Shown: positions 1-64,000 of the stretch, piece by piece
Layout: every line of letters starts with the position of its first letter
How positions within the stretch are numbered: position 1 is the stretch's first letter
Notes under the pieces: model-generated
Told to the model about the DNA's origin: nothing
Databases searched by the model: none
Seen by the model: only the letters and a program-made list of their open reading frames with translations
Source of the DNA: Aliarcobacter trophiarum LMG 25534
Lineage (GTDB): Bacteria; Campylobacterota; Campylobacteria; Campylobacterales; Arcobacteraceae
Length of the DNA: 64,000 nt
Assembly: GCF_003355515.1 (NCBI RefSeq)
Contig: NZ_CP031367.1
Location: forward strand, 1,488,001 to 1,552,000
Direction of reading: 5' to 3'
Program-made: the position numbers and the translations under genes

Positions 1-272
1 CTATATTCATTGTGACAAAGGGCTGCTCTTATTCCTTCAAATTTATTTGCAGCCATACTCATTCCTAAGCCACTTCCACAAATTAAAATTCCAAATGAGC
101 CAGTATCTTCCAAAACCTTTTTACAAACTTTTTGTGCAAAATCTGGGTAGTCAACTCTATCTTTTGAAAAAGGACCCAAATCAACAACCTCATGTCCCCT
201 TTCTTCAAACAACTCTTTTACAAAGGCTTTTATATCAATTCCAGCATGATCAGCACCTATATAGTATCTCAT
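1..272 (-). CDS. rpiB: Ribose-5-phosphate isomerase B, N-terminal part (cut by window edge)
   Basis: The enzyme interconverts ribose 5-phosphate and ribulose 5-phosphate in the pentose phosphate pathway. About 90 N-terminal residues are visible. They open with MRYYIGADHAGID, the RpiB/LacAB fold start with its phosphate-contacting Asp-His, and contain CGSGLGMSMAANK, which carries the active-site Cys and the anion-hole loop. The C-terminal third lies outside the window. The start ATG (270-272) overlaps the lepB stop by one base (TAATG), so the gene is probably translated by coupling as the last visible member of folD-lepB-rpiB. Family assignment is firm; the 3' end is unseen. Confidence 0.9.
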   Translation of the reverse strand, partial: MRYYIGADHAGIDIKAFVKELFEERGHEVVDLGPFSKDRVDYPDFAQKVCKKVLEDTGSFGILICGSGLGMSMAANKFEGIRAALCHNEY

Positions 273-1054
273 TAGTAAATCCCCTCTTCATGTTTTAACT
301 CTTTTGTTGTATCTATATTTTTTTCTAGACTTTCAACTGTACTTAAAACTCTATCCCATCTTACTTTATAATTATCGTCCCAAGAGAAGTATATAAACCA
401 AGGAGTTCCTACTATATATTTATAAGGCACACTTCCCCAAAATCTTGAATCATTTGAGTGATCTCTATTATCTCCCATCATAAAAGTTTCATCTTCAGCA
501 ATAATAAGTTCTTGCATATCAAAAAGCTCTTTTGGATTAGAGAAATCTCTTGTTACATTTGGGTCATTATGAATTCCTTTATGCTCTTTTGCATAAGGAT
601 TTACAACAAAAAGTTTACCATTTATCTCTATTGTTTCATAATCTTTGAACTTCTCATTTACATACTCATTTCCCTCTTTTGGATGAAGATATAGTACTTT
701 ATCTTTTAAGAATATAGTATCTCCACCAATAGCAACTGCTCTTTTTACATAGTGAATATCAGGATTGTGTGGATATCTAAATACTACAATATCCCCTCTT
801 TTTGGTCTATCACCCTCAATTAAGTGTCCATTTCCTTTAAAATCTGGTAAAATCTTTAATTCTAACCAAGGAATTGTTGGAGTTGGTACTCCATAAGAAA
901 ATTTTTTTACAAAGAGCATATCACCTATTAAAAGTGTATTTTTCATACTTCCGCTAGGAATTACAAAAGCTTGGGCTATAAAAAATATAATTGTAAGAAC
1001 AATAACAATTGTCCCTGTCCAAGAACTTGACCAGTTATAAATATTTTTTAACAT
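272..1054 (-). CDS. lepB: Signal peptidase I
   Basis: Membrane-anchored serine protease that removes signal peptides from Sec and Tat substrates at the periplasmic face. It has 260 residues. A single N-terminal membrane segment (about residues 12-31) is followed by the box PSGSM with catalytic Ser36. The general-base Lys104 lies in YVKRAVAIGGD. Box E, MGDNRDHSNDSRFWG, is near the C-terminus. Only one membrane anchor is seen, against two in E. coli, as is common in this phylum. It abuts folD (folD stop ends at the base before the lepB start) and overlaps rpiB by one base, so the three genes look like one transcript. Confidence 0.96.
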   Translation of the reverse strand: MLKNIYNWSSSWTGTIVIVLTIIFFIAQAFVIPSGSMKNTLLIGDMLFVKKFSYGVPTPTIPWLELKILPDFKGNGHLIEGDRPKRGDIVVFRYPHNPDIHYVKRAVAIGGDTIFLKDKVLYLHPKEGNEYVNEKFKDYETIEINGKLFVVNPYAKEHKGIHNDPNVTRDFSNPKELFDMQELIIAEDETFMMGDNRDHSNDSRFWGSVPYKYIVGTPWFIYFSWDDNYKVRWDRVLSTVESLEKNIDTTKELKHEEGIY

Positions 1055-1915
1055 CTATTTTGATTCTCTTTTTTCTCTTAAATTTGATGCTTTTATTGTA
1101 TTTTTTAATAACATTGCTATTGTCATAGGTCCCACTCCACCTGGAACTGGCGTTAAATGAGAACATTTATTTTTAAGATTTTCAAAATCAGCATCACCTA
1201 CAAGTTTCCCATTTTCAAGTCTATTTATTCCCACATCAATAACAATTGCCCCATCTTTTACCATATCTTCTTTTAATAAATAAGGAACACCTACAGCAAT
1301 TATTACAATATCAGCTTTTAAAGTGTGAGATTTTAAATCTTTAGTTCTACTATTGCATACTGTTACAGTTGCTTTTGCATTTATTAGAAGTGAAGCCATA
1401 GGCTTTCCCACTATATCACTACTTCCAATAACTACAACATTCTTACCACTTAACTCAATATTGTGTTCTTCAAACATTCTCATAACACCAAAAGGAGTTG
1501 CACTTAAAAATGAATCAAGGTTTGAAACCATTCTTCCTACATTGTATGGATGAAATCCATCTACATCTTTTAATGGATTAATAGCTTCTAAAATTGTAGT
1601 TGTGTCTATATGTTTTGGTAGTGGAAGCTGAACTAAGATACCATCAAGTTTTGGATTATTATTCATAAGATTTATAGTTTGTAATAGTTCCTCTTGAGTA
1701 ATAGTATCTGGCATTTCATGAACAACAGAGTATATTCCAGCATCTTTACAAGCTTTTGCTTTACTTGCTACGTAAGTTGCACTTGCTGCATCATTTCCTA
1801 CAAGAATTACTGCAAGTCCAGGAGTTATCTCTTTTTCTTTAACAATTTGTGCAACTTCTGCTTTTACTTCTTCTTTAATCTTAGCTGATAGTGCTTTTCC
1901 ATCTAGTAGTATCAT
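1055..1915 (-). CDS. folD: Bifunctional methylenetetrahydrofolate dehydrogenase / methenyltetrahydrofolate cyclohydrolase
   Basis: Oxidises 5,10-methylene-THF with NADP and hydrolyses the product to 10-formyl-THF, supplying one-carbon units for purines and fMet-tRNA. The 286 residues match the usual length. Visible signatures are YVASKAKAC with the catalytic Lys52, DGILVQLPLP, the nucleotide-binding region VVIGSSDIVGKPMA, and the C-terminal PVPGGVGPMTIAMLL. It is the first gene of the folD-lepB-rpiB unit. A perfect 8-bp hairpin lies in its leader at 1954-1974. Confidence 0.97.
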   Translation of the reverse strand: MILLDGKALSAKIKEEVKAEVAQIVKEKEITPGLAVILVGNDAASATYVASKAKACKDAGIYSVVHEMPDTITQEELLQTINLMNNNPKLDGILVQLPLPKHIDTTTILEAINPLKDVDGFHPYNVGRMVSNLDSFLSATPFGVMRMFEEHNIELSGKNVVVIGSSDIVGKPMASLLINAKATVTVCNSRTKDLKSHTLKADIVIIAVGVPYLLKEDMVKDGAIVIDVGINRLENGKLVGDADFENLKNKCSHLTPVPGGVGPMTIAMLLKNTIKASNLREKRESK

Positions 1916-1953
1916 ATTTGTAACCTTATTTTGCTGATTTTTTAAATTTGAAG

Positions 1954-1974
1954 TCGATTTTATCTAAAAATCGA
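1954..1974 (-). promoter_or_regulatory. Hairpin in the folD leader
   Basis: Arms TCGATTTT (1954-1961) and AAAATCGA (1967-1974) pair perfectly over 8 bp around a 5-base loop, about 40 bases upstream of the folD start. A TATACT hexamer just upstream on the minus strand could be a -10 box, which would place the hairpin near the 5' end of the mRNA. There is no U-run after it, so it is not an intrinsic terminator. The rest of 1916-2162 is AT-rich and shows no gene. Confidence 0.35.
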
Positions 1975-2162
1975 TTAAAGTATAACTTAGCTTTGTTAAG
2001 TTTTATATGCTAAATTATACAATTAAATCTTATTGTTAAATAGCTAATGTTAGAAAACTTGAAAATATATTTTGTGAAGTTAGGATATTTTATAACAGAG
2101 TTAAAGGATCTTAAGTGAAACTTTAAAATTATTTAACACTGAATTTTATTTAATAAATAAAT

Positions 2163-2303
2163 CTATTTATTTTGTAGATACTCTTTTGCAATTTTAATAC
2201 ATAAACCAGATTTTGAACTTGCATCTATCAGACTTTCACCATTGCTTATAAGTCTTAGAAGTACTAACTGTTTTATTTGCATACTAACATTTGTTATTGA
2301 CAT
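2163..2303 (-). CDS. 46-aa helix-turn-helix-like small protein downstream of the cold-shock gene
   Basis: This ORF is not a shadow of another gene. The ATG (2301-2303) is preceded by AAGGAG at ideal spacing, and the frame runs 46 codons to TAG. The middle, ISNGESLIDASSKSGLCIKI followed by AKEYLQ, has the pattern of a homeodomain-like HTH: helix, Gly-x-Ser, Ala/Ser-rich helix, Gly turn, recognition helix ending AKxYL. It lies 59 bases downstream of the cold-shock gene on the same strand, with no clear terminator between, so the two are probably cotranscribed. It could be a mini DNA-binding regulator. I do not recognise a named family; function is inference. Confidence 0.6.
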   Translation of the reverse strand: MSITNVSMQIKQLVLLRLISNGESLIDASSKSGLCIKIAKEYLQNK

Positions 2304-2362
2304 TTTTCTCCTTTGTAATATTTATATTTTGTGAATATGGTTTATAACTAAACCATATTACA

Positions 2363-2578
2363 CTAGATAGAAGCAACATTCTTTGCTTGAGGACCTTTTT
2401 CATTTCTACCAATTTCAAAAGATACCTTTTGTCCTTCAAGCAAGTTAACTCTTCCATAATCTGAAGAGTTAATTTCACTATGATGAACAAAAAACTCATC
2501 ATTTGAATCTTCTAATTGGATAAATCCAAAACCTTTTTCTGTGTTGAACCATTTTACTGTTCCAATATTTTGTGCCAT
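2363..2578 (-). CDS. Cold-shock domain protein (CspA family)
   Basis: A 71-residue single cold-shock domain that binds single-stranded RNA/DNA and melts RNA structure. RNP1 KGFGFI (about residues 15-20) and RNP2 FFVHHS (about residues 29-34) are intact, as is the aromatic VKWFN strand. Length is typical. The leader looks short: a TACAAT -10-like box at 2614-2619 and a 6-bp hairpin at 2594-2610 lie within 45 bases of the start. This differs from the long thermosensor leader of E. coli cspA, so cold induction by the E. coli mechanism is not evident. A 46-aa HTH-like ORF follows on the same strand. Confidence 0.95.
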
Positions 2579-2955
2579 TGTAATTCCTTAAATTACTTCT
2601 TATCGAAGTATGTATTGTATATAAAGTGTAATGAGGAGTTATATTTTAATAGATGTTCGTATTAACTTTGTGAGTATCAATAAAAGCAAACTAAAGATGT
2701 GTAAAAACTCTAAATCATCTTTAACGAAATCATTGTATCTGAATAAATAAATTAATGCAAATTAGTATATGAAAATTATAATTTTTTAAAGAAAATAGGT
2801 CAACTTTATTTTTAAATGGTATTTAAATATTCCATAACCTTATCTTGAAACAAATTATCCTCCATAAAATATTTTTAGAAATCCTAATTTAAACTAAAAG
2901 ATATACCAAATTAATAAAAAATTAAATTGGTACAAAGATTTTATGATTTAGATAA
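2579..2955. other. Long AT-rich intergenic region between the cold-shock gene and the YciI gene
   Basis: It holds the cold-shock promoter region (2594-2619). An imperfect inverted repeat at 2904-2932 (TACCAAATTAAT facing ATTAAATTGGTA, one mismatch) could end transcription of the YciI gene. A 17-codon minus-strand ORF at 2812-2865 contains GGAGG followed by an in-frame TTG and reads MEDNLFQDKVMEYLNTI. I see no convincing gene in the rest. Confidence 0.4.
2594..2619 (-). promoter_or_regulatory. Likely promoter -10 box and 5' hairpin of the cold-shock gene
   Basis: On the minus strand TACAAT (2619 to 2614) is a plausible -10 element. Just inside the transcript, TACTTC (2594-2599) pairs with GAAGTA (2605-2610) around a 5-base loop. 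A stem at the very 5' end of an mRNA often stabilises it. No -35 is evident, which is usual for the housekeeping sigma factor in this phylum. Prediction only. Confidence 0.35.
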
Positions 2956-3243
2956 TTAACTTTTTTTAAGTATTGCAATTGGAACTATCTGTATCTCATC
3001 CATATTCCAAACATTATTTACAACATAAGGTTCATCTTCAAGCCAAAGATCAAGCTCTTCATCTGTAGGAAAATCTACAAATAGTGAGGAACCAACCATT
3101 TTATCATCCTCAATTAAAGCTCCTGCTGAAACTATTTTCCCATCTTCCATTAATCTTTTTACATTTTTTATATGTTCTTCTCTTACTTCTACTCTTCTCT
3201 CATAAGCATCATCATAATCATAAGCTATTATTAAAAATTGCAT
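2956..3243 (-). CDS. YciI family protein
   Basis: A 95-residue protein of the YCII/dimeric alpha-beta barrel superfamily, opening MQFLIIAYDYDDAYERR, with the conserved His in EEHIKNVKRLMEDGKIVSAGAL and the DFPTDEELDLWLEDEPYV stretch typical of the family. Members are small dimeric proteins; the exact reaction is usually unknown and some act in catabolism of chlorinated or heterocyclic compounds. It stands alone between a cold-shock gene and an unrecognised membrane protein, so the context gives no clue to substrate. Confidence 0.85.
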   Translation of the reverse strand: MQFLIIAYDYDDAYERRVEVREEHIKNVKRLMEDGKIVSAGALIEDDKMVGSSLFVDFPTDEELDLWLEDEPYVVNNVWNMDEIQIVPIAILKKS

Positions 3244-3286
3244 TTATTTCCTTTTTATTTTAAAATATTTTATTTTATCACAAAAT

Positions 3287-3670
3287 TTATAAAGTAGTTG
3301 CAAAAATGAATAATAGAGGATAGATTAATACATTTAAATATCTAAAAAGTGGTGTAATATTTACATTAAAAGGAATTATTTCGGACAAAGATACTCCATT
3401 TGAGAGCTTCTTCATAATAGATAGTTTAAAAACAATATCAAAAAACTTCAAAGCTAGAATTGAACTCATCAAAAAGCCAAAGTTATTTTGAGTAATACTT
3501 AAATAAATTGAGAAAAAAAATGACATATGCAAAATAAAATATAGAAATATATTTTTTTTAAAAACTATATAATTTAACTCCAACATTCCATAAAGAGTAT
3601 TAGATTTTTGCCAATTTGACTCAAAAATCTCAATAGCAATAAAAATAAAAAAAAGAGAAAATATTTCCAT
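3287..3670 (-). CDS. Unrecognised small integral membrane protein downstream of rpoC
   Basis: A 127-residue protein with about four hydrophobic stretches (roughly residues 2-14, 40-58, 62-78 and 105-125) and short Lys/Asn-rich loops. I do not recognise the family. It starts 27 bases after the rpoC stop, and between them lies a perfect 10-bp hairpin (3677-3699). The only Shine-Dalgarno-like GAGG near the start is buried in that hairpin, so translation may be weak or conditional. Codon use is as AT-rich as the neighbours. Confidence 0.6.
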   Translation of the reverse strand: MEIFSLFFIFIAIEIFESNWQKSNTLYGMLELNYIVFKKNIFLYFILHMSFFFSIYLSITQNNFGFLMSSILALKFFDIVFKLSIMKKLSNGVSLSEIIPFNVNITPLFRYLNVLIYPLLFIFATTL

Positions 3671-3676
3671 TTTTAT

Positions 3677-3697
3677 AAATAGAGGCCTAGCCTCTAT

Positions 3698-3699
<2 letters not shown>
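3677..3699 (-). terminator. Perfect 10-bp hairpin at the end of rpoC
   Basis: AAATAGAGGC (3677-3686) and GCCTCTATTT (3690-3699) pair completely around a 3-base loop and overlap the rpoC stop codon. It is the obvious end signal for the long ribosomal-RNA polymerase operon. However, on the minus strand it is followed by ATAAAAATGG rather than a T-run, and the next gene starts six bases later. It may therefore act as a 3'-stabilising or translation-blocking structure rather than a clean intrinsic terminator. Confidence 0.5.
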
Positions 3700-12386
<8,687 letters not shown>

Positions 12387-12433
12387 TTATTTTGCTTTAT
12401 TTTCTTATAAAGCACAAAAGCATCCATAAAGGA

Positions 12434-12511
12434 TAAGGTTAAAATTTATAAAAAAATCTTAACCTTAGCCCTCAAAGATGCCAAACTTATATAGGGAAAA
12501 ATCCCTATATA
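12434..12511 (-). promoter_or_regulatory. Two hairpins in the rplL-rpoB gap (attenuator or processing region)
   Basis: The first hairpin after rplL is perfect: TATATAGGGA (12488-12497) against TCCCTATATA (12502-12511), 10 bp with a 4-base loop. The second pairs TAAGGTTAA (12434-12442) with TTAACCTTA (12459-12467), 9 bp, with a T7 stretch in its loop on the transcribed strand. In E. coli this same junction holds an attenuator and RNase III site that lowers rpoBC expression relative to the ribosomal proteins. The position argues for the same role here; the sequence is not homologous by eye. Confidence 0.55.
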
Positions 12512-12528
12512 CGGATAAGTCAATAAAC

Positions 12529-12900
12529 TTATTTAACTTCTACTTTTGCACCAGCAGCTTCAAGTTGAGCTTTAATTGCATCAGCATCAGCTTTAGAGAT
12601 TCCTTCTTTAATTGTTGAAGGAGTTTGCTCAGCAGCATCTTTAGCTTCTTTTAATCCTAAACCAGTAATTGCTCTAATCTCTTTAATTACATTGATTTTT
12701 TTATCTCCTGAATCAACTATAATTACATCGAATTCAGTTTTCTCTTCAGCAGCTTCAACAGCAGCAACTGCTCCACCAGCAACTGCTACAGGTTGTGCAG
12801 ATACTCCAAATTTTTCTTCAAACTCTTTTACTAATTCTGATAACTCTAATACAGATAAACCAGAAATAAATTCTAAAACGTCTTCTTTAGAAATTGCCAT
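12529..12900 (-). CDS. rplL: 50S ribosomal protein L7/L12
   Basis: Stalk protein that recruits and activates translational GTPases. It has 123 residues: an N-terminal dimerisation domain (about 1-35), an Ala/Val-rich hinge around [15 protein letters not shown] (about 38-53), and the factor-binding C-terminal domain with [19 protein letters not shown]. It lies 46 bases after rplJ, the usual pair that makes the L10(L12)4-6 stalk. Two hairpins separate it from rpoB. Confidence 0.98.
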
Positions 12901-12946
12901 TTTCTATCCTTTTTATTTTTTAATTTAATATATTTTTAGCTTAAAA

Positions 12947-13435
12947 TTAAGCAGCCTCTTCTTCTTTCTTTCTTCTAAGTGCATCCAGACCAATAGTAAA
13001 GTTTCTAACAGGTGCCATCCATACAGATGCAAGCATTCCAAGAAGTTCTTCTCTTGATGGTAATTTAGCAAATGCATTAACTCTAGCAGCATCGCAAATT
13101 TGACCTTCAATAATTCCTGATTTAATAGAGAATTTATCTTTCATAGAAGTTACAAATTTATCAGCTACTTTACAAGCTGAAATTTGATCTTCTGACCATA
13201 AATAGATATTTGTTCCACATAAATCAATATCTCCTAAATCTGCTTTAGCAACAGCTTTAGCCACTAAAGTATTTTTAATAACTTGAACTTTTGTATTATT
13301 TGCTTTTGCTTCTCTTCTTAAACTTTCTAACTCTTTATGAGTAAGTCCTTTATAGTCACAAACAACAACAGCTAAAGAGTTTTTAAACTCAAGAGATAAA
13401 AAGTCTATAATTTCTGATTTTTCTTGTCTAGTCAT
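12947..13435 (-). CDS. rplJ: 50S ribosomal protein L10
   Basis: Stalk base protein that anchors L7/L12 to 23S rRNA. It has 162 residues: N-terminal rRNA-binding domain starting MTRQEKSEIIDFL, the conserved VCDYKGLTHKELESLR, VIKNTLVAKA and a C-terminal helix for L12. A GGAGG sequence sits just upstream of the start. The preceding 160 bases contain an L10-type leader (13445-13575), through which L10(L12)4 represses its own translation in other bacteria. Confidence 0.97.
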   Translation of the reverse strand: MTRQEKSEIIDFLSLEFKNSLAVVVCDYKGLTHKELESLRREAKANNTKVQVIKNTLVAKAVAKADLGDIDLCGTNIYLWSEDQISACKVADKFVTSMKDKFSIKSGIIEGQICDAARVNAFAKLPSREELLGMLASVWMAPVRNFTIGLDALRRKKEEEAA

Positions 13436-13444
13436 ATTATATTC

Positions 13445-13575
13445 CTCCTTTCAAAACATCATCCTAGGCGGGACTTACAAGAGAATAGGAAACTCTCTTA
13501 CCAGCTGTCTTCAGTTTTATTTCAGTGCTTTGAACACTCAAGAATATCGAACACCTTCAATATTCTTGAATGCAA
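13445..13575 (-). promoter_or_regulatory. Ribosomal protein L10 leader
   Basis: The leader between rplA and rplJ carries features of the conserved L10 leader RNA: a basal hairpin whose arms CAAGAATAT (13539-13547) and ATATTCTTG (13560-13568) pair perfectly, then on the transcribed strand GAAGACAGCTGGT, an internal stem, and CCGCCTAGGATGATG before the rplJ ribosome-binding site. The GACAGCTGG block resembles the kink-turn region bound by the L10-L12 complex. The call is by position and motif; a covariance-model search would settle it. Confidence 0.7.
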
Positions 13576-13595
13576 AAAATTAGATAAGGATAACC

Positions 13596-14294
13596 TTATC
13601 TAATCTCTAATAATTCCATATTATCTAAAACAATAGATGGGCTCATCGTTAAACTAATTGCTGCATTAGCAATATATCTTCCTTTTGCAGTTGAAGGTTT
13701 AGCTTTGTTGATAGCTCCAATAAATGCTTCTGCATTCTCTTTGATAGCTTCTGCACTAAAAGAAACTTTTCCAATAGCAGCTTGCATATTACCTTTTTTA
13801 TCAACTCTATATGTAACTTGACCACCTTTTGCATCGTTTACTGCTTTTGTAACATCCATTGTAACTGTTCCAGTTTTTGGATTTGGCATTAAACCTTTTG
13901 GCCCTAAAATTCTTCCAACTTTTCCTACAATTCCCATACAATCAGGAGTTGCAACTAATACATCAAAATCAATGTTTCCAGCTTGAATAGCCTCAGCTAA
14001 ATCATCGTTTCCAACAATATCAGCACCAGCAGCTTTTGCTTCATCCATTTTTACACCTTTTGCAAAAACAGCAACTCTTACAGTTTTTCCTGTACCATTT
14101 GGAAGAACAACTGCTCCTCTAATCATCTGATCCGCATGTCTTGGATCTACATTTAGATTAAGTGCAATTTCTACACTCTCATCAAATTTAGCAGATTTTA
14201 AATCTTTTACTAAACTACAAGCATCAGCTAAAGAGTATTTTCTATCTTCAACTTTTGCATTTAACGCTTTATATCTTTTTGAAACTTTTGCCAT
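13596..14294 (-). CDS. rplA: 50S ribosomal protein L1
   Basis: L1 stalk protein that controls E-site tRNA release and is often an autogenous repressor of its operon. Reading from [14 protein letters not shown] gives 232 residues, the family norm. An in-frame ATG 36 bases further upstream exists, but the chosen start has GGAG seven bases before it. Signature [20 protein letters not shown] followed by [13 protein letters not shown] is intact. It follows rplK after about 80 bases that contain a small 7-bp hairpin (14327-14351). Confidence 0.96.
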
Positions 14295-14326
14295 TTTATT
14301 CTCCGCAATTTTATTTTTTTTTGCTT

Positions 14327-14351
14327 CCACTAATATTATAAAGGTTAGTGG
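14327..14351 (-). promoter_or_regulatory. Hairpin between rplK and rplA
   Basis: CCACTAA (14327-14333) pairs perfectly with TTAGTGG (14345-14351), leaving an 11-base AT-rich loop. It lies just before the L1 ribosome-binding site. It could be part of an autoregulatory structure for L1, but I cannot match it to the L1 rRNA target by eye. Confidence 0.35.
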
Positions 14352-14373
14352 TTATACCTTATACAAAACAGAA

Positions 14374-14799
14374 TTATAACTCTGTATCAATTCCTATAGA
14401 TCTTGCACTTCCTGCAACAATTTTTGCAGCAACTTCTCTATCTGTAGTATTTAAATCTTTGATTTTCATATCAACGATTTCCATAATTTGTTCTTTTGAT
14501 AACTTTCCAATTTTTTGTTTAAGTGGATTGCTACTTCCTTTTTTAACTCCTGAAACTTTTTTAATAAGTTCTGTCATTGGTGGTTGTTTTACTTCAAATG
14601 TAAAGCTTTTATCTGTATAAATTGTAAGAATAACTGGTAATCTATATCCAGCTTTATCTTTAGTTTTTTCATTAAATGCTTTACAAAATTCCATAATATT
14701 AACACCTCTTTGACCTAAAGCTGGTCCTACTGGTGGTGATGGATTTGCTGCTCCTGCTGGTATTTGCAGTTTTAAATATCCTTGAACTTTCTTAGCCAT
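14374..14799 (-). CDS. rplK: 50S ribosomal protein L11
   Basis: Binds the GTPase-associated region of 23S rRNA and supports elongation factor function and stringent-response sensing. It has 141 residues with the N-terminal proline-rich [20 protein letters not shown], the [16 protein letters not shown] linker, and the C-terminal rRNA-binding domain ending GSARSIGI. It lies 100 bases after nusG, and the gap contains a long hairpin (14842-14886). Confidence 0.98.
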
Positions 14800-14841
14800 T
14801 TTGCTATTCCTTTAAAAATTATAATGATTTTAATGATTAGA

Positions 14842-14886
14842 CATTAGGCAAAAAAACTAAAAAGAAGCTAGTTTCTTTGCCTAATG
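14842..14886 (-). promoter_or_regulatory. Long hairpin in the nusG-rplK gap
   Basis: CATTAGGCAAA (14842-14852) and TTTGCCTAATG (14876-14886) pair perfectly over 11 bp. Inside the loop AAACTA and TAGTTT extend the stem after a small bulge. This is the leader of the L11-L1 pair, where L1 binds and represses translation in E. coli. There is no T-run after the stem on the transcribed strand, so termination is unlikely. Regulatory function is inferred from position. Confidence 0.5.
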
Positions 14887-14899
14887 CCTAAATTAAACC

Positions 14900-15427
14900 T
14901 TAAACTATTCTCTCTACTTGCGTATAAGAGATTTCAACTGGTGTATTTCTTCCAAATATTGATACATTCAGTTTTAAAACACCAGAAACCAAATCAAAAT
15001 CCTCTACTATTCCATTAAAGTTTGCAAATGGTCCTTCATTAATTCTAACCATTTCTCCCTCATCAAAAGAGATTTTTGGCTTAGCAGCAGCTTTATTTTT
15101 TGCTTTTTCTAAAATAAGATTAATATCTTTTTCACTTAAAGCTGTTGGTTTTTTTGATTCACCAATAAATCTTCCAACTTTTGGCATTGATTGAATTCTA
15201 TGCCATAAAGCTGTATCTAAATCGATTTTAGCAAAGGCATAAGCTGGGTATAAAGGTCTTTCTATAATTGTTTTTTTACCTTTTTTTACTTCTATTAAAT
15301 CTTCAGTTGGTACTAATACTTCAGCAATTCTATCATCAGCCATCTCATCTTTTAATTTTAATATAGCTTTTTTTACAGATAATTCACTTCCTGAATATGT
15401 CTGAATTGCATACCATTTATGTGCCAT
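14900..15427 (-). CDS. nusG: Transcription termination/antitermination protein NusG
   Basis: Binds RNA polymerase and links it to Rho or the ribosome. It has 175 residues: N-terminal NGN domain starting KWYAIQTYSGSE and including RPLYPAYAFAKI, and a C-terminal KOW domain with GEMVRINEGPFANFNGIVE. It lies 9 bases after secE, as in most bacteria. Confidence 0.98.
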   Translation of the reverse strand: MAHKWYAIQTYSGSELSVKKAILKLKDEMADDRIAEVLVPTEDLIEVKKGKKTIIERPLYPAYAFAKIDLDTALWHRIQSMPKVGRFIGESKKPTALSEKDINLILEKAKNKAAAKPKISFDEGEMVRINEGPFANFNGIVEDFDLVSGVLKLNVSIFGRNTPVEISYTQVERIV

Positions 15428-15436
15428 TTTTATTCC

Positions 15437-15619
15437 TTATTTAATTACAGAAGACAGAGTAAAAGACATTGCTCCATCAATCATTGCAAGATATAGAGCT
15501 ATAACAGTAACAACAATAAATACAGATATATAAGCAGTTCTTATTTGTGTTTTTATTGGAAAAATAACCTTAGATAATTCTGATTTTACATTGTTTAAAT
15601 AGCTACTAGTTTTACTCAC
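15437..15619 (-). CDS. secE: Preprotein translocase subunit SecE
   Basis: Small essential clamp subunit of the SecYEG channel. Reading from GTG at 15619 gives 60 residues, starting MSKTSSYLNNVKSELSKVIFP, with one membrane segment (about residues 28-50). I chose GTG because GGAGA precedes it at good spacing. An ATG four codons upstream (15631) lacks a ribosome-binding site and is the alternative. The frame stays open upstream into tRNA-Trp, which cannot be coding. The single-membrane-helix form is usual outside gammaproteobacteria. The gene sits between tRNA-Trp and nusG. Confidence 0.9.
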   Translation of the reverse strand: MSKTSSYLNNVKSELSKVIFPIKTQIRTAYISVFIVVTVIALYLAMIDGAMSFTLSSVIK

Positions 15620-15694
15620 ATTTCTCTCCATTTTAAATTTTAAGTCAAATTTTTTAAAGAAATTTTCATAAAATCTCTTAAAAAAATTTAATTG

Positions 15695-15770
15695 TGGCAG
15701 GCCAGGAGGGACTCGAACCCCCAGCACTCGGATTTGGAATCCGATGCTCTACCATTGGAGCTACTAGCCT
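15695..15770 (-). tRNA. tRNA-Trp (CCA)
   Basis: A full 76-base cloverleaf reads from 15770 downward. Acceptor AGGCTAG pairs with CTGGCCT, the anticodon arm is TCGGA-TTCCAAA-TCCGA with anticodon CCA, and the T arm contains GTTCGAG. The 3' CCA is encoded. It lies between rpmG and secE, as in many bacteria. Confidence 0.97.
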
Positions 15771-15778
15771 AAAATAGA

Positions 15779-15799
15779 TTGAGAGAGTAACTCTCTCAA
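15779..15799 (-). promoter_or_regulatory. Perfect hairpin between rpmG and tRNA-Trp
   Basis: TTGAGAGAG (15779-15787) and CTCTCTCAA (15791-15799) pair over 9 bp around a 3-base loop, nine bases before tRNA-Trp. No T-run follows. It may mark RNase processing of the tRNA from the mRNA, or a partial terminator after rpmG. Confidence 0.4.
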
Positions 15800-15812
15800 A
15801 ACTATTGAATTG

Positions 15813-15980
15813 TTAAGATTTTAACTTTACTTCTTTATGAGTAGTATGTTTTTTCAATCTTGGACAATATTTTCTAACCTCAAACTTTTCAGTATGAGTT
15901 TTTGGATTTTTCCAAGTAGTGTAGTTAATATCTCCACTCTCTTGACATTTTAATCCAATTTTAATTCTAATTGCTGCCAT
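15813..15980 (-). CDS. rpmG: 50S ribosomal protein L33
   Basis: A 55-residue ribosomal protein starting [20 protein letters not shown], with the [12 protein letters not shown] stretch and the basic [13 protein letters not shown] end. Two Cys residues are visible (CQES and YCPR); a full four-Cys zinc site is absent, so this is the zinc-free type. It starts nine bases after the tuf stop and precedes tRNA-Trp and secE, the classic arrangement. Confidence 0.95.
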
Positions 15981-15989
15981 AGAATTTCC

Positions 15990-17198
15990 TTATTTAATAA
16001 TTTCTGAAACAACTCCAGCACCAACAGTTCTTCCACCTTCTCTAATAGCGAACTTAGTTCCTTTTTCAAGAGCAATTGGAGCAACTAAAGTAACAGTCAT
16101 CTCAACATTATCACCTGGCATAACCATCTCAGTACCTTCATTTAGTACACAAGAACCTGTAACGTCTGTTGTTCTAACATAGAATTGTGGTCTATATCCA
16201 CTAAAGAATGGAGTATGTCTTCCACCCTCTTCTTTTGAAAGAATATAAACTTCACATTTAAATTCTGTATGAGGTTTAATTGTACCTGGCTTACAAAGAA
16301 CTTGTCCTCTTTCAACCTCTTCTTTTTTAACACCTCTTAAAAGAATACCACAGTTGTCTCCAGCTTGACCTTGATCCATCTCTTTTCTAAACATTTCAAC
16401 ACCAGTAACCGTAGTTTTTCTAGTATCTCCAAATCCAACGATTTCGATCTCTTCACCAACTTTAATAGTTCCAAGTTCAATTCTTCCAGTAACAACAGTT
16501 CCTCTTCCTGAGATTGAGAATACATCTTCTACAGGCATTAAGAATGGTTTTTCAGTATCTCTTTCTGGTGTTGGAATATATTCATCAACTGCATTCATTA
16601 ATGCAACGATTTTTTCTCCCCACTCACCAACAACACCTTTTTTTGCCTCTTCTAAAGCTTGGAATGCAGATCCAGCAACGATTGGAGTATCATCACCTGG
16701 GAAATCATAAGTTGAAAGTAACTCTCTAATCTCCATTTCAACTAATTCTAGCATCTCATCTTTATCAGCTGGATCTAATTGATCTTCTTTATTTAAGAAT
16801 ACAACTATATATGGAACTCCAACTTGTTTAGAAAGTAAGATATGCTCTCTAGTTTGTGCCATAGGACCATCTGTTGAAGCGATAACTAAGATAGCTCCAT
16901 CCATTTGAGCAGCACCTGTAATCATATTTTTAACATAATCGGCGTGACCTGGACAATCTACGTGTGCATAGTGTCTTTTGTCAGTTTCATACTCAATATG
17001 AGAAGTAGCAATAGTAATTCCTCTTTCTCTCTCTTCTGGAGCATTATCGATTTGATCATAATCTCTCATCTCTCCACCATATTTTACAGCTAATACTGCA
17101 GATATTGCTGCTGTAGTAGTAGTTTTACCGTGGTCAACGTGACCGATTGTACCGATATTTACGTGCGGTTTATTTCTTGAAAACTTTTCTTTTGCCAT
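15990..17198 (-). CDS. tuf: Elongation factor Tu
   Basis: GTPase that delivers aminoacyl-tRNA to the ribosome. Reading from [16 protein letters not shown] gives 402 residues, the usual length; the open frame extends 21 codons further upstream into a structured leader and is not the start. P-loop GHVDHGKT is at residues 19-26, followed by DCPGHADY and the guanine-specific NKED. A predicted promoter (17311-17316) and a strong leader hairpin (17241-17284) precede it, so it can be transcribed apart from the upstream tRNAs. Confidence 0.98.
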
Positions 17199-17240
17199 AG
17201 GAATTTCCCCTTCTAAATTTATTTTTATTTTGCTTAATTG

Positions 17241-17284
17241 CCCTCTGAGTAGATAAGCCAAATGGGCTTCTCTATTCAGAGGGG
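17241..17284 (-). promoter_or_regulatory. Strong hairpin in the tuf leader
   Basis: CCCTCTGAGTAGA (17241-17253) pairs with TCTATTCAGAGGG (about 17271-17283) with one non-Watson-Crick position, and inside it AGCC pairs with GGCT around a short loop. It is the most GC-rich stem in the leader and lies about 40 bases before the tuf start. It could stabilise the tuf mRNA after processing or attenuate read-through from the tRNAs. Confidence 0.5.
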
Positions 17285-17292
17285 ATTTGTTT

Positions 17293-17316
17293 TCACAAAT
17301 TGTGATGTGTATTATA
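17293..17316 (-). promoter_or_regulatory. Predicted tuf promoter with operator-like inverted repeat
   Basis: On the minus strand TATAAT (17316 to 17311) lies in an AT-rich stretch with no clear -35. Directly downstream, where transcription would begin, is TCACAAATTGTGA (17293-17305), a 6-bp inverted repeat around one central base. The promoter call is by consensus; the repeat could be an operator or chance. Confidence 0.4.
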
Positions 17317-17414
17317 TTAATAAAATACTAAAACTTAAATTAATTGGGAGTATAAATTGTAGAGTTATAAAAATAATGTGCAATTATAACTCAGCTCCCA
17401 GTAATCAATAACAA

Positions 17415-17491
17415 TGGAGCGGGAGACGAGACTCGAACTCGCGACAGTCTGCTTGGAAGGCAGAAGCTCTAGCCAACTGAGCTACTCCCGC
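17415..17491 (-). tRNA. tRNA-Gly (TCC)
   Basis: A 77-base cloverleaf with acceptor GCGGGAG pairing CTCCCGC, anticodon loop CTTCCAA giving anticodon TCC, T arm GTTCGAG and encoded CCA. It is the last of four tRNAs upstream of tuf. Confidence 0.97.
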
Positions 17492-17501
17492 AACATTTAC
17501 G

Positions 17502-17586
17502 TGGTGGTGAGAGAAGGATTTGAACCTTCGAAGCCGTAGGCGGCGGATTTACAGTCCGCAGGATTTGACCACTCTCCAACCTCACC
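17502..17586 (-). tRNA. tRNA-Tyr (GTA)
   Basis: An 85-base class II tRNA with a long variable arm (CCTACGGCTTCGAAGG region), anticodon loop CTGTAAA giving anticodon GTA, and encoded CCA. Acceptor GGTGAGG pairs TCTCACC with one G-T. Ten bases separate it from tRNA-Gly. Confidence 0.97.
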
Positions 17587-17644
17587 ATAAAAATTATTGC
17601 TCTGGTCAAGCGCTGTTTTTTAAAACTTACGCACGACTAAAAAA

Positions 17645-17721
17645 TGGAGCTGGTGAAGGGAGTTGAACCCCCGACCTGCTGATTACAAATCAGCTGCTCT
17701 AGCCAACTGAGCTACACCAGC
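17645..17721 (-). tRNA. tRNA-Thr (TGT)
   Basis: A 77-base cloverleaf with acceptor GCTGGTG pairing CACCAGC, anticodon loop TTTGTAA giving anticodon TGT, T arm GTTCAAC and encoded CCA. About 58 bases of spacer separate it from tRNA-Tyr. Confidence 0.97.
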
Positions 17722-17734
17722 ACCATAAAATAAA

Positions 17735-17810
17735 TGGTGGTTCGAGACAGAATCGAACTGTCGACACAAGGATTTTCAATCCTTTGCTCTACCGACTGAG
17801 CTATCGAACC
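17735..17810 (-). tRNA. tRNA-Phe (GAA)
   Basis: A 76-base cloverleaf with acceptor GGTTCGA pairing TCGAACC, anticodon loop TTGAAAA giving anticodon GAA, T arm GTTCGAT and encoded CCA. It is the first gene of the tRNA-tuf-rpo superoperon, directly behind a consensus promoter. Confidence 0.97.
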
Positions 17811-17828
17811 ACTATAAATTGGAGTGAG

Positions 17829-17856
17829 ATTATACAGAGTAGTTTATTAATTTCAA
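17829..17856 (-). promoter_or_regulatory. Promoter of the tRNA-tuf superoperon
   Basis: On the minus strand TTGAAA (17856 to 17851), a 16-base spacer and TATAAT (17834 to 17829) form a near-consensus housekeeping promoter. Transcription would start around 17822, about a dozen bases before tRNA-Phe. A recognisable -35 is unusual for this phylum and fits a strong stable-RNA promoter. The -35 overlaps the end of murD. Confidence 0.65.
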
Positions 17857-19013
17857 CTTAAATTTTTTACAAATTTCTTAAATTCTTCGCCCCTGTGCGC
17901 ATAAGATTTGAATTGGTCAAGTGATGCTGCTGCTGGTGAAAGTATTCCTATACTATTTTTTTTCAAATTTTTATCAATATTTTCAACTGCAACTTCTAAA
18001 TACTCACACTCTACACAAGCTATATTAAATTCTTTACAATAATTTAAAACTCTTTTTGTATTGCTCCCTATTGCATAAACTACAATATCTAACTCTTTTA
18101 TATTTTCAAAAAGTGGTTTTAAGCTTGCACCTTTATCATCTCCTCCAAGAATAATATGTATATTTTTATCCTTATATGGAACTAATGCATTTATTGTTGC
18201 ATCATAGTTTGTAGCTTTGCTATCATCAATCCATAATCTATTTTTAGCATCTTTAAACTCTTCAACTTTATGCTTATCTATTGTATAAGAGTTTATTAAA
18301 TCATAATCAACATCATCAAATATTATTTTTCTTGAAACCATTGCCATTATTGCATCTAATAAAAATGGCTCATTGAATTTTATTTTACTTTTATCAATTT
18401 TGAAATGCTTACATAAATCATCACTTGAATTATAATATATTACATAAGCAGAAGTTTTAATACCTTTATATATTTCTGGAATAATTGCAATATCAGTTTC
18501 ACACATTAACTCTAAAGGTTTTAATTTTGCTTTTTTATATTCATCAAAAGTTCCATGCCAAGTTATATGATCTTCTGTTATTGGTAAAAGAATATAGATA
18601 TTTGGTTTTGCTTTTTTTGTATAATGAAGTGTAAAAGAGGATGTTTCAAGTATCCAAATCTTCTTATCTTTATTTAAACCACTAAGAGGAACGCCTATAT
18701 TCCCACCATAACATGAATCAAATTTCTCTAGTAGATATTGACACATTTGTGTTGTTGTTGTTTTACCATTAGTTCCACTAATCCAAATAGTAAAAGGCAT
18801 TTCATCATAAAATAGATCATAATCACTAATAATATTTTTTGAAGCAAGTACCAACTTATTATAAGGTGGTATTCCAGGACTTACAACTGTTAAATCGTCT
18901 GAATTTTTATCAAAAGATTCAAAATCATTGTCATCATATAAATCAGCATTTGGGAATCTTTTTTTCAAAGCAAGTGCTGTTTTCCCTTTTCCTAAAATTC
19001 TTAAATTTTCCAT
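17853..19013 (-). CDS. murD: UDP-N-acetylmuramoylalanine--D-glutamate ligase
   Basis: Cytoplasmic ligase that adds D-Glu to UDP-MurNAc-L-Ala in peptidoglycan synthesis. Reading from MENLRILGKGKTA gives 386 residues, somewhat short for the family. The ATP loop GTNGKTTTTQM is at residues 80-90, and WIDDSKATNYDA and the HRGEEFKKF C-terminus are present. The frame stays open for 20 more codons upstream inside mraY; I chose the ATG two bases after the mraY stop, which has GAGATAAG before it. It forms an operon with mraY. Confidence 0.94.
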   Translation of the reverse strand: MENLRILGKGKTALALKKRFPNADLYDDNDFESFDKNSDDLTVVSPGIPPYNKLVLASKNIISDYDLFYDEMPFTIWISGTNGKTTTTQMCQYLLEKFDSCYGGNIGVPLSGLNKDKKIWILETSSFTLHYTKKAKPNIYILLPITEDHITWHGTFDEYKKAKLKPLELMCETDIAIIPEIYKGIKTSAYVIYYNSSDDLCKHFKIDKSKIKFNEPFLLDAIMAMVSRKIIFDDVDYDLINSYTIDKHKVEEFKDAKNRLWIDDSKATNYDATINALVPYKDKNIHIILGGDDKGASLKPLFENIKELDIVVYAIGSNTKRVLNYCKEFNIACVECEYLEVAVENIDKNLKKNSIGILSPAAASLDQFKSYAHRGEEFKKFVKNLS

Positions 19014-19015
19014 TC

Positions 19016-20077
19016 TTATCTCAACTTTAAGCTTAATAATGCAACAAGATTTGCCATAAAAGATATTATCCAAAATCGCACAATTATTTTATTCTCTTTC
19101 CAGCCTTTTTGCTCAAAATGGTGATGAATAGGTGCCATTAAAAAAACTCTTTTTTGTCTTAATTTATACGAACCAACTTGTAACATAACTGAAACTGTCT
19201 CTAAGACAAAAATAAAGCCAATAGCTATAAGTAAAATTTCAGATTTTGCAACAATTGCTAAATAACCCATAAATGCACCTAAAGGTAAAGAACCACTATC
19301 TCCCATAAAAACTTCAGCAGGATAAGCATTAAACCATAAAAATCCAATCAAAGCACCAATAATTGCAGCTCCCATAATTGCTAACTCTCCAGCTATACTA
19401 ATACTTGGCATTAATAAATAGTTTGCAAAACCAATATGTCCAACAACATAAACTAAAATTGATAAAGTTGAAAATGCTAAAATTGATGGAACTGTTGCTA
19501 AACCATCTAGTCCATCTGTAAGATTTACTGCATTTGAAGATCCCACAATTATAAACATCCAAAAAACAATAGCAAAAACTCCCATTTCAAAAATAGGAAA
19601 TTTATAAAATGGTACATATAAATCGCTTGTATGCCCAAAATAAAATAGCAATGCAACAACAAATCCTGCACTCAAAAACTGTAAAAAAAGTTTCATTCTT
19701 GCACTAAGTCCTGCACTATTTTTTGCTTTTAAAATTTTTGATAAATCATCTTTTATTCCAATTAATGAAAAAAAAGCTAAAGTTAAAAGTCCACCAACAA
19801 TATAAAAATTGTTTAATTTTGCTGTTAAAATTGTGGCAATAATTGTAGAAAATATAAAAACAACTCCTCCCATAGTAGGAGTTCCCGCTTTTGCTTGGTG
19901 AGCCTGTGGTGCTAATTCATATATTGGTTGAGAAGCTTTTTTACTCTTTGCCCATACTATAAATTTTGGCATTAAATACATAGTTAAAACAAAAGCTAAA
20001 AAGAAGCTAATTCCTGCACGAACTGAAATATATTGAAAAATATTGATTTCTAAATGTCTATAGAGCCAGTAAAACAA
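19016..20077 (-). CDS. mraY: Phospho-N-acetylmuramoyl-pentapeptide-transferase
   Basis: Integral membrane enzyme that makes lipid I from UDP-MurNAc-pentapeptide and undecaprenyl phosphate. It has 353 residues with about ten hydrophobic segments. The active-site loops are visible: [38 protein letters not shown] and [15 protein letters not shown]. It is divergent from gpmI and starts the mraY-murD unit. Confidence 0.97.
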
Positions 20078-20116
20078 AATTAAACCTTAAATTTGATAAA
20101 ATATTCAGGATTATAT

Positions 20117-20122
20117 TATAAT
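20117..20122 (+). promoter_or_regulatory. Predicted gpmI promoter -10 box
   Basis: TATAAT lies 25 bases before the gpmI start in the 70-base divergent gap shared with mraY. The only ribosome-binding site is a weak AAAGG about ten bases before the ATG. No -35 is evident. Confidence 0.4.
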
Positions 20123-20147
20123 AAATATTTTAAAAGGTTTAAATAAA

Positions 20148-21623
20148 ATGAGTAAAAAAACAGTCTTAATTATAACAGATGGGATAGGACACAATAGCTC
20201 TTCAAATTTTAATGCTTTTTGTAATGCAAAAAAACCAACATATGACTATTTGTTTGAAAATGTTCCACATAGCCTTATTCATACATATGGCGAGTTTGTA
20301 GGATTACCAGAAAATCAGATGGGAAATAGTGAAGTTGGACATATGACTATTGGAAGTGGAAGAGTTTTATATCAAGATTTGGTAAAAATACATTTAGCTA
20401 TAAAAAATAACAGTTTAAAAGACAATGATGTCGTAAAAAATACAATATCAAACTCAAAAGATATTCATTTAGTGGGACTTTTAAGTGATGGTGGAGTTCA
20501 CTCTCATATAGACCATATTATTGCTCTTGCAAAAATATCTGAAAACTATGGTAAAAAAGTTTGGCTTCATTTAATAACAGATGGAAGAGATGTGGCTCCA
20601 AATTGTGCAAAAAACTATATAAATCAGGTATTGAATATTTGCAACGAAAATATAAAAATTGCAACAATTAGTGGAAGATATTACTCTATGGATAGAGACA
20701 ATAGATGGGAAAGAGTCGAACTTGCTTATAACTCTATGGTATTTGCAACTCCTAAGAGTTCACAAAATATATTAGATTTAGTTGATAGTTCATATAAAAA
20801 TGAGATTTTTGATGAGTTTATTATTCCTACAGCTTTTGATGCCTTTGATGGAATTAATGATAAAGATGGAATTATTTTTTGTAATTTTAGAAGCGATAGA
20901 GCAAGAGAACTTTCAAGTGCTTTTGCAAAAGATGATTTCAAAGAGTTTGAAAGAAAAGAGTTAAAACTTCAATTAGCAAGTATGACTCAATATGATAAGA
21001 ATATTCCAATCCCTGTAATTTTTCCAAAAGACAATCCAACAAATACTTTGGCGCAAGTTATTTCAGATGCCGGTTTATCTCAACTTCATACAGCAGAAAC
21101 TGAGAAATATGCTCATGTTACTTTCTTTTTTAATGGTGGAGTTGAAGAACCTTTTTTAAATGAGACTAGAGTTTTAGTTCCATCTCCAAATGTAGCAACT
21201 TATGATTTACAACCAGAAATGTCAGCTCCAAAAGTGGGAGAGGCTGTTAGAACTGCTATGAAAAATCAAACTGATTTTATTGTTGTGAACTTTGCAAATG
21301 GTGATATGGTAGGACATACAGGTGTTTATGAAGCAGCAGTAAAAGCTGTTGAGGCTGTTGATTATGAACTTGGATTAATTTTGGAAGAGGCAAAAAAAGA
21401 GAACTATAATATTGTTTTAACTTCAGACCACGGAAATTGTGAGATGATGAAAGATGAAGATGGTAATACTCTTACAAATCATACAGTTGGAGATGTTTAC
21501 TGTTTTGTAATATCTCCAAATGTAAAAAAAGTAAAAGAGGGAAGTCTAAACAATATTGCACCAACTGTTTTAAAATTAATGCAACTTCCTATTCCAAAAG
21601 AGATGGATGAACCACTAATTTGA
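20148..21623 (+). CDS. gpmI: 2,3-bisphosphoglycerate-independent phosphoglycerate mutase
   Basis: Metal-dependent enzyme interconverting 3- and 2-phosphoglycerate in glycolysis/gluconeogenesis. It has 491 residues. Metal-binding ITDGIG (Asp11) and the phospho-acceptor Ser61 in GNSEVGH are present, as are [25 protein letters not shown] and [10 protein letters not shown]. It is followed by an ABC ATPase that starts with TTG overlapping the gpmI stop by four bases. Confidence 0.97.
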
Positions 21624-22309
21624 TAGATATAAAAGAGTTAAAAATTAGTTCAAATAGTAAGAAATTAGTTGATATTTCTTTTACTATAAAAAGCTCAACA
21701 GCTTTAATAGGAGAGAGTGGAAGTGGAAAATCACTTACATTAAAAGCTATTTTAAACCTACTTTCTAGCTCATTAGATTTAAAAAAAGAGATAAATAGCA
21801 ATTTTGAATTGAACTTTAATACTATTGGATTTATTCCACAAAACCCTTTTACATCTCTATCATCTATGACAAAGATTAAAAACCAGATTTTTTGTAGCGA
21901 TGAAAAAAAAGAAGAGGTTTTTAATCTTTTAGATTTACCTTTAGAAATTTTAGAAAAATACCCTTCACAAATTAGTGGAGGACAAACTCAAAGAGTTGTA
22001 ATTGCAATAGCTTTAAGCCGTGATATAAAACTTCTTTTACTTGATGAGCCAACAACCGCACTTGATCTTGAAAATAAAACAAATATTATAAATATTGTAA
22101 AAAACTTAAAAGATAAACTAAATATTAAAATACTTTTTGTAACTCACGATATTGAATCAATAAAAGATATTTGTGATGATATTGTAATTATAAAAGATGG
22201 GCATATTGTTGAGTTTGGAAAGACTCAAGAAGTTTTAAATAAGCCACAACATGAATATACGAAAAAGCTTTTTAACTCAAGCTTTAAAAACAAACAATTT
22301 AGGAAATAA
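21620..22309 (+). CDS. Stand-alone ABC transporter ATP-binding protein (peptide/nickel type)
   Basis: A 229-residue ABC ATPase. Walker A GESGSGKS is at residues 31-38, the Q-loop at IPQNPF, signature ISGGQTQR at 118-125, Walker B LLLLDEPT near 138-145, and the switch His in FVTHD. The C-terminus [10 protein letters not shown] is typical of Opp/Dpp ATPases. No permease or binding protein lies nearby, and no second ATPase. The start is TTG overlapping the gpmI stop (TTGA), with no earlier option. It may serve a transporter encoded elsewhere. Cargo unknown. Confidence 0.85.
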
Positions 22310-22310
22310 G

Positions 22311-24302
22311 ATGTTAAAATTTTTAACAAAAGCGATAATATTTTTAGGAGTAGTTCTTGGAGCTATTACATTTGTATATCTATACGATTTATATCAAGAG
22401 ATAAAAGATGATATAGATAGTGTTGTAAACTACAATCCAAAACAAAGTACACAATTTTTTGATAAAAATGGGAAACTTTTAGCAAATACGTTTAAAGATG
22501 AAAATAGAGAGTATGTTGACTATGATGATATTCCTGCCCGTGTAATTGAAGGACTTGTTGCCATTGAAGATACACAGTTTTTTGAACATTTCGGAGTTAA
22601 TCCAGATGCTATTAGTAGAGCTGTTATAAAAAATATTCAATCAGGTGGATATGGTGAGGGGGCTAGTACTCTTACTCAACAATTAATCAAAGTTCTACTT
22701 CTCACTAGAGAAAAAAAGATTATAAGAAAGGTAAAAGAGGCTTTATTAGCTGTAAGACTTGAATCAATTCTTACAAAAGAGGAGATTTTGGAGAGATATT
22801 TAAACCATGTATATTTTGGACATGGTTATTATGGTATAAAAACTGCAGCAAAAGGATACTTTAAAAAGAATTTATATGAATTAACTTTAAAAGAGATAGC
22901 TATCCTTGTAGGACTTCCAAGAGCTCCTAGCTTTTATGATCCAACAAAAAATCTTCAAGTCTCGCTTGCACGTGCTAATCAGGTAATCACAAGAATGAAT
23001 ACTTTAGGATGGATAAATAGTGAACAGTTTGAAGAGTCAATAAATGAAACTCCAACTATTTATAACCAAACTTTAACTCAAAATATAGCTCCATATGCTA
23101 TAGATTATGCTGTTAGTGAACTTATAAATGATATTCCAGATATATTATATGGTGGGTATAAAGTATATTTAACAATAGATTTAGAGACTCAAGATATTGC
23201 AAATGCTTCTATAAAAAAAGCATATGATGAAGCTATGCAAAGAGATAAAAATATAAGAAGTGGCTCAAAAAACCCAGATAATGATGCATTTACAAAAGAA
23301 CTAAATGCTGCTATGTTAACTTTAGAGAGTAATAGTGGAAGAATTTTGGCAATGGTTGGTGGAGTTGATTACAATCAATCAGTGTTTAATAGAGCATTCC
23401 AATCAAAAAGACAAGCAGGAAGTGCAATAAAACCATTTTTATATCAAACTGCATTAAATGAGGGATATAATCCAGCTTCACAACTTTTTGATATTGGAAG
23501 AACTTATACATATACAGTAAATGGTCAACAAAAAAAATGGCAACCAAAAAATTATGGTGGAAACTTTCAAGGTCTTGTAAGCTTTAGAGACTCCCTTGTA
23601 CAATCAAGAAACCTTTCTACTTTGAATTTAGTAACAGATGTTGGGATAAATATTGCAACAGATGATTTAAGAAGATATGGTTTTAAAGATATTGTTGAAA
23701 ACTTATCTGTAACCTTAGGTTCAATGAGTGTAAATTTAATAGAGTTTAGTCAAGCTTATACAATCTTTTCAAATAATGGTGTACAAGTAAAACCATATAT
23801 TGTGGAACAAATTGTAAACAAAGATGGTAAAAGTGTAAATTTTGAACCACAAAGAAAAGAGCTTAATTCTCCAGAACAATCATATTTAATTACCTCTATT
23901 TTAAGAGATGTTGTAACAAAGGGAACAGGAAGAAGAGCAGCAGTTGAAGGTATAGAGCTAGCTGGAAAAACAGGAACAACAAATGATAATATAGATGCTT
24001 GGTTTTGTGGCTACTCTCCATCTATTCAAACAATAGTTTGGTTTGGAAATGACAATAATAAACCAATGAGAAGATCAGAAACAGGAAGTACAATAGCAGC
24101 ACCAGCTTTTGCACATTTTTTCAAGAAATATCTTGAAATTCATCCTGAAATACCAAGAACTTTCACAAAACCAAATGGTGTTTATAGTAGTGAGTTTATG
24201 GGAAAAGAAGAGCTTTATACAGATACTTCTCCTCTTCCTGATATAGATTCTCAAATAATTATAGACCAATCTTCACAAGATGGAAATAGTATGGAGTTTT
24301 AA
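22311..24302 (+). CDS. Penicillin-binding protein 1A (transglycosylase/transpeptidase)
   Basis: Bifunctional class A PBP that polymerises and crosslinks peptidoglycan. Reading from MLKFLTKAIIFLG gives 663 residues; the frame is open 20 codons upstream inside the ABC gene, but AGGAAATAAG directly before this ATG decides the start. One membrane anchor is at residues 5-25. The glycosyltransferase Glu86 is in AIEDTQFFEHFG. The transpeptidase has Ser371 in GSAIKPF, SRN in the second motif, and KTGTT at 553-557. Its stop overlaps the convergent tamB stop. The symbol mrcA or pbpA is used in relatives. Confidence 0.95.
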   Translation: MLKFLTKAIIFLGVVLGAITFVYLYDLYQEIKDDIDSVVNYNPKQSTQFFDKNGKLLANTFKDENREYVDYDDIPARVIEGLVAIEDTQFFEHFGVNPDAISRAVIKNIQSGGYGEGASTLTQQLIKVLLLTREKKIIRKVKEALLAVRLESILTKEEILERYLNHVYFGHGYYGIKTAAKGYFKKNLYELTLKEIAILVGLPRAPSFYDPTKNLQVSLARANQVITRMNTLGWINSEQFEESINETPTIYNQTLTQNIAPYAIDYAVSELINDIPDILYGGYKVYLTIDLETQDIANASIKKAYDEAMQRDKNIRSGSKNPDNDAFTKELNAAMLTLESNSGRILAMVGGVDYNQSVFNRAFQSKRQAGSAIKPFLYQTALNEGYNPASQLFDIGRTYTYTVNGQQKKWQPKNYGGNFQGLVSFRDSLVQSRNLSTLNLVTDVGINIATDDLRRYGFKDIVENLSVTLGSMSVNLIEFSQAYTIFSNNGVQVKPYIVEQIVNKDGKSVNFEPQRKELNSPEQSYLITSILRDVVTKGTGRRAAVEGIELAGKTGTTNDNIDAWFCGYSPSIQTIVWFGNDNNKPMRRSETGSTIAAPAFAHFFKKYLEIHPEIPRTFTKPNGVYSSEFMGKEELYTDTSPLPDIDSQIIIDQSSQDGNSMEF

Positions 24303-27187
24303 TATCTCTTTTTATATATTAAATCTATACTTTGGGTCTTTTCCATAAGACCCAATTCCAAATTCCAAAGCTTTGTAAGTTCTCTTAAGAAAATCAACTC
24401 TCCATTTGTAGCTTTATCTTTAATCATAATTTGATTTTTATCACCTATTTTTTTACCAACTGTTGTCTCAATATATTGAGTTTTTGGGTCATAATCAAAG
24501 TGTAATACATCAATTCCTATCTCTTTGACATAATCTTTTGATAACTCATTTAATATAAAAAGAGAAGCTTGTGCCTCTCTATTTTGTTCACTTACTGAAC
24601 TATTTGAAAATTTTGTTCCAAAAATCAAGTAAGATAAAATATCTTTTGAGTTCATTGCTGGGTTTGATCTTAAATTTACTCTAGGATTTTCCATAGAACC
24701 AGTAATATCAATAAATATCTCTACATTATCAATTTTTGTATTTGCTTTTATATCCAAAATTGGATTTATATTTTCTAGACCTCTAAATTGTAGATTTGAA
24801 TCTTCTATCTTATATGTCTTACCAAGTTCACTAAAAGTTCCATTAATATTTGAAACTCTTCCAAAAATTCTCAAATCATTTTCAAACTCTTTTTTTATCT
24901 GTAAATTGGCTTCTAGTTTTAACTCTATATTTTTTGTAATATATTTAATATCATTTGAAATAAGTCTCAAATTCAATCCAATATTTTTAGTAAAAAAATC
25001 TTTTTTTATCTCATTGTTTCCACTACTTACAATGATTATATCTCTATCTTTACTAATATTTAAAGCTGGAATATTATAAAAACTCTCTATTTTATTTGGG
25101 TTTATAACTCCCGATATATAGATTTTACTATTTTCTTTAAAGTTTATATCAAGACTAGAAGTTATAGCTCCTTTTCCATATACAAGATGTTCAACAAATA
25201 AATCTTTTGTAATTATATTTAAAATCAAATCTTCACCACTTTTTGAACTATTCAAAGATAGATTCTCAAATTCAAAATTCCCAGAAAAATTTGATATATT
25301 TAAATAAGCTTTTTTTAAAAGTGTGAATTTTTTATTGAAATTTATATCATAAACTTTTTTTATATAAAAATCTGTTTTATCAAGAGTAATTTTCTCTTTT
25401 TCAAATTCTCCTTTTATATCTATCTTCTCAATACTATTATCCTCAAAAGAGATTTTAGGACTTACAATCTCAAAATAAACTCTATCTTTTAATAGTTTTA
25501 AATCAATATTTAACAAACCAAAAAGATTTAAATCAGAAATTTCTAAGATTTTCTTTAACTCTTTTTCAAAAATACTAAGCTCTTTTATATCTGTTTTTAA
25601 CTCTAAAATATCGCCACTTCTCTTTAAGTCTGATCTAAAAGAGATATTTTGAAATTTAGCTTCAATACTATCTTTTTTACTTTTTAGCTCAAAATTCATA
25701 TCAAAGTTATCATTTAAAATAGTACTTGATTTTAAAATAAGATTATCTTCAAACTCCCCTTTTATATTTGAATTTATCTTTGAAACTTTTATATTTTTAT
25801 CCAATTTATAAATAGTGTTTGGATTTAGATTTTTTATATTTAAATCAAATATAATTTTTTTAAGATTTTTTGTATTTAAATTCATTTTTATATATTTTGA
25901 GTTTAAATCCATATTCAAAAAGTTCTTTTTGTAACTTGTATCTATACTAAAGTTTCCCAACTCTTTTATATTTAAGTCTTTATATTTTAGATTTTCAACA
26001 ATCGATTTTGAATTTAAAATTAAATTTTCTAAATCATCTAAATTTAATTTTAAATCCAATATCGATTTTTTATCTGCATAATTAGTAAAAACATCAAGTT
26101 TGGAAGTAATATCTATACTCTTATTATCTATTTTTGCAACTCCATCAAAAATTAAACTATCTATTTTTAAAATAAAATCATCTATTTTTACTAAGTTCTC
26201 TTCCAAAATATTCTTAAATACTATCTCTTTTTGCTTACCTATTAAACTTGATTTTATCTCTAAATCTTTATCTAAAGATTGATAAATACTCTTTTTTACA
26301 GTTGTATTTAACTCTGCTTCAAAATTTAAACTCTCTAAATCATTATTTAATATTTTAGCTTTTGCATCTAGTCTTGTAAAAATTTGCTCATAATTTAAAA
26401 TAGAGTTTAAACTTGAAATCTCAAGATTAGAGTTTTTAATATCATAGTTTCCTACAAGCTTTATATCTCTTATATCGATTTTCTCTTTCAAATCAATAAT
26501 CTTTAAATCATCACTCTTTATAGTAAACCCCATTTTTTCTAAATCACCACTTGCATTTAACTCAAATTTTGCTTTTGCATACTCTTTTAAATCAATATTT
26601 GAACTAAGTTTATACTCATTGTTTTTTATCTTTATTTCTGTTTCAAGATTTGCGATATTTGATTTTATTGTTGTAAATATCTCTGCACTTATATTATCTT
26701 TTAGATTAGAACTGATATTTTTAGCATTTAAAACTATCTCATCTATCTTTTGGTTTTCGTAAGAAAAATCAGAAATTGAAATCTCAAAATTTTTTATAAA
26801 TAAAGAGAATGGTATCTCAAAACTACTACTTTCTTCACTTTGGCTTTGATTACTATCTTTTATATAAGATATTAACTTATCTTCAAAAACTATCTCTTCT
26901 GTCTTTAAATCATAAATATTTATCTCTTTTAATAAAAGAGGAATAATAGTAGGTTTTATATATAAGCTTTTTGCTCTTACCATATCATCATAATTTAGAT
27001 CATAAATCTTAAAACCATCAAATATAGTTCCATCAACTTTACTATATTTAAAAGTGGGAAACTCAACACTAATATAATCAAATATCTTTTTTGTCACATC
27101 TTTTGATGTAATAAGATATAAGAATATTACTAAAAATAGAGCTACTATTGTAAAAAATAGATATTTCAAAACTCTTAAACTTCTCAA
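24299..27187 (-). CDS. tamB: TamB-like translocation/assembly or lipid-bridge protein
   Basis: A 962-residue periplasm-spanning protein with one N-terminal membrane anchor (about residues 8-27), a very long beta-rich Asn/Lys/Ile/Asp repeat body, and the C-terminal DUF490 region with NINGTFSELGKTYKIEDS, NPRVNLRSNPAMNSKDILSYL and a terminal YKKRY. Such proteins partner with TamA in outer-membrane biogenesis, probably as a phospholipid conduit. Shorter than E. coli TamB (about 1260). The start overlaps the tamA stop by four bases. The stop shares a TTAA with the convergent PBP gene. Confidence 0.85.
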   Translation of the reverse strand: MRSLRVLKYLFFTIVALFLVIFLYLITSKDVTKKIFDYISVEFPTFKYSKVDGTIFDGFKIYDLNYDDMVRAKSLYIKPTIIPLLLKEINIYDLKTEEIVFEDKLISYIKDSNQSQSEESSSFEIPFSLFIKNFEISISDFSYENQKIDEIVLNAKNISSNLKDNISAEIFTTIKSNIANLETEIKIKNNEYKLSSNIDLKEYAKAKFELNASGDLEKMGFTIKSDDLKIIDLKEKIDIRDIKLVGNYDIKNSNLEISSLNSILNYEQIFTRLDAKAKILNNDLESLNFEAELNTTVKKSIYQSLDKDLEIKSSLIGKQKEIVFKNILEENLVKIDDFILKIDSLIFDGVAKIDNKSIDITSKLDVFTNYADKKSILDLKLNLDDLENLILNSKSIVENLKYKDLNIKELGNFSIDTSYKKNFLNMDLNSKYIKMNLNTKNLKKIIFDLNIKNLNPNTIYKLDKNIKVSKINSNIKGEFEDNLILKSSTILNDNFDMNFELKSKKDSIEAKFQNISFRSDLKRSGDILELKTDIKELSIFEKELKKILEISDLNLFGLLNIDLKLLKDRVYFEIVSPKISFEDNSIEKIDIKGEFEKEKITLDKTDFYIKKVYDINFNKKFTLLKKAYLNISNFSGNFEFENLSLNSSKSGEDLILNIITKDLFVEHLVYGKGAITSSLDINFKENSKIYISGVINPNKIESFYNIPALNISKDRDIIIVSSGNNEIKKDFFTKNIGLNLRLISNDIKYITKNIELKLEANLQIKKEFENDLRIFGRVSNINGTFSELGKTYKIEDSNLQFRGLENINPILDIKANTKIDNVEIFIDITGSMENPRVNLRSNPAMNSKDILSYLIFGTKFSNSSVSEQNREAQASLFILNELSKDYVKEIGIDVLHFDYDPKTQYIETTVGKKIGDKNQIMIKDKATNGELIFLRELTKLWNLELGLMEKTQSIDLIYKKRY

Positions 27188-28872
27188 AACACTTGCCCTA
27201 TTCCTATATGAAATACAAATCCACCATCATCTTGTGGGAAACCAAAATCAACTCTAAAGGGACCAATAGGAGTATAATATCTAGCACCAAAACCAAAAGA
27301 GTTATAGAATTTATCATTAAATTTATTTGTCTCCATACTTAGCATTGTAGAGTCAAAGAAAGTCACAAGACCTACATTTTTATAAATATTATACTCAAAC
27401 TCCAAACTACTATCTATCATACTAAGCCCACCGTATGGATTATCATCACTATCTTTTAGTCCAACTTTTTCATATGCATATCCTCTATTACTATATGCTC
27501 CTCCAGCAAAAAAGTGTTTAAAAATAGGCAAATCTCGATCTAATGTTCCTATTTTTGTTTTCAAAGATGCAGTGAGTTTATCGAAGGTTTTAATATATCT
27601 TAAATCAGTAACAGTTTTTAAGTAGTCATACTCACTTCCTAAAAATTTTGAACCATCTTCTATATAAAAAGATAAAAAATATCCATCCTTTGGGTTTAAA
27701 CTATCATCTCTTCTATCTAATTTAATCTCATAAAACAAAGAGTTTAAAAGATAGGTTCCACTTTCATACTCTTTTAAATCTGATTTAATTGTAGAGTGTT
27801 CAGCCAAAAATCCAACACTATTTGGTAAGTTATAAATCTCTTTTGAAAGAGTCAATCTATCTTGTAGTTTTTTTTGTGAATAGCTTGTATAATCCATATC
27901 TTCATAAGAGACATCATTGTTTAAAGAGATATTTCCTTTGATAAAATATGGGTCAAAAATATTATTATATAGTTCAAAACCTTCACTATTTACCTTTGTT
28001 CCTAAAGTAAATTGTTTTAAATCTCCTAAAAAGTTATCATTTTTGTGTTGAGCTTTAAATCTAAACTTTTTATCAGTATCGTATCCAAAACCAAACATAT
28101 TCTCTTTGAAAAAGCCCTCTTCTAAATTTATATTTATAGGAATAAATTCACTATTTGATTCAAAATCTGGTTCAACTATTATAGTTTTATAAATACCAAA
28201 GTTATATAGATTTTCATAAGTTTTATCAAGAAGTTTTGAGTTATATATCTGCCCTTTTTTAAACTCAATATGCTTTTGTAAAAGCTCTTGGCTAATATTT
28301 GCACTATTTTTAATATTTATATCTCCAAAATATTGAAGTTTATTTTTTGTTATTTTATAGATTAGATCAACTCTATACTCATCTAAATTTATATAAGCTT
28401 TTGCATTTATATCTGCTTTTGAATAACCATTTTCATTTAAATGTTTTCTTATATCTTTTTTTGATTCTGTAAATTTTGATGAGATAAAAACCTCATCTTT
28501 TTTAAAACTTACAAATCTTTTATACTCATCTTCTACCTCTATAGAGTTTACCTTTATTGGTTCATTTTTTATAATCTCTATCTTTGCATTATTATCTTTT
28601 ATCTCATAATTTACAGTAGCTTTATAAAAACCTAAACTATCTAAATACTCTTTTAGTTGCTCACTACAATTTTCTATATCTTTTTTTATAAAAGTTGGAT
28701 TCTTTTTCCAAATCTTATAAAACTCATCATATGAAAAGCCACAAATAGTATCAAGATTTGATTTAGAAAAATCCCCTAGAACTAAATCTATATCTCCGAT
28801 ATACTCTATTTTTTTTATCTCATTTGCAAAACAATTTATAGTTAAAAATAAAAAAAATAGAAAAACTTTCAA
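27184..28872 (-). CDS. tamA: TamA-like Omp85 outer membrane protein
   Basis: A 562-residue BamA/TamA-superfamily protein. The signal peptide is MKVFLFFLFLTINCFA, followed by about 230 residues of POTRA-like repeats (for example GFYKATVNYEIKDN and NGYSKADINAKAYI) and a 16-strand barrel. The barrel has the surface loop GGAYSNRGYAY (the RGY motif of lid loop L6) and a terminal Phe in HIGIGQVF. It pairs with the downstream tamB through a four-base overlap, the classic tamAB arrangement. Confidence 0.88.
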   Translation of the reverse strand: MKVFLFFLFLTINCFANEIKKIEYIGDIDLVLGDFSKSNLDTICGFSYDEFYKIWKKNPTFIKKDIENCSEQLKEYLDSLGFYKATVNYEIKDNNAKIEIIKNEPIKVNSIEVEDEYKRFVSFKKDEVFISSKFTESKKDIRKHLNENGYSKADINAKAYINLDEYRVDLIYKITKNKLQYFGDINIKNSANISQELLQKHIEFKKGQIYNSKLLDKTYENLYNFGIYKTIIVEPDFESNSEFIPININLEEGFFKENMFGFGYDTDKKFRFKAQHKNDNFLGDLKQFTLGTKVNSEGFELYNNIFDPYFIKGNISLNNDVSYEDMDYTSYSQKKLQDRLTLSKEIYNLPNSVGFLAEHSTIKSDLKEYESGTYLLNSLFYEIKLDRRDDSLNPKDGYFLSFYIEDGSKFLGSEYDYLKTVTDLRYIKTFDKLTASLKTKIGTLDRDLPIFKHFFAGGAYSNRGYAYEKVGLKDSDDNPYGGLSMIDSSLEFEYNIYKNVGLVTFFDSTMLSMETNKFNDKFYNSFGFGARYYTPIGPFRVDFGFPQDDGGFVFHIGIGQVF

Positions 28873-28889
28873 ATTAATCTCTTAAAATT

Positions 28890-29417
28890 TTAAATCTCTT
28901 TTTTTAAAACTAAAAGTTTTAACTCTTCTTGCTTATTTGAGCTCCATTTTTCTGATCTTGGAAACTCAATATAACTATTTGTATTTTGATAACCTCTTCT
29001 AATATAATAGTCTCTTAACTCTGTTCTACTTGAAATTACCTCCATAACAAAACTTTTAATCTTCCAAATCTTTGAAGTTTCAAGCTCTGTAAACTCCAAA
29101 AGTCTTCTTCCAACTCCACTTGCTTGAATATTTGGATCAACTGCAAAAAGTCCTATATAAATAGTATTATCTTCAAGTTTTGCCTGTATAGTAGCCACAA
29201 CTTGATTATTATTTTTTGCTATAAAAGTTTTTGTATTTTTCTCTTTTAAATACTCATTTAGCATATCTATATCAATTCTAATTCCGCTTAAAAGATGTGC
29301 TTCACCTGTCCAAGCATTTCCTTTTAACTCCCCTCTATATGCCTCATTTATTATCTTTACAACCTCTTCTTTATCTTTTGTATTTTCTAACTTTAACTCA
29401 AAAAATTCTAAATTCAT
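28890..29417 (-). CDS. GNAT family N-acetyltransferase
   Basis: A 175-residue acetyltransferase. The acetyl-CoA-binding motif is ASGVGRRLLEF, preceded by IYIGLFAVDPNIQ, and the C-terminal YYIRRGYQNTN motif is typical. The substrate cannot be read from the sequence. It sits between mfd and tamA with short gaps (27 and 17 bases), so it is cotranscribed with them. Confidence 0.88.
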   Translation of the reverse strand: MNLEFFELKLENTKDKEEVVKIINEAYRGELKGNAWTGEAHLLSGIRIDIDMLNEYLKEKNTKTFIAKNNNQVVATIQAKLEDNTIYIGLFAVDPNIQASGVGRRLLEFTELETSKIWKIKSFVMEVISSRTELRDYYIRRGYQNTNSYIEFPRSEKWSSNKQEELKLLVLKKEI

Positions 29418-29444
29418 AATATATTCTCCCTTTTCTATTTTTAA

Positions 29445-32429
29445 CTATTTTCTCAAATACTCTAAAGTAGCACTTATAATATCGTCATCATCTTTGCTTC
29501 TTGATTTTATACTCTCTTTTACACTATTTTTTATAAAAGTAATATTCATCTCATAAGAGCTTATCTGCTCTATATTTTTTGATATTGCTAATATTTTTAT
29601 TAAAATCAGATCCATAAATTGTTTTGTAGGAGTATCAAGTTTTCCAAATCTATCCTCCATCTCTTCTTCAATTTCATATAAAGTCTCTTTACTTACAGCA
29701 CGACTTAGCCTTCTATAAAGTTCAAGTCTTATTCTATCTTCACTTATATAATCTTCACTAATATATGCAGAAATTGCTAATTTTATATCTATATTTTTCT
29801 CATTTGTTTTTATTTCTCCACTTAAAATTGCCAAAGTATCTTCAAGCATTTTAAGATACAAACCATAACCAATCTGTTTTATATGTCCACTTTGCTCAGC
29901 TCCAATAATGTTTCCACCACCCCTTATTTCTAAATCTTGGTGAGCTAAAGCTGTTCCACTTCCTAAATATGAGTTTGATTCTAAAGCAACAAGCCTTTTT
30001 ATAGCTTCAGGTGTTATTTTGCTCTTATCTTCAACTACATAGTAACAAAATCCCTCTTTATTACTTCGTCCAACTCTTCCTCTTAATTGATGTAAATCAG
30101 CAATCCCAAACCTATCTGCTCCATCAATTATTATTGAGTTTGCGTTTGGTAAGTGAATTCCACTTTCAACTATAGAAGTTGCAAGTAAAATATCAAACTC
30201 TTTATTTTCAAAAGCTTCAATTATCTTTTCAGTAGTATCTGCTTTTATTTGAGAGTGAATAATCTCTACTTTTATATTTGGCACTATTTCAAGTAAATCT
30301 TTTTTCTTAGCTTCAATAGAAGCTATGTTATTATGAACATAGAAAAGTTGTCCTCCTCTTCTTTTCTCCCTTAAAATAACCTCTTTTATTAAAGAATCAC
30401 TATACTCTTTTACAAAAGTTCTCACTCCTAATCTCTCACTTGGAGGTGTTAAAAGGCTACTCATTCCTTTTAGTTTTGATAAAGCTAAATTTAAAGTCCT
30501 TGGAATTGGTGTTGCACTCATAGAGAAAATATGCACATCTTCTCTTAGAGCTTTTAGTTTCTCTTTTTGTTTTACTCCAAATTTATGCTCTTCATCAATT
30601 ATTACAAGTGCAAGATTATTTGTTTTAATATCAAGCAAAGAGTGTGTTCCAATTACTAGTTTAATAGAGCCATCTTCTAAACCTTTTTTAATAGAGTTTT
30701 TCTCTTTTGTTGTTGTTTTTCCATCTAATTTATAAACATCAATTCCAAAATCTTTAAATCTTTTTGAAATTGAGTGGTAGTGTTGTGTTGCTAAAAGTGT
30801 AGTTGGACATACAAAAACTGTTTGATATCCACTATTTATAACAGCAAGTAAAGCATTCATAGCAACTTCAGTTTTTCCAAAACCAACATCTCCACTTAAA
30901 AGTCTATCCATAACTTTTCCACTACTTAAATCAGCTAATATCTCATTTATACTTCTAGTTTGATCTTTTGTATAAGCAAATCCTGCCTTTGCTTGAAAAT
31001 CTTTTATCACATATTCATCTATAAATATTTTAATCCCATTTACAAGCTCCCTTGCAGCTGCTAATTTTATAATATCATTTGCGATTTCAAAAAGCCTATC
31101 TTTTACTTTTTCTTTAAGTTTTGTAAAACTTCCACGACCAAGTTTATCAACTATCGCATAACTCTCACCATCTGCAACATATCTATCAATTGTATCAATA
31201 TTCTCAACAGGAATTAAAAGTCTATCTTCTCCTTGATAGTTGATTACAACAAAATCTCTTTTTGCTCCCATTATTGAAACTGGTTCTATCCCTTTATATA
31301 CACCAATTCCATGCTTTTCATGAACCACAAAATCATTTAAAACTAACTCATCAACAACTAGTTTTACTCTTTTTTTTCTCTTCTTATTTATCTCTTTATT
31401 TAAAGAGATTATAAGTTCCTTACTACTTAATAGATTTATTATCTCTTCACTAAAGTGATATTTTATTAGCTTATCATCAAGTGAAAGTTCAAGAGCTTTT
31501 ACTCTTGCCTCACTAGTAGTTATAATAGTGATTTTTTTGTCTTTATGAAAAGAGATAAACTCTTTTATATTTGAAGGGCTTACCTCTTTATAATCCTTAC
31601 TTGAATATATTTGAGGAAGAGTTAAAAACTTATCTTTATTTAACCTTTTTTCCTCAAAAATATAAGCCTCATCTAACTCACTTAGAGCTTCTTGTGTAAT
31701 AAATGAGTTCATATTTTGTGGCAAATAGTGTGCAAGATTATCTAAATACCAAAAACCTAAAGAGTGAATATCTTTTACAAAAGCATCACTTGTTGAAAGC
31801 TCTATTTTAGAGTTTATCTCTTCAAAACTATCTTCATTTAAAGCTAAAAAAGCAGGAGTTATATTAAAACTCTCAAGCTCATCTTTTTGTGATTTTTGAT
31901 CTTCAATATCAAATTTTCTAATACTTTCAACTTCATCATCAAATAAGCTAACACGATACCCAAAATCACTCCCCAAAGGTGCAATATCAAAAATATCTCC
32001 TCGAAAAGAGACCTCTCCTAAACTAGTAACAATATCTACAAAATAGTATCCCCAACTATAGAGTTTTTGCTTAAAAGAGTTTAAATCAAGTTTATCACCA
32101 AAATTTATTATAAACTCATCAAAACACTCTTTTTTTGGCATAGGAAAGCTAATAGTCCTAAGAGGTGAAATAAGTATCTTATCCTCTTTTTTATATCTAT
32201 AAAAATCTTGTAGAGCTTTTGTAATATCTTGTAATTCATCACTAAAAGAGTGTAAATCATCTTTGAAATTTGCTCTAAAATCTGATAAAACAAATGGCTT
32301 AAAGCCTAAAAATGAGACAATATGTGAAGCTTCTATAGCTTGTTTATCATCATTTACTATTAGAAGTTGGCATTTTTTTAGATTTTTTTCATCTTTTAAA
32401 CTTTTTAAAAATTCATATATATTTTTCAC
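29445..32429 (-). CDS. mfd: Transcription-repair coupling factor
   Basis: ATP-dependent translocase that removes stalled RNA polymerase and recruits UvrA. The 994 residues are shorter than the E. coli protein (1148). The RNA-polymerase-interacting region contains VHEKHGIGVYKG. The RecG-like motor has Walker A GDVGFGKTE (near residue 516), DEEH near 611, SATPIPRTLNLAL and GRVGRSNKEGFCYY. The C-terminal TRCF domain includes DLEIRGGGNIIGAEQSGHI. The start overlaps the upstream gene stop by one base. In Campylobacter mfd is also close to folC. Confidence 0.97.
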   Translation of the reverse strand: MKNIYEFLKSLKDEKNLKKCQLLIVNDDKQAIEASHIVSFLGFKPFVLSDFRANFKDDLHSFSDELQDITKALQDFYRYKKEDKILISPLRTISFPMPKKECFDEFIINFGDKLDLNSFKQKLYSWGYYFVDIVTSLGEVSFRGDIFDIAPLGSDFGYRVSLFDDEVESIRKFDIEDQKSQKDELESFNITPAFLALNEDSFEEINSKIELSTSDAFVKDIHSLGFWYLDNLAHYLPQNMNSFITQEALSELDEAYIFEEKRLNKDKFLTLPQIYSSKDYKEVSPSNIKEFISFHKDKKITIITTSEARVKALELSLDDKLIKYHFSEEIINLLSSKELIISLNKEINKKRKKRVKLVVDELVLNDFVVHEKHGIGVYKGIEPVSIMGAKRDFVVINYQGEDRLLIPVENIDTIDRYVADGESYAIVDKLGRGSFTKLKEKVKDRLFEIANDIIKLAAARELVNGIKIFIDEYVIKDFQAKAGFAYTKDQTRSINEILADLSSGKVMDRLLSGDVGFGKTEVAMNALLAVINSGYQTVFVCPTTLLATQHYHSISKRFKDFGIDVYKLDGKTTTKEKNSIKKGLEDGSIKLVIGTHSLLDIKTNNLALVIIDEEHKFGVKQKEKLKALREDVHIFSMSATPIPRTLNLALSKLKGMSSLLTPPSERLGVRTFVKEYSDSLIKEVILREKRRGGQLFYVHNNIASIEAKKKDLLEIVPNIKVEIIHSQIKADTTEKIIEAFENKEFDILLATSIVESGIHLPNANSIIIDGADRFGIADLHQLRGRVGRSNKEGFCYYVVEDKSKITPEAIKRLVALESNSYLGSGTALAHQDLEIRGGGNIIGAEQSGHIKQIGYGLYLKMLEDTLAILSGEIKTNEKNIDIKLAISAYISEDYISEDRIRLELYRRLSRAVSKETLYEIEEEMEDRFGKLDTPTKQFMDLILIKILAISKNIEQISSYEMNITFIKNSVKESIKSRSKDDDDIISATLEYLRK

Positions 32430-32731
32430 TATTTCTCTTTGCTTAACTCAAAATCATTTGTAGTTTTATCATAATAGTATGCTGGATATGGAGTCTCATT
32501 TAATAAAAAAACTAAATTTGCACTATCAAAACCAGCTTTTTGTAAACCTTTCTTGAAAACTTCCAAAATATAAGCTTTTGTAGCAAAAGTTGTAGTTGTC
32601 GAGTTTCCTGTATATGTAAACTCCTCATTCTCAACTCTTATAAAACCCTCTTTCTTCACATGTTTTTCAAATCTATCTTTATCAACTATTCCAACAACAT
32701 CTAACAAAACCAAAACATCTATTGTAACCAT
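32429..32731 (-). CDS. Conserved-looking 100-aa hypothetical protein upstream of mfd
   Basis: The protein opens MVTIDVLVLLDVVGIVDKDRF and contains a Thr-rich stretch TYTGNSTTTTFATKAY and a Tyr-rich end. It has no membrane segment beyond a mildly hydrophobic start. I do not recognise the family. I took the ATG at 32731, which follows GAGGG at good spacing; a TTG one codon earlier is possible. It overlaps the mfd start by one base, so the two are coupled, and it is the first gene of the mfd-GNAT-tamA-tamB unit. Confidence 0.7.
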   Translation of the reverse strand: MVTIDVLVLLDVVGIVDKDRFEKHVKKEGFIRVENEEFTYTGNSTTTTFATKAYILEVFKKGLQKAGFDSANLVFLLNETPYPAYYYDKTTNDFELSKEK

Positions 32732-32851
32732 CAAAAACCCTCAAAAAAAATTCATGGATTTTAACATAAAGTAGATTTATGCAAAATTACCTATTTTTTT
32801 GCTATTATTATATATTATTATATAATTTTAATCTTTATTAAAGGATTTTTG

Positions 32852-33262
32852 ATGAACTATGAACTTCTAAGTCGCCTTGCTATGCAAGATTCAGAAAGGC
32901 TAAAGAGTGAAAATCTTATTTTGGTAAAAAAAATTGTTCTTCTTGAGCAAGAAAATAAAAACCTAAAAGAGTTTAATTCTATTATTGAAAAAGAAAAGAA
33001 TGCCTATAAAGAGAGAATTGGTCAGATAAAAAATGAGCTAAATGGTTTGGTTATTGAGAAAAATCTACTTTTAGATGAGATTATAATACTTGAAAATAGA
33101 GTAAAGAAACTAGAAGAGAAGATATCAATTCAAAATCAAGAAAAAGAAGAAAAATTCTCGCAAAGAGAGAAAATAAGAGTAAATGAAGATGGAGAGCTTA
33201 TAAGAAATAAAGAGGAAATAAGAGCCAAAAATATACCAAAATCAGTTGAGTTTTACTCATAG
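32852..33262 (+). CDS. Coiled-coil protein of unknown function
   Basis: A 136-residue, highly charged protein, almost entirely coiled coil: heptad-like repeats run from about residue 15 to 105 (for example LVKKIVLLEQENKNLKEF and LENRVKKLEEKI). It has no signal peptide or membrane segment. AAAGGA precedes the ATG, and TATAAT at 32821-32826 is a probable -10. It stands alone, divergent from the mfd unit, and ends at a bidirectional terminator. Function unknown. Confidence 0.75.
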   Translation: MNYELLSRLAMQDSERLKSENLILVKKIVLLEQENKNLKEFNSIIEKEKNAYKERIGQIKNELNGLVIEKNLLLDEIIILENRVKKLEEKISIQNQEKEEKFSQREKIRVNEDGELIRNKEEIRAKNIPKSVEFYS

Positions 33263-33270
33263 TTAAACAA

Positions 33271-33300
33271 AAAAGAGTAAAAAAATATTTTTACTCTTTT
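33271..33300. terminator. Bidirectional terminator
   Basis: AAAAGAGTAAAAA and TTTTTACTCTTTT form a perfect 13-bp stem around a 4-base loop, between the convergent coiled-coil and rhodanese genes. A-runs and T-runs on both sides allow it to work in both directions. Confidence 0.75.
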
Positions 33301-33308
33301 ATTTTAAA

Positions 33309-33824
33309 CTACTTTTTACAGTGTTCAGCGTAATATCCACCAAATTTAGTCTTTTTGCCCTCTTTATTTTCAGAAGCACTATACTTTGTCACAACTGGAT
33401 TACACTCATCAATCCATTGATTAATCCCATAAACCTTAACCTCATCAAAGCCCATTTGTCTAAATGTTTGAGCATTTATAACAGCCCTACTAGCTGTATT
33501 ACAAACCACTATAAGCTTTCGTTTTACAAACTTATCATCATCATCTAAAACTATATTTTCAAGAGCTTTTTCAGGAGCTTCACGTCCTACTCTCATACTT
33601 CCAGCAATAGCACCAGCTGCCCACTCTTCCATTGTTCTTACATCTACAACTGCCCAATCTTTTGAAGATAGTGCTTTTTTAACATCATCAGTAGTTGCCA
33701 AATTTCCATCTTTTTTTGCCTCTTCCTTTAAATTTTTACTTAAAGTATCATAATCTATAAAATCACTAGCAAATAGTGAACTAAAAATCAAAGACCCAGC
33801 AACTATAATTTTTCCAAATTTCAT
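33309..33824 (-). CDS. Periplasmic rhodanese-like protein
   Basis: A 171-residue single-domain rhodanese with an N-terminal signal peptide (cleavage likely after LFAS, residue 20). The domain includes DWAVVDVRTMEEWAAGAIAG and the active-site loop VVCNTASRA with Cys108 and an Arg five residues on, as expected for sulfur transfer. The C-terminal YYAEHCKK adds another Cys. It is monocistronic. A role in periplasmic sulfur or thiol chemistry is likely, but the substrate is unknown. Confidence 0.85.
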   Translation of the reverse strand: MKFGKIIVAGSLIFSSLFASDFIDYDTLSKNLKEEAKKDGNLATTDDVKKALSSKDWAVVDVRTMEEWAAGAIAGSMRVGREAPEKALENIVLDDDDKFVKRKLIVVCNTASRAVINAQTFRQMGFDEVKVYGINQWIDECNPVVTKYSASENKEGKKTKFGGYYAEHCKK

Positions 33825-33925
33825 ATTTAACTCCTAAAATAAAATGTTGTTTAGTGTATAAGAAAGTGCATTAAACTATTATAAAAAATTATACTTAATA
33901 GTTTTATTTTTATTATAAAATATGC

Positions 33926-36043
33926 TTATTTATAATGCATATTTTTGTAGCCTTCTAGCCTTTTTCTATAAGTAGAGTTAAGCATAGGATTTCTAAAATC
34001 TAAAAAATCAATAGCCAAACACTCTTGATTTCCACGCCCAATTCTTCCTAAATATTGAATTAATCTTCCATAAAAAGATATAGGTGTTGCAAATATTATA
34101 GTGTTTAAATGAGGAAAATCTATCCCCTCTCCAAAAAAGGAGCTAGTTGCTAATATTAGTGAGCTAGTTTTTACTTTTTGCATATTTTCTACTTGCTCTT
34201 TTTTATTTTGGCTTCCATGAACACTCACAAAATCTATATTTTGCTCTTTTAATATATTTTCCAAAAGGTTTAAGTGCTCTATTCTATCACTTAAAAGCAA
34301 TATTTTTCTATTTTGATGCTCTTTTATCGTTTCTACTATTTGTCTATTTCTATCTTCATTTGAAACTAGCTCATTTATAATTGCTGCATAATTATCAGCA
34401 CTACTTGTAAACTCTGTCTTTATTACAAGAAGTTTATTTGTGTGAGTTTTTGGTTTTTTATACTCATAAGAGATACTTCCTAATTGCTGGTATAAAATAG
34501 GATCAAGCTCATCTTTTCTATTTGGTGTTGCACTAAGTCCTAAAATAAACTTTCCACAAAAATTTTTAACAATCTGTTCAAAGGTAAGAGCTGGAATATG
34601 ATGACACTCATCAACAATCACTTGTGTATAATTTTTTACTAATTCAGGGCTATTATTTAAGCTTTGCATTGTAGCTATATCTATATTCCCATTAAGACTA
34701 TTTTTGCTTTTTCCTAAAAAACCAATATCGCTCTTTTTGTATCCAAAATAGTCAACAAAACGGCTAATCCACTGGTCAAGTAACATATTTTTATTTACAA
34801 TTATAAGGGTTTTTACAGCTCTTTTCTCAAATATTTTTGCACCAATTAAAGTCTTTCCAAATCCAGGAGGTGCCACACAAATTGAACTATCATATTTCAA
34901 AATCTCTTTTATGGCATCCTCTTGCTCTGGTCTTAGAGTAAACTGAACTTTTTTTGTATCTATTTTTTCATAAACTCTATAATCTTTAATCTCATATTTA
35001 ACTAAATTATAGTTTAAATACAAAAAAAGTTTCTCCTTTAAACCTCTAGGAAGTGTTAAAAAATCTCCACTCTCTTCATAACCTTTTAAATATTTTGGAG
35101 TATTATATAGTGGTTTTCTAAGGCTAAGTAGAAGTTTTATTTGAGGATTTTCAAAACTTGCAAATGATTTTAATTTACTTATAAAACTCTTTGACAAGCT
35201 TTGTATTGGAAATTTTATTCCACTATCTAAAACTATTTGAAAACTATTTTGTGGAAAATCTACAGTTTTTAAATCTTTTTCAATATTTTGTGGCTTTAAA
35301 ACTTGTGCAAAACTATAAATCTGCTCTTTAGATGCTTTATTTATATTTGCAAGATAGTTCCACTGATCATGAAAAATCTTTTTCTTATTAATATCTAAAA
35401 AAACTGTACTATTTTTATCTCTATACTTTAACTGCAAAGGTAGTTCTATATATGAACCTAATTTTTCTTTTGTTGAAAACTCACTATTTGGATAGAGTTT
35501 TGCACTAATGTTTGCTTTTTTTTGTAAAAAATATACAAAGCTATATGAGATTTTTGAACTTATCTTTTCTTCAAAAAATATCCAAGCAAAAATTGACTTA
35601 TATGAACTTAAAGAGTATGAAGCTGGAATATTTAACTCACTTAAAGCCCTTTGAAGTTTAAAAACATCTTCACTATTTAACTCCAAAACAACATAAGAGC
35701 ACTCTTGATTTCTATCTATTAAATATGAAGCTAAAAAGATATTTCCTCTTAAATGTTCTTCTAAATCTTTATTTGTAAGAGGCAAAAAGTCATCACCCAT
35801 AAATGTTTTAGTAACAGCAGAGAAGCCCTCTTTACTTCCATCTTTACTCTTCCACTTTTTTGCATATATATCAGCTCTATTTACAAAAGTTTCTCTAAAT
35901 AGATCTATTTTTTCATCTTTTGTAAACCTTTTTCTATCTAATACTTTTTGATTTTTTATATGCTCTTCTAGCTCTTTTATCTTTGTTTCTAGTTGTTGTT
36001 TCTGAAAATATAGCTCTTCTAACTCTTTCTCAACACTTCTCAT
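33926..36043 (-). CDS. DEAD/DEAH-box helicase with degenerate TOTE/AEP primase-like N-terminal domain
   Basis: 705 residues. A coiled coil (1-35) leads to KDEKIDLFRETFVNRADIYAKKW-type sequence, which matches the start of the primase-like domain of TOTE conflict-system proteins and extends to about residue 240 (LGSYIELPLQLKYR, FHDQWNYLANI). The expected catalytic Asp-x-Asp is replaced (VVLELNS) and the Gly-x-Gly-x-His motif is lost (SSYKSIFAWIFF), so priming activity is unlikely. The SF2 motor is intact: PPGFGKT (near 391), DECHH (near 478), LSATPNR and YLGRIGRG. It overlaps folC by 14 bases. A role in DNA repair is inference. Confidence 0.75.
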   Translation of the reverse strand: MRSVEKELEELYFQKQQLETKIKELEEHIKNQKVLDRKRFTKDEKIDLFRETFVNRADIYAKKWKSKDGSKEGFSAVTKTFMGDDFLPLTNKDLEEHLRGNIFLASYLIDRNQECSYVVLELNSEDVFKLQRALSELNIPASYSLSSYKSIFAWIFFEEKISSKISYSFVYFLQKKANISAKLYPNSEFSTKEKLGSYIELPLQLKYRDKNSTVFLDINKKKIFHDQWNYLANINKASKEQIYSFAQVLKPQNIEKDLKTVDFPQNSFQIVLDSGIKFPIQSLSKSFISKLKSFASFENPQIKLLLSLRKPLYNTPKYLKGYEESGDFLTLPRGLKEKLFLYLNYNLVKYEIKDYRVYEKIDTKKVQFTLRPEQEDAIKEILKYDSSICVAPPGFGKTLIGAKIFEKRAVKTLIIVNKNMLLDQWISRFVDYFGYKKSDIGFLGKSKNSLNGNIDIATMQSLNNSPELVKNYTQVIVDECHHIPALTFEQIVKNFCGKFILGLSATPNRKDELDPILYQQLGSISYEYKKPKTHTNKLLVIKTEFTSSADNYAAIINELVSNEDRNRQIVETIKEHQNRKILLLSDRIEHLNLLENILKEQNIDFVSVHGSQNKKEQVENMQKVKTSSLILATSSFFGEGIDFPHLNTIIFATPISFYGRLIQYLGRIGRGNQECLAIDFLDFRNPMLNSTYRKRLEGYKNMHYK

Positions 36044-37202
36044 AAGATATTAGCTCCAAAAATCTCTCAACAACCAAAAAAGAGCCAAAAACTAAATACT
36101 CGTTTTCCAAATCCATTGATAGCTTTTCAATCTCAACAATTTGCAACTTTTTTATACACTTTTGTAAAATATCTTTTTTTACAATTCGTTTATCATCTAA
36201 ATCTAAAATAAAAATCTCTTTTACAATTGGTTTTAATACTTTTAAAACTTCTTCATAATCTTTATCTTCGTAAGAGTTATAAATTAGAGTTATTTGTCTA
36301 TTTTTAAACTCCTCTTTTATAACTTTTGCTGCCAAAGAGTTATGTCCAACATCAATATATAAGTTTTTTGCAATTTTTTGACATCTTCCAAAAAGTGGAG
36401 TTGTGTTAAAAATCTCAAGATTTATAGGATTATTCCTAAAAAATGGCAACTCTTCTAAACATCTAATACAAAGTGCCAAATTTCTTTTTAGATATGAAGC
36501 AAAAACAAAATCATAATCTATATCAAAATTTTCAACTTTTAGAATTTCAATATCTCTATTAAACTCTTGTTTTAACTCATCTTTTACTTTTTCTGCAACT
36601 TTAAAAACCTCTTTAAACTCTTGATAACCTATTATCATCTTTGCATTTGTTGCTCTCATTTTTGTTTTTGCAATTTTTTCTATACTATCTCCCAAAAAAG
36701 AGATATGATCTAGTCCAATAGTTGTAATTAAACTTATATCATTTTTTACAACATTTGTAGCATCAAACTCACCACCTAGTCCAGCTTCAAGTACCAAATA
36801 GTCACAATCTTTACTTAAATAAAGAGCTAAAAGTGTTGTATATTCAAAATATGTAAGCTTTTGAAGTAAACCTTCATCATAAATATTAATTAAGAAATTA
36901 TGAGCATTTTGTAGTAAATTATCACTAACATCAGCTCCATTTATCCAAATCCGTTCATTAAACTTTTTTATATGTGGAGAGCTATAATGTAGGGTTTTAA
37001 ATCCAGTTTTATATAAATAATGAGATAGAAATCTTCCTGTGCTTCCTTTTCCATTTGTTCCAACAATATGAATAACAAATGGAATTTTTATCTCTTTTTC
37101 CAAAATAGAGAAAGCTTTATTTACAAAGCTAAAATCTATTTTGTCATAATACATAGTTTTATGTTCTAAAAAACCACTTAAAGATTTTGTTTTTAAACTC
37201 AT
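36030..37202 (-). CDS. folC: Bifunctional folylpolyglutamate synthase / dihydrofolate synthase
   Basis: Adds Glu to dihydropteroate and then to folates. It has 390 residues. The ATP loop is VGTNGKGSTGRF (about residues 47-58), followed by YSSPHIKKFNERIWING, EAGLGGEFDATNV and TTIGLDHISFLGD. The C-terminal ligase domain has DVGHNSLAA. It starts two bases after lptE and overlaps the helicase by 14 bases, part of the leuS-lptE-folC unit shared with Campylobacter. Confidence 0.95.
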   Translation of the reverse strand: MSLKTKSLSGFLEHKTMYYDKIDFSFVNKAFSILEKEIKIPFVIHIVGTNGKGSTGRFLSHYLYKTGFKTLHYSSPHIKKFNERIWINGADVSDNLLQNAHNFLINIYDEGLLQKLTYFEYTTLLALYLSKDCDYLVLEAGLGGEFDATNVVKNDISLITTIGLDHISFLGDSIEKIAKTKMRATNAKMIIGYQEFKEVFKVAEKVKDELKQEFNRDIEILKVENFDIDYDFVFASYLKRNLALCIRCLEELPFFRNNPINLEIFNTTPLFGRCQKIAKNLYIDVGHNSLAAKVIKEEFKNRQITLIYNSYEDKDYEEVLKVLKPIVKEIFILDLDDKRIVKKDILQKCIKKLQIVEIEKLSMDLENEYLVFGSFLVVERFLELISYEKC

Positions 37203-37204
37203 TT

Positions 37205-37717
37205 TTATTGAAAAGAACCAACTGCAACTCTTGAAAGCAAGTCAGTAACTGCCATATCACTAGCTTTACTTATAGCTTCAAATCTTTGTGTATCATTTAT
37301 AGTAGTTCCAATATCTATAGCAAAATCATATTCTCCATCAACTGTAAAACTCTTTGTTTTTGATGTCGATTTATCTAAATATTTAACTCCCAATACAACT
37401 TTTGCTTTATATAGTTTATTATATCCATCTTTGTCATACTGTAAAGTAGAGAAACTAACACTTGAAATTCTTAAGTCCATTATAATATCAGCTTCTACTT
37501 CACTATCAACCATATTTGAACCAACTCTTTGAATTAGAATTTTTGTAACAGCATCTTTTACTAAAACAGAGTTTTTTGGATCTGCTGGACTTACATCCAA
37601 TCTTACATATAAATCTTTTCCTAGCTCTTGTTTTGCATAATATGTAGATGGTCTATATCCACAAGCTACAAAAAATAGAGCCACAAATATGACAAATAGT
37701 GATTTTGTAACTCTCAT
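37205..37717 (-). CDS. lptE: LPS assembly lipoprotein LptE
   Basis: A 170-residue lipoprotein. The lipobox FFVAC has Cys19, followed by GYRPSTYYAKQELG. The body (SVLVKDAVTKILIQRVG, DIIMDLRISSVSF, AKVVLGVKYLD) fits the LptE alpha/beta sandwich. It plugs the LptD barrel that inserts LPS into the outer membrane. The position between leuS and folC is that of lptE in Campylobacter, and lptE also follows leuS in E. coli. Sequence similarity in this family is weak, so context carries weight. Confidence 0.8.
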   Translation of the reverse strand: MRVTKSLFVIFVALFFVACGYRPSTYYAKQELGKDLYVRLDVSPADPKNSVLVKDAVTKILIQRVGSNMVDSEVEADIIMDLRISSVSFSTLQYDKDGYNKLYKAKVVLGVKYLDKSTSKTKSFTVDGEYDFAIDIGTTINDTQRFEAISKASDMAVTDLLSRVAVGSFQ

Positions 37718-37718
37718 T

Positions 37719-40184
37719 TTATACCTTGATTACTATATTTACTAATTTTTTTGGAACAACAATCTCTTTTAAAATAGTTGCACCTTCAAGCCACTTTTTA
37801 GCTTCACTTTTTGCAATATCTAAAACCTCTTCATTTGTAGCATTTATACTAACTTCAATTTCAGCTCTTTTTTTACCATTTATTGTAACTGCTAAAACTA
37901 TACTATCTTGTACAAACACTTCATTTTTTATCTCTAAAGGTTTTGAAAAATTCTCTAAATTAAAGTATCTATTTGATAACTCCCAACTAGTATGTGGAAT
38001 AATTGGCTCCAATATATTTGTCAAAATATAGTAAGCTTCTGCCCAAATAGCCTCATTTTTTTGAGCTTGTAAAGAGTTCATAGCTTCCATACAAGAAGCT
38101 ATTAGAGTATTAAAAGCATAAGTCTTATTTAAAACCTCATTTGATTTTTGTAAAGCCTCATAAACTTTCTTTCTAGCCTCTTTCTCCTCTTTGTTTAAAG
38201 AGTTTTGATCTATACTCTTAAAATTTTCAAGACCTGTTTGTGTTATATTGCTAGCTCTTTCATAAAATCTTTTTATAAATTTATAAGCCCCTTCAACAGC
38301 ACTATCATTCCACTCTAGCTCTTTTGTAGGAGGTGCTGCAAAAAGGATAAACATTCTTGCTGTATCAGCTCCATACTTCTCAACAAGCATATCTGGATCT
38401 ACAACATTTCCCTTGCTTTTACTCATTTTTGCACCATCTTTTAAAACCATTCCTTGAGTAAGTAGATTTTTAAATGGCTCACTTGAGTTTGTATATCCTA
38501 AATCTTTTAAAACTTTTGTGAAAAATCTTGCATATAAAAGGTGTAAAATAGCATGTTCTATTCCTCCAATATATTGATCAATATCCATCCAATAATCACT
38601 ATCTTCTTTAGAAATTCCCTCTTCTTGCCACTTTTTATAATTTGTAGCATATCTTAAAAAATACCATGATGATTGCACAAAAGTATCTAAAGTATCTGTT
38701 TCTCTTGTAGCTTTTTCTCCACATTTAGGACAAATACAATTTTTCCAAGTAGGATGTGAATCTAATGGATTTCCTTCACCTGTAATTTCTACATCATCAG
38801 GAAGAGAGACAGGAAGATTTTCTATTTTTTCAGGCACTAAACCACAAGCTTTACAATGTACAAAAGGAATAGGAGCTCCCCAATATCTCTGTCTTGAAAC
38901 TCCCCAATCTCTCAATTTATAATTTATTTTTCTATTTCCAAAAGAGTTTTGCTCAAAATGATAAATAATAGCCTGTTTTGCATCTTGGCTTTTTAGATTT
39001 GAGAAAGCTTCACTATTTATCAAAACTCCATCTTCTACATATGCCTCTTTTTGTTTCTCTATAAAGCCATTTTCTCCAACGATAACTTGTTTTATTGGTA
39101 AATCATATTTTAAAGCAAACTCAAAATCTCTTTGGTCATGAGCTGGAACTGCCATAACTGCGCCATCACCATAAGAACTTAATACAAAATTTGCAACCCA
39201 AATTGGAATAGTTTGTCCAGTTAGTGGATGAATTGCCTCAATTTCTAAATCCACCCCCTCTTTCTCTTGCATAGCTCTATCTTTTTGTGCAATTTTTTGC
39301 ATATTTCTAATAGCATTTAACTTATTTTTTGGTAATAGCTCTTTTTCCACTAAATATTTTACTATAGGATGCTCAGGAGCTAAAGCAGTATATGATACGC
39401 CATAAATAGTATCAGGTCTTGTTGTAAATACACTAAAACTTGCAAACATTTTATCAAGTTTTGCCCTTGTCTCTTTTGTAACATCAAATTTAAACTCTAA
39501 GCCCTCGCTTCTTCCAATCCAGTTCTCTTGCATAGTTAAAACTTGTGAAGGCCATGAGTTTTCAAGTAGTTTTAAATCATCAAGTAAAGTTTGCGCATAT
39601 TTTGTAATTGCAATATAATATCCAGGCATCTCTCTTTGAACAACTTCATTATCACATCTCCAACAACAGCCCTCAACAACTTGCTCATTTGCCAAAACAG
39701 TTTGACAATCATTACACCAGTTAAGAGCTGCATTTTTTCTATACAAAATTCCAGCTTCATACATTTTAATAATAAACTCTTGCTCAAATTTTGTATAGAG
39801 TTCATCACTAGTTGCAAACTCTTGATTTTTACTAAAAGATAGTCCTAAACTTCTTAACTCTTCTCTCATATAATCAATATTTTCATAAGTCCACTTTTTT
39901 GGGTGAAGCTTATTTTTAATTGCTGCATTTTCAGCAGGCATTCCAAAACTATCCCACCCAATAGGATGAAGAACATTGAAACCATTTTTTCTAAAATGCC
40001 TAGCAAAGGCGTCGCCTAAACAGTAGTTTCTTACATGTCCCATATGAATTCTTCCACTAGGATATGGGAACATACTTAAAATATATTTCTTTGGTTTTGA
40101 AAAATCATAACTTGGTTCAAAAGAGCTATTGTCTATCCAAAATTTTTGCCACTTTTTTTCAATATCTTTTGCCAAATACTCCAT
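37719..40184 (-). CDS. leuS: Leucine--tRNA ligase
   Basis: Class I aminoacyl-tRNA synthetase of 821 residues. The HIGH-type motif [10 protein letters not shown] is near residues 44-53 and KMSKSKGN near 586. The CP1 editing domain includes [13 protein letters not shown] and the zinc region has [13 protein letters not shown]. It overlaps the upstream small membrane gene by one base (TAATG) and precedes lptE by one base. Confidence 0.98.
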
Positions 40185-40528
40185 TAATACTCATCCTTCT
40201 CTCTATTTTTTGCACTTTCAATCATAGAAAGTATCATTGAAACTATATTTGCAATAACTGCACCAATAGCAAGTCCAATTACCAACTTCATATTCCCTGT
40301 AAAAACAAATACCAAAAATGCAGGAATTAAGTGTAAATCGGCAACTAAAGAACTAGCCAAAAGCTCAGCAGCTAAAAGATTTTTTACACCAATTTTTAAA
40401 ATTGTAGAGATAACATTAACTCCAGCTGCTACAAAAAGAGCTATAACATTTGGTTCATATAAAAACCCAGCAGTTGTTGTTAAAGACATCATTGTCAAAA
40501 AAATATAGGTTACCTTGCCCCAGTCCAT
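40184..40528 (-). CDS. Small integral membrane protein (resembles DUF6394)
   Basis: 114 residues with about four membrane segments (roughly 5-22, 28-45, 65-78 and 80-102) and a charged C-terminus ([11 protein letters not shown]). It opens [20 protein letters not shown] recall this type as a conserved uncharacterised family of Campylobacterota, DUF6394, but cannot verify the number. It is the first gene of the leuS-lptE-folC-helicase unit and overlaps leuS by one base. Function unknown. Confidence 0.65.
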
Positions 40529-40683
40529 TTTTTTCCTTTTAACTGTTTAATATAAAGTAAGTATGTTATCTAAAATTGCATAAAAAACTAATTTTTACCT
40601 CTATTTCAATATTAATTTTAACATTACAGCACTTTTTTAATTAACTTTAGATAATATTGACTAATTTTTTTTTAGGAAAACAA

Positions 40684-41436
40684 ATGGATTTATCTGTACT
40701 GTTGGGGTTAATAGGTGCTATAACATCTATTTCTGTAGGAGTTATCCTTGAAGGTGGGAATCCAGCTGGAGTTCTTCACATCTCTTCATTTATTATTGTT
40801 ATTCCAACTGCTATGCTAGCAGCAGTTGTTGCAACAGATTCAAAATATGTAAAAGCAGCATTTAAAGAGTTTAAAAATATCTTCAAAAAATCACCTGTAA
40901 ATTTTGAAGCAAGAATTGATGAACTTGTTGAATATGCAATTACAGTAAAGAAACAAGGGGTTTTAGCTTTAGAAAAAGATGTTCAAGGTTTAGATCATCA
41001 ATTCTTAAAAGAGGCCTTAAGTATGGTTGTTGATGGTAGCAAAGAGGAGCAAATAGAAGAGCAATTAGAACCAGTAATCGAAGCAACAGAAGAGTATTAT
41101 CATGGAGCTAGTCACTTTTGGCTACATGCTGGTGAAACATCTCCTACTATTGGTCTTGTTGGTGCTGTTTTTGGTCTAATTTTAGCTCTACAAAAACTAG
41201 ACGATCCTCCTGCTATGGCAGCTGGAATTGCTGGTGCATTTACAGCAACGGTTATGGGAATTGCTGGTTCATATATTTTTTTAGGACCTTGGGGAGTTAA
41301 ATTAAAAGCAAAAGGGCATATAGTAGTAAAAGAGCAATACTTAATTCTTGCTGCTTGTAAAGGAATGGCAAGAGGCGATGCCCCTGGTGAATTAAAATTG
41401 AAGTTATCAAAAATGGTAACTCCTATGCCTTTATAG
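40684..41436 (+). CDS. motA: Flagellar motor stator protein MotA
   Basis: Proton-channel stator subunit, 250 residues with four membrane segments. Reading from MDLSVLLGLIGAITSIS is chosen because AGGA precedes it; the open frame extends nine codons upstream without a ribosome-binding site. SHFWLHAGETSPTIGLVGAV carries the conserved prolines of the channel region, and the cytoplasmic loop (about 60-150) contacts FliG. It is followed nine bases later by motB. Confidence 0.97.
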   Translation: MDLSVLLGLIGAITSISVGVILEGGNPAGVLHISSFIIVIPTAMLAAVVATDSKYVKAAFKEFKNIFKKSPVNFEARIDELVEYAITVKKQGVLALEKDVQGLDHQFLKEALSMVVDGSKEEQIEEQLEPVIEATEEYYHGASHFWLHAGETSPTIGLVGAVFGLILALQKLDDPPAMAAGIAGAFTATVMGIAGSYIFLGPWGVKLKAKGHIVVKEQYLILAACKGMARGDAPGELKLKLSKMVTPMPL

Positions 41437-41445
41437 GTTTTTTTA

Positions 41446-42189
41446 ATGTCAAAAAAGAAAAAGTGTGAATGCCCAGCTGGAGAGAAATGGGCTGTTCCAT
41501 ATGCAGACTTTTTGAGTCTTCTTTTAGCACTTTTTATAGCTTTATATGCTTTGGCATCTGTGAATATAGAGAAACAAAAAGCTTTAAAAGAGGAGTTTAT
41601 AAAAATTTATAAGTTTCCTAGTGCAAATATAGTTGAGGAGCAATCTAAACAAGAAAAAGCTATGACTGACAATCCATCTGATGATACACAAGAGGGTAAA
41701 AAAGTTATAGTTCATACTTTAGAAAATCCTCAAGATCAAGAACAGATAAAAGAGAAGGGTGCAAACTTAATTGAGCTACCAGATGGCTCTTTAATGAGTG
41801 TTCCAGCACATTTAGTTTTTGAAAATGGGAAAGCAGAAATAACATCTGTTTTTGCAAATGATTTCTTAACTAACCTAGCAGAGCTTATAAATGCTATGCC
41901 TGAAGATACAGAGATAAATGTAAAAGGTTTTGCTCAAGATAGCGAGATTAGAAGTTCAAGATTTAAAGATGCATTAGAGCTTTCAACTGCTAGAGCAAAT
42001 AATGTGATAAGAGAGTTAATAAAACATAATGTAAAAGCTTCAAGGCTTTATTCAAGTGGTTTTGGTAGTAATAAAACTTCAACTCTAAAAGATAAAAGTG
42101 TTGTTGTATTTGAACTTCATACAAATGGTGATGTTCAAAGTGAAGAGGATTTAAATCTAGAATCAATTTTTAAGAAAATGAAAGAGTAA
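41446..42189 (+). CDS. motB: Flagellar motor stator protein MotB
   Basis: A 247-residue stator subunit with one membrane helix. WAVPYADFLSLLLALF contains Asp21, the proton-carrying residue. A plug/linker region follows, then an OmpA-like peptidoglycan-binding domain (about 125-230) with VKGFAQDSEIRSSRF and ELSTARANNVIREL. It forms MotA4-5B2 stators with the preceding gene. Its stop overlaps the start of a third ORF by one base. Confidence 0.97.
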   Translation: MSKKKKCECPAGEKWAVPYADFLSLLLALFIALYALASVNIEKQKALKEEFIKIYKFPSANIVEEQSKQEKAMTDNPSDDTQEGKKVIVHTLENPQDQEQIKEKGANLIELPDGSLMSVPAHLVFENGKAEITSVFANDFLTNLAELINAMPEDTEINVKGFAQDSEIRSSRFKDALELSTARANNVIRELIKHNVKASRLYSSGFGSNKTSTLKDKSVVVFELHTNGDVQSEEDLNLESIFKKMKE

Positions 42190-42608
42190 TGCAAAATAAA
42201 AAAAGGTTTCAAACTCTTCTTCCTGAATCTAAAAAAAAATGCTGTTTTTTAAAGTTTATAGACTTTGAACCAATTGTTAAATATGGTTCAATCTCTATAA
42301 TATTACTATCTATTTTTATTCAATCTTCAAATATAATTCAAAATAAAAACTCGATATTAAGTATTTTTTCACTATTTTTTAATCTATTTTTTCTATTAAT
42401 TATTTTACAAAAATTAGAGATGATAAAAATAAACTTTTTAAATATTTATATAAAAAGCTCTTTACAGTTCTTAATATTCATATATATTTTAAACTCTTTT
42501 CTTTATCTTTTTGTTGATAACTCTATTTACTCTTACATATATGCACCAATAAATCTTTTTGGTGCATATTTCATCTTTTTACTTTTAAAAAAAGATGAAA
42601 TTATTTAA
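42189..42608 (+). CDS. Unrecognised membrane protein cotranscribed with motAB
   Basis: 139 residues: a basic N-terminus with CC (KKKCCFLKF) and about four hydrophobic segments (roughly 32-48, 55-72, 88-105 and 115-134), Ile/Leu/Phe-rich. The ATG overlaps the motB stop (TAATG), so it is translationally coupled to motB. I do not recognise the family. It may be a motor accessory protein or a chance passenger. Its end overlaps the convergent 56-aa membrane gene by eight bases. Confidence 0.6.
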   Translation: MQNKKRFQTLLPESKKKCCFLKFIDFEPIVKYGSISIILLSIFIQSSNIIQNKNSILSIFSLFFNLFFLLIILQKLEMIKINFLNIYIKSSLQFLIFIYILNSFLYLFVDNSIYSYIYAPINLFGAYFIFLLLKKDEII

Positions 42609-42771
42609 ATAAGTTTTTCAAAGCATCTCTTCTATCTTGAATAGAGCTTGGATTTTTATTTATCTGGCTATCTTCTTTTGGACTATCATCTAAAACTACA
42701 TTAAATAGTATATATACAGCAATAAATAAAACAACTATAATTAAAAGTAAACCTTTAATATAATTATCCAT
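42601..42771 (-). CDS. 56-aa single-pass membrane protein downstream of secF
   Basis: The ORF runs from ATG at 42771 to TAA at 42601. A hydrophobic helix (about residues 8-27, LLLIIVVLFIAVYILFNVV) is followed by a polar tail DDSPKEDSQINKNPSSIQDR and RDALKNLFK. It begins six bases after the secF stop, and secF ends in AAGGAAGAG, which can serve as its ribosome-binding site. Coupling to yajC-secD-secF suggests a small accessory of the Sec machinery, by inference. It overlaps the convergent motB-linked ORF by eight bases within the palindrome TTATTTAAATAA. Confidence 0.65.
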   Translation of the reverse strand: MDNYIKGLLLIIVVLFIAVYILFNVVLDDSPKEDSQINKNPSSIQDRRDALKNLFK

Positions 42772-42777
42772 AAGTTC

Positions 42778-43746
42778 TTAAACTCTTCCTTGTTCATACA
42801 TAGCTCTTAATTTCTCTTTCTCTTTTCTATTTGCCGCTTTTATAGCTTGTTTACTTCTATAACTATCTGTATTAAATCCTAAGAATTTAATAAATGGAGA
42901 AACCACAAAAATAGATGAGTAAGTACCTATTATAATTCCAACAAATAGTGTAAATGAAAAGGCATATATAATCTCTCCACCAAATATAAGCATAGTAAGA
43001 ACTGCTAATTGTGTTGTAGAAGAAGTAAGAACTGTTCTTGATAGAGTTCTACTTACTGAATCATTAATTAAAGCATCTAAATCTCGCTCTTTTGTAATTT
43101 GTAAGCTCTCTCTAATCCTATCATTTACAATTATTGTATCATTTATTGTATATCCTACTAAAGTTAAAATAGCAGCAATCATATCAAGATTTACATCAAT
43201 TTTAAATAGACTAATAAGCCCCAAAGTAATAATAACATCATGAATAAGTCCAATAATCGAAGCAATAGCAAATCTCCACTCAAATCGTGCCGCAATATAA
43301 ATAAGCATTGCTAATAAAGCCATAGATAAAGCCATAATACCTTTTTCTCTAAGCTCTGCTCCAACTTTTGCTCCAACCATATCTATTTTTCTAATTTCAA
43401 AATTTCCTGTTGGTACCAAAATCTTATTCATCTCATCACTAATATCATTTGTAACACTACTTGAACTTCCTGTAAATCTTATAGTTATCTCTTCTTTTGT
43501 TCCAAACTCTGTCACATTTGAACCAGCATATTTACTATTTTCCAGAACTTCTCTTATTTTATCCAAAGGTGCAGCCTTGTCATATTTTACTTGAACAATA
43601 GTTCCACCCACAAAATCAATTCCATAATTTAAACCTCTTGTAAGAAGTAAAAATATTGAAGCAACAATTAAAATTCCAGAAATTGACAAAAAGGCGATTT
43701 TTTTACCCATAAAATCATATGTTTTATTGTTATTAAAAATTTCCAT
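42778..43746 (-). CDS. secF: Protein translocase subunit SecF
   Basis: Membrane partner of SecD that uses the proton gradient to complete export. Reading from MEIFNNNKTYDFMGKKI gives 322 residues; GGAG precedes this ATG, which overlaps the secD stop by one base. It has six membrane segments and the signatures NYGIDFVGGTIV and GYTINDTIIVNDRIRE. Six open codons further upstream lie inside secD and are not used. Confidence 0.96.
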   Translation of the reverse strand: MEIFNNNKTYDFMGKKIAFLSISGILIVASIFLLLTRGLNYGIDFVGGTIVQVKYDKAAPLDKIREVLENSKYAGSNVTEFGTKEEITIRFTGSSSSVTNDISDEMNKILVPTGNFEIRKIDMVGAKVGAELREKGIMALSMALLAMLIYIAARFEWRFAIASIIGLIHDVIITLGLISLFKIDVNLDMIAAILTLVGYTINDTIIVNDRIRESLQITKERDLDALINDSVSRTLSRTVLTSSTTQLAVLTMLIFGGEIIYAFSFTLFVGIIIGTYSSIFVVSPFIKFLGFNTDSYRSKQAIKAANRKEKEKLRAMYEQGRV

Positions 43747-45311
43747 TATGCTACTCCAAACCATTTTTTATTATTTTTATCTTTTGCAATCTTTGACATA
43801 ATTGCTTGATAAATACCATGTGTTCCCAGAATAGATGTAAGCATTGAAGTCAAAATTCCAATAGAGATAGTAACTGCAAAACCTTTTATAGCTCCACTTC
43901 CATAAGCATATAAAACAATAGCAACTAAAAAAGTTGTAATATTTCCATCCATAATAGCTCTAATAGCATTTGAGTATCCATCTTCAATTGCCTTATGAAC
44001 ACTAGCTCCTGTTCTTAAAACTTCTCTAATTCTCTCATTTATAATAACATTTGCATCAATTGCCATACCCAATGTAAGAATAATTCCAGCCATCCCAGGA
44101 AGTGTTAAAGTAGCACCAAAAAGAGCAATTACTGCTAAAAGAATAAATACATTTGCAAGTAAAGCGATATTTGCAATAATCCCAGCTCTTCTATAATAAA
44201 ATATCATAAATAAAAAAATCAAAATAGTACCAGAAACTAAAGCTATCATTGAGGCTTTTATACTATCAGCACCCAAAGATGGTCCTACACTTCTTTTTTC
44301 TAGCAAATTCACACTAGCTAATAATGCCCCACTTCTAAGTGCAATAGCAACGTTTCCAGCTTCTTGTACTGTAAATCCACCACTTATTTGTCCACTTCCT
44401 CCACCAATTCTCTCATTTATATTTGGTGCAGAATAAACTTTTCCATCAAGTACAATTGCAAGTCTTTTTCCTACACTCTTAGCCGTAAAATCACCAAAAA
44501 TTCTAGCTCCTGCACTATTTAAAGTAAAGTTAATAATTGGTTGATTTGATTGGCTAAAAGCAACTTGTGCATCAACTATTTGGCTACCATCTAAAATTGG
44601 TATCTCTTTTACAAGATACTTTTTATTACTATCATTTGTATCTTCTAAAATAACATCACCAAAAGCTGTTGCCTCTTTGCTTGTCATTTGATAAACTCTA
44701 TCCATTCTATCTTCATCAACTGCCATAAGCTCTAGTTTTGCAGCCTTAGATATTAAATCTCTTGCTGCTTTTTCATCTTGTGCTGTTTTAATCCCAGGAA
44801 GTTGAACAACTATATCACTATCTCCTTGTCTTATAACAGTTGGCTCACTAAGTCCAAATTGGTCAAGTCTATTTCTAATAGTCTCAACTGCTTGAACTAC
44901 AGAGTACTCTTTTGTTTTTACTATCTCTTCGCTTGAAAGAGAGACTTTATACTCTAAATCCTCTTTAGCTATATCTAAACCTTTTATCTCTTTAAGCATC
45001 TTATCCATTTTAGCAATTTCATCACTATCTAAAATAGAAAAATAAATAGAGTTATCATTTACAGTTAATCCATCTATTAGTAACTCTTCATCATCACTAA
45101 AATATTTAATAGCTGTTGCTATTGATTTTAGTTTTGAAGCCACTGCTTCTTCAGTATTTACACCTAAAAGCATATGAAGTCCACCTTGAAGGTCAAGTCC
45201 TAGATTTACTTTTTTTCCATAATCTGTTTGCATTAAAGAGGGAAATGAGAAAACAACACCAAATATAATACTAATTAGAAAAATTGTGAGTTTAAAATTA
45301 AAAATTTTCAA
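43746..45311 (-). CDS. secD: Protein translocase subunit SecD
   Basis: 521 residues: one N-terminal membrane helix, a large periplasmic P1 region with NLGLDLQGGLHMLLGV and IRNRLDQFGLSEPTV, and five C-terminal membrane helices with GMAIDANVIINERIREVLR. It follows yajC after 57 bases that contain a perfect 12-bp hairpin, and overlaps secF by one base. Confidence 0.97.
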   Translation of the reverse strand: MKIFNFKLTIFLISIIFGVVFSFPSLMQTDYGKKVNLGLDLQGGLHMLLGVNTEEAVASKLKSIATAIKYFSDDEELLIDGLTVNDNSIYFSILDSDEIAKMDKMLKEIKGLDIAKEDLEYKVSLSSEEIVKTKEYSVVQAVETIRNRLDQFGLSEPTVIRQGDSDIVVQLPGIKTAQDEKAARDLISKAAKLELMAVDEDRMDRVYQMTSKEATAFGDVILEDTNDSNKKYLVKEIPILDGSQIVDAQVAFSQSNQPIINFTLNSAGARIFGDFTAKSVGKRLAIVLDGKVYSAPNINERIGGGSGQISGGFTVQEAGNVAIALRSGALLASVNLLEKRSVGPSLGADSIKASMIALVSGTILIFLFMIFYYRRAGIIANIALLANVFILLAVIALFGATLTLPGMAGIILTLGMAIDANVIINERIREVLRTGASVHKAIEDGYSNAIRAIMDGNITTFLVAIVLYAYGSGAIKGFAVTISIGILTSMLTSILGTHGIYQAIMSKIAKDKNNKKWFGVA

Positions 45312-45333
45312 TATAAGTCCTTATCTATAGGGA

Positions 45334-45362
45334 ATTTAAGATATGAAAATCATATCTTAAAT
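45334..45362 (-). promoter_or_regulatory. Perfect 12-bp hairpin between yajC and secD
   Basis: ATTTAAGATATG (45334-45345) and CATATCTTAAAT (45351-45362) pair completely around a 5-base loop. It begins seven bases after the yajC stop and ends 23 bases before the secD start. No T-run follows, so partial termination or mRNA processing that sets YajC above SecDF levels is more likely than full termination. Confidence 0.5.
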
Positions 45363-45368
45363 CATAAA

Positions 45369-45635
45369 TTATTCAGTAATAAGTCTAGCAACGAACTCTT
45401 TAGCAAGTTTCATTTCAGAATTATCACTATTTTTTACTACGAAAAATGTCTCTTCTGCTTTTACTACTTCTACCATTAAGCCACCATTTGTTACAATCTT
45501 ATCACCTTTTTTTAAGTTAGTGATCATCTCTTTATGAGCCTTTGCTTGTTTTTGTTGTGGTCTAATTATTAAAAAATAGAATATTGCAAAAAGTGCAACC
45601 AGAGGTAGTAATGAAGTCAATAAATCGTTTTGCAT
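45369..45635 (-). CDS. yajC: Preprotein translocase accessory subunit YajC
   Basis: 88 residues with one N-terminal membrane helix (about 6-24), the signature FYFLIIRPQQKQAKAH and the cytoplasmic LKKGDKIVTNGGLM motif. It heads the yajC-secD-secF operon. Its start is only 27 bases from the divergent lnt start, so the promoters must overlap. Confidence 0.96.
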   Translation of the reverse strand: MQNDLLTSLLPLVALFAIFYFLIIRPQQKQAKAHKEMITNLKKGDKIVTNGGLMVEVVKAEETFFVVKNSDNSEMKLAKEFVARLITE

Positions 45636-45662
45636 CGAATTTCCTTTTTTGGGAGGTTTAGT

Positions 45663-46895
45663 ATGTTTTTATTAAAAACCCAATATTTTAACAAAAATTT
45701 AATAATAAAAGGCTTGATTACAGCTTGTTTACTTAGCTCTTTTATATATTTATCATATTTGAGTTTCGAAAGTAAACTAATTGATACTATATTTGGACTT
45801 GCTGGAGTATATCTTTTATTGACAATTCCTAGAGTTTCACTTTTTTATACAGGTTTCTTTACAGGACTTTTTTGGTGTTACTGGATGGGTATTAGCTTAC
45901 AATACTATGATATTAGCTATATAGCTCCTTTTTTACTTTTTGGAATTGGTCTTGTTTTTGGAACAATATTTGCTCTTTTTGCAGCTATTGATAAGCTCTC
46001 TTTTAGAATTTTAATGATTTTTGGATTTTTATTTATCTCTCCATTTGGTTTTAACTGGCTAAAGCTGGAACTTATTTTTATAAACTCTTACATAAGTACA
46101 ACAAAACTCTCATTTTTCCTAATTCTTCTATCATTTTATCTACTAATTAAACTAAAAAGAGCAAAAATTATAGCTATTTTACCGCTTCTTTTTACTATAC
46201 ATAGTGAAAATGGTGAATTCATAGATACTCCAAAAGCAAAAATTTATATGCCACAAATGTATATAGAACAATCTTTAAAATGGAATAAAGATTACTTAAA
46301 TACCCTAAATAATGAGAATTTTAAACAAATCTTTGATGCAATAGATAAAGGTTACACTTTAGTTGTTTTGCCAGAAACAGCATTTTCAGTTGCACTAAAT
46401 AAATACCCTAGCTTAAACAATATGCTTTTAGAGTTATCAAATGAGATAGATATTGTAACAGGAGCATTATATGTAGAAGATAATCAAATTTTTAATGCTT
46501 CATACTTTTATAGTAAAAATAGTGTTCAAGTTGCAAAGAAAGTTGTTCTTGTACCATTTGGAGAAGAGATACCCCTTCCTAAATTTTTTGTTGATTTAAT
46601 AAATAATACTTTTTATAATGGTGCTAGTGACTACTCAAAGGCTACAACTCCTACTGATTTTATAATTAAAGGAGAAAAATATAGAAATGCAATATGCTAT
46701 GAAGGGACTACTGATAAAATATTTGAAGAGTTAAATGACACAAAATATATGATTATGATTTCAAACAATGCTTGGTTTACTCCATCTATAGAGCCAACCC
46801 TACAGCATCTTCTTTTAAAATATTACTCCAAAAAATATGGAGTTACTATTTTTCATGTAGCAAATGGAAGCAAAAATAGAATATATAGACCTTAA
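45663..46895 (+). CDS. lnt: Apolipoprotein N-acyltransferase
   Basis: Adds the third acyl chain to lipoproteins in the inner membrane. Reading from MFLLKTQYFNKNL gives 410 residues and is supported by GGGAGG upstream; the frame continues 11 codons into yajC on the other strand and is not used. Several N-terminal membrane helices precede a nitrilase domain with catalytic Glu in VVLPETAF, the VPFGEEIPLP loop and Cys in NAICYEG. It is shorter than E. coli Lnt (512), as in Campylobacter, where it is likewise next to yajC. Confidence 0.9.
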   Translation: MFLLKTQYFNKNLIIKGLITACLLSSFIYLSYLSFESKLIDTIFGLAGVYLLLTIPRVSLFYTGFFTGLFWCYWMGISLQYYDISYIAPFLLFGIGLVFGTIFALFAAIDKLSFRILMIFGFLFISPFGFNWLKLELIFINSYISTTKLSFFLILLSFYLLIKLKRAKIIAILPLLFTIHSENGEFIDTPKAKIYMPQMYIEQSLKWNKDYLNTLNNENFKQIFDAIDKGYTLVVLPETAFSVALNKYPSLNNMLLELSNEIDIVTGALYVEDNQIFNASYFYSKNSVQVAKKVVLVPFGEEIPLPKFFVDLINNTFYNGASDYSKATTPTDFIIKGEKYRNAICYEGTTDKIFEELNDTKYMIMISNNAWFTPSIEPTLQHLLLKYYSKKYGVTIFHVANGSKNRIYRP

Positions 46896-46910
46896 ATGAT
46901 GATAATCAAA

Positions 46911-48161
46911 CTATTTTACAAAATTCTTCAAAATAGAGGATTTTATCTCCTCTTTTGAAATATTTTCTCTTATTTGTAAATCAAGTGCAAAATTTAACAT
47001 ATTTCTAAAATCACAACTTGGAGAAAAACCTAACTCTAGTAAATCAACCCCCATAATATGCGGTTTTAGTGCCCTATTTAAAATATCAAACTCTTCACAT
47101 TTTTTTATAATACTAGATAGATTCTTATTCTTAAATGCAAGCTCAATCAAAATCAAATCTTCCAAAACTACTCTTAAAGATTGTTTTTTTAAACTTATAT
47201 AATCATCTTCCAAACTCTCTTTAAGTAAAGAGTTTATTGAGCTTAAAAATTTTTTATCACAACTTATTTTTGATAAAAACTCCAAAACTTCATCCTCTTT
47301 TTCACCTCTTAACAATATAGTAAAAAATAAAACTAATGCTCTTTTTTCTTCAAACTCTCTATTTTCTAAGATCTTTGATAATCTATTTATAGCCCTATAT
47401 TTTCCAAAAAAAGAGATTTTAAATATTTTAAGCTCATCTAAAAGCTTAAGCCCAATACTGGGTTTTTTTGATTTCAAAAATAGTTTTTTTAACTCTTCAA
47501 AAACTCTCTCCCTTGATAAATTATCAAGTTCATCACTTTTCACAATATCTTTTAAAAGATGTTTTGTCTTTTTTGTTATTTTAAAATTAAATCTTGAAGC
47601 AAAACCAATTGCTCTAAAAACTCGTAAACTATCCTCTACAAAACTCTTTTTATCTATATATCTTATTTTTCTTTTTTTTAAATCTTTTAAACCTAAGAAA
47701 GGGTCTATAAAACTATTTTTAAAGTAGTCATAATATATAGCATTTATAGTAAAGTCACGCCTCTTTGCAGCTTTTTTTATACTTAAATCTGAAAAAAGCT
47801 TTACTTCAAAACTTTTATGTGTTTTACCTACTTTTTTCTCTACTCTAGGTATAGAAAAATCACACTCTATACCATTTTCTTCTATTTTTAAAACACCAAA
47901 AGTTTTTCCAACTTCAATAACTTTTGTATGTTTTTCTAAAATAGTTCTTAACTCTTCCAAACTATTTAAACCAAAAACTTCAATATCAAAATCTTTAATC
48001 TCTTTGTTCAAAAGAAAATCTCTCACACAACCACCTACAAAATAAGGCTTATATGAACTATTTTTTAAATCTTCTAAAATACCAATTAAAAAATTTGGTA
48101 TATTAAATGTTTGTTTGTAAAGAGATATTTTTTGGATAAGCAATAATAATTCCAACTTCAT
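46911..48161 (-). CDS. cca: CCA tRNA nucleotidyltransferase / poly(A) polymerase family protein
   Basis: Class II nucleotidyltransferase, 416 residues. The head domain carries YFVGGCVRDFLL and the metal-binding DFDIEVFG, followed by RRDFTINAIYYD and the neck motif EDSLRVFRAIGFASRFNF. The role is CCA addition or repair; a poly(A) polymerase cannot be excluded by eye. The tRNAs in this window already encode CCA, so repair is its main use for them. The only ATG (48161) lies 59 bases inside mscS, so the genes overlap heavily. It is convergent with lnt, 15 bases apart. Confidence 0.88.
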   Translation of the reverse strand: MKLELLLLIQKISLYKQTFNIPNFLIGILEDLKNSSYKPYFVGGCVRDFLLNKEIKDFDIEVFGLNSLEELRTILEKHTKVIEVGKTFGVLKIEENGIECDFSIPRVEKKVGKTHKSFEVKLFSDLSIKKAAKRRDFTINAIYYDYFKNSFIDPFLGLKDLKKRKIRYIDKKSFVEDSLRVFRAIGFASRFNFKITKKTKHLLKDIVKSDELDNLSRERVFEELKKLFLKSKKPSIGLKLLDELKIFKISFFGKYRAINRLSKILENREFEEKRALVLFFTILLRGEKEDEVLEFLSKISCDKKFLSSINSLLKESLEDDYISLKKQSLRVVLEDLILIELAFKNKNLSSIIKKCEEFDILNRALKPHIMGVDLLELGFSPSCDFRNMLNFALDLQIRENISKEEIKSSILKNFVK

Positions 48162-48969
48162 CAAATTTTGTTTTAATCTCTTCTAGAAGTTCGCTTCTTA
48201 AAGAACCAAAATCAGAAGATTTTGCCCAAACACTAACACTTATTTTTATACTATCAAGTGCCAAATCAGATACAGAAATACCAACTCCTTTATCTTTTAA
48301 AACTTTTGAATTTGACTCTATAATATTTGCTAAAACTTCTTTTACCTGTTTTATACTATTTTCATACGAAATAGCAACAACAATATCAACCCTTCTTGTA
48401 TCATTTGCATTTACATTTGTGATGCTTCCACTTGTAATTTTTGAATTTGGTACAATTATTTTTTGATTGTCAGCAGTTAAAAATATAGTATTAAATATAG
48501 TTACTTCTGTAACAGTTCCACTAACTCCACCAGCAAGTACACTATCTCCAGCTTTAAATGGTTTAAATAGAACTATCATAACACCTGAAGCAAAATTCCC
48601 CAAAGAGTCTTTTAGTGCCAAACCAACAGCCAAACCAGCAGCTCCCAAAATAGCTAAAAATGAAGTAGTTTCAACTCCCAACTTATTTAAAGCGGCAATA
48701 ATTACAACAGTTAATAATGCGTAATAAACAATATTTTCCAAAAACTTAACCAAAGTCTCATCAACACCGCCAACTTTTCTCAAAGCTCTTCCTAAAAGCT
48801 TTACTAAACTTTTTGAAATCCATTTCCCAATAAAAAATATTAGAACTGCAACAACAAATGATATAGAATAACTTATAAGTAACTCCATAACATTATCAGG
48901 AATAAAAGATTTAAAATCTCTTGTTAATTGTTCTACATTTTGTTCAACAATATTTTCTTCAATACTCAT
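48103..48969 (-). CDS. mscS: Small-conductance mechanosensitive channel (MscS family)
   Basis: 288 residues. Three membrane helices precede the pore helix AAGLAVGLALKDSLGNFASG, followed by the beta domain with FKAGDSVLAGGVSGTVTEVT and NSKITSGSITN and an alpha/beta C-terminus. It opens on membrane stretch to release solutes after osmotic downshock. Size matches E. coli MscS (286). It follows proS by ten bases and overlaps the 5' end of cca. Confidence 0.95.
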   Translation of the reverse strand: MSIEENIVEQNVEQLTRDFKSFIPDNVMELLISYSISFVVAVLIFFIGKWISKSLVKLLGRALRKVGGVDETLVKFLENIVYYALLTVVIIAALNKLGVETTSFLAILGAAGLAVGLALKDSLGNFASGVMIVLFKPFKAGDSVLAGGVSGTVTEVTIFNTIFLTADNQKIIVPNSKITSGSITNVNANDTRRVDIVVAISYENSIKQVKEVLANIIESNSKVLKDKGVGISVSDLALDSIKISVSVWAKSSDFGSLRSELLEEIKTKFDEVGIIIAYPKNISLQTNI

Positions 48970-48979
48970 AAAAACCCCT

Positions 48980-50683
48980 TTATTTAATTAAATTAAAAAT
49001 TTCAGAAACAACATCCTCTACTTTTACTTCTGTTTTTAGAAGAGTTTTTCTATCTACTATTTCAACTATTCCATCTAATAGTTTTTTCCCAATAATAATA
49101 GCATAAGGGAAACCTAAAAGCTCAAAATCTCCAATTTTAAACCCAAATCTAGCATTTACTCTATCATCTAAAATAGCATCTATATTTGAAGATTTTAATT
49201 CATTATATATTTTCTCACCAAACTTTGCCTCTTCCTCATTTTTTGAGTTTGAAACAATAATATCAACCATAAAAGGAGTTGTATTTTTTGTCCAAATACA
49301 CCCTTTTTCATCATGATTTTGTTCAATAACAGCAGCAACAAGTCTTGAAACTCCAATGCCATAGCAACCCATGATAAAAGGTTTAGCTTTTCCATTTTCA
49401 TCTAAAAATGTAGCATTCATAGCTTTTGAATATTTATCACCTAATTGAAAAATATGTCCAGCTTCAATTCCTTTTGTATAAGATAGTTTCCCACCACAAC
49501 AAGAGCAAATATCACCCTCTTTTACAGCAATTAAATCAAAATATTTGATATTTTCTAAAGTTTTTAAATCAACATTTACTAAATGAAAATTCTCCTCATT
49601 TGCTCCACAAACTAATCCTTTTGAGTTTTCTAGTTCACTATCAACAACTACTAAAATATCTTTTGGTAAATCTTTTATTCCACAATATCCAGCAACTAAT
49701 CCTGCACTTTTTATCTCATCTTCATTTGCATCAATAATCTCTAAAGCACCTATAGAGTTTAAAGCCTTTGTCTCTTCAAGTTCGTCACTTCCTCTTACAA
49801 AAAATAGTACAACTTTAGAAGAATTCTCAAAAATTGCTTTTTTTATAACTGCTTTTATTGTTTGTTCTTTTTCTATATGTAAGAAACTTGCAACTTCTTC
49901 TATTGTTTTACAATTTGGAGTTTCAACTTTTTTCAACTCAAGAGATTCAAAATTATAAAGCTTTTTTTCTCTTTTTGCAGCCTCAATGTTTGCAGCATAA
50001 TCGCATTTATTACAAACTACAATAGTATCTTCTCCACTATTTGCTAAAACATGAAACTCTTTACTCCCACTTCCACCAATAGCACCACTATCAGCTTCAA
50101 CAACTCTAAAATCAAGCCCTAGTTTTGTATATATTTTTTTATAAGTTTCTTCCATAAGATTAAACTCTCTTACTAAATCCTCTTGACTAGAGTGGAAAGA
50201 GTAGCCATCTTTCATTAAAAACTCTCTTCCTCTCATAAGTCCAAATCTAGGTCTTGCTTCATCTCTAAATTTTGTATTTATTTGATATAAATGAAGCGGT
50301 AAATCTTTATAAGATGTAACTCTATTTTTTACCATATTTACAACAGCTTCTTCATTTGTAGGACTTAATACAAACTCACCATTTTTTCTATCTTTAAATC
50401 TTAAAAGCTCATTTCCCATAGTTGAAGCTCTTCCAGACTCTTGCCAAAGACTCAAAGGAGTAACAAAACCAAATTGAACCTCATTTGCAAGAGTTTCATC
50501 CATCTCTTTTTTTACAATAGCTCTAATTTTGTCTAAAACAATTTTGCCTAAAGGCATAAAATCATAAATTCCAGCTCCAGTTTGAGAAATAAATCCACCA
50601 CGAACTAAAAACTGATGAGATGGTAAAGTGGCATCACTTGGTGTCTCTTTTGTTGTTGGAATAAAAAGCTTACTAAATTTCAT
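48980..50683 (-). CDS. proS: Proline--tRNA ligase
   Basis: Class II synthetase of the bacterial type, 567 residues. Motif 2 region [21 protein letters not shown] is followed by the YbaK-like insertion editing domain (about residues 230-390, including TIKAVIKKA and [13 protein letters not shown]), motif 3 [17 protein letters not shown] and a C-terminal anticodon-binding domain. It is downstream of hemA, as in Helicobacter pylori. Confidence 0.97.
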
Positions 50684-50731
50684 ATATTTTTCCTATATTT
50701 TAAAATATTTTTTTGAATTCTCTAAATTTTG

Positions 50732-52021
50732 CTAATTTTTTGACAGATGTTCACACTTAAAGTTTGTATCACTATTATGCTTTGTAAACATACTTTGAAC
50801 AGAGCTCACAACCAAATCACACTCCATATTTCTTGAAATAGTTTTAAGTTGTTTTGATGGATTATGAAGATATTCACTAATTATTGTTTGACAAAGCTTT
50901 TTTATATTCTCTTCATGCTCTTTTGGTACAAAACCTTTTTTTATAGCATTTTGAAGTTTTTTCTCTATTATGCTATCACCTTTTAAGTACAAATTTTTGA
51001 TAATTGGTTCAATATCAAGACTTTTTAACCAATCAAAAAACTCTAAAGTAGCACGACCAACAATAGTATAAGCCTCTTTTGCTTGAGCAGATCTTTGTGT
51101 CATATTTGAGTTTACAATCTCTTGTAAATCATCTACTGAATAGATATCTAAATCAAACATTGCTATATTTTCATCAATATCTCTAGGAACTGCAATATCA
51201 AACCAATATCTATTTATACTTGAACTAGGAGTATTCTCCTGAGTGATTATTGGATATGGTGCAGATGTTGCAGTTATCATTACAGGCATAATTTCAAGTA
51301 ACTCTTCAAGTTTAGCGTAAGGCTCTACTTCTATCTCTTTTTCGAAACTATTTGCAAGATTTTGAGCCTTTTTTATATCACGGCTTATAATAGTAACTTC
51401 AAATTCAGCATTAAGAAGATGTTTAACAGCAAGTTCACTCATAGCTCCAGCCCCAATTACCAAAGCTTTAACCCCTTTACTATTAACTACAAGCTCTTTT
51501 GCTTTTGCAACAGCCGTACTAGCAACTGAAACAGAACCAGTTCCTAAACTTGTAGCAGTTCGTACTTGTGCAGCACACTTAAAAGCATAGTGCATAACTT
51601 TGCTAATAGCCTCTCCACAAAAACCAAAACTTTGAGAAAATCTAAAGGCATCTTTTAATTGTCCAACAATTTGTGTCTCACCAATAACTAAACTATCTAA
51701 AGCTGAAGCCACAGAAAAAAGATGATGCACAGCAACATCTCCATCATAAATATCAGCTCTATCATATAAAAAATTAAAATCTAAAGATGAATAACTAGAC
51801 AAATTTTCAATAATATTTTTACTACTTTGTTTTATATTTGAGCTTTTTGAAATAATCTCAACTCTATTACAAGTTGAAAGCAATACCAACTCAACTGTAT
51901 CTCTATCTTCCAAAAGTTTTCTTATAAATCTTGCTTTCTCTTCTTCACTATTAAAAGCCAATTTTTCTCTCTGTTTTATATCCAAATTTTTATGCGAAAA
52001 ACTAATTACCAAATAACTCAT
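50732..52021 (-). CDS. hemA: Glutamyl-tRNA reductase
   Basis: First committed enzyme of the C5 haem pathway; reduces Glu-tRNA to glutamate-1-semialdehyde. 429 residues. Catalytic Cys51 is in LLSTCNRVE, HHLFSVASALDSLVIGETQI is conserved, the NADPH fold has VIGAGAMSELA, and a dimerisation helix closes the protein. It starts one base after the prenyl synthase stop, between ispB and proS. Confidence 0.97.
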   Translation of the reverse strand: MSYLVISFSHKNLDIKQREKLAFNSEEEKARFIRKLLEDRDTVELVLLSTCNRVEIISKSSNIKQSSKNIIENLSSYSSLDFNFLYDRADIYDGDVAVHHLFSVASALDSLVIGETQIVGQLKDAFRFSQSFGFCGEAISKVMHYAFKCAAQVRTATSLGTGSVSVASTAVAKAKELVVNSKGVKALVIGAGAMSELAVKHLLNAEFEVTIISRDIKKAQNLANSFEKEIEVEPYAKLEELLEIMPVMITATSAPYPIITQENTPSSSINRYWFDIAVPRDIDENIAMFDLDIYSVDDLQEIVNSNMTQRSAQAKEAYTIVGRATLEFFDWLKSLDIEPIIKNLYLKGDSIIEKKLQNAIKKGFVPKEHEENIKKLCQTIISEYLHNPSKQLKTISRNMECDLVVSSVQSMFTKHNSDTNFKCEHLSKN

Positions 52022-52022
52022 A

Positions 52023-52922
52023 TTAAAAATCTCTTTCTATCATAGCTTTCATAATCTTTATCAAATCTTCACTATTTTTTTCATCTTTTATAGAGTTTAT
52101 AGCTAAAAGCCCTATATTTTTTGCCTCTTTTATAGCATCTTCTAGAGCTTTTGTCTCTTTTAGTTGAACTTTTAACCAATCTAGCTCATCTTTGTTTAGC
52201 TCTTTTTTATATAAACTCTTCAAATACTCATTATCTTCAACTCTATCATATAAATAAAGATATGGAATAGTAACTTTTCCCTCTACAAAATCATGCATTG
52301 ATGGTTTTCCAAGAGTCTCTTCATCTTGTGTAATGTCCAAAATATCATCAACCATCTGAAAAGCAAGTCCTAAATTTTTTCCATATACTGCATATTTTTT
52401 ATCATCAAGCCCTACCAAAATAGCAGCAGCTTTAGCACTAGCTTCTATTAAAGATGCCGTTTTTTTATAAATCATATCTAAATATAGCTCATAAGAGGAG
52501 TTAAAAGATACTGTCAAATCGACATCCATCATCTCTCCAATACTAAGTTTTGTAACTGCATTTGATATATGATAGGCAACTCTTTTATCCATTTGAGATA
52601 ACTCTGTAAATGCTCTTGAATATAGTATATCACCAAACATAATAGATGTTTTATTGTCATATAGTGCATTTATAGATGGTTTTCCTCTTCTAGTACTTGC
52701 TTCATCTATCACATCATCATGAAGTAATGAAGCTGCATGAATCATCTCAACAACTGCACAAAGTTTAATACTCTCTTCACTTACACCTGCAATTTTAAGT
52801 ATCAATTTACTTCTTAGCATCTTTCCACTTGATAGCTCTTTTAAAAGTATATTTACTTTTGGATAGTCACAAACTCTAATAAACTCTTCTATTTTACTCT
52901 TAACTTCTTCCAAAACTTCCAC
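52023..52922 (-). CDS. ispB: Long-chain polyprenyl (octaprenyl type) diphosphate synthase
   Basis: 299 residues. The first Asp-rich motif is LLHDDVIDEASTRRG and the second is FQMVDDILD. A small Ala five residues before the first DDxxD, and two rather than four residues between the Asp pairs, fit a long-chain synthase (quinone side chain) rather than farnesyl synthase. It is placed next to hemA as in H. pylori. Exact chain length cannot be read. Confidence 0.88.
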   Translation of the reverse strand: MEVLEEVKSKIEEFIRVCDYPKVNILLKELSSGKMLRSKLILKIAGVSEESIKLCAVVEMIHAASLLHDDVIDEASTRRGKPSINALYDNKTSIMFGDILYSRAFTELSQMDKRVAYHISNAVTKLSIGEMMDVDLTVSFNSSYELYLDMIYKKTASLIEASAKAAAILVGLDDKKYAVYGKNLGLAFQMVDDILDITQDEETLGKPSMHDFVEGKVTIPYLYLYDRVEDNEYLKSLYKKELNKDELDWLKVQLKETKALEDAIKEAKNIGLLAINSIKDEKNSEDLIKIMKAMIERDF

Positions 52923-53225
52923 TTAACTATCCAGCCTACTAATAATCTCTCCAGAAATTTCCATATAAAGCCCCTTTTTCATCGAGTTTACCTCTTCTTG
53001 ATTTTTATCTTTAAACTCTTCTAGTTGTGAGTTTATATCAAAATTTTCATCTTTTCCTTGACTAACAATAAGCTCCAAGATGGCAAGTTTTTCAAAAACT
53101 TTATCTATCTCTTCTTCTACTAAATCTCTATGAGTTTGCTCTACAATATCAAAAAACTTTGATTTTGGACTTCCAAAAAATATATCATCATCATCTTCTG
53201 TAAACCAATCTTTATACTTACTCAT
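52923..53225 (-). CDS. DUF2018 family protein (HP0242-like)
   Basis: A 100-residue, acidic, helical protein: DDDDIFFGSPKSKFFDIVE, then helices EEEIDKVFEKLAILELIV and MKKGLYMEISGEIISRL. This is the pattern of the Campylobacterota-specific DUF2018 family, whose H. pylori member HP0242 is known for an intertwined knotted dimer. The locus also matches H. pylori (proS-hemA-isp-HP0242 region). Function unknown. Its start overlaps the hisD stop by one base, and it ends one base before ispB. Confidence 0.8.
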   Translation of the reverse strand: MSKYKDWFTEDDDDIFFGSPKSKFFDIVEQTHRDLVEEEIDKVFEKLAILELIVSQGKDENFDINSQLEEFKDKNQEEVNSMKKGLYMEISGEIISRLDS

Positions 53226-54520
53226 TATTTATCTTCCAATCTTATTCTCACACTTTTAGCATGAGCTGTAAGTCCTTCTGTATCTGCTAGTAATGCACAA
53301 GGTTCACCTAGCTCTTCTATAGCTTTTTTTGAAAAACTTATAATTGAGCTTTTTTTAAGGAAATTTTCTACATTTAAAGGACTATAAAATTTAGCAGTTC
53401 CACCTGTAGGCAAAGTATGATTTGGTCCAGCTATATAGTCTCCAATTGGTTCAGGAGTATTCTCTCCCAAAAATATCGCACCAGCATGTTTTATATATGG
53501 TAAAAGTTCAAAAGGATTTTGTGTCAAAACTTCAAGGTGTTCAGGTGCTATCTCATTCATAAGTTCTATTGCTTCTTCCATATTTGAAGCAACAATAATA
53601 ACCCCTCTTTCATCTATTGATTTTTTTGCAATCTCTTTTCTACTTAAATTTTCCAAATACCTATCTACTTCTAGGCTTGTATTCTTTGCCAAATTTTCAT
53701 CTGTTGTAATTAAAATTGAGCTAGCCATCTCATCATGTTCTGCTTGAGATAGTAAATCTATTGCTATATAGTTTGCTTTTGCACTACTATCTGCTAAAAC
53801 TCCAATTTCTGAAGGTCCAGCAATCATATCTATATTTACCTCACCAAAAACCAACTTTTTGGCTGTTGCTACAAATATGTTTCCAGGCCCAGTTATCACA
53901 TCTACTTTTTTTATAGTTTGTGTTCCATAAGCCATAGCAGCAATTGCACTTGCCCCTCCAACTTTATAAACCTTTGAAACTTTACAAAGATAACAAGCTG
54001 CAAGTAAAAGCTCATTTACTTCATTATTTGGTGTTGGTGTACATACTATTATCTCTTTAACTCCAGCAACCATTGCAGGAATTGCATTCATAAGTAGTGA
54101 GCTAGGATATGCCGCTTTTCCACCTGGAATATAAAGTCCTGCTCTATCAACAGCAGTTACTTTTTGTCCTAAAATTGTTCCATTTTCTTCAAAATCCAAC
54201 CAAGACTTTGGAAGTTGTTTCTCATGATATGCTTTTATTCTATCGTATGCAGTATGAAGTGATTTTTTTAAATCTTCATCTAAATTATCATAAGCTTTTT
54301 TCATACTATCTTGAGATATTAAAAGTTCATCATCACTCTTTACAATCCACTTATCAAACTTTTCTATATGTTTTTTTAGTGCAAGATTACCATCTTCAAC
54401 AATCTCATCTATGATATTTTCAACTATTTTTGAAACACCTTTTATATCACTTTTTGCTCTTTGCAAAATATTCTCAAACTCTTTTTTAAACTCTTTTTCT
54501 TTTGTATTAATTATTCTCAT
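53225..54520 (-). CDS. hisD: Histidinol dehydrogenase
   Basis: Zinc- and NAD-dependent enzyme for the last two steps of histidine synthesis. 431 residues with DRAGLYIPGGKAAYPSSLLM, VDVITGPGNIFVATAKKLV, DMIAGPSEIGVLAD, LLSQAEHDE and the C-terminal GPNHTLPTGG. It overlaps aroK by 14 bases and the DUF2018 gene by one, so histidine and shikimate genes share a transcript with haem and prenyl genes. hisG lies 3 kb away on the other strand. Confidence 0.97.
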   Translation of the reverse strand: MRIINTKEKEFKKEFENILQRAKSDIKGVSKIVENIIDEIVEDGNLALKKHIEKFDKWIVKSDDELLISQDSMKKAYDNLDEDLKKSLHTAYDRIKAYHEKQLPKSWLDFEENGTILGQKVTAVDRAGLYIPGGKAAYPSSLLMNAIPAMVAGVKEIIVCTPTPNNEVNELLLAACYLCKVSKVYKVGGASAIAAMAYGTQTIKKVDVITGPGNIFVATAKKLVFGEVNIDMIAGPSEIGVLADSSAKANYIAIDLLSQAEHDEMASSILITTDENLAKNTSLEVDRYLENLSRKEIAKKSIDERGVIIVASNMEEAIELMNEIAPEHLEVLTQNPFELLPYIKHAGAIFLGENTPEPIGDYIAGPNHTLPTGGTAKFYSPLNVENFLKKSSIISFSKKAIEELGEPCALLADTEGLTAHAKSVRIRLEDK

Positions 54521-55028
54521 TTACTTTTCCTAAAATCTCTTTTACTATTAGTTCCAAATTTCTATTTTCTACATCCACCACAATATTAGCAACTCTTTCA
54601 TACTCTAAAACTCTTGTATTATAAAGTTTCAAAGCCTCTTTTTTATTTTGTAAAAGTGGTCTTTTCTTGAGCTTATTCTTTGCATTAGAAGCTTTCTTTA
54701 TTCTTTTTAAAATTCCTTCAAATGATGATTTCAGATATATAATAGTTCCAATGTTTTGGATATTTTCTTGTTTATAAAATCCACCACCAGTTGAGATAAT
54801 TGTGTTTTCTACACTATTTTCAAGCCAAAGAGCACTCTTTTTTTCTAAGTTTCTAAAATAGGCTTCTCCATCAGTAGCAAAAATTTTTTTAATAGCTCTG
54901 TTTTCCAAACTCTCTATTAAATCATCTGTATCTATTGCATACATATTTGATGCTTTTACCAAAGCTCTAGCAACTGTTCCTTTTCCAACACCCATAAAAC
55001 CAATTAGTATAATATTATTCTTTTTCAT
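54507..55028 (-). CDS. aroK: Shikimate kinase
   Basis: Phosphorylates shikimate in aromatic amino acid synthesis. 173 residues; P-loop GFMGVGKGT at residues 10-18, shikimate-binding DTDDLIE, STGGGFY, and the lid KKRPLL. Its stop overlaps hisD by 14 bases. It is the first gene of the aroK-hisD-DUF2018-ispB-hemA-proS-mscS-cca unit. Confidence 0.95.
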   Translation of the reverse strand: MKKNNIILIGFMGVGKGTVARALVKASNMYAIDTDDLIESLENRAIKKIFATDGEAYFRNLEKKSALWLENSVENTIISTGGGFYKQENIQNIGTIIYLKSSFEGILKRIKKASNAKNKLKKRPLLQNKKEALKLYNTRVLEYERVANIVVDVENRNLELIVKEILGKVNENN

Positions 55029-55158
55029 AAGATGTGATTATATCAAAATATTGGTAAAAAATCATAACCATAAGAAAATGAATGCTTACTCTTTGAAATA
55101 AATCAACGATAAATAAACAAATAATTAACGAATTTAAGAAAAGTTTAAAAATTAATCA

Positions 55159-55241
55159 TATAAAATGTTTGCCACGGTAAGCAAGGAAATAAATTATTTA
55201 CTTGTAAATCGACTTTAATTTCGAAATTTTAGGAGAAAAAC
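55159..55241 (+). promoter_or_regulatory. Porin promoter and leader
   Basis: TATAAAAT (55159-55166) is a strong -10 with AT-rich, periodic T/A sequence upstream, which in this phylum replaces a -35. Transcription would begin near 55173, giving a leader of about 70 bases. The leader contains the palindrome AATTTCGAAATT (55217-55228) directly before AGGAG. That stem could partly mask the ribosome-binding site. Confidence 0.5.
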
Positions 55242-56471
55242 ATGAGAAAAATCTCAAAACTTAGTTTAGTAGCAGCTGTTGCAGTTGCTGGTTTTAGTAC
55301 TGCTAATGCACAACCTTTAGAGCAAGCAATCAAAGATGTAGAAGTATCTGGATCTGTTGTATATAGATATGACAATTTTGATAATGATAAAGTTGCGGGA
55401 AGAGATGGAAGAACTGATTTAAATAGATATAAAATTGGATTAAATCTATCTTCAAAAGTAAATGACTATGTTAAATTTAACTCAAGATTTATTGTAGGAA
55501 GTAAATCTGATTTTGGATGGGCTAATGATGGTAAAGGATTAGATAATAGAAAAGGTGGAGGAGATGGTGGAGCTGATGTTTCTTTATCTCAAGCATATTT
55601 TGGATTTACAGCTATTCCAAATACTGTAGTAAATGTTGGTAAACAAGGTTTAGCTACACCATATACAGTTGCTCTTGATATAAATGGAAATGAGCAAACT
55701 GGAACAGGTATCTTAGCTCTTACAAACTTCAGTGTTGTAACTTTAGGTGCTGGATATTTTAATAACACTAACTTAAATGAGTCTGGAAATATTACTAATA
55801 CTGTTCTTGATGGTGGTTCAGATGTTTATGTTGCTACTGCTCAAGCTGATTTAGATTATGTTAAACTTGAAGCTTGGTATTTAGGTGTACAAGATTCTCT
55901 TAACTCTTATACTGTAGCAGCTACTTCAAATATTGATTTAGCAGAAAATGCAAAAATCGGTTTAGAAGCTAGATATGTAAATTTAAAACTAGATAGTGAC
56001 CTTGCTCCTAATGCATCTAGTGACGCGAAAAAGAATGATATGTTTAGACTTGCAGTTGATGGTAAATTCTCTATCGTTAATGCTAGACTTGCATATACAA
56101 AAACTGGTAAACATGGTGGATTAACAGCTACAGATAACGATGCTAAAAATACATCTCTTGGATGGAATGTAACTTCTTTAGGAAAAGCTGATGCTGATTA
56201 TTGGCAAGCAGCAGTTGGAGTAGATATTTTAGATAACCTTAACTTTACTCTACACTATGGTAACTTAAGAGCGAAAGGTGAAAATCCACTAGGTGTGGCT
56301 AATACAACAGACCTAAAACAAGAAGAAATTTATGGACAATTAACATATAAAATGTCTAAAAACCTTTCTACTTACCTAAGATATGGTAACATGACTAGCG
56401 AAGGTTATGATGACGGTGAAAAAACTGTAGATCAAAATATGGGAAGATTACAAGTTGCTTATACATTCTAA
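55242..56471 (+). CDS. Major outer membrane porin (Campylobacter MOMP type)
   Basis: 409 residues. The signal peptide MRKISKLSLVAAVAVAGFS ends at ANA, giving a mature start QPLEQAIKDVEVSGSVVYRY. A series of amphipathic beta strands with Gly/Asp/Asn-rich loops ends in LQVAYTF with a terminal Phe for BAM recognition. The opening strands fit the Campylo_MOMP family. A strong AGGAG, promoter and terminator point to high expression. G+C and codon use are more regular than in neighbours, again fitting an abundant protein. Confidence 0.9.
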   Translation: MRKISKLSLVAAVAVAGFSTANAQPLEQAIKDVEVSGSVVYRYDNFDNDKVAGRDGRTDLNRYKIGLNLSSKVNDYVKFNSRFIVGSKSDFGWANDGKGLDNRKGGGDGGADVSLSQAYFGFTAIPNTVVNVGKQGLATPYTVALDINGNEQTGTGILALTNFSVVTLGAGYFNNTNLNESGNITNTVLDGGSDVYVATAQADLDYVKLEAWYLGVQDSLNSYTVAATSNIDLAENAKIGLEARYVNLKLDSDLAPNASSDAKKNDMFRLAVDGKFSIVNARLAYTKTGKHGGLTATDNDAKNTSLGWNVTSLGKADADYWQAAVGVDILDNLNFTLHYGNLRAKGENPLGVANTTDLKQEEIYGQLTYKMSKNLSTYLRYGNMTSEGYDDGEKTVDQNMGRLQVAYTF

Positions 56472-56500
56472 TTTTTTTAGAAGTTGAAACTTGTTTCCTT

Positions 56501-56532
56501 AAAAGCTTGGGTTTTGCCCAAGCTTTTTTTTT
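56501..56532 (+). terminator. Intrinsic terminator of the porin gene
   Basis: AAAGCTTGGG and GCCCAAGCTTT form a GC-containing stem of about 10 bp around a TTTT loop, followed by a run of T. It begins 30 bases after the porin stop. It is the clearest rho-independent terminator in the window. Confidence 0.9.
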
Positions 56533-56596
56533 GCCTTTTTTCTTCTTAATTCGATATAATAAAATCCAAATTCTAAAAATAGTATAAAGGCAAATT

Positions 56597-57232
56597 TTGA
56601 TTTTATGTGATATTGGAAATACAGCTACAAAGTTTTTAATAGATAAAAATATAAAAAATTACTACAAAAAAGATAAAATCCCAAAATTAAAAGATGATAT
56701 TTTTTACATAAGTGTAAATGAGAAAGCTACAAAAAAACTTCTTAAAAAAAACCCTCATGCAATAAATCTAGCTAATTTTATAAATTTTGAAACTTCTTAT
56801 ATAGGCTTAGGAGTAGATAGAGTTGTAGCTTGTAGTTTTCAAGAGAATGTAATTATAATTGATGCAGGAAGTGCAATAACTGTTGATATTATGGAAAATT
56901 CAAAACATATAGGTGGATTTATACTTTTGGGATTAAATAGTTTTCTAAAAAGTTATGAAAATATCTCAAAAAGGCTAAAAATATCAAAAAGTGATTTTGA
57001 AAAAAATATAAATTTGGATAAAATACCTCTTTTCACAAAAGATGCTATTTTGTATGCCTTAATAAAATCTATCATTTTACCTATAATTGAGATTTGTAAA
57101 GATAAAAATATAATATTTACAGGTGGAGATGGAGAGTTTTTAAGCCAATTTTTTGAAAATAGTATATATAAAAAAGATTTAATATTTGAAAATATGAAAA
57201 GGATAATAGATGCTAACAATAGCCCTTCCTAA
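56597..57232 (+). CDS. coaX: Type III pantothenate kinase
   Basis: First step of coenzyme A synthesis. 211 residues, short for the family, as in Helicobacter. ATP-binding DIGNTATKF is at the start, GLGVDRVVAC in the middle, and IIDAGSAITVD holds the catalytic Asp. The start is TTG: it has AAAGG six bases upstream and no ATG lies before DIGNT. It overlaps hisG by 23 bases. Confidence 0.9.
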   Translation: MILCDIGNTATKFLIDKNIKNYYKKDKIPKLKDDIFYISVNEKATKKLLKKNPHAINLANFINFETSYIGLGVDRVVACSFQENVIIIDAGSAITVDIMENSKHIGGFILLGLNSFLKSYENISKRLKISKSDFEKNINLDKIPLFTKDAILYALIKSIILPIIEICKDKNIIFTGGDGEFLSQFFENSIYKKDLIFENMKRIIDANNSPS

Positions 57233-57818
57233 AGGAAGAATTGCAGATGAAACTCTTGATAGATTTGAGAAAGCTTTTGGAGAGAAGTTTGTATTTGAAG
57301 ATAGAAAACTAATCTTAGAAAAAAGTGGTTTTAAGTTTTTAAATGTAAGAAATCAAGATGTACCAACTTATGTTATGCATGGAGCTGCTGATTTAGGAGT
57401 TGTAGGACTTGATGTTTTAGAAGAGAAAGAGTATGACTTAATCAAACTTTTGGACTTGAAACTTGGTCGTTGCAAAGTCGCTTTTGGCCTTAGAGCTGGC
57501 GAGAAACTAAATTTTGATAAAAGTAAAATCACAATTGCAACAAAACATGAAAAAATAGCCAAAAAATATTTTGAACAAAAAGCTATGGCAGTAGAAATCA
57601 TAAAACTCTATGGCTCTATAGAATTAGCTCCTTTAGTTGGACTTTGTGATTGTATTGTTGATATTGTAGAAACTGGTGAAACTATGAAACAAAATGGTCT
57701 TGAGGTAGGTCCAACAATAATGGAAACAACAGCCCACTTAATAGCAAATAAGAACTCATTTTATGCAAAAAAAGATTTGATTTTTGATTTAAAAGATAAA
57801 CTAGAGAAATATTTATAA
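57210..57818 (+). CDS. hisG: ATP phosphoribosyltransferase, short form
   Basis: First enzyme of histidine synthesis. 202 residues starting MLTIALPKGRIADETL, with DLGVVGLDVLEE and DCIVDIVETGETMKQNGLE. It lacks the C-terminal regulatory domain of the long form, so it should need a HisZ partner, which is not in this window. AAGGA precedes the ATG inside coaX, and the stop overlaps the methyltransferase start by one base. Confidence 0.95.
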   Translation: MLTIALPKGRIADETLDRFEKAFGEKFVFEDRKLILEKSGFKFLNVRNQDVPTYVMHGAADLGVVGLDVLEEKEYDLIKLLDLKLGRCKVAFGLRAGEKLNFDKSKITIATKHEKIAKKYFEQKAMAVEIIKLYGSIELAPLVGLCDCIVDIVETGETMKQNGLEVGPTIMETTAHLIANKNSFYAKKDLIFDLKDKLEKYL

Positions 57819-58525
57819 TGGGACTTGATTTATATGCAAAAATAGAGCCTTATTTAGATTTTGAAGAGGAAATTTACTCGCTTCACAAAGAGTTTTTGAA
57901 GTTTATTATGGTAAATGAACTTGATAATATTATAGATATTGGTTGCGGACAAGGCTACTTTTTAAATAATTTAGAGATAAATAAAAAAAGAGCCTTTGGA
58001 ATAGATTTGAGTCTTGAGCAGATAAAAATTTGTCAAGAAAAAGGATTAAATGCAAAGGCAATATCTCTTGAAGATCTTGAAAAATTAGAAGAGAGGTTTG
58101 ATTGTGCAACTGCTATCTTTGATGTTTTAAACTATATTCCTAAACTTGAATTAGAAAAATTTATTCTACAAGTTGCTAAAGTTTTAAATTCAAATGCTTA
58201 TTTTATCTTTGATGTAAACACATATTTTGGCTTTGATGAAGTAGCTCAAGGAACTATAAATATCGATATTGAAGATAAGTTTATAGCAATTGATGCTTTT
58301 TTTGAAAACAATAAACTTCAAACAAATATCACACTTTTTGAAAAAGAAAAAGGTGAAAAATATACAAAAGAACAAGATAGTATAATACAAGAGTACCACA
58401 AAAAAGAGTTTCTAGAAAAAATATTAGAAAATTCTGGTTTTAAAATTTTGGAGATAAAAGAGTTTTTTCTTCACACTAATGAGAGTGCAGATAAACTAAT
58501 ATTTATTTGTAAAAAAGCCGTTTGA
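57818..58525 (+). CDS. Class I SAM-dependent methyltransferase
   Basis: 235 residues. SAM motif I is IIDIGCGQGYFLNNL (about residues 38-52), followed by FGIDLSLEQI, and DCATAIFDVLNYIP where motif IV is expected. The C-terminus is FHT-like (FFLHTNESADKLIFICKK). The substrate is not evident. It is coupled to hisG by a one-base overlap and to the next gene by a four-base overlap. Confidence 0.85.
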   Translation: MGLDLYAKIEPYLDFEEEIYSLHKEFLKFIMVNELDNIIDIGCGQGYFLNNLEINKKRAFGIDLSLEQIKICQEKGLNAKAISLEDLEKLEERFDCATAIFDVLNYIPKLELEKFILQVAKVLNSNAYFIFDVNTYFGFDEVAQGTINIDIEDKFIAIDAFFENNKLQTNITLFEKEKGEKYTKEQDSIIQEYHKKEFLEKILENSGFKILEIKEFFLHTNESADKLIFICKKAV

Positions 58526-59376
58526 GAAAAACAACTATTTTTTCTATAGGGTTTTTATCTATATTTACTCTTCTTCATATCTTTGACTTAGATGATAAAC
58601 TACTGTTTGATATATTTTCTACAAAGAGTCAAACTATGTTTTTGAAAAAAGAGAATAACATCTATTTTAAAGAGATTAAGGAGATTAGAAAAAATTTATC
58701 TGGGATTACTTATAATCCAAAATCAAATACTCTTTTTGCAATAACAAATGCCCCTAGAGATATTTATGAATTAGATATAAATGGAAATATTTTAAGAGTT
58801 ATAAAACTTAAAGGGTTTAGAGACACAGAAGATATTACATATATAAAAGATGATTTATTTGCTATTGTAGATGAAGAGTTAAGTGGTTTTTATATTATAA
58901 AAATAACAAGTAACACTTCAAAAATATATAAAGAAGATAGCCTGAAAAGCTTTATAATAGATGTAAGAACTACTGAAAATTTTGGCTTAGAAGGAATAAG
59001 CTATGATCAAAAAAATGATATCTTTTACCTAGCAAACGAGAGAAATCCAAAAAAAATCATTACTATAAAAGGATTTATGCTTGATAATCCAATAGTTATG
59101 GATGAAAAGTTTGATATTATAGAAGATAATGATTATTTAGGAGATTTTTCTGCTATTTATTTTGACAATGAAAATGAAAATATATATATCTTAAGTGATG
59201 AGAGTCGTCTTCTAGGAAGAGTTGATAATAATAAAAATTTTAGTAAATACTTAGATTTAGAAGAGAATGAAATATATTCACAGATGAAACACCCAGAAGG
59301 TATCACAAAGGATAAAGATGGAAACATCTATATAGTTGGAGAACCAAACCATTTTCTATCTATAAAGAAAAGATAA
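58522..59376 (+). CDS. SdiA-regulated family (YjiK-like) beta-propeller protein
   Basis: 284 residues. An N-terminal hydrophobic anchor or uncleaved signal (about 5-20) is followed by repeats resembling NHL/esterase-like propellers: NLSGITYNPKSNTLFAIT, EDITYIKDDLFAIVDEE, LEGISYDQKNDIFYLANE and HPEGITKDKDGNIYIVGEP. The family is named after an E. coli gene controlled by SdiA; its function is unknown, and quorum sensing should not be inferred. The start is TTG overlapping the methyltransferase stop (TTGA). Confidence 0.8.
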   Translation: MRKTTIFSIGFLSIFTLLHIFDLDDKLLFDIFSTKSQTMFLKKENNIYFKEIKEIRKNLSGITYNPKSNTLFAITNAPRDIYELDINGNILRVIKLKGFRDTEDITYIKDDLFAIVDEELSGFYIIKITSNTSKIYKEDSLKSFIIDVRTTENFGLEGISYDQKNDIFYLANERNPKKIITIKGFMLDNPIVMDEKFDIIEDNDYLGDFSAIYFDNENENIYILSDESRLLGRVDNNKNFSKYLDLEENEIYSQMKHPEGITKDKDGNIYIVGEPNHFLSIKKR

Positions 59377-59510
59377 TATTTACAAACAGATATAACTTAT
59401 GTATAAATTGTGTAGCTTTGCTACAATAGTTTATTATTAATTTATATAAATATATATTTCACCAGTTATCAATACTATTTATGATAGTTTTAGATTTATT
59501 ATAAATAAGT

Positions 59511-59518
59511 GGGGGGGG
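59511..59518 (+). repeat. G8 homopolymer upstream of the chemoreceptor gene
   Basis: Eight consecutive G lie nine bases before the ATG of the chemoreceptor in a region otherwise almost free of G+C. No other Shine-Dalgarno-like sequence is nearby, so the tract itself probably pairs with the CCUCC of 16S rRNA. Homopolymeric G tracts are classic slipped-strand phase-variation sites in Campylobacterota. Length change here would alter start-site strength or spacing rather than reading frame. Confidence 0.7.
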
Positions 59519-59705
59519 ACATTCTTTATGAATATTAAATCTTTAAAAATAAAACTATTGCTCATTACTATTTTGCCTTTTATTTTGGCAATTCTTATTC
59601 TTTCTGGTACAAACTTCAACAGAACAGAATCTAGTTTAAATACTGCTTTGAAGGATTTTGAAAGCTCAATCATTGTTCAAAAAGAGGCTCTTATAAAGCA
59701 TGAAT

Positions 59706-59731
59706 TTGGAATGACCCCAAAAAAGTAGACA
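59706..59731 (+). repeat. Left terminal inverted repeat of the IS3 element
   Basis: It starts TTGGAATGACCCCAA and ends AGTAGACA. The right end read on the minus strand starts with the same 15 bases and ends with the same AGTAGACA; the bases between differ (AAA against GTT). It begins inside the chemoreceptor frame, adding FGMTPKK and a stop. Confidence 0.8.
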
Positions 59732-59796
59732 GAAATTTATTCAGTTAATTAAAATAACAATTTAGAGAAAATTGTAAACAATTGAAGGAATTAAAA

Positions 59797-60081
59797 ATGG
59801 CAAGAAGAGAATATAGTGAAGAGTTTAGAAGAGATGCTGTAAAACAAGTTATAGAAAATGGATATGGGGTTGTTGAAACAGCTGAGAGGTTAGGTGTCCA
59901 TTATGATTCTTTGAGAAACTGGATAAAAAAATACAAATCACCAGAAGCTGAAGTAGAAATAAAAAAAACTCAAGATACAACAGCTGAAATAAAAAGATTG
60001 CAAAAAGAATTAAAGAGAGTTACAGAAGAGAGGGATATTTTAAAAAAGGCCGCAGCGTACTTTGCAAACAACCCAAATTAA
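59797..60081 (+). CDS. IS3 transposase OrfA
   Basis: 94 residues from MARREYSEEFRRDAVKQV, chosen because GAAGGAA precedes this ATG. The HTH is VVETAERLGVHYDSLRNWIK, followed by a leucine-zipper-like helix (about 55-85). It binds the terminal repeats. Near its end it reads ILKKAAAYFA over an AAAAAAG slippery site, from which a -1 shift joins orfB. Confidence 0.92.
   Translation: MARREYSEEFRRDAVKQVIENGYGVVETAERLGVHYDSLRNWIKKYKSPEAEVEIKKTQDTTAEIKRLQKELKRVTEERDILKKAAAYFANNPN
60042..60048 (+). other. Programmed -1 frameshift site between orfA and orfB
   Basis: A AAA AAG lies in phase with the orfA codons TTA AAA AAG. A -1 slip continues as GGC CGC AGC GTA, and that frame is open without a stop to the orfB ATG at 60129 and on to its end. 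The join gives the typical OrfAB sequence ([20 protein letters not shown]). This is the classic IS3/IS150 mechanism for making the transposase. Confidence 0.8.
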
Positions 60082-60128
60082 AGTACGCATTTATAAAGGA
60101 GTATCAAATACAGTACACAATCAGAAGA

Positions 60129-60965
60129 ATGTGTACTGTATTGAAAGTTCATCCTAGTGGGTATTATAAATGGTTAAAACAACCTATTTCAAATTTAGAG
60201 ATTGAAAATCAACAAATTTTACAAGAGATAAAAAAAGCATATAGAGAGTCAAATGGGATATATGGATATAGAAATATTCATAAAGATTTAAAGGCTTCAA
60301 ATATACATGTAAATAAGAAAAGAGTTGCAAGATTAATGAAAGAAGCAAAACTTTGTGGAATAGGAAATTATAAAAGAAAACCAAAGCATAAGGCTGGTTC
60401 AATTCATAAAGCACATCCAAATCATTTAAAACAATGTTTTTTAACATATAAACCAAATGAATCTTGGGTTAGTGATATCACATATATCAGAACTTATGAA
60501 GGATGGTTATATTTAGCTACAGTTATAGATCTTTATTCAAGAAAAATAATTGGTTGGGCAACAGGACATAGACAATCAACATCTTTAATTATTAAAGCTT
60601 TGAAAAAAACAACTCACAGAATTAAAAATCATAAAGTAATTCTTCATTCAGATCAAGGTAGCCAATATAGTTCTTATGAATACCAAACATTTTTAAAGCA
60701 TCATAATATTATCCCAAGTATGAGCCGTAGAGGTAATTGTTATGATAATGCAGTAGCAGAGAGTTTTTTTAAGACATTAAAAAAAGAATTAGTTAGAAAA
60801 ACTATATTTCATACAAGAGCAGAAGCTAGAGATAAAATATTTGAATATATAGAAATGTTTTATAACGCAAAAAGACGACATAGTTTTTTAGATTTTATAA
60901 GTCCAAATGAATTTGAGAAAAGATACAATGATAGTGTTACTCAACCCAAGGTGTTAACTGATTAA
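60129..60965 (+). CDS. IS3 transposase OrfB (DDE integrase domain)
   Basis: 278 residues in the -1 frame relative to orfA. An HTH_21-like region ([28 protein letters not shown]) precedes the rve catalytic core. The three acidic residues are in [18 protein letters not shown] and [15 protein letters not shown]. The frame is intact to the stop five bases before the right repeat, so the element may be active. Expression is probably mainly as the OrfAB fusion. Confidence 0.93.
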
Positions 60966-60970
60966 AAAAG

Positions 60971-60996
60971 TGTCTACTAACTTGGGGTCATTCCAA
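60971..60996 (-). repeat. Right terminal inverted repeat of the IS3 element
   Basis: It reads TGTCTACT on the plus strand, then AACTTGGGGTCATTCCAA, the reverse complement of the left end with three mismatches. It lies five bases after the orfB stop. The chemoreceptor sequence resumes directly after it. Confidence 0.8.
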
Positions 60997-62319
60997 TAAG
61001 ATGAATAAAGATATCTCTTCTTTGCTTACTATAGCTTTATCAATAACAATTCTTATATCTATTGCTATGATAATTATTATAGTGCTAGCTATAAGTAAAA
61101 TTATTAATAGACCTTTAAAAGCACTTCAAGATACACTAAGTGAGTTTTTCAAATACTTAGCAGGAGAAACACAAGAGATTCACCGAATAAAGAACTATTC
61201 AAAAGATGAGATAGGTCAAATGTCTAAAATAGTTGATATGAATATTGAAAAAACTAGAAAAGATATTGATGACAATAATATTTTTATTCAAAATACAATT
61301 GAGATTTTGGCTAAATTCCAAAATGGTGATTTATCTCAAAGATTAAATATTGAGGTGCAAAGCCCAAATTTAGTGAAATTAAAATCTGTTATGAATAAAA
61401 TGGCAGAAGAGTTAGAACAAAACATAGTTAATATTTTAAAAATAGTTGATGAATATAGTAGTTATAACTATCTAAATAAAATAGATACAACAAAGTTTGA
61501 AAATCATATTCTACAACTTGCAAATGGTGTAAATAACTTAGGTGATTCTATTACAAAAATGTTACAAGATAATAAAAACAATGGAGAGATATTAGAAGAT
61601 AGTTCAAATAGACTTTTAAAAAATGTAGAGACTCTAAATAGTAGTTCTACAGAGACTGCTTCAAATTTAGAAGAGACTGCTGCTAGTATTGAAGAGATCA
61701 CTGTAAACTTAAGAAATAGTACAAAAAATGTACAAACTATGTCAAATATTGCTATGAGTGTTACATCAAAAGCTAGTAGCGGAGAATTTTTGGCAAAACA
61801 AACTGTAAATGCAATGGATGAGATAAATAAAGAGGTAAGCTCTATAAATGAAGCTATTGAGGTAATCGACCAAATTGCTTTCCAAACAAATATTCTTTCA
61901 CTAAATGCAGCCGTAGAAGCAGCAACAGCAGGAGAAGCAGGAAAAGGGTTTGCAGTTGTTGCACAGGAAGTAAGAAATCTAGCAACAAGAAGTGCAGAAG
62001 CTGCAAAAGAGATAAAAGATATAGTTGAAAGAGCAACAGTAAAAGCACATGATGGAAAAGATGTTGCACATGAGATGATAAATGGATATAGCGAACTAAA
62101 TAGTGATATTAAAAATACTATAGATTTAATCAAAGATTTTGAAAGTTCAAGTAAAGAGCAACTATCTGGTATTGAGCATATAAATAGTGCTATTAGTTTA
62201 ATTGATCAAAAAACTCAACACAATACGGATGTAACCTTTGCTACAAAAGAGATAGCTATCTCTACTAACAATATAGCAAAGTTAATAATAGAAGATGTTA
62301 ATAAAAAAGTATTTTAATA

Positions 62320-62342
62320 AGTAGGTTTAAATTAAACCTACT
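62320..62342. terminator. Inverted repeat between the chemoreceptor fragment and trpS
   Basis: AGTAGGTTTAA (62320-62330) and TTAAACCTACT (62332-62342) form a perfect stem that overlaps the trpS stop codon and begins three bases after the chemoreceptor stop. On the minus strand it is followed by a T/A-rich stretch. It is probably a shared terminator for the convergent genes. Confidence 0.5.
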
Positions 62343-63292
62343 ATATCTCTTATTTCTCTCATTTTTTCAGCAGCAATTTTTCTAGCTTTAGAAGCTCCAA
62401 ACTCCAATATCTCTCTTACTTTTTTTGGATTTTCTAAAAGTTCTACTCTTTTCTCTTCGTAAGGTTTAAAGTACTCTTCAATCTTTTCAAGAAGTGTAAG
62501 CTTAAAGTGACCATATCCCTCACCAGCAGTTTCATATCTTTTTTGTAAATCTTTCAATTCATCTTCATTCATAAATAGTTTTGAAATAGCATAGATATTA
62601 CAATTTTTCCACTCTTTTGGTTCATCTAGCTCTTTTGAATCTGTTACTATTTTCATAACTTGTTTTTTTCGCTCTTTTTTGCTTGTAAACATATCAATTG
62701 TGTTGTTATATGATTTACTCATTTTTGCTCCATCAGTTCCAAGAACAGTTGCCACATTATCATCTACTTTTGCAAGAGGAAGAGTAAAAATCTCTTGATT
62801 ATAAGCATGATTAAATGATATTGCTATATCTCTTGTCATCTCTACGTGTTGAATCTGGTCGCGTCCTACTGGAACAATATTTGAATCAAATAGTAAAATA
62901 TCAGCAGCCATCAAAACTGGGTATGAGAATAGTCCATGGTTTGCACTTATTCCTTTTGAAGTCTTATCTTTGTATGAATGAGCTCGTTCTAATAAACCCA
63001 TAGAAGTATGATTTGATAGTATCCAATAAAGTTCCAAAACCTCTTTTACATCATGTTGTATCCAAAAAGTTGATTTCTCAATATCCATTCCTAAAGCCAA
63101 AAAATTTATAGCTGCTTCATAAGAGTTTTTTTCTAAAAACTCTTTATCTTTTACACTTGTCAAGGCATGGTATGAAGCTATAAAGGCAAATAATTCTCCA
63201 TCATTTTGCGACTCTATCATCTTTTTTACCATACCAAAATAGTTTCCTATGTGAATTGTTCCTGATGGTTGAATACCTGATAAAATTCTCAA
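62327..63292 (-). CDS. trpS: Tryptophan--tRNA ligase
   Basis: Class I synthetase, 321 residues read as MRILSGIQPSGTIHIGNYFG. The HIGN motif is at the start and KMSKSYNNTI near the middle of the C-terminal half. DILLFDSNIVPVGRDQIQHVEMTRDIA is the tryptophanyl-adenylate region. The start is TTG at 63292 with GGAGA seven bases upstream; another TTG two codons earlier is too close to that site. Confidence 0.95.
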   Translation of the reverse strand: MRILSGIQPSGTIHIGNYFGMVKKMIESQNDGELFAFIASYHALTSVKDKEFLEKNSYEAAINFLALGMDIEKSTFWIQHDVKEVLELYWILSNHTSMGLLERAHSYKDKTSKGISANHGLFSYPVLMAADILLFDSNIVPVGRDQIQHVEMTRDIAISFNHAYNQEIFTLPLAKVDDNVATVLGTDGAKMSKSYNNTIDMFTSKKERKKQVMKIVTDSKELDEPKEWKNCNIYAISKLFMNEDELKDLQKRYETAGEGYGHFKLTLLEKIEEYFKPYEEKRVELLENPKKVREILEFGASKARKIAAEKMREIRDIVGLI

Positions 63293-63356
63293 AACCAAAT
63301 TCTCCTATCTTTTTTTGTTTGGATTATATCAAAACTAGCTAAAACTTATAAATTAT

Positions 63357-63896
63357 TTAATAAAGTAAAATTTTAAATCCAATTAAAATTAAAACCACTC
63401 CACCTAAAATTTCAGCTTTACTCTCATACTTTTCACCACCACGACTTCCTACATAAACTCCAATATAGCTAATAATAAAAGTAATAAATCCAATGATAAA
63501 TAAAGAGAGATAGATATTTATAGGAAACAGATGTAAACTATACCCAGCAGCCATAGCATCTAAGCTTGTAGCAATAGCAAGAGTTAATAATATTTTATTT
63601 GTTACTTGAGTTATCTCTTCTTCTACATTTTCATTAAAAGCTTCATATAACATCTTTCCACCTATAAGTAAAAGTAAAATAAATGCTACAACTTTATCAT
63701 ATCCTTGAATATACTCTCTTAAACCAATTCCACCTAAAAAACCTAAAAAAGGCATTAAAGCTTGAAATATACCAAAAAATAATCCAGCTTTTAAAGCCAT
63801 AGTTTTTACCTCTAGCTTATTTTTTATTCCAAGCCCAATAGAAACTGCAAATGCATCCATACTTAAAGCAAATGCCAACACAAAAACTTCTAACAT
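63357..63896 (-). CDS. mntP: Manganese efflux pump MntP
   Basis: 179 residues with six membrane helices in two similar halves. The metal-site Asp residues are visible in ALSMDAFAVSIGLG (first half) and AIATSLDAMAAGYSL (second half). It exports Mn(II) to prevent toxicity. Length is slightly under E. coli MntP (188). It stands upstream of trpS, 58 bases apart. No manganese riboswitch is evident in the 100 bases left in the window. Confidence 0.93.
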   Translation of the reverse strand: MLEVFVLAFALSMDAFAVSIGLGIKNKLEVKTMALKAGLFFGIFQALMPFLGFLGGIGLREYIQGYDKVVAFILLLLIGGKMLYEAFNENVEEEITQVTNKILLTLAIATSLDAMAAGYSLHLFPINIYLSLFIIGFITFIISYIGVYVGSRGGEKYESKAEILGGVVLILIGFKILLY

Positions 63897-64000
63897 ATAC
63901 TCCCTTTTTTAAAATATAAAGCCAAAATTATAACTAAAATAGTAAAAATAAAGCTTTTTTACTACTGTAACTTTAATGCTATTTCTATATGTTAATGTTT

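Follow-up and report, generated by a model that had tools for sequence, protein, structure and literature searches.

Csp proteins reportedly act as antiterminators, a role attributed to Bae et al. 2000. Three described systems come closest to the locus examined here: the CspA-type cold-shock genes, operons headed by a tRNA gene, and helix-turn-helix (HTH) proteins of the TrpR type. In A. butzleri, cspA falls into the highest cold-induced cluster (>4.5 log2) in the excerpted text of PMC7530382, and the excerpt of PMC6511841 describes a cold-induced E. coli operon whose first gene is an initiator tRNA. The gene described below encodes a predicted HTH protein of 46 residues and stands behind a cold-shock gene (csp) in the window, by which we mean the whole 64,000-nt stretch of Aliarcobacter trophiarum LMG 25534 that was analysed. 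No published description of this 46-aa gene was recognised in the literature searched. Together with its relatives it forms a family of conserved small proteins that marks three kinds of locus: csp genes, a csp-type leader, and tRNA genes, among which the initiator tRNA is present in most cases. We propose that, in some Campylobacterota, this family is part of the gene set for cold shock and translation initiation. The protein thus offers a testable candidate cold-shock/translation-initiation factor of about 46 residues in this phylum, with no match above cut-off in Pfam or NCBIfam.

A small gene behind csp

The features of the locus are collected in Table 1. Reading along the minus strand, promoter-like boxes come first, then a leader block and csp; after a gap of 59 nt that contains a hairpin, csp is followed by the small ORF on the same strand. 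The csp product scores 82.5 bits against the cold-shock domain (CSD; cut-off 27, PF00313) and is the sole CSD match in the 1.9-Mb genome at E<=0.001. A promoter scan returned 6 promoter-like sites against 5.8 expected and is no evidence alone, and the promoter boxes therefore rest on the place they keep in relatives. No terminator-like site was found between window positions 2050 and 2850, and the hairpin in the gap may be a read-through or processing element. The gap measures 33 nt and has no predicted fold in two relatives (L086 and L088); in many others it is longer and carries hairpins, and some gaps are free of them. Where the ORF is missing downstream, several csp genes are, by eye, followed immediately by a hairpin and a run of T.

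Table 1. Features of the csp locus, with positions in the window
Feature	Position	Strand	Basis
Small gene, 46 aa, ATG to TAG, predicted three-helix HTH protein	2163..2303	-	ORF list, conservation, model
Shine-Dalgarno (SD) AAAGGAG of the small gene, ending 4 nt before the ATG	2308..2314	-	Read from the sequence; family-wide SD control
csp, 71-aa cold-shock-domain protein	2363..2578	-	Pfam PF00313 CSD, E 2e-23
Hairpin between csp and the small gene, without a U run behind	2331..2363	-	dG -15.1, z -4.68
Conserved csp 5' leader element, common to lone small-gene copies	2650..2728	-	Leader models, alignment
Promoter-like boxes TTTGCA / TACAAT	2732..2761	-	Place kept in relatives, by eye

Other frames surround the operon. 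A 72-aa frame (window 2284-2502, minus strand) overlaps csp in another frame and is probably mechanical. Upstream of the csp operon lie a YCII-domain gene (window 2956-3243, minus strand; E 8e-11) and a 127-aa frame (window 3287-3670, minus strand) with no Pfam match, and the same genome has a tRNA-fMet match about 11 kb from csp.

The original prediction had credited this ORF with an ideal ribosome-binding site, had called it too short for usual gene calling, and had suggested from its place behind a cold-shock gene that it may be a small temperature- or stress-linked regulator; both the site and the neighbour are as it described them. It had proposed a protein search in relatives and dN/dS on orthologues as checks, and both came out in favour of a conserved protein. 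Searching with the single protein gave matches without internal stops in 64 of the 104 genomes of the host family (28/31 in the host genus), and a 16-row profile reached 68/104 genomes in 11 of 20 genera, with 78 copies and internal stops in none. Named relatives, comprising Aliarcobacter and Arcobacter species, Sulfurovum and Sulfurimonas, contributed 19 loci. In a sample of the phylum, at least 41 of 397 genomes matched at E<=1e-5; the phylum searches score at most about 17 candidates per genome, so that counts outside the host family are lower bounds. Two phylum matches were judged spurious, one a second match in G015 (23-aa frame, E 0.0017) and the other a partial match inside a 223-aa frame in G392 (E 0.009). 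For comparisons between loci we used a set of 72, made up of 60 stretches from host-family and phylum matches plus 12 of the 19 named-relative loci, the other 7 having been dropped as duplicates; this set omits some matches, and the 78-copy count of settings given below covers every host-family profile match.

Pooled over 16 close pairs, dN/dS was 0.185 (52.5 nonsynonymous changes over 1621.8 sites, 70.5 synonymous changes over 442.2 sites, with sites treated as independent, which makes the P value indicative only), and changes by codon position numbered 37/17/69. Single pairs vary, with dN above dS in 3/28, on few changes. An SD-like motif precedes 63/72 family members, as against 315/2880 random ATGs in the same loci. 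A chance ORF was considered and rejected on the conserved matches in 64/104 and 68/104 genomes and on the dN/dS value. Neither of the outcomes that the original prediction had named as refuting, a frame broken in close relatives or a lack of protein over DNA conservation, was found. The small ORF is a genuine gene, easy to miss, and it is under purifying selection.

The ORF and csp tend to occur in the same genomes (67/1/18/18 for both, ORF only, csp only and neither; Fisher 2e-9 over 104 genomes, in a test that ignores relatedness). Among the csp-bearing genomes 18/85 are without the ORF, and one genome with the ORF has no csp match (G085). One member of the host genus (G014, locus L168) keeps csp and its leader with the ORF absent. 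Both genes are missing from G025; G028 likewise lacks the ORF and gives only weak CSD matches. At L168 an apparent decayed second csp, identified by eye, sits where the small gene would be.

Genomic settings and the csp-type leader

The earlier link to cold shock, drawn from the neighbouring gene, is supported and widened by the wider sample. Of the 78 copies in the 104 genomes, 32 are found downstream of csp on the same strand at a distance of no more than 1 kb, a further 24 are preceded by their own csp-type leader, and 22 show neither arrangement. Seventeen of these 22 stand behind tRNA genes, 13 of them directly behind initiator tRNA-fMet, which lies 61-183 nt before the ATG and was recognised by its anticodon CAT and the initiator signature of C1 facing A72 and a GGG/CCC anticodon stem. 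The remaining 4 follow a tRNA-Arg that closes a tRNA array (G066, G090, G094, G098), with tRNA-fMet just before the tRNA-Arg in G066. Five of the 78 copies have no recognised setting (G063, at a contig end, and G077, G079, G081 and G082).

In the 72-locus set a csp-cluster gene is present in 31 loci, on the same strand in 31/31, a count that misses the csp of the window (masked by a longer overlapping frame) and that of L140. In loci from outside the host family, an upstream tRNA-fMet is separated from the ORF by 22-29 nt in five cases (L068, L070, L071, L139, L140) and by 167-168 nt in two (L081, L137), and L190 and L193 have an upstream tRNA-Met that is initiator-like by its letters. In L139 and L140, which come from two genomes of another family, the order is csp, tRNA-fMet, ORF, and the L140 csp is readable upstream of its tRNA; csp is also present in L141. 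At gathering score, Rfam returned tRNAs only, in 14 loci.

Several further arrangements were seen in these loci. Directly upstream of the ORF in L138, L191 and L192 is a tRNA-fMet-like stretch, uncalled by ARAGORN and apparently decayed (by eye). Three genomes (G034, G055, G079) hold two ORF copies each, from both halves of the protein tree, one of them behind csp; the second is behind tRNA-fMet in G034 and G055 and has no recognised setting in G079. L086 and L088 carry a tRNA-Gly/tRNA-Met cluster (6743-6930) about 2.7 kb behind the small gene. A putative SAM methyltransferase gene (by eye; 216-225 aa; cluster 24, 4 loci) recurs near csp, standing between csp and the ORF in L090, L129 and L132 and behind the ORF in L098, and a methyltransferase-like frame is found behind csp in L168.

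The csp leader of the host group contains a block reading AAAGATG..CATCTTT..GCTTTTATTGAT..GTTAATA. A narrow model of it, trained on 16 csp leaders only, gave 16 matches at E<=1 in 53 other loci. It recognised the leader directly before the ORF in 11 of the 14 lone-ORF loci and before csp in 4 of the 15 csp loci, in which the leader has mostly diverged; the one further match lay elsewhere. Eight of the lone-ORF leaders matched at E 5e-5 to 0.015, values that are rough given the short calibration. Run on the 104 genomes, the same model matched 25 times; assignment by hand put 23 of these ahead of csp and the other 2 ahead of lone ORFs. A broad model, built from 28 training leaders of which 10 were lone-ORF leaders, gave 98 matches in the 104 genomes. 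Of these, 69 stand ahead of csp and 24 ahead of the ORF, the latter including 10 training loci; the other 5, examined for ORFs and tRNAs, are all weak (E 0.0018-0.0101) and stand before neither. The broad model had no match at E<=1 in 25 loci outside the leader clade. This work thereby defines a leader element, with 93/98 matches directly before csp or the small gene. A weak second leader match in the window genome (G000:C1:1720889-1720956, minus strand; E 0.004) is not before csp or the ORF and falls in a region where the same strand also carries a frame of 399 aa. We found 0 compensatory pairs in the leader, hence no covariation support for base pairing, and a z of -0.84 for folding of the whole leader, and for these reasons treat it as a conserved sequence element. 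A search of window positions 2100-2800 against Rfam at E<=1 gave one chance snoRNA hit (E 0.22) and no cspA thermosensor family.

On the protein tree the five settings need 4 changes, which is the minimum. This tree has 72 rows, only 49 columns, many weak forks and a midpoint root, and its 'tRNA' label includes L124 (tRNA-Arg), L138 (decayed tRNA) and L069 (tRNA truncated where the contig stops). Since tRNA-linked copies occupy both halves of the tree, the ancestral place of the gene was likely behind tRNA-fMet; csp would then have joined once, and the csp-type leader would have taken over in another branch, as far as so weak a tree can indicate.

Predicted fold and proposed function

Family members are about 43-56 aa long at their likely starts, some mechanical frames being longer. 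AlphaFold, given 20 sequences, placed helices at residues 3-20, 25-32 and 36-45 with pLDDT 86, and this predicted model has the three helices and the tight turn between helices 2 and 3 of an HTH. A single-sequence AlphaFold model with two helices was discarded in favour of this alignment-based one. When the Foldseek list was aligned with VIA-align, TrpR-like proteins came top (Z 6.0, 46/46 residues aligned, rmsd 1.5-1.6), followed by PrrA (5.6), a serine recombinase (5.3), NtrC1 (5.0), DeoR (4.8) and Fis (4.6); VIA-align calls Z values up to 6.0 middling, and such values may reflect a common arrangement only. Foldseek alone gave no match at E<=0.001, and sequence searches of the PDB nothing meaningful. 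The window protein has no Pfam or NCBIfam match. Among family members scanned in Pfam, HTH matches were sub-threshold only (best HTH_28, E 0.0042, 2/24 members), as was the ParB HTH (E 0.035, 2/24 members). The model therefore supports an HTH fold as a prediction, in the sense of a fold class and not of membership of a family. The protein had been read as a minimal homeodomain-type HTH; of this the HTH holds as a prediction, and the homeodomain type is not singled out: TrpR-type folds rank first, and the variable helix 3 of the family has no homeodomain recognition-helix signature.

Across the 72 loci, L18, E23, S30 and K31 are invariant, A28 is kept in 71/72 and R17 in 66/72. The four invariant residues lie in helices 1 and 2 and their loop, none in helix 3. 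Helix 2 hardly changes across the family, while helix 3, the would-be recognition helix, is variable; for this reason sequence-specific recognition of DNA should not be taken for granted. The net charge is +3 for the window protein.

The protein probably binds nucleic acid and serves as a small component of the machinery for cold shock or for the start of translation. Our preferred reading, to which we give a probability of about one half, is that the gene is the second of a csp operon and encodes a three-helix HTH protein, made by read-through, that binds nucleic acid and adjusts transcription. On this account csp transcription would rise in the cold, and RNA polymerase would read past the gap hairpin and place csp and the ORF on one transcript, so that the small, mildly basic 46-aa protein would be made together with Csp. 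Depending on its setting, a family copy would be expressed behind csp, under a csp-type leader of its own, or as part of a tRNA transcript, in most cases one with the initiator tRNA. The protein would bind nucleic acid, probably DNA and perhaps as a dimer, and would adjust transcription of translation or cold-adaptation genes.

Published primers help to connect the ORF with a csp of recorded cold induction. The A. butzleri cspA primers given in the excerpt of PMC7530382 have 0 and 1 mismatches to the csp genes of L086, L088, L098 and L168, of which the last fits the primers yet is without the ORF. The A. butzleri rnr and nusA primers from the same excerpt are exact in G003 (the genome of L088), the others of the 7 genomes either having 1-3 mismatches or failing to match, and in G003 the ORF lies 33 nt behind the primer-matched csp. 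As G003 matches both further primers exactly, the published cold-induced A. butzleri csp is, judged from primer sequences, most likely the one followed by the ORF at 33 nt.

A DNA-binding regulator is the role we find most likely, followed by one that faces RNA or the ribosome. In the latter, appreciably less probable, the protein would be a translation-initiation accessory that binds, for example, the 30S subunit, initiator tRNA or the leader of csp, with the HTH as its RNA interface. Its setting behind initiator tRNA and csp would suit such a role, as would a helix 2 whose S30 and K31 are invariant in 72/72 loci while helix 3 varies; however, HTH folds mostly bind DNA, and the tRNA neighbour may only supply a strong promoter. 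A protein-protein adaptor, with RNA polymerase or Csp as a conceivable partner and no binding to nucleic acid, would agree with invariant residues that all lie outside helix 3, but no partner is known and most members are net positive (median +4, range -1 to +10), and we regard it as unlikely. We would be rather surprised, too, if the protein proved to be a dedicated link between the supply of initiator tRNA and the cold-shock response, a minimal HTH protein sharing its transcripts with tRNA-fMet or Csp and sensing or adjusting translation initiation at low temperature through RNA (initiator tRNA, 30S subunit or csp leader) and not DNA.

A mobile-element factor (Xis-like or AlpA-like) that stayed behind near tRNA attachment sites would also be a small HTH protein near tRNA genes, and by eye an integrase-like ORF lies downstream in L006/L087. 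We nonetheless consider this very improbable, as the neighbour clusters that recur in four or more loci did not look integrase-like by their starts (by eye), the settings follow the protein tree with the minimum of 4 changes, and PHROGs gave nothing beyond chance (a single member matching in each of 2 families, best E 0.054). A leader peptide or a non-coding csp 3' region with an accidental open frame would explain a short frame at the end of the csp transcript and can practically be set aside, being contradicted by the dN/dS and codon-position changes, by downstream genes that differ between subfamilies and by a protein kept in settings without csp.

A DNA-binding regulator from the csp operon remains our first choice. 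The original prediction was right on the gene and plausibly right on a cold-shock-linked HTH protein. The wider pattern, in which the small gene is joined to the initiator tRNA and shares a common csp leader, is a more interesting result than the gene itself.

Comparison with known systems

In fold, the nearest described proteins are the TrpR-type HTHs (E. coli TrpR and the TrpR-like 3g1c, 3kor and 3frw), onto which the whole 46-aa model aligns at Z 6.0. The small protein is half as long and has 9-11 % identity to these proteins in the structure alignments. The Z of 6.0 is not clearly above that of other HTHs at 5.0-5.7, and the likeness to the TrpR superfamily may reflect a common arrangement; no Trp repressor family came up when sets of 16 and of 24 members were scanned with Pfam. 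In gene order, the E. coli metY-nusA-infB operon, cold-induced according to the excerpt of PMC6511841, likewise has an initiator tRNA gene upstream of protein genes. In the present family, unlike in that operon, what follows the tRNA is a small HTH-like ORF. As in CspA-type cold-shock genes, about 150 nt with a conserved block precede the CSD gene of this locus. The present family differs from the CspA type in that a small second gene stands behind csp in 32/78 copies, and in that small genes standing alone also have the leader block in front of them.

Follow-up and report, generated by a model that had tools for sequence, protein, structure and literature searches.

The closest described systems are the TOTE-type primase-helicases (PF22548), which have a coiled coil, an AEP domain and an SF2 helicase in the same order as the protein reported here; intact copies from Campylobacterota are about 39% identical to it. 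CAPP (CRISPR-associated Prim-Pol) proteins of the CAPP-helicase type and their non-CRISPR relatives on mobile elements share the AEP fold and the arrangement of a Prim-Pol followed by a helicase. The D177/D179 pair of CAPP is essential and changing the motif I Asp pair in MpCAPP abolishes activity (PMC8211822). DUF1882/HP0184 (PDB 2ATZ) is a chromosomal AEP subfamily of the Campylobacterales with partly degenerate motifs (PMC8065100), and its AEP fold was noted earlier (PMC3397514 table, PMC8065100). The protein encoded in our window, the 64,000-nucleotide stretch of Aliarcobacter trophiarum LMG 25534 that was analysed, differs from the TOTE-type proteins in that it lacks the catalytic motifs, is inherited vertically and lies outside a mobile or defence neighbourhood. 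Compared to CAPP it lacks the active-site Asp pair; furthermore, no direct-repeat array was found within 26-46 kb of the locus and the scanned neighbours are not Cas genes. DUF1882/HP0184, unlike our protein, is a stand-alone protein of 180 aa without a helicase, keeps the motif II His and was not found in Arcobacteraceae.

The gene is a minus-strand open reading frame of 705 aa with its ATG at 36043, and the plus strand across the same interval contains stops throughout. Table 1 gives its domains, motif sites and upstream neighbours. The preliminary description had proposed a TOTE-type primase-like domain in the N-terminal part, and the stretches that it quoted (SYIELPLQ, DQWNYLA and LFRETFVNRADIYAKKW) are all found in the translation. 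The profile search agrees: AEP-TOTE matches residues 44-244 at 1.6e-45 with 155.9 bits (cut-off 27), covering profile positions 1-229 of 230, and the 1.92-Mb genome has no other PF22548 match. Residues 368-671 match the Pfam families ResIII, DEAD and Helicase_C. The region between the two domains may correspond to the damage-recognition domain of XPB. The name folC is putative, as it follows the preliminary description and likeness; the Pfam match is to Mur_ligase_M only.

Table 1. Features of the pseudo-primase/helicase gene and its neighbours (positions in the window)
Feature	Position	Strand	Remark
Whole gene, 705-aa pseudo-primase/helicase	33926..36043	-	Stop codon 33926-33928
N-terminal coiled coil, residues 1-36	35936..36043	-	Also present in forms without the AEP domain
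AEP-TOTE primase domain, residues 44-244	35312..35914	-	Catalytic motifs lost
Motif I D-x-D site, residues 121-123	35675..35683	-	E-L-N
Motif II His site, residue 152	35588..35590	-	F152
Shortened motif III segment site, residue A181	35501..35503	-	Intact copies: GIDMxSYDR
Pre-helicase alpha/beta region, residues 265-360	34964..35251	-	Within the portion kept by AEP-less forms
SF2 helicase core, XPB/UvsW-like, residues 361-705	33929..34963	-	Motifs intact
Walker A, residues 391-398	34850..34873	-	APPGFGKT
folC-like Mur-ligase family gene	36030..37202	-	14-nt overlap with helicase start
lptE	37205..37717	-	
leuS	37719..40184	-	

The AlphaFold model of the whole protein (38 homologues) reached a mean pLDDT of 86.8 and a model of the AEP part alone (residues 36-262) a pLDDT of 90.7. 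For the latter the best PDB matches were six CAPP Prim-Pol chains (top match 5.5e-15, TM about 0.73), followed by HP0184, LigD-Pol, RepB' and S-2L PrimPol. The predicted structure thus places the domain in the AEP superfamily, as had been supposed from the letters. The helicase half of the full model is nearest to archaeal XPB (1.1e-21) and then to T4 UvsW. Its motifs GFGKT, DECHH, SATP and QYLGRIGR are intact with key residues invariant across the 38 homologues, which agrees with the earlier reading of an intact SF2 half, and Walker A/B, SAT and motif VI assign it to SF2 by sequence. Despite the structural likeness to XPB and UvsW the reading frame scores far under the equivalog cut-offs for XPB (NF045503, 65.1 bits against 610) and RadD (62 against 720).

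The primase active site has been lost. At motif I the D-x-D pair is replaced by E121-x-N123, the motif II His by F152, and at motif III the GIDMxSYDRMFPNQD of intact copies is reduced to ISAKLYPNSEF with the Asp gone. Intact relatives read VIDLDK and SKSGNGIHIWYFF at the first two motifs and the window copy reads VLELNS and SSYKSIFAWIFF. The alignment to intact copies therefore upholds the claim that the catalytic Asp pair and the His were replaced. A misplacement of the catalytic acids was ruled out, as the crystallised CAPP Prim-Pol (7nqd) and one intact relative (L033) align at the motifs. Counted over 34 full-length vertical copies, the first motif I Asp is replaced by E in 28, by K in five and by Q in one. 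All 34 copies are without the second motif I Asp and without that of motif III; the motif II His is absent in 31 and kept in three. The set of motifs of an active primase-polymerase (I DxD/E, II sxH, III hD) is not present.

All full-length copies that we read outside the vertical clade kept every motif. They come from Sulfurimonas, Sulfurovum, Sulfurospirillum, Bdellovibrionales and others, and include 13 of 13 copies from plasmids or plasmid collections (Aliarcobacter, Arcobacter, Escherichia, Pantoea, Agrobacterium, Dinoroseobacter, Lacticaseibacillus, Bradyrhizobium, Acinetobacter and actinomycetes). That homologues share the substitutions thus holds across the Arcobacteraceae but not across the Campylobacterota, whose few other copies are intact. 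One intact-type plasmid copy (L078 in G305, matching the Aliarcobacter faecis plasmid NZ_CP053838.1) is interrupted by stop codons. No relatives were found on viral contigs; in phages the helicase half alone was matched, with no record covering 80% of an intact copy.

An orthologue was present in 92 of 104 Arcobacteraceae genomes and in 80 of the 88 good assemblies; the 12 genomes in which the gene was not found include some incomplete ones. Among named records the family genera are Aliarcobacter, Arcobacter, Poseidonibacter, Malaciobacter and Halarcobacter, the nearest being A. cryaerophilus with 88%. Across 249 genomes of the class we otherwise saw the helicase half only in sporadic intact primase-helicases. 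Both the intact and the vertical kind occur together in some genomes, for example in Arcobacter vandammei. In the helicase tree all vertical copies lie on one side of a single branch (support 99/97). Within this clade a genus with a truncated AEP domain (g4) and L052 branch off first, followed by a clade of 11 AEP-less sequences (support 100/99) and then the rest. The LeuS tree gives the same branch order in outline, with some weakly supported forks, and pairwise helicase and LeuS distances agree (rho 0.90). This agreement rules out a recent transfer of the window copy, and the trees indicate vertical chromosomal descent within the Arcobacteraceae. Read on the LeuS tree with its partly weak forks, the absences of the gene appear to be secondary losses.

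The AEP-less proteins have a 30-residue coiled coil fused directly to the pre-helicase region, and the deletion, a precise one, therefore took what corresponds to residues about 34 to 265 of the window's protein. A helicase-only ancestral state was ruled out, as these proteins are nested inside AEP-bearing lineages in both trees. Since the AEP domain was deleted in one clade and truncated in one genus, it is unneeded for the core job of the helicase. Taking into account that the whole gene is unseen in 12 of the 104 genomes, no essential step depends on the AEP module. Two MAGs (L156, L176) that bear the titles Helicobacter pylori PMSS1 and Desulfosporosinus carry an AEP-less Arcobacteraceae helicase; these titles look wrong.

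These losses raise the question of whether the dead domain is a weakly constrained relic that persists only by folding within the same polypeptide and is heading for loss. In-frame stops or breaks were seen in a few genomes (G292, G355; L162), and in the vertical clade the divergence rate of the AEP domain was about 1.5 times that of the helicase compared to 0.9 times in intact copies, so some relaxation is real. The substitution patterns argue the other way. Pairwise omega of the dead AEP domain was 0.05-0.24. Codon models gave 0.053 for the AEP domain and 0.046 for the helicase in a clade within the window's genus; in two other genera the values were 0.031 and 0.023 and in intact copies 0.038 and 0.038, although saturation in AT-rich genomes may depress these ML values. 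Fixing omega at 1 was 446 log units worse (window's-genus clade, kappa then fixed at 2). Furthermore 34 AEP positions are nearly invariant in the vertical clade and the domain is kept over most of the family. The net charge of the domain is more positive there (mostly +3 to +7 compared to +1 to +3 in intact copies). A pseudogene was ruled out, as almost every genome has an unbroken reading frame and omega is far below 1. We therefore regard a mere relic as unlikely. The values show purifying selection on the domain, in keeping with a non-catalytic role that has persisted.

The gene comes after leuS, lptE and folC in most family genomes. The preliminary description had the gene fixed next to folC in an operon. 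This is correct for some genera, among them the window's genus with its 14-nt overlap, but not where a peptidase M23 gene and a bactofilin gene intervene between folC and the helicase (read in L040). In an AEP-less genus (g2; L059, L153) the helicase was relocated and adjoins der/engA. The chromosomal surroundings are those of housekeeping genes rather than a defence island, as had been stated, and the mobile or defence setting of a TOTE conflict system is not seen. Intact relatives on Arcobacter and Aliarcobacter plasmids adjoin AbiEii and other intact relatives adjoin integrases, C5 methylases and AAA_14 ATPases. On Arcobacter and Aliarcobacter plasmids or islands (L179, L190, L191, L079, L080) the intact primase-helicase lies close behind an AbiEii-type toxin gene, and the same pair occurs in Sulfurimonas (L141) and Sulfurospirillum (L140).

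Such neighbours of the relatives, together with a match to the PADLOC PrimPol model (3.2e-31), would suit a protein that still acts against mobile elements and has become chromosomal and immobile. We give this little credence, as no defence genes adjoin the window copy and the family copies lie in the leuS-lptE-folC or der neighbourhood (a location that is not decisive alone) and descend vertically. That the AEP domain keeps enzymatic activity through a rebuilt active site that draws on E121 and other acids is very improbable: the E at this position in 28 copies means that one metal-binding acid may remain, but the other motif residues are gone as counted above, the loops bearing them have become shorter, positions 123 and 152 hold widely varying residues among the vertical copies and CAPP is inactive without its motif I pair (PMC8211822).

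DUF1882 offers a further comparison. HP0184 of H. pylori matches PF08966 and, barely above the cut-off, PF22548; compared with the pseudo-AEP profile DUF1882 reached 97.6% probability and it is also matched by the AEP-only model. Copies from other Campylobacterota (L054-L058, L192-L221) show D-x-N at motif I, the His kept and the motif III Asp lost. We found DUF1882 in 240 of 298 class genomes and in none of the 104 Arcobacteraceae genomes searched. This presence and absence amounts to one clade contrast and shows no functional link. It is a rather doubtful proposal that non-catalytic AEP domains are a standing chromosomal function in Campylobacterota, in which one DNA-binding role would be filled by DUF1882/HP0184 in most families and by the tamed TOTE-type helicase instead in Arcobacteraceae. 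PriX was dropped as an inactive AEP paralogue, as it relates to PriL (PMC6393858).

We consider it likely that a mobile primase-helicase was tamed once in the ancestor of the Arcobacteraceae and now serves as a DNA translocase whose AEP module is non-catalytic. A mobile element protein of the AEP-TOTE / CAPP-helicase type would have been captured in the stem of the family, into or near the leuS-lptE-folC operon, and its primase active site would have been lost before the family radiated. The gene would then have become a vertically inherited chromosomal helicase, in which the AEP fold was long retained as a non-catalytic module and later lost in one branch. By analogy with XPB and UvsW the protein would be an ATP-driven double-strand DNA translocase or helicase acting in repair or fork remodelling, and translocation on double-stranded DNA in repair is most likely its role. 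Charge and conservation suggest DNA binding or positioning as the most likely task of the AEP module, and the coiled coil at the N terminus probably serves for oligomerisation or docking.

The family appears to hold a resolved series from a mobile primase-helicase to a housekeeping helicase. Intact copies occur on plasmids in the same genus, most genera carry a primase that is dead but conserved, and a truncation and a clean deletion complete the series. This series would allow one to test what use a primase fold has once priming is gone and how the helicase of a mobile element becomes a cellular one.
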